Part shown: positions 1 to 37,563 of the stretch, in pieces
How the letters are laid out: the number at the start of each line of letters is the position of its first letter
How positions within the stretch are numbered: the stretch's first letter is position 1
Assembly: GCA_015661395.1 (NCBI GenBank)
Contig: JACWML010000017.1
Span: 1-37,563 of the forward strand
DNA length: 37,563 bases
Direction of reading: 5' to 3'
Origin: Methanomicrobia archaeon
GTDB taxonomy: Archaea; Halobacteriota; Bog-38; Methanoflorentales; Methanoflorentaceae
The notes under the pieces: generated by a model
Database searches by the model: none
Told to the model about the DNA's origin: nothing
What the model saw: the letters and a program-made list of their open reading frames with translations, nothing else
Program-made: the position numbers and the translations under genes

Positions 1-455
1 GTGTCAAGGAAGTCGCCAATTTCGGCAAATTCAACGATGTCGTCAAACTTCTCGTTGACTTCAGCTTTTGTCATCCCCAAGATAGCGCCATTCAAATAGA
101 CGTTCTCTCTCCCCGTGAGCATGGGATGAAACCCCGCGCCGACTTCTATCAGTGCGCCGACTTTGCCCCTTACCGCCACTTTGCCGATGTCTGGCCAAAA
201 TATGCCATTAAGCAGCTTCAGCACGGTCGACTTGCCGGAACCGTTGGCGCCAATCAGTCCCAGCGCCTCGCCTTGTGTGACCTCGAAGGAGACGTCTTTC
301 AACGCCCAGAATTCGTCTTTTCGTAACAAGTGACTTCTCGAGCTTAAACCGCAGGTATTTCTGCAGATGTCTGTTACGCCATATCGCATGGATCGCTTCA
401 ACGACTTGCAGTATTTCTTAGACACGTGACTTAGGGCAATCTCGACATCCTGCAT
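1..455 (-). CDS. Polysaccharide/teichoic-type ABC transporter ATP-binding subunit (Wzt-like), truncated by window edge
   Basis: Reverse-strand translation MQDVEIALSHVSKKYCKSLKRSMRYG...EFWALKDVSFEVTQGEALGLIGANGSGKSTVLKLLNGIFWPDIGKVAVRGKVGALIEVGAGFHPMLTGRENVYLNGAILGM; Walker A GANGSGKST and Wzt-typical FHPxLTGRENVYLNG. Partial, so missing from the ORF track. Confidence 0.93.
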   Translation of the reverse strand, partial: MQDVEIALSHVSKKYCKSLKRSMRYGVTDICRNTCGLSSRSHLLRKDEFWALKDVSFEVTQGEALGLIGANGSGKSTVLKLLNGIFWPDIGKVAVRGKVGALIEVGAGFHPMLTGRENVYLNGAILGMTKAEVNEKFDDIVEFAEIGDFLD

Positions 456-1300
456 CTAGACCCTCTCTGCAACTCGCGTTTCTGTGAGATGGAACACAGC
501 CAAAAACAGCAGGAAGACAAAGAATGCTACTACGCTCGAAAGAAAAAAGCCCTTGAAAAAGCTAGATGTTCCAAACAAAACGAGATCCCGCGGCACTGAA
601 ACCAGGTAATACAGCACGTTATAGCGTGAAAGTGTAGCAAGAACGCCTGTCATTGGCTTCGCATATAAGACCTGTGTGAGGAACAGCAAAAATGTCACGA
701 GTAATGGCAGCACGTTGGCAACATCTCGAACGACACCGTTCAGAATCGACAATACGAAGCCGAGCCCTAGCGTTAACAACATAAGGGGCACGATTAGTAG
801 CGGGAGCATAAGAATGGCAGGACTTGGCGTCACGCGATAATACAAAAATAGGACGAGCAGTAGGCACAGTTGAATGATAAATGCGAGCAACGCCTGTCCC
901 ATCGAGGCGATTACAAGAGACTTTTTTGAAAAGTTTATTTTCGTAATCATTGGTCCAGCTGCCACAAGCGAATTCGAACTTGCGACGACACCCGTTGCGA
1001 ACGGTCCCCACAACGCCGTACCGAGAATTGCGTAAAGGGGGTAGGGAACGCTCATTGCGCCGACGTTCAATACCCCTGCCCCGTTTAGCACGAACATTGT
1101 CCCACGGTTACGAGTGGCAATACAGGCGCCCAAAAAACACCTATAAACGATTGCTTTAGTGCGACAAACTCCTTTTTAAACAGCTGAAAGATCAACCATC
1201 TGTTTTTGCTGAATTCGCTGAATATCTCGCTAAACAGCGATCGGTACCCTTTCTTCAGGGAGTTGTCGGGTTCATAGAATGTGAAGTCATCCTCAATCAT
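456..1300 (-). pseudogene. ABC-2 type polysaccharide export permease (Wzm-like), split by a frameshift near 1085-1115
   Basis: ORF 1085-1300(-) carries the N-terminal part (FKKEFVALKQSFIGVFWAPVLPLVT) and ORF 456-1133(-) the rest (FVLNGAGVLNVGAMSVPYPLYAI...SNSLVAAGPMITKINF...). Together they form one Wzm-like permease; the frame changes at ACCGTGGGACAATGTTC. Adjacent to wzt. Confidence 0.85.
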
Positions 1301-1540
1301 GGCTGGACAGCTTTCTATGGATCAGGGCTTGCTTACACTGCGAAGAGCTCATGTCCTTGTCCGCTCCAATTTAGACACATCTACTGTTTTCATCTCTCTC
1401 CATTTATGACTTACTTTTTTGCATATTTAGCTCCGAGCCCTAGTCATAACCGTTGCTCGCCCCCCTGCTAGATAAGCTCCCGACTCTAGTTTATAAAAGT
1501 ATAAATCGCAGTCACTTCTAAAATTTAACGGGTGCAAAAG

Positions 1541-2591
1541 ATGAGCATGCAAGTTTGCGCAGCTACAGTCGCCTATAACGATCCAAAAGAACTCGCGCGC
1601 CTGCTCTCGTCGCTTACGAATCAAGGGCCTGCACTAAACGGGCTCATCATCATTGATAACTCTACTGACTGGCATGCAGCAGAAAATAGAAAAATATTCA
1701 ACGCTCATTTTGAACAATACCCATTTGCGCACTATCATAAAAATAAAACCAACATAGGTTCAGCAGGCGGCTTTTGTCACGCAATGAGGATTGCGCACGA
1801 GAATAGTTTCGACTGGGTATGGCTTTTAGATCAGGACGGGGTTGTAACTGACTTCTGTCTGGCAGAACTGGTTAAGAACTTCAACAACGGCGATATTCTG
1901 TGTCCAAAAGTTGTCGATATAGACCAACCTTGGTTAACGTTAACATACAAGCGATGCAAGAAAAACTTTTTTGGACGCCTTTGGAACGCACGGTACGCTA
2001 GTTTCAAAGAGAGTCATGGACTCGATCGGGTACTATGACGCATGCAACTTCTTTGTCGGTTTAGAAGACTATGATTATGCTCACAGGGCACAGCAAGCGA
2101 ACTTCGTCATCACGCTTGTCGGCGCAGCTGAGGCCATGCATCCAAACTTTCCGAGAAAAAAAGCGACAAGAGATGCGCGGTTTAGACGAGGCGCACCAAG
2201 CACACAAACGCCAGAGCAAAACGCAGCAAGTGTGAAGAGCTCGCACGAAGGTGCAATCAGGGATGACTCGATGCCTACAAATCTCAAAAAGCATCGTCCA
2301 GCAAGTTTAGGCTGTATTACCAATGCCAAACGCGTTAAGAATTGTCACGAGCGGGATATGGCCTTGTTCTTTTCAAATTTCTATTTTCTCACCGAAAGCT
2401 TAGCACGCTGGCAATTTGCACTAGCATTTGCTTACTCGCTGTTCAACGGGTTGGTTGCCAAACTCGTAAAAGGAAACGAAATATGCTTGACTAGGACGGT
2501 AAATACGTACGTTAGATGCTTCATATCAAACCTAAGAAGGGACTGGCCGTACGGTTGCGTTTGCCAATTCTGTCAGCACATCCTTGAATAG
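1541..2591 (+). pseudogene. GT2-family (rhamnosyltransferase/GlfT-like) glycosyltransferase, frameshifted
   Basis: ORF 1532-2038 (MSMQVCAATVAYNDPKELARLLSSLTNQ...WLLDQDGVV) continues in another frame as FGTHGTLVSKRVMDSIGYYDACNFFVGLEDYDYAHRAQQANF. The frame shift falls around the A5-C-T6 homopolymers at ~1960-1973; a second possible break lies near 2310 (LYYQCQTR in another frame). Confidence 0.8.
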
Positions 2592-2786
2592 GATTAGACT
2601 TTGCCACGCCACGAAAACGTTAAAAAAGATTACTGTGTCTCTTGGAAACGAGCAGAAAACTAAAACGGTATTGTCGTGCCTATCAATGTTTTTTCAAAGA
2701 CAAATTTGTCCCAAGGGGCGACAAAAGCAAGATTGAGGATTGCCGAAGTTTAGCGTTGCGTACTTAGCATGCGGGGATGACATTGG

Positions 2787-3719
2787 ATGTCAAGAGTTCT
2801 GGTTACAGGCTGTGCGGGATTTATTGGTTCGCATCTCGTCGAAAGGTTGCTGGCGAGGGGCGACGATGTGGTGGGCGTCGATTGTCTTACCGACTATTAC
2901 TCTGAGGATCGAAAACTGGCGAATTTATCACAGGCTCTAATACACAAGCGGTTTACGTTTATCAATCGAAATATCCTTGAAATAACCGATTTCCCTCCAG
3001 TAAATAACGTTTTTCATTTAGCCGGGCAGCCAGGGGTCAGGGATTCCTGGGGCGTAAATTTCGCGACTTACCTCAAGAACAACGTACAAACAACACAGCG
3101 ACTGCTCGAGTATTATCGAGGCAAAGAACTCAATAGTTTTGTCTATGCATCGTCTTCTTCTGTGTATGGGGATGCGCCGCTACCAATGAAGGAAGACTCT
3201 TATCTGAGGCCAGTTTCTCCATATGGCGTTTCAAAACTCGCTGCGGAGAACTTGTGCTACCTCTACTGGAGAGACTATGATATCCCAACCGTCTCCTTGC
3301 GCTGCTTCTCTGTTTACGGGCCACGGCAGCGTCCTGACATGGCAATACACCGCTTTGTCGATGCTATATTACACGATAGCGAAATTCATATGTATGGAGA
3401 TGGAGAGCAGTTGAGAGACTTTACCTATATCGGTGATGTTATCGAAGCATTCACACTCGCAGCTCTGAGTGAGTGCGGAGGCGAGGTTTTCAATATTGCA
3501 GGTGGGCAAACAATGAGCGTAAATGAACTCATAAAGAACTTAGAGAACCTAATAGGAACGAAGGCACGCGTGCGAAATTCAGATCCGCAGAGAGGGGAGG
3601 CCCGTAGCACGTGGGCTGACATTACAAAGGCGCAGCGTTTACTTGGGTGGAAGCCAGAAATTGAAATGACAAACGCTCTGCAAACATACTTGTCGTGGCA
3701 TACTAGTGGTTCCATATAA
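2787..3719 (+). CDS. NAD-dependent epimerase/dehydratase (extended SDR, UDP-sugar epimerase-like)
   Basis: GCAGFIGSHL nucleotide-binding motif, SSSSVYGD, YGVSKLAAENL (YxxxK), RCFSVYGPRQRPDMA, DFTYIGDV. Confidence 0.93.
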   Translation: MSRVLVTGCAGFIGSHLVERLLARGDDVVGVDCLTDYYSEDRKLANLSQALIHKRFTFINRNILEITDFPPVNNVFHLAGQPGVRDSWGVNFATYLKNNVQTTQRLLEYYRGKELNSFVYASSSSVYGDAPLPMKEDSYLRPVSPYGVSKLAAENLCYLYWRDYDIPTVSLRCFSVYGPRQRPDMAIHRFVDAILHDSEIHMYGDGEQLRDFTYIGDVIEAFTLAALSECGGEVFNIAGGQTMSVNELIKNLENLIGTKARVRNSDPQRGEARSTWADITKAQRLLGWKPEIEMTNALQTYLSWHTSGSI

Positions 3720-4077
3720 CGAGTGTGGCTAACCAGTCTGGCCAATAAAGTGAGATTAAACTACTTCAGTTGAGCTAACGTTGAGGCGAGAGAAAGCGAG
3801 CAACAACCAAAGACAGAGTGCCAGCTGTAAGTCAAACATCAAGTGGATGGAAGCCGCTATGCCAGAGATCCCTTGCGTGTGCAGTGCGATTGTTTATGCG
3901 AAGAGCGTCGAGCACGACAAAACAGACTATACCTCGAAATTCCGCCCAATTTGTCAAATATTTAAGCTAGCTTAGAAAATGCCCAAGAGAAACTAAATGT
4001 GCAAAGCGGCCAAGCTAGAAGCCCTAAAAAACTGGACGATAGAGCAATTCCTGCCTCTTTACGAAGATCTATTTGAA

Positions 4078-4773
4078 ATGAACGACAAAAAAGATATTTC
4101 TGTCATTACGGCCATTGCTGGCGGGAAAGACAAGCTGTTGCCTCAACCGGAGTACAAGGGCGTTGAATATATCGCCTTTGTGGACGAGAAAGTTAAGCAC
4201 CCACCCTGGAAAACCCGTGATGTATGCGACAAATTCGCCAAGCCCGTAATGAACGCCAAGATACACAAGGTTTTATCCCACACATACGTCGACACGCCTT
4301 ACATAGTTTGGGTGGACGGTAATATCACCCTCAAGCAAGACCCGCACAAACTGGTCAAGCTGATGGGCGATAAGGATTTTGCTTTCTTTACCCACCCGCG
4401 CAGGGATTGCATTTATGAGGAGGCCGACGCCTGCATTCATTTGCAGAAAGGTGACTCCGGAGAAATCACAGAACAGATAACGGAATACAAAAAAAACACC
4501 CACCCCGAACACGGTGGGCTGTGCGAACTCACGGCCTTTATCAGAAAGAACACCCCCGAAGCCAATGAAGCCTTTGAAAAGTGGTGGATTGAAATCACAC
4601 GGTATTCGGAACGCGACCAGCTAAGTTTTCCCGTCGTTTTTAAAGAAAAGAAATGGGCGACCATTCCGGGCACAGTGGAGGAGATTAAATGCGACCCAAT
4701 ATTTAGAGGCAATGAGTTCTTCAGGCTGATAGCACACAAAAAATTAACTGAACGAGACCACGGACGAATTTAA
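4078..4773 (+). CDS. DUF616/TOD1-MUCI70-like glycosyltransferase-type protein
   Basis: MNDKKDISVITAIAGGKDKLLPQPEYKGVEYIAFVDEK...WKTRDVCDKFAKPVMNAKIHKVLSHTYVDTPYIVWVDGNI...DFAFFTHPRRDCIYEEADACI...ERDQLSFPVVFKEK. ORF opens at 3997; internal ATG at 4078 is a likely start. Confidence 0.7.
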   Translation: MNDKKDISVITAIAGGKDKLLPQPEYKGVEYIAFVDEKVKHPPWKTRDVCDKFAKPVMNAKIHKVLSHTYVDTPYIVWVDGNITLKQDPHKLVKLMGDKDFAFFTHPRRDCIYEEADACIHLQKGDSGEITEQITEYKKNTHPEHGGLCELTAFIRKNTPEANEAFEKWWIEITRYSERDQLSFPVVFKEKKWATIPGTVEEIKCDPIFRGNEFFRLIAHKKLTERDHGRI

Positions 4774-4927
4774 CTATAGGTACAAAGAATTTTGTGAGAT
4801 TATCACTCCAAGGTATCCCAAGTTTAGGGAAACAGGGCACGACAACATAGGCAACTGCGATATAAACGGCTTGTTTTTTCCCACTGTTGTCAAAAGCCAC
4901 GCAGGCTACCGGTTCAACTACGCTTGA
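4748..4927 (+). pseudogene. Open 59-aa fragment downstream of the DUF616 gene in a different frame (possible frameshifted C-terminus or orphan tail)
   Basis: LNETTDEFNYRYKEFCEIITPRYPKFRETGHDNIGNCDINGLFFPTVVKSHAGYRFNYA*, no obvious start, overlaps the end of the upstream ORF. Confidence 0.4.
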
Positions 4928-5068
4928 AGGTCACACAAAGACCTCCATCGGTTGAAAATCTACGTCGGGCGACCCGCCGTGGTGGATGCTCGACGAGTCT
5001 TCGATCCTCAACAATTCCGCGACCGACTGACGTTTATCGCAGCCGGCCTAGGAGACTTCAGCGGCTAG
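4928..5068 (+). pseudogene. Remnant C-terminal tail of a UDP-sugar 6-dehydrogenase paralogue
   Basis: Translation RSHKDLHRLKIYVGRPAVVDARRVFDPQQFRDRLTFIAAGLGDFSG*, aligned by eye with the C-terminus of the intact dehydrogenase at 15831-17219 (TPAVVDARRIFDPHEFGNRLTFLAVGVGRE). Confidence 0.85.
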
Positions 5069-5136
5069 CGACAGCGGTTTACTAAGCTTCTCTTACATAC
5101 AGGTGGTGACGAGCTCGGGGTTGTGCGGAAATCACG

Positions 5137-6660
5137 ATGGCTGCGACGGACCTCGACTCTAAGCTGCCCGACGTTTCCCGCAGCTGCGCCCGACCAAGGA
5201 GCAAACTTTTTTATACTCGCGCGAGCAGCTCTCAAATAGAATTGTTTTTCTTCTCCGTGGATCAATTGAGCGACCCGTTCGAAGGGCAGGGGCTTTCGAA
5301 CACACGGGACAAACTCGACGAGTTCGCTCGAACGAAGCTGAAGGAGGGCTGGCGCGAGGCGCACCAGGCTCCCTTCTCTCCCTGGACGTTCTACCGCATG
5401 GCCGTCAGCTACCTCTACCTCTCTAAGCCCTATCCCGCGTTGGCGGCGTGCGCGAAAGCGCTCCAGCTGAGCAACTCGGAGTCCGTCATCAACGCCGCGC
5501 ACGACGCGCTCAGCGTCCTCGACGCGTGTGAGGAGGAACTCGTCGGCTATGAGTGGTTGCGCCGGTTGCTCCTGATCGGCGCTGCGGGGAGGTTTCACGC
5601 GTCCCGCGCGCTGTCGGAGCTGCAGCTGCTCGCATTGCCGGAAGCGCCGATCGCCCCCCCGGTCACGATTCTCGCGGGCGGGTGCAGGGCCGACGACGAC
5701 GCGTGCTTCGTCGTTTTTCGCCCGCTCGTGATTGAAGCGTTTCGCACCTACACGGGCACGATCATCTCGGGGGGGACGCCCATCGGGGTCAGCAGTATGG
5801 CTGGGGACGTGCAAGAGGCGTTTCCCGAGTCTATCCACGCGATCGGCTACGTCCCGCGCGGCGTGACCAACACGCCCCTCGATCACCGCTATAACGAGAT
5901 TCGGCTAACGCCCAATTCCGACTTCAGCGCCATGGAAGTGATCCAGTACTGGTGCGACCTCGTCGCCTCCGGCGTTTCGCCCTCGCAGGTGACGGTATTG
6001 GGCATCGACGGCGGCCCAATATCCGCGAGCGAATACAAGGTGGCCTTGGCCCTCGGCGCGTCCGTCGCCTTGCTCGAAGGAAGCGGCCGCGAGGCGAAAA
6101 AGCTTCGGCACAACCGGCGCTGGCGGGCCTCTCGGGGGCTCGTGTGCATTCCCGTTGACAGCTACATCATCGAGGAGTTCGTCAAGCCCCATCCGCAGCA
6201 GCTCGATACGGCCGAGCGGGAGCGTTTGGCGCGGGTCATTCACGACGCGTACAGGGAACGCGAGCGGGGCGTCACGCCCGCGGATGATCCGTCGATGGCG
6301 CCGTGGGACGAGCTACCGAGTTATCTGAAGCACTCGAATCGCGCCCAGGCGGATCGTATCTTTGAGAAGGTGGAGCGCATCGGGTACACCGTCGAGAGGC
6401 GTACCGGCGGCAGCGCGGCGCCGATCACGGATTTCACGCGTGATGAGCTTACCGTGATGGCGCAGATGGAGCACGGTCGCTGGGTGGTCGAGCGCCTCAA
6501 CGGAGGGTGGATGCCTGGATCCGGACGGGACGTCCGGCACAAGATAAGCCCCTATTTTGTCCCGTGGCGCGCCTTGCCTGAGTACGTGAAGAACAAGGAG
6601 CGCAAAATGGTGCGCACCATACCCACGCTCCTCGACGCGATCGGGCTGCAGGTTGGCTAA
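5137..6660 (+). CDS. SLOG/LSDAT-like nucleotide-sensor domain fused to C-terminal RyR domain, helical/TPR-like N-terminus
   Basis: C-term MAQMEHGRWVVERLNGGWMPGSGRDVRHKISPYFVPWRALPEYVKNKERKMVRTIPTLLDAIGL matches the RyR pattern (HxxW...GW..G..rd...hP.lvpw..Lpe..K..d...v..ip.ll...G). Middle TIISGGTPIGVSSMAGDV...VTVLGIDGGPISASEYKVALALGASVALLEGSGREA is Rossmannoid SLOG/LSDAT-like. Confidence 0.82.
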   Translation: MAATDLDSKLPDVSRSCARPRSKLFYTRASSSQIELFFFSVDQLSDPFEGQGLSNTRDKLDEFARTKLKEGWREAHQAPFSPWTFYRMAVSYLYLSKPYPALAACAKALQLSNSESVINAAHDALSVLDACEEELVGYEWLRRLLLIGAAGRFHASRALSELQLLALPEAPIAPPVTILAGGCRADDDACFVVFRPLVIEAFRTYTGTIISGGTPIGVSSMAGDVQEAFPESIHAIGYVPRGVTNTPLDHRYNEIRLTPNSDFSAMEVIQYWCDLVASGVSPSQVTVLGIDGGPISASEYKVALALGASVALLEGSGREAKKLRHNRRWRASRGLVCIPVDSYIIEEFVKPHPQQLDTAERERLARVIHDAYRERERGVTPADDPSMAPWDELPSYLKHSNRAQADRIFEKVERIGYTVERRTGGSAAPITDFTRDELTVMAQMEHGRWVVERLNGGWMPGSGRDVRHKISPYFVPWRALPEYVKNKERKMVRTIPTLLDAIGLQVG

Positions 6661-6867
6661 ACGGGCGACGAGTAGGCGCGAGCGCGTCACGTGCAGATCC
6701 GGCGTAAAGGGATCGTTTTTTGTACTTTGAGCGAGCGTACACACGTCAGTAAGCGATGAAGTGCCGAGCGCTCCGCGCGTGGTGCGGACCCGACGGGAAG
6801 CGAACGCGCACCGCGTCGGTCTTTGGGCACCTCGGTCAGCAGAGGTGCTGCGCGTCACCGCTGGGTT

Positions 6868-8046
6868 ATGATCGTCATGGTGCCGTCATACGCTGAGCAG
6901 AGCGCGCTCGTCAGCGACCGTCGCGAACAGGGCGCCGATCAGACGGACGACATGCACGACACCCCTGAAGAAATGGCGCAGTGGAAGCCGCTTGCGGCTG
7001 CCCTTCAGAGCTGTCAAGAAAAGGTCGAGCCGGCGTATCGGGCCGCGGACCGCACCGCGCTGCGATTTCAGAAGCAGCACCAGGCCATCACGATTGCGGC
7101 TGCCATCGCCGGCACCGTCGCCGTGCTGCTTGCGATCCTCCAGCTGCCCTCGATTATAGGCGGATTTCTCGTGCCGATTCCCTTCGTCGAAGGCATGGCG
7201 GCAGCCATCGCGTTTGTCGCCGTCCTGCTCGGCATCTTCACGCTCCGGCACGTGGGGTGGATGTTCCTGCGCCACAAGGCGGAACGGTTCAAGTTTCTCA
7301 AGTTTCGCTTCCTCATCGACCCGCACCTGTGGAGCGACGACGCCGCTCAGCGGGAACGCACGACGCAATGGCTGACGTATGCGACCAACAAGATCGCGGG
7401 GCTGACGAACGAGGAGTTGGAAACGTGGGCAGAGCACGGCATTCTCCCCGAAGAGCCGCCGAGCTTGGCGGGCAGCCGGGCCGACGCCTACACCCTCTAC
7501 AGCCTCGTCGACTACTACCTCACGAAGCGCTGCAGGAATCAGCTCCACTACTTTGAGCGCAAGGCGCAGCAGTTTTCGAGCACGGATCGCTATATCAAGG
7601 CGCTGCCCCGTCTGCTGTTCTTTGGGAGCGTCCTCGCCGCGCTCGCGCACTTCTCTCTCGACCTCTTCGACACGTACCTTCAGCCGCCCGAGGCTGCGGC
7701 GCAGGCAGCCGAAACAACGGCGCGCGTGCCCACTATTACCCTTGCAATCGCCCTTATCCTCGTCGCCGCGTCGCTCCCGGTCATCGGCGCGGGCGTCCGG
7801 ACGTTCCGCTCGGCCTATCAGCTCGCCCGCAATACGAGCCGCTACAAGGCGGCGTTCGAGGCGATTAAGCTTCCTGCGGAACGGCTGGAACACGATGCCG
7901 AGCGCCTATACGGGCTCTACGCCGAGGGGCGTACCACCATCGACGCCCACGACGTCTTCCGCGACCTGTGGCGCTGCGAGCAAATCCTTGAGGCCGAACA
8001 CCGTGAGTGGCTCCGCCTCATGATGGAGGCAGAGTGGTTCGGCTAG
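6868..8046 (+). CDS. Membrane protein with two TM-hairpin units resembling SLATT/DUF4231 (SMODS/SLOG-associating 2TM effector)
   Basis: Two pairs of hydrophobic helices (AITIAAAIAGTVAVLLAIL / AAAIAFVAVLLGIFTL and LLFFGSVLAALAHF / TLAIALILVAASLPVIGAGV), each followed by a basic/aromatic helix (RHKAERFKFLKFRFL; RTFRSAYQLARNTSRYKAAF). ORF opens at a TTG (6823); ATGs at 6868 and 6952. Domain name is inferred from topology and neighbours. Confidence 0.6.
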   Translation: MIVMVPSYAEQSALVSDRREQGADQTDDMHDTPEEMAQWKPLAAALQSCQEKVEPAYRAADRTALRFQKQHQAITIAAAIAGTVAVLLAILQLPSIIGGFLVPIPFVEGMAAAIAFVAVLLGIFTLRHVGWMFLRHKAERFKFLKFRFLIDPHLWSDDAAQRERTTQWLTYATNKIAGLTNEELETWAEHGILPEEPPSLAGSRADAYTLYSLVDYYLTKRCRNQLHYFERKAQQFSSTDRYIKALPRLLFFGSVLAALAHFSLDLFDTYLQPPEAAAQAAETTARVPTITLAIALILVAASLPVIGAGVRTFRSAYQLARNTSRYKAAFEAIKLPAERLEHDAERLYGLYAEGRTTIDAHDVFRDLWRCEQILEAEHREWLRLMMEAEWFG

Positions 8047-8175
8047 GCCGACAGCATACGACGCGCACAGGCGAGACTTGCCCGTGCGACGCGCGCAAAC
8101 TCGAAAAGCTTATGAAGGGGAGCGTTCAAACTGAATTAAAATAATTGGTTGTTAATATTTACCACGGTGAGGCAC

Positions 8176-9210
8176 ATGAGCGACAATATCTTCATCAGCT
8201 ATTCGTCAAAGAACAAGGCCATAGCTGACGCCGTCTGTCATAAACTCGAAGAGCGCAAGATGAAGTGCTGGATAGCGCCACGCGACATCCTGCCGGGGGC
8301 GAACTACGCCGAAGAGCTCATTAACGCGATTGACAACAGCAAACTCTTCGTGCTCATTTTTTCCAAGGATTCCAATCAATCGCAACACGTGCTCCGCGAG
8401 TGCGAGCGAGCCGTCTCTCACGGGATCCCGATCGTCCCATTCCGGATCTCGGACGTGCTCCCGGGCGCGGCGCTGCAGTACTTCATAGGTCCGCAGCACT
8501 GGCTCGATGCGATCACCGAGCCGTGTGCGGCCCACATAAACCGACTCGCCGACACGGTGCAGATCCTCCTGACGCAGGAGGACCTCACGCAAAAGAGCGC
8601 CGGTGAAGCGCTTATCGAAGCCGAAGCGCTTGCAGTGCAGCGACAACAGCAGGTCCTCAGAATGCGGAGGACTTCGATCGTCCTCGCAGCGGTGGTGGTG
8701 GTTCTCGCCGCGGTGGGCGGCGGGTGGTTCTATACGCAGCAGATGAATCAGGCGAGCTTGAACCTAGTGCCCTTCACGGACAAGGCGGCAGGGTTTCAGA
8801 TTCAGGTTCCTCAAGGCTGGACCAAGACTCAACCGAGCCCCCCCGGTGATCCTCCGGTCGCCTTGATCGTCTACCTGCCGACGGGTAATCAGTCAGAAAA
8901 CCTGTTCGTCAATAACGTATCCGCAAAGGGGGCCGACTTTGATAACGTTACCAATGCAAACCTTAACACCGCGCAGAACCTGCTTAGCAGCAACCAGATC
9001 ACCATACAGGAGTCAGGCCTGACAAGCTTGGCGGGACAAAACGCGTACAAGCTCGTGTATACGATCAACAGCTCAGGTCTCCAGTGCATGCAAATCTGGA
9101 CGGTTAACAACAATACGGTGTACCAGCTCACGTACAACGCACAGCCCCAGCACTACACCCAGTACTTGTCAACGGTCCAAAACATGGTCAACTCGTTCCA
9201 GTTCGTCTGA
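8176..9210 (+). CDS. TIR domain - single TM helix - PsbP/DUF1795-like C-terminal domain
   Basis: MSDNIFISYSSKNKAIADAVCHKLEERKMKCWIAPRDILPGANYAEELINAIDNSKLFVLIFSKDSNQSQHVLRECERAVSHGIPIVPFRI (bacterial-type TIR); TM TSIVLAAVVVVLAAVGGGWFYT; then FTDKAAGFQIQVPQGWTKTQPS...MVNSFQFV (PsbP-like). ATG at 8176 follows GGTGAGG. Confidence 0.9.
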   Translation: MSDNIFISYSSKNKAIADAVCHKLEERKMKCWIAPRDILPGANYAEELINAIDNSKLFVLIFSKDSNQSQHVLRECERAVSHGIPIVPFRISDVLPGAALQYFIGPQHWLDAITEPCAAHINRLADTVQILLTQEDLTQKSAGEALIEAEALAVQRQQQVLRMRRTSIVLAAVVVVLAAVGGGWFYTQQMNQASLNLVPFTDKAAGFQIQVPQGWTKTQPSPPGDPPVALIVYLPTGNQSENLFVNNVSAKGADFDNVTNANLNTAQNLLSSNQITIQESGLTSLAGQNAYKLVYTINSSGLQCMQIWTVNNNTVYQLTYNAQPQHYTQYLSTVQNMVNSFQFV

Positions 9211-9469
9211 CGTAGCGCGGGAGGGCGCGCTGCCTGCACGGACGTCACGCATTCTATGCGATTAACTAGGGAGCTGAGGCGCCGCGTATGCAACGAGTGA
9301 GGACGCAGATCCGCTGCTCGCGGATTAACGTGCTGTTGTAGGTCCACGCGCGAAACGTGTCATGCTGCTTAGTTCAGCGCGATCGCGAACCGATCGTGAG
9401 CTCAGGTCAGATAAATAGAAACGTTTATGATGCTGAACCTTGTCTTTTTTTTATCCTAATTTCACGCTC

Positions 9470-9487
9470 TGTGGCGAAAGCGCCACA
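9470..9487 (+). promoter_or_regulatory. Perfect 7-bp hairpin directly upstream of the HEAT gene start codon
   Basis: TGTGGCG-AAAG-CGCCACA at 9470-9487, two nt before the ATG at 9490; preceded by a T8 run at ~9445. Confidence 0.55.
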
Positions 9488-9489
9488 CT

Positions 9490-10899
9490 ATGGCGGAGTT
9501 GTTTCACAAGGCGATTCAGATGAATAACGACAGCAACGTAGAAAGCCTCATTGCGGACTTAGGAAGTTCGGAATGGAATACGAGGAGCGAGGCCGTACGC
9601 GCGCTCCGCAAGCTCGGCGACAAGCGCGCCGTCGAGCCTGTCATCAGCATGTTGAACGACGAAAATAAGGTGGTGCGCAAATACGCGGCATACACGCTCG
9701 ACAAACTCGGCGACACGCGTGCCGTTGAGCCGCTTATCACCGCGCTGAGCGACGAGAGCACGAGCGTGCGAAGCATGGCCGCCCAGTCGCTCGGCCACCT
9801 GGGCGATACACGCGCCGTGGAGTCGCTTCTCAACGTCTTGCAGCACGACGAGGAATGGCTCGTGCGCGACGCAGCGGCGCACGCGCTCAGCCACCTCGGT
9901 GACAAGCGTGCCGTCGAGCCCCTCATCGCCGCCATCGGCGACGAGCACTGGTTCGTTCGTGAGGCGGCCGTGCGCGCCGTAAGCAAATTGGACGACCAGC
10001 GCGCCCTTGAACCGCTGATTTCCGAAGCCTTTGACGACGAGCACTGGTTCGTTCGTGAGGCGGCAGTGCAATCGCTCGCTTTACTGCACGACCCGCGCGC
10101 GGTTGAAGCGCTCATCACGATCGTTACGAGTCCAAAAAGTGAGGAGGGGCGGGGCAGCCCCGGCGACATATACGTTCGAAAGGCGGCGACGCAGGGCCTG
10201 GGTCAGCTCCATGACAAGCGCGCGATTGAGCCGCTCATCGTCGCGCTCACCGACGAGTACCGCGTGGTTCGCGAGGAGGCGGCCCGTGGCCTCGGTCAGC
10301 TCCGTGATAAGCGCCCCGTTACTCGCCTCACCCGCGCGTTGGATGACGAAGATTGGATCGTGCGCGAGGCTGCCGCCCGCAGTCTCGGCCAAATTGGTGA
10401 CGACCGCGCCGAAGACGCCCTCTATGACACCGTTATGGGTAACCGGCCGTGGATCCGCGACTTAGATGATGAAGACAAGTACGTGCGCAAGGCGGCGACG
10501 CACGCGCTCTGGAAGCTCGGCGACATGCGCGCCCTCGACGGGCTGATCGATAACTTAAAGAACGAGGATCGCTTTGTTCGCAAAGCCGCAGCCGAAACGC
10601 TTGGCCAGCTCGGCGATGAGCGTGCCGTAGATGCACTCATTGATGCTCTCGCCAATTCGGAAAGCGCTGACCGGGCGCACGCCGCAGACGCATTGGGAAA
10701 GATCGGCGATACGCTGGCCGTTGAGTCTCTGATCCGCGCCTTGGGCGACAATAATGCAGTCGTACGCAAGTACGCCGCGTACGCCCTTGGTCAACTCAAC
10801 GATCCGCGGGCGACCCCTCCACTCACCCGGGCTTCAAAGGATGCAGACATGGACGTACGAGATTCCGCTGCTCACGCATTGTGGCGGCTTCAATGTTGA
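9490..10899 (+). CDS. HEAT-repeat protein (PBS-lyase/E-Z type), about 14 repeats
   Basis: Repeating ~31-aa unit such as LGDKRAVEPLIxALxDExxxVRxAAAxALGxL throughout the ORF. Confidence 0.93.
   Translation: MAELFHKAIQMNNDSNVESLIADLGSSEWNTRSEAVRALRKLGDKRAVEPVISMLNDENKVVRKYAAYTLDKLGDTRAVEPLITALSDESTSVRSMAAQSLGHLGDTRAVESLLNVLQHDEEWLVRDAAAHALSHLGDKRAVEPLIAAIGDEHWFVREAAVRAVSKLDDQRALEPLISEAFDDEHWFVREAAVQSLALLHDPRAVEALITIVTSPKSEEGRGSPGDIYVRKAATQGLGQLHDKRAIEPLIVALTDEYRVVREEAARGLGQLRDKRPVTRLTRALDDEDWIVREAAARSLGQIGDDRAEDALYDTVMGNRPWIRDLDDEDKYVRKAATHALWKLGDMRALDGLIDNLKNEDRFVRKAAAETLGQLGDERAVDALIDALANSESADRAHAADALGKIGDTLAVESLIRALGDNNAVVRKYAAYALGQLNDPRATPPLTRASKDADMDVRDSAAHALWRLQC
9940..10065 (+). repeat. 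Identical 29-nt segment in two neighbouring HEAT repeats (gacgagcactggttcgttcgtgaggcggc)
   Basis: The string occurs near 9940 and again near 10037, encoding DEHWFVREAA both times; surrounding bases differ. Confidence 0.85.
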
Positions 10900-11158
10900 G
10901 CCTATCTGCCAGCGCTCTTGATTCGTAAACGACCACGCACCGAACAACGCGGCCTCTCGCAATGGCCCAGTCAGACCGTCGAGGCAGATGCCAGCGCACG
11001 TTTGGCATGAGGCTCGCCTTCGGTGCGAGCGAGCGCGGAGCGGAAGTGGCGCGCAAGGACTCACCTAAAAAATAAGGTTACGCAAAATCGTGGTGGTGAA
11101 GCGTGACTAACCGTTGTCGAGACCGTGCTCGATACAGCTGCATGTCCGTTCGTTTCTC

Positions 11159-11668
11159 TCAGCTCGCGACCGCGCGCATCCCCTGATCGAGGGCAGCCAC
11201 AAAATTCTGGACCGTTTGGATGTGTTTTCCCTTCACAACCTCTTTGGTTGTCGTATAGAACGTCGCAATCGGGGCTTTCCCAGTGAGCTCCTGCATATCC
11301 TGCAGCGTGGTCTTGTTCCCTGAAAAGTCGTAGGTGCAGAAGAACGCCGCGTTTTTAACTTTGCCAGCGTTTTTCGCCACATACGTCCTGAGGGCACTGG
11401 CCATCGTATACGCCCACACGGGACCCCCGAGTATCACTAGGTCGTACGACGAGGGATCATACATCGTCGGCTTGATCTGAACCTGTTTCTTCTCTGCCGC
11501 CTCTAGGTGGGAGAGCTTGTAGCCTGCAGTGCCAGCACGATTGGTGGGATCAACGAGTTCCTCCAAGTCACATTTGAACGACGTTTGTTGTCCAATGGTG
11601 CTCATAACCGTTCTCGCAACCTTTCTTGCCGTTCCGGTTCTTGAATAGAATGCGATTAGGCACTTCAT
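11159..11668 (-). CDS. Flavodoxin-family protein
   Basis: MKCLIAFYSRTGTARKVARTV (FMN phosphate-binding loop), YDLVILGGPVWAYTMASALRTYV. Confidence 0.9.
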   Translation of the reverse strand: MKCLIAFYSRTGTARKVARTVMSTIGQQTSFKCDLEELVDPTNRAGTAGYKLSHLEAAEKKQVQIKPTMYDPSSYDLVILGGPVWAYTMASALRTYVAKNAGKVKNAAFFCTYDFSGNKTTLQDMQELTGKAPIATFYTTTKEVVKGKHIQTVQNFVAALDQGMRAVAS

Positions 11669-11923
11669 ATGTCTAGACGGTGCGTGAAATCCTATTTAAC
11701 TTTTTCGAGAACAAGCTCATTCCTACCACTCACTGCTCCGCCGTCACCAGCAGCCTAACCTGCGATTACGACTGGAACAGCCGCGGCTGGAGCACAACAG
11801 CGACACGTCACGCAAGGCCACACGTCGTGGAGATCCCGCCTTCACCGACCGAGGTGCTAGTTCTTCGCGATCCTTCTCTGTGGTGCCCCCTGTCGCGTTC
11901 TATCGCGGATACGGGGGTCAATG

Positions 11924-12454
11924 CTACACCAACAACGCCTTTCGCACTTCCCGCTCGTTTTCCCTGGTCGTGAGCACTTCCACAAGGTCGAGGGCAAAGT
12001 CCATGGCGGTTCCCGGACCCTGGCTTGTGATGATCTTGCCCTGCCGCACCACACGCTCTTCTTCTACGCGCTGCGCGCCCGGGATTTCGAGCCCTGGATA
12101 ACACGTCGCTGTCGCCCCCTCCATAATACCCGCGACGCCGAGCACGTGCGGCGCAGCACAAATCGCGGCGACGTATTTGCCGGCTTCGTATGCCGCGCGT
12201 ATGAGCCTGAGAACGCGTTGATCGCGTTCGAGGTTGAGGTAACCGGGGTTCCCTCCAGGAAGGACAAGGGCGTCGTACGCCTTGACGTCGTCGATAGAGA
12301 TGTCAGACATTAGTTTGATCCCGTGCCCACCCACGATGGGCGGATCCGCAATGCCGGCAAGGAGAACTGAGATGCCAGCGCGTCGGAGCACGTCAACGAT
12401 GGTGACCGCCTCGAGTTCCTCAAACCCGGGGGCAAGGAGGACAACTACGTTCAT
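11924..12454 (-). CDS. DJ-1/PfpI family protein
   Basis: MNVVVLLAPGFEELEAVTIVDVLRRAG..., ALVLPGGNPGYLNL, AAICAAPHVLGVAGI (nucleophile Cys elbow), GPGTAMDFALDLVEVL. Confidence 0.93.
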   Translation of the reverse strand: MNVVVLLAPGFEELEAVTIVDVLRRAGISVLLAGIADPPIVGGHGIKLMSDISIDDVKAYDALVLPGGNPGYLNLERDQRVLRLIRAAYEAGKYVAAICAAPHVLGVAGIMEGATATCYPGLEIPGAQRVEEERVVRQGKIITSQGPGTAMDFALDLVEVLTTRENEREVRKALLV

Positions 12455-12706
12455 ACGTCTAGCTGAGGCCTCCAAGCTCTTAAGCGTTTTCGACGCTTGT
12501 ACGGCTCTCGCACAGCCTCGTTACGCCTGGCGCGGGTCAACGGCGATAGCTGCCAAGCGCAATCAAATTGAAAAGGGGCGAGCGGCTAACGGGTCAAGCA
12601 TGCGCGCCGTTTCACGGCGATTTCTTTCGTGCACATGAAGATAGCTCGTGACGATATGGTGCTTTACCCGCTTGCGTTGCTCGCACGCATACGGGTATTT
12701 CGTGCC

Positions 12707-12748
12707 GACCAAATGATATAAAGGACTGACCAAATGATATAAAGGACT
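12707..12748 (+). repeat. Perfect tandem duplication of a 21-bp TATA-like element upstream of the TIGR04076-like gene
   Basis: gaccaaatgatataaaggact twice (12707-12727, 12728-12748); contains atataaa; second copy ends ~28 nt before ATG 12776. Confidence 0.8.
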
Positions 12749-12775
12749 GGTGCGATTCTCTCTTGAGGTAATGCG

Positions 12776-13075
12776 ATGCTCGAACTTACCGTGCACGAGA
12801 TTCGAGGGATATGCCCGGTACATTCCACTGGGGACCGTATCATGGTTGACGGGCCCAGCATTGTGGTGGCAGAAAGCGACGCACTCTGTACCCACGCGCT
12901 CTCGACCCTCCTCCATTATACGACGATCCTCGAACACACGTGGTGCCCCGTTGCGCTCGGCTTGACGACGCCTAAAGACCCCGCGCACGCCTACATGCAG
13001 TGCGTCGATCCCGGGCCGCCGTACACGGAAGGGGGCACGGTTATCTTCCGGTGCCGTAAAATAGTGCGAGAGTAG
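12776..13075 (+). CDS. TIGR04076-family-like small protein
   Basis: MLELTVHEIRGICPVHSTGDRIMVDGPSIV...TWCPVALGLTTPKDPAHAYMQCVDPGPPYTEGGTVIFRCRK; family pattern recognised by eye. Confidence 0.7.
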   Translation: MLELTVHEIRGICPVHSTGDRIMVDGPSIVVAESDALCTHALSTLLHYTTILEHTWCPVALGLTTPKDPAHAYMQCVDPGPPYTEGGTVIFRCRKIVRE

Positions 13076-13105
13076 AGCGGCCGAACACAGCGATAACCGC
13101 CGGTG

Positions 13106-13330
13106 TCACTTTTCCTTAACGTTTCGCGCTGTCGACTGCAAGATCCACTGTTTGCGCCAGAAGTACACCAGCATCGCGATGACGGTTACCACGCTAACAA
13201 GCCAGAACGCGCTAACAAGCCAGAACGCAGGATACCCCCACGGGGAAGTCACCTCTGGCTCCCTGAAGTTCATGCCATAGAGGCCCGCAAAAAACGCGGC
13301 AAGGGCCTATGTAGAAAGGCGAACGTATAC
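13106..13330 (-). pseudogene. corA: C-terminal remnant of a CorA-type Mg2+ transporter
   Basis: Reverse strand ALAAFFAGLYGMNFREPEVTSPWGYPAFWLVSAFWLVSVVTVIAMLVYFWRKQWILQSTARNVKEK*: CorA YGMNF signature, TM2 and basic tail. In-frame TAG immediately upstream; remainder of the gene absent, acs begins at ~13388. Confidence 0.85.
13193..13228. repeat. 18-bp perfect tandem duplication inside the corA remnant
   Basis: gctaacaagccagaacgc x2; duplicates AFWLVS in the TM2 segment. Confidence 0.85.
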
Positions 13331-13387
13331 AGTGCGTGTGAATGATGATGTAAACGTCATCCAACTCATCAAACGGTCAAACAGGTG

Positions 13388-15304
13388 ATGGTTATCGAAG
13401 AGGAGGAGACAACCTCAGTCCTTCTGCACGAGAGACGGGTGTTTCGCCCGAGCGCAGCGGTCGTCGAGGCGGCGCGCGTGAAAGACTGGGAAGCGGAACT
13501 GACGGCAGGGCAGGACATCGAGGCGTACTGGGCGGCGAAGGCGGGGCAGTTTGAGTGGTTCGCGCCGTGGACACAGGTCCTTGACTCACGCGACGCGCCG
13601 TTTTACAAGTGGTTCGTTGGCGGCAGGACAAATATCACGCACAACGCAGTGGATCGGCACCTTTCCACCGAACGTCGCGACCGCGTCGCGCTCCTCTACG
13701 TTAACGAACGGGGAGAGGAATACAGGGTCACCTATGCCGAGCTCGCCAGCGAGGTGAACAAGATGGCGAACGCGCTTATGAAGCTCGGCGTGCGAAAAGG
13801 AGACCGTGTGGCGATGTACCTCCCGCCGTGCGTCGAGGCTGCCGTATCGATGCTTGCGTGCGCGAAGATCGGAGCCGTGCACAGCGTCGTGTATGCTGGC
13901 TTTAGCGTGCGAGCGTTGGCTGACCGGATTCACGACGCGAATGCCAAGGTCCTTATTACCGCTGACGGTACGTTCCGCCGAGGAAAGGTAATCGACCTAA
14001 AAAGCGTGGCAGATGAAGCTGTGGGCGCCAGCCCAAGCATCAAAACGACGGTGGTAGTGCGACACGCGGGCAACCCGGTGGTCTCTGGAACCATTGGGAG
14101 AGAGATGCTTTACGACGAGCTCATCGAAGGAGCAAACAGCGAATGTGCTGCTGAACCTATGGACGCGGAAGATGCGCTCTTTATCCTCTACACGTCCGGG
14201 AGCACGGGGATGCCAAAAGGCGTCGTTCACACGACCGGAGGCTATATGGTTGCGACGGCTACCACGTTACAAACCGTATTTGACATACACGACGATGATG
14301 TGTGGTGGTGCACTGCTGACGTCGGATGGATAACGGGTCATAGCTACTGCGTCTACGCGCCGTTGCTCGCCGGCACCACGAGCCTCATCTACGAGGGCGC
14401 GCCTGACTATCCCGAACCAGACGCGCTGTGGCGAGTGGTAGAACGCAACGCTGTGACGAAGTTTTATACGGCACCGACGACCATCCGCCACCTCATGCGT
14501 TTCGGGGAGAAATGGCCGCAGGGTTGCGACCTAAGCTCTCTCAAGATTCTCGGCTCGGTCGGAGAGCCGATCAACCCAGAGGCCTGGGTCTGGTACTACG
14601 AACACGTCGGAGGGTTGCGCTGTCCGATCATGGATACGTGGTGGCAGACGGAAACCGGCTGCTTCATGATTTCACCGCTCCCTGTATCGGCGCTCAAACC
14701 AGGGTCGGCGACGAAGCCTCTCCCCGGCATCGAAGCGGATGTCATGGACTTGGACGGGAAGCCCGTGCCGCCCGGGCGCGGCGGGCTGCTCGTTATAAAG
14801 ACGCCGTGGCCGTCCATGCTGCGGACGCTGTACAACAACCCTGACCGGTACAAGAAGACCTACTGGGAGCAGATCCCAGGGGGGATCTACGTGTCCGGGG
14901 ACATCGCACGCAAAGACGAAGACGGCTACTTCTGGATACAAGGGCGGGCCGACGACGTCCTGAAGATCGCCGGGCACCGCATCGGCACCAGCGAGATCGA
15001 ATCAGCGTTTGTGAGCCACCCTGCGGTGTCGGAGGCAGCCGTGATCGGCACACCCGACCCGATCAGAGGGGAGGTCATAAAGGCGTTTATCATCCTCAAA
15101 GAGGGATACGCGGAGACCCCAGAGCTCGTCAAGGAGCTTAGAAAGCACGTACGGCACGAGCTCGGGCCCATTGCCGTTATAGGAGCGATCGTCTTTACCG
15201 CCACGCTCCCGAAGACGCGCAGCGGGAAGATCATGCGAAGGGTGCTCAAGGCGCGAGAACTCGGGATCGACGTAGGCGACGTGTCGACGCTCATTGAAAC
15301 GTGA
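13388..15304 (+). CDS. acs: Acetyl-CoA synthetase (AMP-forming)
   Basis: [99 protein letters not shown]. Confidence 0.97.
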
Positions 15305-15502
15305 TGCATCCACGCTGCGGCGGCGAGCAGGGCTCCATCGCAGCCTCGTGGAGGCCAACGGATGGAGTATTTTTTCTAAAGACGGGCTTTCTTTAACCAC
15401 ACAGAAGCTCACGCGCCCTCGTCGCATCTGCAGCTGGAACCAAACACGTTTGTCGGTCTCGCGCGCAAGTATACCCGCCTTGAGAACGCCAGGAAACTTG
15501 AC

Positions 15503-15822
15503 ATGAAGGCCCATACGTTGGGAGCGGTGCTCACTGCGGCCATAGCAGCTGCGGTGCTAGTAAGTGGCTGCACGTCTTCCTTGCCGTTCAGCGCTACCCC
15601 CACCCCTAAGCCGCCAGACTTAAGCGCAGAGTATGGTGCCGCCTTCGGTCAGAGCGCTCGCGTGCCGCCGATAGGTTCACGCAAGTTAAGCCTAACATGT
15701 ATTCTGGCACCTATACGGCTGAGGAGTTGCTACGAAATGGCGCGGGCGTAGATACCTACGATATTAAGCAGTGTAGCACGCTTGCGAGGAGTGCTATGAA
15801 GGAGGCGAACACTTGCACGTAA
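15503..15822 (+). pseudogene. Small secreted lipoprotein with internal frameshift
   Basis: MKAHTLGAVLTAAIAAAVLVSGCTSSLPFSATPTPKPPDLSAEYGAAFGQSAR (lipobox VSGC), continuing in another frame as DRFTQVKPNMYSGTYTAEELLRNGAGVDTYDIKQCSTLARSAMKEANTCT*. Confidence 0.6.
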
Positions 15823-15830
15823 CGTCGTAT

Positions 15831-17219
15831 TCATTCTTCGTTATCACGCACAGACGTGCGGCAGACATCTAACTCGCGTCCTACGCCGACTGCGAGAAAC
15901 GTGAGGCGATTCCCAAACTCGTGGGGATCAAAAATACGCCGAGCGTCGACCACCGCTGGTGTCGCCATGAATTGAATGAAGTCGTCCGGTGTCAGCCGCT
16001 TGAACTGCTCCCACTCGGTCAAAATGATACAACAGTGTGCTCCTGCAAGGCACGCTGAAGTTGAGGGTGGATAATCAAGCTCTTCAAAGCCGGGTAAACT
16101 CACCTGCTTGACCACGGGATCGAACGCGCTGACGTGCGCGCCCGCCTTCAAGAGTGTGCGGGCAACTGTGAGAGATTGGGCCTCGCGCAGGTCATCGGTA
16201 TCGGGCTTGAAAGCGAGGCCGAGGAGGGCCACTTTCTTGTCCCGTGGTTCCCCGAGCGTTGAGAGGGCAAGCTGGGCGACGTGGAAGGCTTGCGCTTTAT
16301 TTACCGCCAGCGTGGCCCTCAGCAAAGGCGCTGAATAGCCCTGTTCCTCAGCGAACTTGCATAACGCTTTTGTATCCTTGGGCAGGCACGAGCCGCCAAA
16401 CCCCGCCCCGGCGTTGAGGAATCTGGGGTTGATCCTCTCGTCCAGTCCCACGCCTGCCATCACCTTGGATACATCGACGCCTGGAACCCCCTCACAAATA
16501 CGTGCCATTTCATTTGCATAGGAAATCTTCATCGCAAGAAAGGTGTTGCTCGCATATTTGACCATCTCTGCCGATTCGAGACTCATCGTGAGTATGGGAA
16601 TAGCCGGGTCATAAAAACCCTCAAACAGATTTGCCAGCTGTTGGCCTGACCGCGTATCGTATTCTCCAATTATCACACGATCGGGGTGCAACGTATCCCG
16701 AATTGCCGACCCCTGCCGGAGAAATTCCGGATTCGTGCACAGGCCAAAATCACTCCCTGCAACGAGTCCCGAGGCTTCTTCGAGAGCGACCTTGACAGGG
16801 CCTCGCACCGTCCCGGGCGTTACGGTGCTCTTGACCACAACGAGGTGGTAGGCGTTCTTCCGTTTTAACGCGCGCCCGATGTCCTCGCTCGCACTGATGA
16901 CGTAACGCAGGTCGATCGTTCCGTCAGCTCTCTCTGGCGTACCCACGGTGAGAAACGTGACCTCGGTTTGACGCACTGCTTCAGAACGACTAATCTCAGC
17001 GCGCAAGTGTCCCGATTCGATGCTTGTTCGTACCGCTTCATCGAGTCCTGGTTCGTGAAAGGGGGCTCGCTTGGCATTGATGGAGTGCACCTTATCTTCG
17101 CTGCGCGTGGAGGCGATAACATCGTAGCCCCTCGACGCAAAGCAAACGGCCGTGCTTAGGCCAACGTACCCGGTTCCGACGATCGATATGCGCTGCACTG
17201 CGTTTTCGTGTGCAGTCAT
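15831..17219 (-). CDS. UDP-glucose/GDP-mannose dehydrogenase family (UDP-glucose 6-dehydrogenase-like)
   Basis: RISIVGTGYVGLSTAVCFASRGYDV, FLTVGTPERADGTIDL, VVVKSTVTPGTVRG, NPEFLRQGSAI, GAGFGGSCLPKDTKAL (catalytic Cys), LGLAFKPDTDDLREAQSL. Confidence 0.96.
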   Translation of the reverse strand: MTAHENAVQRISIVGTGYVGLSTAVCFASRGYDVIASTRSEDKVHSINAKRAPFHEPGLDEAVRTSIESGHLRAEISRSEAVRQTEVTFLTVGTPERADGTIDLRYVISASEDIGRALKRKNAYHLVVVKSTVTPGTVRGPVKVALEEASGLVAGSDFGLCTNPEFLRQGSAIRDTLHPDRVIIGEYDTRSGQQLANLFEGFYDPAIPILTMSLESAEMVKYASNTFLAMKISYANEMARICEGVPGVDVSKVMAGVGLDERINPRFLNAGAGFGGSCLPKDTKALCKFAEEQGYSAPLLRATLAVNKAQAFHVAQLALSTLGEPRDKKVALLGLAFKPDTDDLREAQSLTVARTLLKAGAHVSAFDPVVKQVSLPGFEELDYPPSTSACLAGAHCCIILTEWEQFKRLTPDDFIQFMATPAVVDARRIFDPHEFGNRLTFLAVGVGRELDVCRTSVRDNEE

Positions 17220-17836
17220 TCATTAAAAAGTTACGTTTGGCGACGCCAGATTTCCTTTGAAGGCAGGAAAAAAGAGTTATCGTCCGATGCACGCGCGGTA
17301 GGTTTGCTCCTCAAGGTGACATAAGGGGAGTACTGCACGATACGAAGCGTCTCTTTTTTCTGCAGATATAGACTCGTGTTTTGTTCTTTGAGGGGGGCTT
17401 GGCATCCGGCAAGACGATCAGCGCAAGTAATGATGTCGCTCCTCCGAGATAGAGTATCAACCTTTTATCGAAGCCGGTTGCACAACAAGTCAAAAAGTCG
17501 TTAACGGATTCATCCTGAGTAGTTCGCACTGCTGTGCGAAGCCGCAGCCATCACAAGATTTTTTAAAGTCGCTCTTAAAGTGGCCCCTCTAGTGGAATAG
17601 AGACGCTAGCGTTGCAGAACTCGGATTTCGATCACACTGGAGCTCAATTCGCTGATTGCATTGTGGCAAAAAGCATTCGCACCACGCAAGCCAGAAAACA
17701 ATCTATCGAACCGGACACGACGTGGTGCGGTCCATGCGCCCCACCCCACACAACTGCGTTGCACTGCTTATTTCTCGCACGCGTAACCCAGCTGATAAAG
17801 GAAAAAACCGATGACGAGTATATCAAGACGAATGAA

Positions 17837-18036
17837 TCAAGATCAATCTAGGGAATGGACAGACGGTCTTTGGCAGAGTTGACGAGAAGTGGTACGGCTA
17901 CAAAGCAAGCGACACGACAAACCCTGCGCTGGCTGCTCTTTTCTACGGCTATGATGAAACCAACGCGAGCTGGATTATAGCAACGGCTGCAAGTGATGGG
18001 GCGGCAACGACGCACACGGGCACGGCGTCATCTTGA
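17837..18036 (+). pseudogene. Unidentified coding remnant lacking a start
   Basis: Open frame IKINLGNGQTVFGRVDEKWYGYKASDTTNPALAALFYGYDETNASWIIATAASDGAATTHTGTASS* immediately after a stop codon; protein-like composition, no family recognised. Confidence 0.3.
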
Positions 18037-18166
18037 AGCGCGTGCTACGCAAGAAAAGCGCATCGTTCTGACCGAACGCAATTTAGCGACTGCAACTGCT
18101 ATACGGATCCTCGAGGGGTTGCTATCTTACTGCTATTTCAAATCCCACGTGCAGGTCTTGGATCTG

Positions 18167-18547
18167 TTATGAGCTTCCAAACGAGTAGGCATAATTTGAT
18201 TCCGCCCAGCCGTAAGCGTGGTGGAGGCTCATCCATGTCCGAATCTTCGCTATGATTAGATGGATGTGATTCCGCGCCCGCTCGGGTATCGCAACGTCGC
18301 ACGCCCTATCCTGCAGATACTGAAACGCCTCACTGCTGCGAGAGCACGTCTGTATGAGTTTTTCCGCGGCGTTCTCCGCATACGTGGCTTGTATATCGCT
18401 GAGCTCAAAGATGAGCTCATCCACTTCGGCCATATCGTGTAACATCGCACAGAAAGTGGCTAGCCCCTGAAATAACGGTTTGCCGAGAGCAGCGCGAAAG
18501 TAATGCGCGGAGCCTCGTTTCACAGCAGCTGACGCCTCAAATGGCAT
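18167..18547 (-). CDS. Hypothetical alpha-helical protein
   Basis: 126-aa ORF MPFEASAAVKRGSAHYFRAALGKPLFQGLATFCAMLHDMAEVDELIFELSDIQATYAENAAEKLIQTCSRSSEAFQYL...; plausible composition only. Confidence 0.45.
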   Translation of the reverse strand: MPFEASAAVKRGSAHYFRAALGKPLFQGLATFCAMLHDMAEVDELIFELSDIQATYAENAAEKLIQTCSRSSEAFQYLQDRACDVAIPERARNHIHLIIAKIRTWMSLHHAYGWAESNYAYSFGSS

Positions 18548-18678
18548 CCGTGACGCTCACCGCTTCATTCAAAGGTCGTGACAGCTTGCAGAATCAAGCA
18601 GCGCGACAAGCAGCGCGACAGCATCGCCAACGCGTGTTCGATCGCGTTGCTGCGCAGCTAAACACGCAGACAAAGGCC

Positions 18679-18909
18679 CTATGGCAAATCCATGCCGATG
18701 AGATATCTTTTGGCAAAATGGTCGGCTTCCTCGTCTCGCGGTTCAAAAAGAATTCCCTGATCGCCAGGAAACGGAATGCGGTGGTCGTGTTCCCAAGATA
18801 GGATGGCAGGCGGTATCCCGTTAGGATACGCATCGCACGTCGCGTTCGGGAAGACGACGTCGCGAAAGTGCTTGCACAGCGTGCATATCGGTGTCGCTAA
18901 TAACGTCAT
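18679..18909 (-). CDS. Small Cys-motif protein (CTLCKHF...ATCDAYPNGIP...DHRIPFPGDQGILFEP)
   Basis: Resembles a widespread short uncharacterised family with CxxCxHF, CxAYPxGIPxxIL, DHxxPxPGDxGIxFEP motifs. Confidence 0.65.
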   Translation of the reverse strand: MTLLATPICTLCKHFRDVVFPNATCDAYPNGIPPAILSWEHDHRIPFPGDQGILFEPRDEEADHFAKRYLIGMDLP

Positions 18910-19109
18910 AGGGCTGTCACGCCATGAAGTCGCTTGGTTGCTTAAGCATATTCATAACGCGTCCATATACGAGGGATAAGGCGCCCTCGTCAGCCCGTGC
19001 GCCAAAAGCACTGATAGGGGTACGAGGTCAGCCAGATGCGAGGCGACGCCAACTCCGCGCTGAGAGGATTTTTTATAGAGCGGATGAGTATAGGGCAGCA
19101 GGTGTTACC

Positions 19110-19640
19110 GTGACCAATCTATGGAAATCGCTTCCTGTTGGACCTAACCCGCCCGAAGTAGTGTACGCGTTGATCGAAGTCCCAAAAGGGTCCCAGAACA
19201 AGTACGAATATGAGAAGGACCTTGGCATCTTTGCCATTGACCGAGTGCTCTATTCACCGGTGCAGTACCCGACTGATTACGGCCTCATTCCCAAGACCTA
19301 CTACGACGACGGTGATCCCCTGGACGTCATGGTTGTGATAGATGAACCAACCTTTCCAGGATGCCTCATTGCTGTGCGGCCCATCGGCTTGATGCGGATG
19401 ATTGACAGTGGGGACAACGATGATAAGGTCTTGGCCGTACCCGATAAAGACCCGATGTATGCGGAAGTCACCGACATAAGCGATCTGCCCCCACACAAGA
19501 TGCGAGCTATTGGACATTTCTTCACCGTCTACAAGCAGCTTGAGGGCAAAAAAACCGATGTCACTGGTTGGGAAGGAGCTGAAAGCGCTAAAAACGCAAT
19601 AATGCATTCAATTAAACTCTACAAGGACAAATTCGGCTAA
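19110..19640 (+). CDS. ppa: Inorganic pyrophosphatase, soluble family I
   Basis: GTG start; VTNLWKSLPVGPNPPEVVYALIEVPKGSQNKYEYEKDLGIFAIDRVLYSPVQYPTDYGLIPKTYYDDGDPLDVMV (E-K-YP-YG / DxDPLD active-site motifs). Confidence 0.97.
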   Translation: MTNLWKSLPVGPNPPEVVYALIEVPKGSQNKYEYEKDLGIFAIDRVLYSPVQYPTDYGLIPKTYYDDGDPLDVMVVIDEPTFPGCLIAVRPIGLMRMIDSGDNDDKVLAVPDKDPMYAEVTDISDLPPHKMRAIGHFFTVYKQLEGKKTDVTGWEGAESAKNAIMHSIKLYKDKFG

Positions 19641-19834
19641 CCAACGCAGCTCGCGCCTCTTGGTTGGTATGCTACGAATGCCGGGCGGATCAACGCTGCA
19701 ATTCAACCCCAACAGCGCTTTAGCGCCTCTTACGGCGGAAAATCTGGTGCTTCATCGGCCGCTGGCCGAACCACCAAAAAGTTCTTAATCGGGCTGCGTC
19801 CTACCTACGGCTGCGCAACAAGACACTGCATCAC

Positions 19835-20671
19835 ATGGACATCTCACAACTCATACAGTCAATCGTCCTCGGCATCATACAGGGCGTAACGGAGTGGCTT
19901 CCGATCAGCAGCAAGGCGATGATGTCCGTGGTGATGGTGAGTTTCTACAATATGAGCCTCACCGAAGCGGTCTACTACGCCATTTGGTTGCATATCGGGT
20001 CGTTGTTCGCCGTCGCGCTGTTTTACCGAAGCGATATCCTCAAACTGTTCGCTAACTTGCCCACGTACGTGCGAGACTTTCGCCACCCGAGCGGGTACAA
20101 CCGACTGACAACGTTTCTCATCATCGCGACATTTGCTACCGCGCTCGTTGGTGCTCCCTTGCTCGTCTTTGGCTTGACAAAGCTGCAGCTGACGGGGAGT
20201 TACGCCATCGCGTTTATCGGCGCGCTCCTCATCGGCACCGGCTTGCTGCAACTGCGCGCGCGGCAGAGAGTCGGCAAACGAAACCGGTCGCTCTCACTAA
20301 CCGACGCAATTATGGTTGGGCTCTTGCAAGGCGTAGCAATACTTCCTGGCTTCAGTCGCTCAGGACTGACCGTGTCAGCGCTCCTCTTGCGTCGTTACTC
20401 GGCAAAGGACGCGCTCAATTTGAGCTTTTTGATGTACATCCCTGCCGTGATCGGAGCTGAAATAGGGCTGACCATTATAAAAAGCGGGTCGTACTTCACC
20501 GTTTACGCTCTTATCGCCATCGTCGTCTCGTTCTTCTTTGCCCTCTTAACCATTAGCACGCTCCTGAGAGTGGCAGAGCGGATAAACTTCGGCTATTTCT
20601 GTATTCTCATCGGGTGCCTGGCGTTGGTGCCGCTTCTTATCACGCTGACCGGCGTCCTGCCCGGCGTCTGA
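19835..20671 (+). CDS. uppP: Undecaprenyl-diphosphatase family (UppP/BacA-like)
   Basis: SIVLGIIQGVTEWLPISSKAMMSV, GLLQGVAILPGFSRSGLTVSALLLRRYSAKDALNLSFLMYIPAVIGAEIG. Confidence 0.95.
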   Translation: MDISQLIQSIVLGIIQGVTEWLPISSKAMMSVVMVSFYNMSLTEAVYYAIWLHIGSLFAVALFYRSDILKLFANLPTYVRDFRHPSGYNRLTTFLIIATFATALVGAPLLVFGLTKLQLTGSYAIAFIGALLIGTGLLQLRARQRVGKRNRSLSLTDAIMVGLLQGVAILPGFSRSGLTVSALLLRRYSAKDALNLSFLMYIPAVIGAEIGLTIIKSGSYFTVYALIAIVVSFFFALLTISTLLRVAERINFGYFCILIGCLALVPLLITLTGVLPGV

Positions 20672-20693
20672 GCGACCAACCACCGCTTATCCT

Positions 20694-21023
20694 TCTTTAT
20701 TTGAGCTCTCCCATCCGGGTTGAGGTATCCACGTTGCTCCTCCGCAGGTACGCGCCGACCGATGCACCGAACATCAGCTTTCTTCTCACGTCCCGGCCGT
20801 GATCGAAGCTGAGATTGGGTCGCAGCTTCTGAAAGGGGGGATTTACTACAGCATCTACCCGCTCACCGCTATCGTCGTTGCTTTCGCCTCTGGGCTGTTT
20901 GCGACAAGCGTGCTTCTGAAGATTGCTGAGCGCGTAGATTTCAGCTGCTTCGCTATTTTCATAGCGTTGTGCACGCTTGCGATATTTGTCCTTATTCATC
21001 CGAGTTCGCGGTCCCCCAACTGA
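20694..21023 (+). pseudogene. Degenerate tandem copy of the C-terminal third of a uppP paralogue
   Basis: LSSPIRVEVSTLLLRRYAPTDAPNISFLL then, after a frame change, VPAVIEAEIGSQLLKGGIYYSIYPLTAIVVAFASGLFATSVLLKIAERVDFSCFAIFIALC; parallels LLLRRYSAKDALNLSFLMYIPAVIGAEIGLTIIKSGSYFTVYALIAIVVSFFFALLTISTLLRVAERINFGYF in the intact gene. Confidence 0.9.
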
Positions 21024-21059
21024 TACGACGAGGCTTTAGCACAAAAAATCGCGGCCGTC

Positions 21060-21730
21060 GCAAGATCTTCGCGATCACGATGTAATTGATATACTGAGAG
21101 GGCGCCTGCCTCACGACGTTATCGACCATCTCGAGACTGAGGGAAAGACGCTCGTGCTGGTCGGCACCCATACCCACATCATAGGCGTCATCGGCCTCAA
21201 GGACCGAATTCGAGACGCATCGGCAGGGACGCTGCGAGCTCTGACCGCGCGTGGCATCAAAACCGTCATGCTGACAGGTGACAATGAGCGCGCAGGGGCG
21301 GCGATTGCTAGTGAGCTTCCGTTGAGCGAGTGTTACGCGGAGCTGCTGCCTGAGGATAAAGTGCGACATGTTGATGAACTGGCAACGGCCTACAAACACG
21401 TTGCAATGATCGGAGACGGCGTCAACGATGCCCCTGCGATGGCGCGGGCGCACGTGAGTATCGCGATGGGAACTGCCGGCGACGTCGCCATTGAAACAGC
21501 TGATATCGCACTGATGCACGATGATCTCTCGAAAGTGACGTATCTCATCGATCTTAGCAAGAAAACGATGTCTGTGGTCAGAGAGAACGTGATCGCAGCA
21601 ATCCTCATTAAAGGATCTTTTGCGGTGCTCGCCTTTCCGGGATTCATTAGCCTCTGGCTTGCCGTCGGGGTCGGTGACATGGGACTGAGCCTCGCAGTCA
21701 TCCAATGCATTGCGAATCGGCAGCAGGCGA
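21060..21730 (+). pseudogene. C-terminal fragment of a P1B-type heavy-metal ATPase
   Basis: [20 protein letters not shown]...[66 protein letters not shown]...[50 protein letters not shown] and GDGVNDAPA present; DKTGT phosphorylation site and upstream domains missing. Confidence 0.9.
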
Positions 21731-21873
21731 TAATGGGCACGCGGTGCTATCGCCGCGCGGGGGGAGTCTCAGTTTGCATTCGCGAGTGCTGCGCCATAGC
21801 AAGCGCTTCCGGACGCCTACTGCGGGTTTACTCGCTCACGGCTCTTAGCGCCAGCAGGGATTTGCTGTTGAGC

Positions 21874-22434
21874 TCAGCGCACGACGACGGTGTAACTTGT
21901 GCTCTGCGTCACCGCTCCCGATGAGCTAACGTAATCAAACGTGATGCTGGTCGTCCCCACTCTCAGTGCTTGGAACGTAAACACCTCAGCCCCTCCTGCA
22001 CCGGGGAGCGGGGTGCTGGTAGCGGTACTAGCGAACGTTTGGCTTTGCAAAGCAAGAGCGCCTGTGTCGAATGTCGGCTGCCAGTGATACCCGGTCGACA
22101 CATTTGCGAGCAGCGCTATCGGGAATTGCTGGCCCTGCTCCACGACGATCTGCTGTCCTGAAGGTGTTGGGATGGGCGTCGCGGTGGGCGTCGGAGTTAC
22201 AGAGAGCTGTGTCGTTGTGACCCCCGTCGCGTTTGTGCTGGCGTTAGATGGCGCATTTGAAGCGGGCGTGGACGTGTTTAGCAACCCTAGTCCAAAAACC
22301 ACCGCAATAACGATTACGATAACAATTATAAGCGCAATTATGGCTGCCACCCAGCTGCGCACTTCGATGTGAATCCGCCTCCCGTCCGCACTATGTTCTA
22401 TGTTCGTAATAGCTAAAAGAGTCACCAGCACCAA
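21874..22434 (-). CDS. Membrane-anchored chagasin-like (I42) peptidase inhibitor
   Basis: N-terminal TM ([24 protein letters not shown]), Thr/Pro/Ser linker ([14 protein letters not shown]), then chagasin-like domain [22 protein letters not shown]...[29 protein letters not shown]. Start codon uncertain. Confidence 0.75.
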
Positions 22435-22724
22435 TGCGCTTTCTGCAAATAGCTTTTACGGTAATCGTGCGACGCGACTGCGTCTTTCTGCACCTGATCC
22501 GGGGAGGCTTGCAAAAGCAATCGGTTACAGATGTTTGGCGTCAGTGCCATGGCCTTGAGTGGCACCTCCCGTGAAGGCACTGCGAAGCTGTTTTCAGGTT
22601 TAGGCTGAGCATTCCGGTCGCATCGTTTGCCATCTCCCCAACAGCGCAGCCTCCGCACCCGAAAGCATTTACGAACGTTGACCGTCAAATTAAAGTATAG
22701 ACACCAAGAAAATAAAACACGGAT

Positions 22725-22836
22725 CATAGACAGGGGTTGCAGACCTGTGCTCTGTTGTCACCTTTGCTGCAACAGTGCGCAGATCTGCAGCACAGTCCCC
22801 GAGCCTAAGCCGGCTCGGGCTTCTCTTTTTTGGGTC
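22725..22836 (+). ncRNA. Candidate structured RNA with long imperfect hairpin
   Basis: Hairpin GCAGA-c-CTGTGC-t-CTGTTG (22739-22757) / CAACAG-t-GCGCAG-a-TCTGC (22770-22788) around a 12-nt loop, TATA-like ttaaagtata upstream (~22690), terminator downstream; no convincing ORF. Confidence 0.5.
22798..22832 (+). terminator. GC-rich hairpin followed by T-tract (intrinsic-terminator-like)
   Basis: CCCGAGCC-TAAGCC-GGCTCGGG (perfect 8-bp stem) then cttctctttttt. Confidence 0.75.
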
Positions 22837-23375
22837 TAAGAGCGTACAGAACATCGCGCAATACCCACTGTTAAACATTTCTATTTAGTTCGATTGTCGA
22901 AGCCTCTTTTAAGAACGCTTACAGTTGCCAAGATGACAGACGAGGCGATTATCGTAGTACAACCGAGAATCAGGAATGGGCCCACCTCAAAAAGCGCGCT
23001 GTCTGTCCGTGCAGCGTGAGGCATTTAAGCGAGCAGCTGCGATGATCGATCAGCGAGATGTGCGACATCGTAAGCTCTCTAGGCTTTAAATTGCAGCACG
23101 GGTCCTCAGCGCCACGCCTGAGTTTGGCTCCGCAGTTTTGATCGTGGAAGGAGGGGTGCTGTAGATGTCACAGCTTGCAAACAGTGTCATCCCTTTGCTA
23201 CTTGGGACACAACCCACAGAGTTGGCCGTGCGCGACGACGATCGGAACAATAGCTAAGCGCACCTGGTAAGCCCAGTTTTGAGATTATTTTTCGCCGGCA
23301 CTATGCTCCCTGGTCTCAAAAAAAACGCAGGAATACTTATCGACTTGAAACACCACTAAAGATTTGGGAAAAAAC

Positions 23376-23528
23376 ATGTGCTCTGGCGGTGGCCCAGTCA
23401 TTACTATGGAAACGAACTGGTTTGTGAAGTATCACTGCAACAACTGCGGAAAGATGTTCAAAGCGATGGGCAAAACCCCGACGTGTCCGTCCTGTAACTC
23501 GGAAGACGTTGTGAACCATTCAGATTAA
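23376..23528 (+). CDS. Small zinc-ribbon protein (50 aa)
   Basis: MCSGGGPVITMETNWFVKYHCNNCGKMFKAMGKTPTCPSCNSEDVVNHSD*; CxxC...CxxC. Below the ORF-track length cutoff. Confidence 0.7.
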   Translation: MCSGGGPVITMETNWFVKYHCNNCGKMFKAMGKTPTCPSCNSEDVVNHSD

Positions 23529-23724
23529 ACGTTGAGACGCAGAAGATTGCAGACTTGCTTAAGCAGCTGCTTCGTTGATAGCTCTGAACGGAAAAAAGCA
23601 CATGCTCTCACCGTGTTTGCGCAGCTGTTGTTGACCCCAGAAATCCACGAATGTGTATTTAAGATTGGCCGATATCGGCACTGCATTGGAAGAATGGCTG
23701 GGATAGTGGTTGCAGAGGCAAAAA

Positions 23725-24543
23725 ATGATCGAAAAGGCAGTAATACCGGCAGCGGGCTTAGGAACGAGATTTCTGCCAGCAACGAAAGCGCAGCCAAAGG
23801 AGATGCTGCCTGTCGTTGACAAGCCGGTCATCCAATACGTTGTCGAAGAAGCGCTATCGTGTGGGATAAAGGATATCCTGATAATCACGGGACGAAACAA
23901 ACGAGCGATAGAGGATCACTTCGATAGGGGGACAATTGACAACAGGTACTTGCTTGAAATAGACGAAATGATGGACGAAGTGAGTCTTTTTTATACCCGG
24001 CAAAGGGAGCCAAAAGGGCTCGGGGATGCCGTCTCTTACGCTAAAAGCTTCGTCGCCGACGAGCCATTTGCCCTGCTGTTAGGTGATACTATAACCATCC
24101 CCGGGTGCTCACGAGAACTGATAGCGAAATATGAGGCTTTCAGGACGTGTATCATAGCCGTTGAACAGGTCCCCAGGGAGAAAATAAGCAGCTATGGGGT
24201 AGTTCAAGGCAAGGAAATTAACAAAGACGTGCTGCTCGTTGAAGATCTGGTGGAAAAGCCCGCTCAAGAGGCCGCGCCGTCAAACTTGGCGATCTTGGGC
24301 AGATATGTCCTGACCCCGGCAATATTCGACGCAATTGAAAAGACTCCGCCGGGAAAGGGAGATGAGATTCAGCTTACCGATGCGCTTCGTAACGTGGAAG
24401 AGAAGAAATACGCGTACATTTACCGGGGCAAAAGATACGACATAGGAAACAAGGTCGACTGGATAAAATCGAATATTGAGCTTTTCTTACAAGATGAGCG
24501 ATTTCACGGCGAAATTGAACGTTTTTTGCATATGCTAAGATAG
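23725..24543 (+). CDS. galU: UTP-glucose-1-phosphate uridylyltransferase
   Basis: MIEKAVIPAAGLGTRFLPATKAQPKEMLPVVDKPVIQYVVEEAL, LLGDTI, VEKP, GRYVLTPAIFDAIE. Confidence 0.95.
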   Translation: MIEKAVIPAAGLGTRFLPATKAQPKEMLPVVDKPVIQYVVEEALSCGIKDILIITGRNKRAIEDHFDRGTIDNRYLLEIDEMMDEVSLFYTRQREPKGLGDAVSYAKSFVADEPFALLLGDTITIPGCSRELIAKYEAFRTCIIAVEQVPREKISSYGVVQGKEINKDVLLVEDLVEKPAQEAAPSNLAILGRYVLTPAIFDAIEKTPPGKGDEIQLTDALRNVEEKKYAYIYRGKRYDIGNKVDWIKSNIELFLQDERFHGEIERFLHMLR

Positions 24544-24547
24544 GGAC

Positions 24548-25552
24548 ATGAACGCGAGAGAGGTTAAGGAGATAATTGGTACTCTTGGTGACATAAGAGA
24601 AGACGTTCACGGCAAGACCGTTCTAGTGACGGGAGGTGCCGGCTTTTTAGGCTCGTGGCTGTGCGATGTTCTGGTTGAACTCGATGCAAATGTGCTCTGC
24701 ATAGATAACCTTGCGAGTGGCCTGAAATCCAACATATCCGAGCTTCTTGACAAGGATAATTTCACGTTCATCAGGCACGACATCACGCAGCCCGTGTTTT
24801 TCGATGAAGATTTAGACGTGGTGTTGCATCTGGCGAGCAGGGCTTCTCCGTTTGAGTTTCAGAGATTCCCCATCCAGATTCTTAAGGCAAACACACTGGG
24901 AATCTGGGTAGCACTTGGTCTAGCGAAGAGGCACAAAGCGCGACTTCTCTACACATCGACGTCCGAGATCTACGGAAATGCCACGGAGATACCGACGTCG
25001 GAAGAGTACACGGGAAATGTGAATCCGATCGGAGCGAGAAGTTGCTATGACGAGGCGAAGAGGTGTGGGGAATCCTTTGTCACGGCGTACCGTTTAGAGC
25101 ACGGCATGGATGCGAGGATAGCACGACTATTCAACACGTACGGTCCAAGAATGCGGGCAGATGACATCTATGGAAGGGTCGTGCCGCGCTTTATTGACCA
25201 AGCGCTAAAAAATGCGCCGATAACCGTTTTTGGCGACGGATCACAGACAAGAAGTTTTTGCTACGTCACCGATCAAATAGAAGCGCTATTGAGATTTGCT
25301 TTCCTGGAAGATCTAGATGGAAAAACCGTTAACGTCGGAAGCGACGAAGAGATAACAATCGTTGCGCTTGCGGAAATCATCAAGAAACTAACGAATTCTG
25401 CGTCAAACATCAAGTTTGAAGATCTGCCCAAAGATGATCCTTTGCGGAGAAGGCCAGACATCGGCAAGGCCAAAGATCTTCTGAATTGGAAACCGAAGGT
25501 CGGTTTGGAAAAAGGACTCGAAAGAACAATCCGATGGTTTAGGATGAAATAA
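24548..25552 (+). CDS. Extended SDR, UDP-glucuronate decarboxylase (UXS)-like
   Basis: TVLVTGGAGFLGSWL, DVVLHLASRASPFEFQRFPIQILKANTLG, STSEIYGNA, RSCYDEAKRCGES (YDEAKR of UXS), FNTYGPRMRADDIYGRVVPRFI. Confidence 0.88.
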   Translation: MNAREVKEIIGTLGDIREDVHGKTVLVTGGAGFLGSWLCDVLVELDANVLCIDNLASGLKSNISELLDKDNFTFIRHDITQPVFFDEDLDVVLHLASRASPFEFQRFPIQILKANTLGIWVALGLAKRHKARLLYTSTSEIYGNATEIPTSEEYTGNVNPIGARSCYDEAKRCGESFVTAYRLEHGMDARIARLFNTYGPRMRADDIYGRVVPRFIDQALKNAPITVFGDGSQTRSFCYVTDQIEALLRFAFLEDLDGKTVNVGSDEEITIVALAEIIKKLTNSASNIKFEDLPKDDPLRRRPDIGKAKDLLNWKPKVGLEKGLERTIRWFRMK

Positions 25553-25554
25553 TC

Positions 25555-26484
25555 GTGCCACCACAGTACGACATAGCCGTCGCGTACAGAATCTATCCGA
25601 ACGTCTCAAGGGTCCCCCCCATCTTCCCCGACGACAAGCTCAAGTTGGCAGAGCTCTGCCTGAAGACCTTTAAGCACTCCCTCGGCTCACTGAAAGCAAA
25701 AATGTTTGTCTTGCTCGATAATTGCCCCCCGAGCTATGAGGACTTGTTTAAACGATTTTTTGATGAGCAGGACTTAGAGCTAATCAGGTTAAATGGGATT
25801 GGAAACCGCGCGACCTTTGTCATGCAAATTGACGTCCTCTTGGATCAGAGTTTCTCAGAAATTGTCTATTTTGCTGAAGATGACTACCTGTACCTCCCCA
25901 ACCAATTCGAACGTATGGTGAAGTTTTTACGAGAAGAAGCACAAGTCGACTTTGTCTCCCCGTACGATCATTTAGATTATTATGTTGATGAGATACACAA
26001 GTACAAGAGTCACATTAGGTTTTTTGGCGACAGGCATTGGAGGACAGTCGCCAGCACTTGCCTGACATTTCTAACCACGAAATCTACGTTGTCAGCCACC
26101 AGAAATGTTTTTAAAACGTATGCCGCAAGAAATTCAGACGGAGGCATTTGGTTGAGTTTGACAAAACATCAAGTGTTTAACCCGTTTACGATTGCTAAAC
26201 ACTTGCAGGACAAGAATGACAGAAAAATGAGGGAGAAACTCATCGATATGATCGGCAATGCTTGGCGGTTTTGTTGGAGACAAATCGTCTTTGGGAGGCG
26301 ATGGAATTTGTGGGTTCCTATTCCCAGCATCGCTACACACATGGAACGCAACTATTTAGCTCCAACTTTTTCCTGGATTGATCTTCCTTCTGCAATGCTA
26401 AGCAAACTCCAATCGGAAGATGCAAAATTTCCATCCCAGCAGATTTTCGACTACAAGTATGTTGATATGAATTCAAGAGTATGA
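25555..26484 (+). CDS. Glycosyltransferase-like protein (GT-A-like)
   Basis: YDIAVAYRIYPNVSR...MFVLLDNCPPSYEDLFKRFF...IVYFAEDDYLYLPNQFERMVKFL (acidic EDDY motif); in polysaccharide operon directly after the SDR; GTG start. Confidence 0.65.
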   Translation: MPPQYDIAVAYRIYPNVSRVPPIFPDDKLKLAELCLKTFKHSLGSLKAKMFVLLDNCPPSYEDLFKRFFDEQDLELIRLNGIGNRATFVMQIDVLLDQSFSEIVYFAEDDYLYLPNQFERMVKFLREEAQVDFVSPYDHLDYYVDEIHKYKSHIRFFGDRHWRTVASTCLTFLTTKSTLSATRNVFKTYAARNSDGGIWLSLTKHQVFNPFTIAKHLQDKNDRKMREKLIDMIGNAWRFCWRQIVFGRRWNLWVPIPSIATHMERNYLAPTFSWIDLPSAMLSKLQSEDAKFPSQQIFDYKYVDMNSRV

Positions 26485-26663
26485 GACGTCCTTAGCTAGC
26501 TCGCGAAATATTGCTTAGAATGCCGCCTCGCATCTTGCCGAGTACTTCTGGCTTTTAAGCTTTGTAGCGCAATGGGCGGTGGCGCGACGATGGACTAAGA
26601 TTAAAACTTGTTGACGCTTTAAGCCAATCATAGAATCGCGCATTAGTTCCCGCAAGAGTTTAT

Positions 26664-28118
26664 ATGGACACTGCCAAAACCGTTGGAAAAAATACCCTAG
26701 TCTTGTTCGCGTCCCAAATCGTAAGTATGGGGTTAGGCTTCTTCTACCTCATATTTAGCGCCCGGTATCTTGGTCCGGAGTTGTTTGGACTCCTCACCTT
26801 TGCGTTGGCATTTACGGGGATTTTTGGGCTTCTCCTGGATCTGGGCCTGAATATTCTGACGACACGAGAGGTCGCGCGAGACAACTCACGCGCAAACAAG
26901 TACCTTAGCAATATCACTTTTATTAAGGTATTTTTGGCAGTAATCACTTCTGGCCTCATCGCTGTTTCTGTCTATGGCCTAGGTTATTCAGGAGAGACGA
27001 CTGCAGTCATCTATTTGCTCACGTTGTCCACAATCTTCACCGCTCTCACAGCCTCGTTTTATGCAATATTTCAGTCATTTGAGAGAATGGAATATCAGTC
27101 TTTCGGGGCAATCTTGAGCAGCGTTTTGTTGCTGACAGGCGCCGTTTTTTTGATAACGCGAAGCGCTGGAGTCGTCGCATTTGCTTCGATCTATCTAATT
27201 TCTAATGCAATCGTTTTAGGTTACAGTTTCGTCATATGCGTGCGAAAATTCAATTTGTTCAAAGTGGAAATTGACTGGAATTTTTGGAGGCCGACGATCA
27301 AAGAGGCATTGCCTTTCGGATTGAGCGGCGTCTTTGTAACGATATATTTCTGGATAGACTCATTGATGCTGTCGGTAATTCAGGGAAACCAAGCCGTTGG
27401 CTGGTACAACGCTGCATATAGATTGGTCTTCAGCCTACTGTTTATACCTACAGTTTTCAATACAGCTGTTTTCCCTGCGATGTCAAGATTTTACCTCTCT
27501 TCGCAGAATTCTCTGCAGCTGATGTGGAAAAAATACCTCAGATTCATGTTGATTCTGGGCATCCCCATTGGCGTCGGTACAACGCTTTTAGCTAGAAGAA
27601 TTATCTTACTCATATTTGGCGAAGGTTACGCGCCCTCAGTTGTCGTCTTGCAGTTACTTATATGGTCAATGGTTTTTATTTTTGCCAATGCTCCTTTCTT
27701 TCGTTTGTTTGAATCAACTAACAAACAAATTGTTGTCACTAAAATCACAGGGCTCATGGTGATTGTCAACGTTGCGATCAATCTCATATTGATCCCAAAA
27801 TTCAGTTACGTAGGAGCGAGTATAGCCACACTAATAACGGAATTCGTCGTTGTGACTCTTGCCTTCGTTTTGGCAGAAAGAAATCTGTATGTGGTCAATA
27901 AAGCTGAGCTGGCCGGTATTATGCTCAGAGTTGTCAGCGCGAGTACAATAATGGGGCTTTTTGTTGCATATTTTCAAGCATCCAACTTGTTTTTGCTAGT
28001 AATATCAGCCGGCTTGTTGTATTTCGGCGTGTTGTACATCGTAAAAGGAATTGATAAAGAAGACATCATGCTTGTGAAATCAATATTGTCGTCCAATTCA
28101 TCGATGCGTAAAAAATGA
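26664..28118 (+). CDS. Polysaccharide flippase (Wzx/RfbX-like, MOP superfamily)
   Basis: MDTAKTVGKNTLVLFASQIVSMGLGFFYLIFSARYLGPELFGLLTFALAFTGIFGLLLDLGLNILTTREVARD; multiple TM segments. Confidence 0.94.
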   Translation: MDTAKTVGKNTLVLFASQIVSMGLGFFYLIFSARYLGPELFGLLTFALAFTGIFGLLLDLGLNILTTREVARDNSRANKYLSNITFIKVFLAVITSGLIAVSVYGLGYSGETTAVIYLLTLSTIFTALTASFYAIFQSFERMEYQSFGAILSSVLLLTGAVFLITRSAGVVAFASIYLISNAIVLGYSFVICVRKFNLFKVEIDWNFWRPTIKEALPFGLSGVFVTIYFWIDSLMLSVIQGNQAVGWYNAAYRLVFSLLFIPTVFNTAVFPAMSRFYLSSQNSLQLMWKKYLRFMLILGIPIGVGTTLLARRIILLIFGEGYAPSVVVLQLLIWSMVFIFANAPFFRLFESTNKQIVVTKITGLMVIVNVAINLILIPKFSYVGASIATLITEFVVVTLAFVLAERNLYVVNKAELAGIMLRVVSASTIMGLFVAYFQASNLFLLVISAGLLYFGVLYIVKGIDKEDIMLVKSILSSNSSMRKK

Positions 28119-28462
28119 ATGATGATCCAAGGACCTCTATTGATTTTTTATTCATCTTGTCGTCGTCAGCAACATAACAGTAGACGGTGATCCGACATCT
28201 GAAAATAGCAAATGTGAGATTTTTCTTAAAGCGGAAGAGTAGCGAAGACAGATGGTGAACTATGAGACTATGCCCGGAAGAACCCCGCCTTTAGAGAGCG
28301 CCACCGAGAGTAGACGGAAAGTCAGATACGGGTGCTATGATGCAATCTACGCACTTTGCGCGTCTGCTCGTTCATCCTAATTTGAAAAGGTCATATTTGG
28401 GTAAAATGTGGGCGCCCATTTAGACCAATAGTCGTTTAACTCTCATCTCAAATTGGTCTGTA

Positions 28463-29270
28463 TCAAATCGATGACTCGTTTCGACGGCTGCGTTGCCAAT
28501 CTCTCTCTTCTGGCTCGTTTATCAATTGAAGGGTGCACTCTTTTAATGCGGCGAGAGTATCCCACCACAAGCCATCAATATCATGATGGACACTCTCTGG
28601 TTGTCCGCCCTTACGTACGACGAATGGAACACACCCCGCAAATACGGCCTCTGCTATAACTATACCAACATATTCCGTTTTATCGGGATGTTTGTTTTCA
28701 TCTTCATCAAAGCCTCTGGCGTGCCAAAACAGTGTAGATCTGCTTTGTAGTTCTTTCACGTCTCGAATGGTGCGTTGAAATGGAAAAAATGGGGTACCCC
28801 TCAGCCTCGTTTGCACATTTTTGTTTACTGCTGGCTGTTAACGTCCCACACACCACCAACCAAATGATATTCCCAACCTCCTTCATCCAGCGTAGTGCAT
28901 TGCATAGTTGTTTGAAAGTGTGAGCATTTCCAGCTGTTTTTTGCTATGATCGCCAGAAAAATCGTCCCCCTCTCAAAATGATGCGCTCCTTTGACGTAAA
29001 GCTCCCCACATCAATCGGTGGGTATAATACCTCTACGTCCCTCGCATTTTTTTAACAGTTTTTTCACAAAATTCGAATATACAACGATTTTGTCGTAGGT
29101 CGAAAGACTAGCATCAAAAAACAATTTCCAGCCCGCATAACTAAACAAGGCGAATTTCCCCATATTAGTTGCGGGTTCTTAAAGCAGAACGATGTTTTTG
29201 TCTGCGCTGGCAGGTTCAAAAAAAAGCGGATCTCTTGAATGATTTACAAACAGATCACATTGCTTGCTGC
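28463..29270 (-). pseudogene. GT4-family glycosyltransferase pseudogene with several frame changes
   Basis: C-term ORF ELQSRSTLFWHARGFDEDENKHPDKTEYVGIVIAEAVFAGCVPFVVRKGGQPESVHHDIDGLWWDTLAALKE; upstream reverse-strand pieces in shifting frames: LFSYAGWKLFFDASLSTYDKIVVYSNFVKKLLKK, VLYPPIDVGSFTSKERIIL, GRFF, VGGVWDVNSQQ, FHFNAPFET. Confidence 0.88.
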
Positions 29271-29465
29271 ATTTTTTGTTGGGTAAGCGGAGCAACAGCG
29301 ATTTTCGTCTTACACTCGAAAGCAATACAAAAGCGATACGCCATGAGTTTTGACGATCTCTGTTACCATATGCTTAATGAACTATGTCAAAGTGACGCGG
29401 CTACTATCCCCGCAAAGCACATCGCGGGTACGAGTTTACTTCGACAAGTGTTTAGGAGCGGCAAA

Positions 29466-30461
29466 TTAGGCGATTCCACGCTGAGCGAGTCCGTCAAATA
29501 CCGCCTTGAAGGATGTTTTCATTGAGTCAAAATCCCTCTGTCGCAAGAAATCCCGGCATTGCAACCCAAACTCATACAGGAAAAACCGGAGTAAAAACGT
29601 AAAGTATTGCCTCTTTAAAGCATTCTTCCTCATAAACCAAAATCTATTTCTAGTGACGTAGTATGAGTTGGGAGTCGCACCGCTTGATGCGCCATATTTG
29701 TGCCAAATCTTAGCTTGTGGAACATATACCGAAGCATATCCCGCGTTGCAGCCCCGATAGCACCAATCTACATCTTCCCAGTAGGTGAAGAACCTTGAAT
29801 CTAACAGTCCGATTTCAGTCACCACTCGTGTCTTCACTAAGAGACAGGCCCCAATGACGTAATCTACTAGCCGCACCTTATCATATTGTCCGCGGTCAAT
29901 TTCATTCTCTCCGACGTGCCAGACTCTCCCTGTCCACATGGAAAGCTTGGCGCCAGCACTGTTTATTCTACCTTTTCTTCCTCGGCCATCAGTGTTATAG
30001 TAATAGATTTTTGGTCCAGCAAAGCCGACAAGGGGATCCAGCTCCGCTACGTTTGTCAGCTCGTCCAGGAACCATGGGTCCACAATCGTGTCATTGTTGA
30101 GGAGCAGAACATACTCCGTGTCCTCTTGCAGCGCTGCTCGAATCCCGACGTTATTCCCTTCAGCAAATCCGAGGTTATCCTGATTTTCAATGACTGTGAT
30201 TTCCGGATAGCGAGCCTTAAACTGCTCGACTGAACCGTCAGTCGAACCGTTATCTACGACAATGACCTCGTAGTTGGGGTAAGAAATGTGACTCAAGGAT
30301 TCTAAGCATTCAACTGTATCGTGCTTGCCGTTCCAATTCAACACAATAATCGAAACCGTTGGCAGGTCGTTTTGGCGCGGTGCAGACGCCAATTTTGTTT
30401 CACCCATGAACCTCTCCAGCCGGCGGTTCTCTTTGTTTGATGATCTCGCATATTCGATCAC
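29466..30461 (-). CDS. GT2-family glycosyltransferase
   Basis: VSIIVLNWNGKHDTVECLESLSHISYPNYEVIVVDNGSTDGSVE...YVLLLNNDTIVDPWFLDEL...FFTYWEDVDWCYRG. Confidence 0.95.
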   Translation of the reverse strand: MIEYARSSNKENRRLERFMGETKLASAPRQNDLPTVSIIVLNWNGKHDTVECLESLSHISYPNYEVIVVDNGSTDGSVEQFKARYPEITVIENQDNLGFAEGNNVGIRAALQEDTEYVLLLNNDTIVDPWFLDELTNVAELDPLVGFAGPKIYYYNTDGRGRKGRINSAGAKLSMWTGRVWHVGENEIDRGQYDKVRLVDYVIGACLLVKTRVVTEIGLLDSRFFTYWEDVDWCYRGCNAGYASVYVPQAKIWHKYGASSGATPNSYYVTRNRFWFMRKNALKRQYFTFLLRFFLYEFGLQCRDFLRQRDFDSMKTSFKAVFDGLAQRGIA

Positions 30462-31254
30462 TCAGCAACATTCACCGTTGCATTGGGAAGCGCAAGACCA
30501 TAGGGATTATTAAATTGCTGTTATGGAAACGGAGGACGAGTCGTTCATCTTGAGGAGATTCTGAATCTCATCTGAGGTTCCTTGCTGCTCTGACACTCGC
30601 GATGTAGTCCTATTTTTTGACATGTGGAACGGCGCTCAGGGATGCTACAATAAAGTGGCCTCTCTGGCGTTTTTCACCCTCGCAGCTAATCTGCCACAGC
30701 GTTACAATGCATTGTTTAAGTATTTTGTTCTCGTGCCGGCGATGTTCGTTATCTCCAGTTAAATCAACCATAAACTGCTGCTATCTCACGCTGCCCGCTA
30801 ATACGATATTGCGATCGAGAACGCCTCTCGCCTGAATGCGTCGGCTGTGACAACAACGAGATCGCTTTTTCCTCTTAGGCCTTATGTTGCTGCCTCAGAT
30901 TCGAGCGAGACAGTGACGAACTGCTCACAACAAGGTCGGCCCCATTAACTCAATCGTAGGCAGAGCACTTCTAACTCATCGTGGATATGATGTCTAGATC
31001 GACGGACTATCTAGCATAAACTAACAAACTACGGCAGTGCTGGGGAGACGGCGAAGCTCACGCTGCAGTCGGGCAGTCGGGTACGATGCGAAAGGTTGTG
31101 CTTTGAACGCTGATGATTTGCATGTAACTCTGTTGCGGCAAGAACGGATTGGTTATGCGTAATAGTTTTTGACTGCCCGCTGTAAAGGGCAACTCTCCTT
31201 CAAAAGTGAAAGAGTTGATCCCGACAATGTAAACTAAGATGTGCTGGTGCTGAC

Positions 31255-31353
31255 ATTGCCATTACTACCACAGATCGGTCGGTTCCCCACGCACACGGTC
31301 CCATCCAAGTCGAGGATGAAACATCGCTTGTCGGCCGTCTGTAGTTCGTTCAT
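31255..31353 (-). pseudogene. Possible N-terminal remnant of a NagD-like HAD phosphatase
   Basis: Reverse-strand MNELQTADKRCFILDLDGTVCVGNRPI: HAD motif I (DLDGT) with NagD-like context, not continued downstream. Confidence 0.45.
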
Positions 31354-31578
31354 CGTGCGCAGGACGGCCTATTTCGTTTCCCCGATGTCGGCGAGCGTCA
31401 TCAGTGCGCGACGAATCAAATCGCCAAGTGCTACAGCCTTCGCCGGATCTCAATTGCACTGCAAATAATCATGTGGTCAGCGGCTGCGATGTATGTAGGC
31501 ATCATACTAGGGTTGCATTTGTGAGCGCCAACATGCAGAAACTGAGCATGAACTCACAATAGGCGCTATGGCATTCAA

Positions 31579-31935
31579 CTTATCCTCAATATAGTCGTCA
31601 TTCCGACGTATGGTTATGGAGCGCACCGGCGATGACCATGGCAACAGAACCGTTCATCGTATGCGTGAGTATTTTCTTTTTGGAGAGATATGGATACTCG
31701 CTCCACATGCGATTGGTGATTGGGTCGCCCTTCTTTGGCTTGGCCGTTATTTCTGCGATATCGTTAGTTCTGAGGACATTTGGAGTTCACTTGGCCTTCG
31801 TCACGGCGATCGCGTTGACGGCCTAGGCGTAGACAAGGTGGATAAACAACTGATGCAAAACCTGGTCAAATACCGTCGGCTTGCAACCCCGGAACGTGAT
31901 CGGATGGCCTCGGCTCAAAAAAAACTGTGCAGTTA
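31579..31935 (+). pseudogene. C-terminal remnant of a second Wzx-like flippase
   Basis: LILNIVVIPTYGYG / APAMTMATEPFIVCVSIFFLERYGYSLHMRLVIGSPFFGLAVISAISLVLRTFGVHLAFVTAIAL / GVDKVDKQLMQNLVKYRR in changing frames; parallels INLILIPKFSYVGASIATLITEFVVVTLAFVLAERNLYV...GIDKEDIMLVKSIL in the intact Wzx. Confidence 0.75.
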
Positions 31936-32163
31936 ATAGCTTTTTATTTTGTCGTGTGGCAAGCTGCCGCCCTTTCCCACCATCAACGGCGCATCTCATA
32001 AGTAACGCGCATTGTGGCTCCTGACGGGATTTGCTTGACGCCGATTCTGCCTATCAAGCTATCATATTCCCAAAAAAACCACGGCTGTAATGGCAGAAGC
32101 AAAGCTTTAATAATCAAATCGTTACTCTTACGACGTTAACCGACTTTGAGAAATGGTGAAGCC

Positions 32164-33318
32164 TTGAAGATTTCCGTATTGGCACCTTTTCCCAAATACA
32201 AAGATGGGATTCCAAGAGCCACAGAGGAGCTGATTTCAAAGCTCTGTGAGGCAGACGATGTAGAATCAGTTTCGGTCATAGCAGCAAAAAAAGAGGAAGA
32301 CTTTGTCAGCTACTCTCTTTTGAGAAACGAAAAAGTCTCTTTGTTCGCTGTGCGTTCATTCCTCCTTCCGTGGACATTGTTAGGAACTATTAAGCTATAC
32401 AAGGAAAGTAATGTTGTAATCCTCTTTGGGCATCCGTGTTATGTCTTCGGTCCTTCGCCTTTATGTCTTCTCCAGCTTCTTGTCAAGCTCGGCATTGTGC
32501 CCAAGGCAAAATGGATGCAAATGCTGTACGACTTCGTTAACTATACTTGTCCTGAGGACTATGTGGGCGCACCGAAGGAAACGACGCTTTACAAGGTTTG
32601 GAAGAACTACTTTGTCCAGACTCCAGTGCATTATATCGCCATATCTGAATGGACCAAGAAGGAAGCGATGCGCTATTGGAGACTAACAGCGGCCCAGATC
32701 ACAGTGATCCATCTCGGCTCCTTCACTATCCCGAAGATTCCTCGCGCTCACTTCGGGAGTAAAAAGATAATAACAGTATCTGATATTTCACCTCGCAAAA
32801 ACCATTTGCGATTGATCAAGGCGTTTGAACTCGTTCACCAAAATAACCTAAACAACGACGCAGAATTGATGATCGTTGGTCAGTTGCGAAAAGATATCCC
32901 AGAGTTTGAATCAACGCTGCGCGACATACAAAGGCGCAATAAGGGCATAAAGATAACGCTAGCCGGCTACTTGACTGACTCTGAGATATTGTCGCTCTAC
33001 GAAGAGGCAGATGTCTTCGTTTATCCCTCGCTCTACGAGGGATTTGGACTCCCCGTACTTGAGGCGATGGCGTGCGGGTGTCCGGTTATTGCCTCGAACG
33101 TCTCCTCATTACCAGAAGTAGTCGGTGAAGCAGGCCTTCTCGTCGACCCATATAACGTCGAAGCTCTCGCACGCGCGATAAGCACTGTGCTCGACGATGA
33201 CGAATTAAAAAGAGAGATGAGCCGAAAAGGTATAGCACAAGCACAGAAATTCTCGTGGGCAAAGGCCGGTGCTGAATTGCTAGCGGTTTGTCAAGAAGTT
33301 GCGGAAAGGCAGAGGTAA
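32164..33318 (+). CDS. GT4-family glycosyltransferase
   Basis: [24 protein letters not shown]..., [72 protein letters not shown]. Confidence 0.95.
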
Positions 33319-33628
33319 CCTAACGGTTACATGAGGAATCTTGGCCCGTTACCTCGAATACAAACTAAAGTCTCTTAATCGGAAAAAAAACCGCCTACGC
33401 TGCAATACAGCTGCTTCCTCTCAAGTCAACGTCGGCGCAACACGCTCCGAACGGCTACGCGAATAGAAGCGATCATCAGGGCCATCGTTAGCGTATCGGC
33501 CATGTTCCGGCAAAATGCTAACCTATTTACCTTACGACAGGAACTCTCTCCTGACAGGACTACGAGTCTGGCGCTCTCAGTCTGTTTTAGTGAATTGAGC
33601 TTAATCCAGCCATCCAGCGGGCCGCCAA

Positions 33629-34804
33629 ATGATGACTATTAAAGAGCGGCTGCACAAAACACCTCAAGATATCCCCGCTCCAAGGTCAGGAAAGAAATCC
33701 GAAATACCGATGAACTCAGATCTGCAACTATTAATCTTTCACGACTCACTCGACGTGTTAGGTGGTGGAGAAAAAGTAGCGGCGACGATAGCGAAGGCAT
33801 TTGACGCGCAAATCGCGGCAGCGAATGTCGACCCAGAAGTCGTTCGAGAATTAGGCATCGAACAAGATATCATCTATGACTTAGGTCGGATTGATGATCG
33901 GGCCCCGATAGGTCCAATCAAATCAAGCTTGTTGTTCAGAAGAGTGAGTTTTCGGGGATTTGACAAGTACCTTTTAAGTGGATTCTGGTCACTTTACGCG
34001 GCCTACAGGCACAAGCCCAGCATATATTACTGCTATACCCCTCGGAGGGATTTTTATGATTTGAAACGCTTCAACATCGCCCGTCAATCAAATTTGGCAA
34101 AGAAAGCAGTAGCGTGGAGCTGGACGACCGCGCATAGCTATTTTGACAGACGCGCTATCCGACAGGTCAGCAAAATACTGACATTAAGCCGCACCGTTCA
34201 GAAGCGGATAGCATTGTACTACAACAGGGACTCGACAGTAATCTACCCCCCTGTACCTACAGATCACTACTATACTAAAGCGTTCGGTGATTTCTGGTTG
34301 TCCGTAAACAGATTATACCCTGAAAAAAGAGTTGAGCTGCAAATAGAAGCCTTCAAAAGCTTGCCCGATGAAAACCTATTAATTGTGGGTGGATATGCAC
34401 GTCGCGACAAAGGACTGGTCGCGTATCACAAACTGTTCGCGAATCTGCCTCCAAACGTGAAGATTCTCGGAACAACCCCGCAAGAACGCTTATTGGAACT
34501 ATACGCAACCTGCAAAGGGGTTATATATACGCCTATTGACGAGGATTTTGGCTTAGTCCCTGTCGAAGCACAAGCTAGCGGAAAAGCCGTAGTCGGAGTA
34601 AACGAAGGCGCGCTAAGAGAGACTGTTATCGACGGTGTCACAGGCTTCTTGGTGGATCCGCATCCAGAATCCCTAAAGAAAGCGATACAGTGCGTTTCGC
34701 AAGAACCACAACGCTATGAAAAAGCTTGCAAGAAGAATGCGAGCAAATTTGATGAGCATGTATTCATTGAAAACATGCGGCGGCATCTTTGTGAAGAAGA
34801 ATAG
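33629..34804 (+). CDS. GT4-family glycosyltransferase
   Basis: IFHDSLDVLGGGEKVAATIAKAF, FWLSVNRLYPEKRVELQIEAF, YATCKGVIYTPIDEDFGLVPVEAQASGKAVVGVNEGALRETVIDGVTGFLVDP. Confidence 0.94.
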   Translation: MMTIKERLHKTPQDIPAPRSGKKSEIPMNSDLQLLIFHDSLDVLGGGEKVAATIAKAFDAQIAAANVDPEVVRELGIEQDIIYDLGRIDDRAPIGPIKSSLLFRRVSFRGFDKYLLSGFWSLYAAYRHKPSIYYCYTPRRDFYDLKRFNIARQSNLAKKAVAWSWTTAHSYFDRRAIRQVSKILTLSRTVQKRIALYYNRDSTVIYPPVPTDHYYTKAFGDFWLSVNRLYPEKRVELQIEAFKSLPDENLLIVGGYARRDKGLVAYHKLFANLPPNVKILGTTPQERLLELYATCKGVIYTPIDEDFGLVPVEAQASGKAVVGVNEGALRETVIDGVTGFLVDPHPESLKKAIQCVSQEPQRYEKACKKNASKFDEHVFIENMRRHLCEEE

Positions 34805-35143
34805 CGCGTATGTTGCGGCAAGGCCATTCGAGGTGACGACAGACTTCTTATTCGAGCGCATGAGAGGATCTCAAGCGCAAGAAGCGCCGAGGGATTAGCC
34901 ATTTCGCGAGGCGTCGCGGTGAGTGCTCCAGTTGCTTGAGGGGGGGGCTGAGCATTCGCCGTTGAATGGAAGTCTCAAGATTTACAGAAACAAGCTAAGA
35001 CTGGTATTTCCAACAGCTCTACATTAATATTCACCCGCTAGGTGAGCTTAAACGACGATATCATTTGCTGCGCAGTCACAAGCTGTTCTTCTGCCCCTTT
35101 TTCTGATTCTCGCCTGTCACGAAAAACAAGGAACGAAGGACGC

Positions 35144-35815
35144 TCAGGGCTTTTCAGCTACCATCACGATGCGGTGCCTCGTGTGTTCCGCGCCTTTGTA
35201 CTGTTTATGGCTGACTTTTTCATCTAGCGCCTTCATAACAAACCCTGTCGATTGAAAAAGCTCGCAGAGCTCCCAAGGCGAAAAATAGTGATGTTGGATT
35301 CCCCCTCGAATGAGGGTATCTGCTGTGAACTTCACTCCCTGGCTGCGGCGCAAGTCGCGCCGTCCAAGGACTTCGACAAACGCCAGGCCGCAATCTCTTA
35401 AAACCCGAAAAAACTCCCCCACTGCCTTCTTTCTGCCATTTCCGGTGAGGTGCCCGAGCAACCCATAACACGTGACAGCGTCGAAGCTTCGATCCGAAAA
35501 GGGAAGCTGATGAACGTCTGAAAGGACCCGCGCGTATCGAGGATCGAGCAACACCAGTGCCTCTCTCGAGATATCAACCCCGACTGCCCTAAAACCGTTC
35601 CTATGAAGCGGAACCAGGTACCTCCCCGTGCCACAGCCGACGTCGAGCACATCAGCTCCCGCCGCAACCCTCCGCAGCACAGAAGAGATATCGTACGGGC
35701 CTTTCCACCAGGAGGGGTGTAAAACGTACTTCTCATCCCAGATATTGACGAGTAATTTAGCGTGTGACCGCCGCGCCTCTTCGGACATAGCTATTATGGC
35801 CCCCTTTATTTCCAC
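35144..35815 (-). CDS. Class I SAM-dependent methyltransferase
   Basis: GADVLDVGCGTGRYLVPLHRNGFRAVGVDISREAL, FDAVTCYGLLGHL. Confidence 0.92.
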   Translation of the reverse strand: MEIKGAIIAMSEEARRSHAKLLVNIWDEKYVLHPSWWKGPYDISSVLRRVAAGADVLDVGCGTGRYLVPLHRNGFRAVGVDISREALVLLDPRYARVLSDVHQLPFSDRSFDAVTCYGLLGHLTGNGRKKAVGEFFRVLRDCGLAFVEVLGRRDLRRSQGVKFTADTLIRGGIQHHYFSPWELCELFQSTGFVMKALDEKVSHKQYKGAEHTRHRIVMVAEKP

Positions 35816-35898
35816 TAGAGACTATCCTCATGCATAAAAAACGCTTTTCCGAGCTCTATTTTTGATTTTTATCGCGACAAAAGCGATTTGGATTAGAA

Positions 35899-35907
35899 AT
35901 ATATAAA
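35899..35907 (+). promoter_or_regulatory. Archaeal-type TATA box upstream of thiDN
   Basis: atatataaa centred ~27 nt upstream of the ATG at 35930. Confidence 0.6.
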
Positions 35908-35929
35908 TGTTAATCCATTACCACTGTAG

Positions 35930-37243
35930 ATGCTCTCGGTTATGACGGTCGCAGGATCGGACTCAGGAGGCGGAGCCGGGGTACAGGCCGACACGCGCAC
36001 CTTTGCTGCTCTCGGCGTGCACGGGACCTCTGTGGTTACAGCCGTTACCTCACAAAACACTCTTGGCGTTCAAGATGTGTACTATCTGCCTGTCGACACC
36101 GTCGTCGCTCAGATGAATGCTGTTTTCACCGACATTGACATCCGAAGCATCAAGACGGGAATGCTCGCGACCGTCGAGATCGCAGAAGCGGTAGCTGATG
36201 TGCTTTCGCAGCACAAAGTTCCGATCGTGGTTGATCCAGTTATGGTCGCTGAAGCGGGCGGGCGGTTGGTGATGGGGGAACCAAAAGAAGTCCTTGCGCG
36301 ACTGCTGCCCGAAACAGCGGTTATAACCCCAAACATACGAGAGGCAGAAGCCATTTCAGGCATCGCCATACACAATATCGATGATATGAAGCGTGCCGCC
36401 TGCGAAATCTATGCTCTCGGCCCTAAATCGGTTATTGTCACTGGAGGCCATTTGAGCGGGACCGACGTGCTGTATGACGGCAGTTTTCAGCTGCTCAGAG
36501 GCAAGCTGATTAAGGGGGGGACGCACGGAGCAGGATGCACCTTCTCGGCAGCTATGGCCGTTTTCATTGCTAAAGGGTACCCCGTTAACCAAAGTGCTCT
36601 AATGGCAAAGACGTTCGTCACCGACGCTATAAGAAACAGCGAACACGTAGGCTCTGGCCCCGGCGCTGTGAATCAGTTTGCGGCGACGCTACACAGGGCC
36701 GAGCGGTACCTGACGTTACTCGACGTCGAGGCGGGGCTGCGCACCATTAAGGCTATAAACATAGACCTTATACCTGAGGTCGGAAGCAACTTAGCGATGG
36801 CTATTTCGGGCGCAAAGAAGCTAGCAGACGTGGCTGCGGTCAAGGGACGAATCGTGAAAGTCGGAGAGACTATCACGCCCGTTGGCTGCGTGACCTTTGG
36901 TGCAAGTCGTCACGTAGGAGGGGCCATATTAGCGGCATTGAACCATGATGCGGATATGAAAAGCGCGATGAACTTGCGGTACTCAGACGAGGTGATTCGC
37001 GCGTGCCAAGAGCTTAACCTCGCAACGAAGAGCTTCGAGAGACGGGAGGAGCCGCAAGCAACGAGCACGATCGAGTGGGACATTGCGCATGCTATCGAGA
37101 GAAGCTTGACACAGGGCACTGGCGTGCCCGACGTCATATGCGACCGCGGGAGTGTCGGCAAGGAAGCTATGGTCCTCATTCTCGGCCACTCAGCGCAACA
37201 GGTGGCTGATACAGTTGTGAAGATTTCATCGGCGCTGAGGTAA
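35930..37243 (+). CDS. thiDN: Bifunctional hydroxymethylpyrimidine (phosphate) kinase / ThiN-type thiamine-phosphate synthase
   Basis: [61 protein letters not shown] (ThiD); C-terminal ThiN domain [29 protein letters not shown]...[20 protein letters not shown]. Confidence 0.95.
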
Positions 37244-37289
37244 TCAAGTAACGGTCCCTCGGCTAAAAAAGGAACACGGAGGTGGTTTC

Positions 37290-37490
37290 ACGGGAAGCAT
37301 CAGACCTACGTACATCAAAAGCATATCAGCAGAGCTACTCCGAGGACATCGGGAGATATTCAGCTCTGATTATGAGAAGAATAAATTGCTCGTGTCGGAA
37401 TACACGAACATTGAGAGCAAGAACATTAGGAACAGAGTTGCCGGATATATAACGCACAGGGTAGAGATCGGCAACAGGAGAAAGTCATGA
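37290..37490 (+). CDS. rps17e: Archaeal ribosomal protein S17e; expected start codon reads ACG
   Basis: ACG-GSIRPTYIKSISAELLRGHREIFSSDYEKNKLLVSEYTNIESKNIRNRVAGYITHRVEIGNRRKS*; GGAGGTG ~6 nt upstream of the ACG. Absent from the ORF track. Confidence 0.88.
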   Translation, partial: TGSIRPTYIKSISAELLRGHREIFSSDYEKNKLLVSEYTNIESKNIRNRVAGYITHRVEIGNRRKS

Positions 37491-37563
37491 GATTCAAGGG
37501 CGTGTACCCTGCGATGGTCACGCCATTTACGGACGAAGAAGAAATCGACGTAGAGGGGATGCG
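37487..37563 (+). CDS. dapA: 4-hydroxy-tetrahydrodipicolinate synthase, N-terminus (truncated by window end)
   Basis: MRFKGVYPAMVTPFTDEEEIDVEGM; ATGA overlap with the S17e stop. Confidence 0.88.
   Translation, partial: MRFKGVYPAMVTPFTDEEEIDVEGM

What the first reader, a model, noticed from the sequence alone, without database searches (positions are those of the whole stretch)
5137..6660. SLOG/LSDAT-like + RyR fusion in an archaeon
The ORF joins a Rossmannoid segment (SGGTPIGVSSMAGDV...LGIDGGPISASEYKVALALGASVALLEGSGREA), resembling the TRPM-type SLOG/LSDAT nucleotide-binding fold, to a clean RyR domain at the C-terminus, with a ~170-aa helical N-terminus. SLOG and RyR domains are linked to nucleotide sensing in prokaryotic conflict systems and in TRPM/ryanodine channel biology, so this protein may carry the ligand-sensing step of the cluster.
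Basis: partly seen in the sequence, partly recalled or inferred. Interest (0 to 1): 0.7.

Follow-up and report, generated by a model that had tools for sequence, protein, structure and literature searches.

The report
SLOG-RyR sensor beside TIR and SLATT
An archaeal protein that joins two folds known elsewhere to bind immune nucleotide signals sits beside a TIR enzyme that could make such a signal and a membrane protein that could act on it, which suggests a host immune pathway built around the same domain found in animal ryanodine receptors.

Summary
The fusion is real. ORF 5137-6660 is TPR + prokaryotic LSDAT-type SLOG (PF18171, E 7e-7) + RyR (PF02026, E 2e-12), with a degenerate extra RyR repeat. 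The genome is euryarchaeal. The "helical N-terminus" is the end of a TPR array; a full-length paralogue in the same genome (40% identical) carries a RelA/SpoT synthetase in front, so the window gene looks 5'-truncated. It heads a same-strand cluster: SLOG-RyR, a 4-TM double-SLATT-like protein, a TIR-TM protein. In all three genomes of 397 with this double-SLATT protein, a RyR gene lies directly beside it and a TIR is near. In 19 RyR genomes, 15 of 35 TIR genes lie within 5 kb of a RyR gene (0.18 expected), six in direct tandem. A 2026 preprint shows that phage RyR-domain proteins bind or cleave the TIR products 2'/3'cADPR; most pocket residues are kept in the archaeal family, fewer in this protein. 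Best reading: a Thoeris-like module in which TIR makes an ADP-ribose signal, SLOG-RyR reads it and SLATT acts on the membrane. Ligand binding and function are untested; single-sequence fold predictions were uninformative.

The parts
5137..6660 (+). TPR-SLOG(LSDAT)-RyR protein P0001, 507 aa; start uncertain (ATG 5137 or GTG 5257)
5161..5616 (+). Helical N-terminal region = end of a TPR array (residues 9-160)
   Evidence: Alignment to TPR array of paralogue C46, 0 of 2000 shuffles; weak TPR_1 match at 83-111; TPR matches in C46
5707..6117 (+). SLOG / LSDAT_prok domain (residues 191-327)
   Evidence: PF18171 above cut-off
5770..5787 (+). GGTPIG loop, the expected nucleotide-binding loop of SLOG
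   Evidence: GGT and the following Gly are kept in paralogue C46 (GGTGSG), lost in G244; the binding role is inferred from SLOG proteins in general
6223..6399 (+). Degenerate first RyR repeat (residues 363-421)
   Evidence: Half-domain matches to PF02026 below cut-off in four proteins
6454..6654 (+). RyR domain (residues 440-506); pocket residues H446 and W449 kept, S471 and E488 at the positions of RyDEP H100 and D117
   Evidence: PF02026; residue mapping; pocket residues from PMC13232231
6823..8046 (+). Double SLATT-like membrane protein P0003, four hydrophobic segments; start uncertain (TTG 6823)
   Evidence: NCBIfam SLATT_1 39.9 bits, cut-off 41, two stretches; hydropathy; relatives beside RyR genes in G254 and G209
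8149..9210 (+). TIR-TM-PsbP-like protein P0004
   Evidence: TIR_2 E 4e-21, PsbP E 1e-10; Glu invariant in 11 TIR domains
4969..5129 (+). 3' end of a ugd-like gene and its downstream bases, next to the truncated 5' end
   Evidence: 80% identity to C7:2049-2207; reading frame
5185..5306 (.). 122 bases identical to the end of contig C7 (C7:1-122): assembly overlap, second copy or strain variant

Best explanation
The ORF is the nucleotide-sensing component of a small TIR-based immune module in a euryarchaeon. Inferred steps: on a trigger, the membrane-anchored TIR protein (8149-9210) turns NAD+ into an ADP-ribose-type signal (a cADPR isomer is likeliest). P0001 reads it through its RyR domain and/or its SLOG domain. 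It then switches the adjacent double-SLATT membrane protein (6823-8046), which changes membrane permeability and stops the cell or the virus. Shown: the domains; the order and strand of the genes; the same RyR, double-SLATT, TIR order in a second genome and a rearranged set in a third; a general RyR-TIR neighbourhood; a largely conserved RyR pocket across the family. Not shown: TIR activity, the ligand, contact with SLATT, the pore, antiviral protection. The gene itself probably arose by loss of the RelA/SpoT half of the architecture kept in its paralogue.
For: Domains. Double-SLATT family in 3 of 397 genomes, each time directly beside a RyR gene with a TIR near; in G254 the order RyR, double-SLATT, TIR equals the window's. 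15 of 35 TIR genes within 5 kb of a RyR gene in 19 RyR-bearing genomes, 0.18 expected, 10 genomes of 7 genera; six immediate same-strand pairs. RyR fused to RCK K+-channel-like proteins next to TIR in G023, G254, G209, G323 and G349. Phage RyR-domain proteins bind 2'/3'cADPR with nanomolar affinity and share pocket residues with animal RyR (PMC13232231). His and Trp of the pocket in 24 of 24 archaeal RyR domains, Asp in 23. TIR Glu invariant in 11 TIRs. SLATT predicted to be an ADPR-derivative-regulated membrane effector (PMC9503650; PMC7159879).
Against: P0001 itself departs from the pocket (D117 position is Glu, the only one of 24; H100 position is Ser). SLATT matches are just below the curated cut-off. 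No experimental data. RyR-TIR proximity could partly reflect general defence islands, not controlled here. Some loci within a genus are not independent. The 5' end looks truncated and the start is unsettled.
Confidence: 0.5

Rival explanations
1. Alarmone branch: the ancestral protein makes an alarmone-type nucleotide with its RelA/SpoT domain, a NUDIX hydrolase clears it, and SLOG/RyR sense it in cis. The window protein is a separated sensor half that still listens to the alarmone made by paralogue C46.
For: RelA/SpoT-TPR-SLOG-RyR in C46, RelA and NUDIX beside the TPR-SLOG-RyR ORF in G244, NUDIX beside C46; the RelA stretches that I take for catalytic motifs are conserved between the two.
Against: The window locus has neither RelA nor NUDIX but has TIR and SLATT; most RyR genes sit near no RelA gene; characterised RyR ligands are cADPR isomers (PMC13232231).
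Confidence: 0.2
2. Signal terminator or sponge: the RyR domain of P0001 hydrolyses or sequesters the TIR product, as phage RyDEP does, and so resets or damps the module rather than activating SLATT.
For: RyDEP cleaves 2'/3'cADPR and several homologues only sequester them (PMC13232231); His and an acidic residue are kept at the dyad positions.
Against: D117 is replaced by Glu in P0001; in the relatives RyR is fused to RCK channel-like, PAS-HisKA and AAA modules, which fits sensing better than clearing.
Confidence: 0.14
3. Decaying fragment: P0001 is a 5'-truncated, non-functional remnant of a RelA/SpoT-TPR-SLOG-RyR gene that lies beside SLATT and TIR by accident of a variable region.
For: A ugd remnant ends at about 5129 and homology to C46 begins at about 5161 in the middle of the TPR array; a contig-end repeat overlaps the start; in G004 only a RyR fragment survives; two pocket positions differ.
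Against: About 500 codons stay open with motifs kept at 40% identity to the paralogue; SLATT and TIR follow on the same strand, and the RyR/double-SLATT/TIR association recurs in two other genomes.
Confidence: 0.13

Closest known systems
Thoeris (TIR ThsB plus a cADPR-reading effector such as SLOG-bearing ThsA)
   Same: TIR gene next to a gene with a SLOG domain; predicted signal-reader-effector logic
Phage RyDEP / RyR-domain sponge proteins (PMC13232231)
   Same: PF02026 domain with the same His and Trp pocket positions, tied to TIR signals
   Different: Host gene in a TIR cluster rather than a phage anti-defence gene; fused to TPR and SLOG; D117 position Glu and H100 position Ser in P0001
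SLOG/SLATT conflict systems (predicted; PMC9503650, PMC7159879, citing Burroughs et al. 2015)
   Same: SLOG with 2-TM SLATT proteins and TIR; the same genome also has a classic LSDAT-SLATT fusion on C53
   Different: RyR and TPR in the SLOG protein; two SLATT-like units in one polypeptide; whether the 2015 survey lists this form could not be read
Animal TRPM channels and ryanodine receptors
   Same: Share the LSDAT (TRPM) and tandem RyR repeat (ryanodine receptor) domains; the related G244 cluster adds NUDIX and a channel-like RyR protein, similar to the parts list of TRPM2
   Different: No channel in P0001, no Ca2+ channel homology, parts on separate genes
Small RelA/SpoT synthetases (NCBIfam GTP diphosphokinase YjbM family)
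   Same: Paralogue C46 and G244 carry this domain
   Different: Absent from the window protein

Membership tests
LSDAT_prok SLOG (PF18171) | Sequence score above the Pfam gathering cut-off | tested here: met
   29.2-32.7 bits against 25.4; paralogue C46 only 18 bits
LSDAT_prok SLOG (PF18171) | Rossmannoid fold | tested here: inconclusive
   AlphaFold2 pLDDT of about 35
RyR domain (PF02026) | Sequence score above the Pfam gathering cut-off | tested here: met
   47.8 bits against 27.4
RyR domain (PF02026) | cADPR pocket residues H75, W78, H100, D117 of RyDEP | tested here: inconclusive
   His and Trp kept, Ser and Glu at the other two positions in P0001; 23 of 24 archaeal domains keep Asp
RyR domain (PF02026) | Binds cADPR isomers | not testable with these tools
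   Needs purified protein
SLATT | Curated NCBIfam/Pfam score and 2-TM core | tested here: inconclusive
   39.9 bits against 41, Pfam below cut-off; four hydrophobic segments
TIR NADase | TIR domain with the conserved Glu | tested here: met
   TIR_2 E 4e-21; Glu invariant in 11 TIRs; its catalytic role is general knowledge
Thoeris | ThsA-type effector (for example SIR2-SLOG) next to ThsB TIR | tested here: not met
   No SIR2 or ThsA model matched the four cluster proteins
Thoeris | TIR-made cADPR signal activates the effector | not testable with these tools
   Biochemistry needed
RelA/SpoT-TPR-SLOG-RyR architecture | RelA/SpoT domain at the N-terminus | tested here: not met
   Present in C46 and as a separate ORF in G244; no trace in the window by tblastn of C46
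TRPM / ryanodine receptor channels | Channel pore in the same protein | tested here: not met
   No hydrophobic segment in P0001

The most novel reading that the evidence does not exclude
Host-encoded RyR domains in archaea are receptors for TIR-made cADPR isomers that gate membrane proteins: directly in RyR-RCK potassium-channel-like proteins, and through a SLOG-RyR adaptor acting on a 4-TM SLATT protein in the window. Phage RyDEP proteins would then be captured host receptors, and nucleotide control of animal ryanodine receptor and TRPM channels would echo a prokaryotic immune circuit.
Probability: 0.35. Interest if true: 0.88.

Novelty: new variant of a known kind. Interest (0 to 1): 0.68.

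Why it matters
RyR domains have just been shown to bind TIR-made cADPR signals, but in phage proteins. The archaeal gene neighbourhoods put the same domain on the host side, next to TIR genes, on potassium-channel-like proteins and beside SLATT. If true, this identifies a new class of receptor for TIR signals, gives a possible host source for the phage proteins, and makes the long-open question of how cADPR relates to ryanodine receptors testable in a simple system.

Tried and rejected
AlphaFold2 on P0001 and on its SLOG segment, single sequence: pLDDT of about 35, not used for fold search. Relatives found by the genome search are not among the sources the fold tool lists, so no alignment was sent. 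Named relatives: two genome-contig scans and one viral-contig scan found none. Plasmids and phages gave only RelA-only or RyR-only matches. A PDB search with the SLOG profile gave only chance matches. hhalign of the SLOG alignment against the C53 LSDAT was weak, so the SLOG claim rests on Pfam and motifs. No archaeal 16S was found in the assembly, so no finer taxonomy. The idea that the HEAT protein (9490-10899) belongs to the module was dropped: none is seen in the G254 and G209 clusters. Burroughs et al. 2015 (NAR) was not held. Membership in Thoeris was rejected for lack of a ThsA-type effector.

Full report
What is there. ORF 5137-6660 encodes 507 aa. Pfam gives LSDAT_prok (SLOG) at residues 191-327 and RyR at 440-506, both above the curated cut-offs, and a weak TPR at 83-111. 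The C-terminus matches solved animal ryanodine receptor repeats and a bacterial RyR protein. A segment just before the RyR domain (about 363-421) looks like a degenerate second repeat: it matches the second half of PF02026 at 14-23 bits, below the cut-off, in P0001 and three relatives. So the C-terminus may be a tandem RyR unit, like the Repeat12 unit of animal channels. The genome holds the PolD large subunit, which among the control genomes rings only in the three archaea.

The N-terminus and the missing half. The same genome carries a paralogue on contig C46 (L010:7812-10397, minus strand): RelA/SpoT, TPR array, SLOG, RyR, 861 aa, 40% identical over the shared part. Residues 9-41 of the window protein align with the middle of that TPR array far above shuffles (45 against 20 +/- 4, 0 of 2000). 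Upstream in the window there is no RelA trace; instead the homology to a ugd 3' end and its flank stops at about 5129. The window gene therefore looks like the 3' part of the longer architecture, cut at a recombination edge. A relative in another family, G244, has a NUDIX gene, a RelA ORF, a TPR-SLOG-RyR ORF (apparently split from RelA by a frameshift near a run of T) and an RCK-channel-like RyR protein in a row. C46 also follows a NUDIX gene.

The cluster. On the same strand follow a 407-aa protein with four hydrophobic segments that matches SLATT_1 in two stretches, just under the cut-off, and a TIR-TM-PsbP-like protein. A search of 397 genomes of the phylum found the double-SLATT family in only three. 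In G254 it lies 47 bases behind a 96-aa RyR gene and before a TIR gene, the same order as in the window. In G209 it is divergent from an RCK-channel-like RyR gene, with a TIR further on. RyR genes related to this one occur in 19 of the 397 genomes, so this is not background.

RyR and TIR. In the 19 RyR-bearing genomes there are 35 TIR_2 matches. Fifteen lie within 5 kb of a RyR gene where 0.18 are expected from random placement, spread over 10 genomes and 7 genera. Six RyR-TIR pairs are immediate same-strand neighbours (from a 14-base overlap to a gap of 224 bases). RyR partners by fusion are RCK K+-channel-like proteins, PAS-HisKA, AAA ATPases (one next to DUF4062 proteins), SLOG, or none. 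Two limits: relatives within a genus are not independent, and part of the enrichment may come from general defence islands, which I did not control for.

Ligand. A May 2026 preprint (PMC13232231) shows that phage RyR-domain proteins bind 2'cADPR and 3'cADPR, the products of TIR enzymes, that two sponge-type ones do so with nanomolar affinity, and that one (RyDEP) hydrolyses them; the pocket residues are H75, W78, H100 and D117. Mapped on 24 archaeal RyR domains, His and Trp are in all, Asp is in 23, and the H100 position is His or Ser in most. P0001 is the exception with Glu for Asp, and has Ser for H100. The search window for the mapping was found by an H..W pattern, so His and Trp are partly selected; the other two positions are not. 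The preprint text mentions neither archaea nor SLATT, and what I read of it treats viral proteins; I did not find the host-side setting described there. RyR-like matches also occur in 216 phage records.

How it most likely works. Shown: domains, gene order, recurrence, pocket conservation in the family. Inferred: the TIR makes an ADP-ribose signal, P0001 reads it through RyR and/or SLOG, and the double SLATT is the membrane effector, as SLATT has been predicted to be (PMC9503650; PMC7159879). That is Thoeris-like in logic, but a ThsA-type effector is absent, so I do not file it as Thoeris.

Limits. Fold predictions failed for want of an allowed alignment. The SLOG call rests on Pfam and the GGTPIG loop; its paralogue scores below the cut-off, the G244 relative has lost the loop and hhalign to the classic LSDAT of the same genome is weak. 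The start codon is unsettled: a TATA-like stretch and an in-frame GTG at 5257 lie inside the ORF (read by eye). Bases 5185-5306 are identical to the end of contig C7, so a second copy or strain variant may exist. The 2015 survey of SLOG/SLATT systems could not be read, so whether this architecture was listed there is open.

Noticed in passing
L045:8480-13322 (G244) and L010:7812-11120 (own contig C46): NUDIX gene next to RelA/SpoT-TPR-SLOG-RyR in two distant lineages; in G244 an RCK-channel-like RyR protein follows. NUDIX, SLOG and a channel-like protein together resemble the parts list of animal TRPM2.
   Followed up: partly
L012:2928-4726 (own contig C53): A second SLOG system in the genome: classic LSDAT fused to a SLATT-type 2-TM domain, overlapping a short SLATT_1-like gene.
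   Followed up: partly
window 5185-5306 and own contig C7:1-122: 122 identical bases between the start of the ORF and a contig end, with ugd-like 3' ends upstream in both: an assembly overlap that may hide a second copy or a strain variant.
   Followed up: partly
window 8149-9210: TIR protein with a membrane segment and a PsbP-like C-terminal domain (E 1e-10), an unusual partner for TIR.
   Followed up: no
L015, L059, L060, L064: PAS(-HisKA)-RyR type proteins directly beside TIR-TM proteins in four genomes: another RyR-TIR pair type.
   Followed up: partly
L016:2537-16001 (G003, same genus): AAA-RyR protein between two large DUF4062 proteins, one with repeats that look like WD40; a similar TrkA-like, RyR, DUF4062 set lies on an Arcobacter plasmid (L056).
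   Followed up: no
L013:4489-4878 (G004, same genus): RyR-only fragment 75% identical to the C46 paralogue, right behind an inorganic pyrophosphatase gene; probably a gene remnant.
   Followed up: partly
phage records: RyR-like sequences in 216 phage records (Salmonella, Pseudomonas, Arthrobacter, Erwinia and others), mostly annotated as hypothetical; candidates for RyDEP-like anti-TIR proteins.
   Followed up: no
window 3997-4773: TOD1/MUCI70 glycosyltransferase-like domain (E 3.5e-20) in a polysaccharide gene region.
   Followed up: no

What the first reader, a model, noticed from the sequence alone, without database searches (positions are those of the whole stretch)
8176..9210. Receptor-shaped TIR protein: cytosolic TIR, one TM helix, probable external PsbP/DUF1795-like domain
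The TIR domain carries FISYSSKNK and WIAPRDILPG motifs and a conserved-looking Glu in LREC, and precedes a single strong TM helix. The downstream ~150 aa (GFQIQVPQGW...) resembles PsbP-like domains of secreted proteins. This topology suggests an outside-to-inside sensor, opposite in order to animal Toll-like receptors and unlike the soluble TIR effectors of Thoeris-type systems.
Basis: partly seen in the sequence, partly recalled or inferred. Interest (0 to 1): 0.72.

Follow-up and report, generated by a model that had tools for sequence, protein, structure and literature searches.

The report
Membrane-spanning TIR receptor in an archaeon
An uncultured archaeon carries a receptor-like protein with an immune-type TIR domain inside the cell, one membrane helix and a sensor-like domain outside; its neighbour genes resemble parts of animal calcium channels, so it may pass an outside signal inward through a molecule made from NAD.

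Summary
ORF 8176-9210 (+), 344 aa, is a TIR domain (Pfam E 4e-21), one TM helix (residues 167-185) and a PsbP domain (E 1e-10). TIR-TM-PsbP itself is unique in my searches: none of 383 phylum genomes and none of 65 TIR-TM-C proteins has another. TIR-TM-variable C-terminal domain, however, is the prevailing layout of this TIR subfamily: 65 of 95 TIRs, from archaea and many bacterial phyla. The putative NADase Glu (E75) is invariant in 50 of 50 aligned rows. Charge bias across the TM, and PsbP relatives that are lipoproteins, support N-in/C-out.

RyR is the commonest Pfam family among operon partners of related TIRs (14 of 99). TIR and RyR co-occur (12 of 16 TIR genomes; RyR in 21 of 383). The window's RyR domain is a full tandem Repeat12 (Z 14.6 to a bacterial/human RyR chimera). 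A 2026 preprint shows that phage RyR domains bind or cleave the TIR products 2'cADPR and 3'cADPR.

Best reading: a membrane TIR receptor makes an NAD-derived signal, read by LSDAT/RyR and acted on by SLATT. Biochemistry is inferred. New variant of a known kind.

The parts
8176..9210 (+). TIR-TM-PsbP protein, 344 aa
   Evidence: ORF and Pfam; AlphaFold2 model
8176..8574 (+). TIR domain (residues 1-133); putative catalytic Glu E75 at 8398-8400; BB-loop WIAPRDILPG
   Evidence: Pfam TIR_2 E 3.9e-21; fold Z 18.2 to SPARTA TIR, 17.3 to human SARM1 TIR, 16.0 to AbTir; E75 invariant in 50/50
8575..8673 (+). juxtamembrane helix (residues 134-166) joining TIR to TM, ending in RMRRT
   Evidence: continuous helix 117-185 in the model; 4 K/R before and 0 after the TM
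8674..8730 (+). single transmembrane helix (residues 167-185, SIVLAAVVVVLAAVGGGWF)
   Evidence: hydropathy 2.34
8764..9204 (+). PsbP domain (residues 197-343), predicted outside the membrane
   Evidence: Pfam PsbP E 9.7e-11; nearest relatives are lipoproteins of the same genus, up to 43% identical
5137..6660 (+). TPR-LSDAT(SLOG)-RyR protein, 507 aa; probable reader of a nucleotide signal
   Evidence: Pfam RyR E 1.8e-12, LSDAT_prok E 6.8e-7; sequence match to a RyR crystal structure E 1.6e-10
6175..6657 (+). tandem RyR Repeat12-like domain (residues 347-507); H446 and W449 conserved, S and E488 at the other two ligand positions of RyDEP
   Evidence: Z 14.6 over 153 residues to 6uhi and 14.2 over 159 to human RyR3 Repeat12; invariant H446/W449 in 11 rows; alignment
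6823..8046 (+). SLATT-like membrane protein with four TM helices in two pairs (start uncertain: TTG 6823, ATG 6868 or 6952); candidate effector
   Evidence: NCBIfam SLATT_1 E 3.6e-10, 39.9 bits against cut-off 41; Pfam DUF4231 E 8.6e-4; TMs; homologs with TIR and RyR genes in G251 and G206
9490..10899 (+). HEAT-repeat protein downstream; membership of the cluster not shown
   Evidence: Pfam HEAT_2 E 3e-97; 279-nt gap with a T-run

Best explanation
A transmembrane TIR receptor of an NAD-derived signalling module. Steps: (1) the PsbP domain faces the cell exterior and reports a ligand or a change at the envelope [topology well supported, ligand unknown]; (2) the change is passed through the continuous juxtamembrane/TM helix and clusters the cytosolic TIRs [inferred from the model and from TIR biology]; (3) the TIR uses E75 to turn NAD+ into an ADP-ribose derivative, possibly a 2' or 3' cADPR isomer [residues conserved, activity not shown]; (4) the neighbouring TPR-LSDAT-RyR protein binds and reads, or removes, that signal [fold shown, part of the binding site kept, binding not shown]; (5) the SLATT-like membrane protein is the effector that permeabilises or depolarises the membrane [inferred from SLATT literature]. 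Purpose: most likely antiviral or stress-induced dormancy/death, a Thoeris-like logic with the trigger placed at the cell surface.
For: TIR with invariant E75 and an NADase-type fold. Topology: charge bias, long P/S/T-rich stalks after the TM in many relatives, and PsbP relatives that are lipoproteins. Association: RyR is the commonest Pfam family among operon partners of related TIRs, 14 of 99 including the window's own gene, with DUF4231/SLATT in 4. RyR genes lie within the held flanks of 15 of 80 named TIR loci, 10 of them within 300 nt; the rate seen in the phylum would give 0.05. In the phylum, RyR and strong TIR genes co-occur in 12 genomes where 0.9 is expected, Fisher p 3e-14, not corrected for kinship. 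Close RyR-TIR neighbours occur in G049, G176, G181, G372, G319 and G345, and looser clusters in G206 and G251. SLATT homologs of the window's SLATT gene occur with TIR and RyR genes in G251 and G206. A complete Repeat12-like domain in the window's RyR protein. PMC13232231 shows that phage RyR domains bind or cleave 2'/3'cADPR and that the family's ligand residues are conserved. PMC9503650 and PMC7159879 record TIR-SLATT gene association and the prediction that SLATT is a nucleotide- or ADPr-regulated membrane effector.
Against: No activity, binding or phage data exist. The three genes are same-strand but not tightly packed (gaps of at least 162 nt and 129 nt), so one transcript is not shown. 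The window's RyR keeps only two of the four RyDEP ligand residues unchanged (H, W; S replaces H100 and E replaces D117). The SLATT match is just under the curated cut-off. Only 15 of 80 TIR loci have a RyR gene nearby, so coupling is not universal; many flanks are truncated. No virus or defence island was seen around the cluster; the contig otherwise carries surface-polysaccharide and housekeeping genes.
Confidence: 0.5

Rival explanations
1. Surface-anchored TIR defence protein in which the C-terminal domain is only an anchor or envelope-integrity monitor: the trigger is intracellular (a viral structural protein, as for Thoeris TIRs), and the TIR depletes NAD+ directly. RyR/LSDAT and SLATT genes are independent neighbours.
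For: Known prokaryotic TIRs sense phage capsids inside the cell (titles/abstracts PMC12578639, PMC11312562). C-terminal domains vary without a common ligand-binding fold (TPR, Sel1, WD40). RyR gene absent near most TIR loci.
Against: The TIR-RyR association is far above the background rate, and the conserved TM with a varied outer domain looks like receptor diversification.
Confidence: 0.25
2. Non-immune signalling receptor: an outside-in environmental sensor whose TIR works as a scaffold or low-output signal enzyme. RyR proteins with PAS/HisKA and TrkA_N domains would tie it to ion or redox homeostasis.
For: RyR partners carry PAS_4/HisKA or 2TM-TrkA_N domains, typical of sensory and ion-transport regulation. 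Neighbouring genes in the window are cell-surface polysaccharide and metabolic genes.
Against: E75 is invariant in 50/50, which points to catalysis rather than scaffolding alone; the patchy distribution (16 of 392 genomes with a strong hit) fits an accessory conflict system better than a core sensor.
Confidence: 0.2
3. The membrane topology is inverted or the segment is not membrane-inserted, so the PsbP domain is cytosolic and the protein is a soluble or peripheral TIR.
For: No topology experiment exists; the AlphaFold2 model cannot show insertion.
Against: Hydropathy 2.34 with RMRR on the N-side and no K/R in the 15 residues after it; the same bias in 56 of 67 relatives; PsbP relatives are exported lipoproteins.
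Confidence: 0.05

Closest known systems
Thoeris anti-phage systems (ThsB TIR + ThsA)
   Same: TIR with the NADase Glu; a SLOG-type domain in a neighbour gene; a nucleotide-signal logic is plausible
   Different: TIR is membrane-spanning with an outer domain; no SIR2-SLOG or Macro ThsA found; partner is LSDAT-RyR plus SLATT; Thoeris models match only weakly
Animal Toll-like / IL-1 receptors
   Same: Single-pass TM, cytosolic TIR, outer sensing domain (inferred)
   Different: Reverse order (TIR first), no LRR or Ig ectodomain, TIR probably enzymatic
TIR/SLOG/SLATT conflict systems described by Burroughs, Aravind and colleagues (2015, recalled; 2020 PMC7159879; 2022 PMC9503650)
   Same: TIR, SLOG and 2TM SLATT components in gene neighbourhoods; SLATT predicted to be a nucleotide-regulated membrane effector
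   Different: The two papers read here do not mention RyR or LSDAT; the 2015 paper could not be opened and may cover part of this
RyDEP, phage RyR-domain anti-Thoeris proteins (PMC13232231)
   Same: PF02026 domain with the H..W ligand residues
   Different: RyDEP is a viral signal destroyer or sponge; here a host tandem RyR fused to TPR and LSDAT beside the TIR; H100 and D117 replaced by S and E
PsbP / PsbP-like lipoproteins of the same archaeal genus
   Same: PsbP domain, up to 43% identical
   Different: Elsewhere a stand-alone exported lipoprotein; only here joined to a TIR

Membership tests
TIR domain family / TIR NADases | TIR fold and Pfam model above cut-off | tested here: met
   TIR_2 76 bits against 28; Z 16-18 to SPARTA, SARM1 and AbTir TIRs
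TIR domain family / TIR NADases | Glu between strands C and D needed for NADase (E75 in PMC7075850) | tested here: met
   E75 present, invariant in 50/50 relatives
TIR domain family / TIR NADases | NAD+ cleavage in vitro | not testable with these tools
   needs a bench assay
Thoeris | ThsB-type TIR recognised by curated models | tested here: not met
   PADLOC ThsB E 8e-4 at best; NCBIfam ThcB4 23.5 bits against 220
Thoeris | Adjacent ThsA-type effector gene (SIR2-SLOG or Macro) | tested here: not met
   The nearest genes are LSDAT-RyR, SLATT-like and HEAT repeat; neither upstream gene matches a PADLOC model and none of the three matches a SIR2 or Macro domain in Pfam
Toll-like receptors | N-terminal LRR ectodomain, TM, C-terminal TIR | tested here: not met
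   TIR is N-terminal and the outer domain is PsbP
PsbP domain family (PF01789) | Pfam model above gathering score | tested here: met
   42.4 bits against 23.5, nearly full length
RyR domain family (PF02026), neighbour gene | Pfam model above gathering score and Repeat12-like fold | tested here: met
   47.8 bits against 27.4; Z 14.2-14.6 over 153-159 residues
RyR domain family (PF02026), neighbour gene | Four ligand residues of RyDEP (H75, W78, H100, D117) | tested here: inconclusive
   H446 and W449 kept; S and E488 at the other two positions
LSDAT/SLOG, neighbour gene | Pfam LSDAT_prok above gathering score | tested here: met
   29.2 bits against 25.4
SLATT, neighbour gene | Curated SLATT model above cut-off | tested here: inconclusive
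   NCBIfam SLATT_1 39.9 bits against 41; Pfam SLATT/DUF4231 below gathering

The most novel reading that the evidence does not exclude
Prokaryotes have a large, so far unnamed class of true transmembrane TIR receptors with interchangeable outer domains that convert surface signals into cADPR-type messengers read by RyR Repeat12 and TRPM-like LSDAT domains and executed by SLATT or 2TM-TrkA-RyR membrane proteins: a surface-triggered counterpart of Thoeris that joins, in one archaeal cluster, domains otherwise known from animal Toll receptors, ryanodine receptors and TRPM channels.
Probability: 0.3. Interest if true: 0.85.

Novelty: new variant of a known kind. Interest (0 to 1): 0.62.

Why it matters
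How prokaryotic TIR systems are switched on is largely open; the cases reported in the papers found here sense phage proteins inside the cell. A TIR joined through the membrane to an outer domain would be an outside-in TIR receptor in an archaeon, comparable in logic to animal Toll receptors. The linked RyR Repeat12 and LSDAT domains give the system a testable signal and receiver, and bear on why animal ryanodine and TRPM channels carry nucleotide-binding domains of these families.

Tried and rejected
Mobile spread: no relative in plasmid records or viral contigs. Another TIR-TM-PsbP: none among 42 PsbP places in 30 of 383 genomes, none among 65 outer domains. DUF1795/DcrB identity: no match in the window protein. 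RyR-TrkA proteins as canonical K+ channels: 2TM plus TrkA_N is there, but no TVGYG-type filter motif. PsbP tree: the window groups loosely with same-genus lipoproteins, branches mostly weak, so recruitment from the resident family is likely but not proven. Structure of the LSDAT/TPR half of the RyR protein: pLDDT mostly under 50, not used. Flank synteny with sister genomes: flavodoxin hits were scattered paralogs, so insertion of the cluster could not be dated. Base composition: RyR, SLATT and TIR genes are 56-64% G+C against 43-48% in several other genes of the contig, but other contigs of the genome range 46-57%, so no claim of foreign origin. PDB sequence hits for the PsbP and SLATT parts: nothing significant. 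The 2015 Burroughs paper and the 2025 TIR-systems preprint are not held, so priority could not be fully checked.

Full report
Observation. The ORF at 8176-9210 is real and its three parts are as described. Pfam assigns TIR_2 to residues 5-113 (E 3.9e-21) and PsbP to 197-343 (E 9.7e-11), both above their curated cut-offs. A single strongly hydrophobic helix lies at 167-185. The AlphaFold2 model has the TIR at pLDDT 90-98, then one continuous helix 117-185 that runs into the membrane, then a poorly resolved domain whose strands and C-terminal helix fit PsbP. The TIR model matches enzymatic TIRs: Z 18.2 to SPARTA, 17.3 to SARM1, 16.0 to AbTir.

Where it comes from. The window is a whole contig of a 2.16 Mb draft genome. 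The window's genus (seven genomes) has no nearer relatives than the phylum in this collection.

Topology. Four K/R lie in the 15 residues before the helix and none in the 15 after it. Across 67 relatives with one TM after the TIR the means are 3.3 and 1.4, with N>C in 56. Many relatives have long P/S/T-rich stretches after the TM, as extracellular stalks do. Of the PsbP proteins collected in the phylum, nearly all begin with a hydrophobic signal/TM segment and most of those in the genus have a lipobox, including the stand-alone copy in the same genome. N-in/C-out is therefore well supported, though not proven.

How unusual it is. A scan of 85,000 species genomes with the TIR profile returned the best 80 loci from archaea and many bacterial phyla. 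Together with the archaeal set, 95 distinct TIRs were sorted: 65 are TIR-TM-C-terminal domain, 9 are outer domain-TM-TIR, 14 have no TM, 7 are other. The C-terminal domains have no common family: TPR, Sel1 and WD40-type repeats lead, and PsbP was reported for the window; no other PsbP appears among the listed families. In 383 genomes of the phylum the PsbP family has 42 places and only the window's frame also carries a TIR. So the receptor-like layout is common in this TIR subfamily and the PsbP version is so far unique. The scan was seeded with similar TIRs, so these fractions describe this subfamily, not all TIRs.

Neighbours. Upstream on the same strand lie a 507-aa TPR-LSDAT(SLOG)-RyR protein (5137-6660) and a SLATT-like protein with two TM pairs (6823-8046). 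The RyR half folds as a complete tandem Repeat12 domain: Z 14.6 over 153 residues to a Bacteroides/human RyR chimera, 14.2 over 159 to human RyR3; direct sequence match to 6uhi, E 1.6e-10. The gaps between genes are at least 162 nt and 129 nt, so a single transcript is not established.

Is the company meaningful? Among 99 operon partners (97 from related TIR loci plus the two window genes) RyR is the most frequent Pfam family (14), followed by PAS_4 (6), TrkA_N (5), HisKA (5) and others including DUF4231/SLATT (4). Fifteen of the 80 named loci hold a RyR gene, ten within 300 nt of the TIR gene, where the rate in the window's phylum predicts 0.05 (the rate is archaeal, so this is an order-of-magnitude control). 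In the phylum 16 of 392 genomes have a strong hit to this TIR and 21 of 383 a RyR; 12 have both, against 0.9 expected. RyR and TIR genes are close neighbours in G049, G176, G181, G372, G319 and G345. SLATT homologs of the window's gene sit with TIR and RyR genes in G251 and G206. In two sister genomes the TIR-TM gene adjoins an 8xMP-family membrane protein instead. Kinship inflates these p-values, but the pattern spans archaea, Chloroflexota, Actinomycetota and others.

Mechanism. TIR enzymes make ADP-ribose signals. A 2026 preprint (PMC13232231) shows that phage RyR-domain proteins bind or cleave 2'cADPR and 3'cADPR and that the ligand residues are conserved across PF02026. SLATT has been predicted to be an ADPr- or nucleotide-regulated membrane effector that associates with TIR genes (PMC9503650; PMC7159879). 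The simplest reading joins these: outer domain, TIR, signal, LSDAT/RyR reader, SLATT effector. In the window's RyR two of four RyDEP ligand residues are unchanged (H446, W449) and two are replaced (S, E488), so it may bind without cleaving, or prefer another ligand. Some RyR proteins beside TIRs keep all four residues at RyDEP's spacing (for example G049). A reader, a signal sink or a signal terminator are all possible for the RyR protein.

Comparison. It works like a Thoeris system with the trigger at the surface, but it is not a Thoeris member by the tests run: curated ThsB models do not reach cut-off and no ThsA effector is adjacent. It resembles a Toll-like receptor in plan, not in order or ectodomain.

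Limits. No enzymatic, binding, topology or phage evidence exists. The literature library lacks the two papers most likely to overlap. Statements about RyR and LSDAT in earlier conflict-system papers rest partly on memory.

Noticed in passing
L028 4315-5523 and 5577-6455 (G049); L021 9301-10341 and 12296-12868 (G003): Separate exported PsbP genes lie next to TIR genes in two other genomes (54 nt and about 2 kb apart), as if the window's fusion joins two genes that already travel together.
   Followed up: partly
L070 6812-9397 (own genome C46): Paralog of the RyR neighbour with an added RelA_SpoT domain (RelA_SpoT-TPR-LSDAT-RyR, 861 aa), next to a NUDIX gene (L070 9440-10120).
   Followed up: partly
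L066 4684-6462, L064 6565-8364, L087 11381-13165, L089 8110-9942: 2TM-TrkA_N-RyR proteins beside TIR genes; channel-like layout without a canonical K+ selectivity filter.
   Followed up: partly
L064 and L065 (G251, about 20 kb): Island with several TIR genes (TIR-AAA-TPR, TIR-kinase, TIR-TM-TPR and one TIR without a TM), a 2TM-TrkA-RyR, a SLATT homolog and a giant WD40 protein.
   Followed up: no
L094 5971-8820: Chloroflexi RyR-TPR_S-guanylate cyclase protein directly upstream of a TIR with five TM helices.
   Followed up: no
L163 3343-4386 (own genome C27): Second TIR of the same genome, soluble and of another class.
   Followed up: no
L021 10463-10951 and L022 527-1030: 8xMP-family (PF24838) membrane protein next to TIR-TM genes in two sister genomes.
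   Followed up: partly
window 13385-37243: Rest of the contig carries surface-polysaccharide genes (epimerase, flippase, glycosyltransferases), acetyl-CoA synthetase and a ThiD-ThiN fusion.
   Followed up: no
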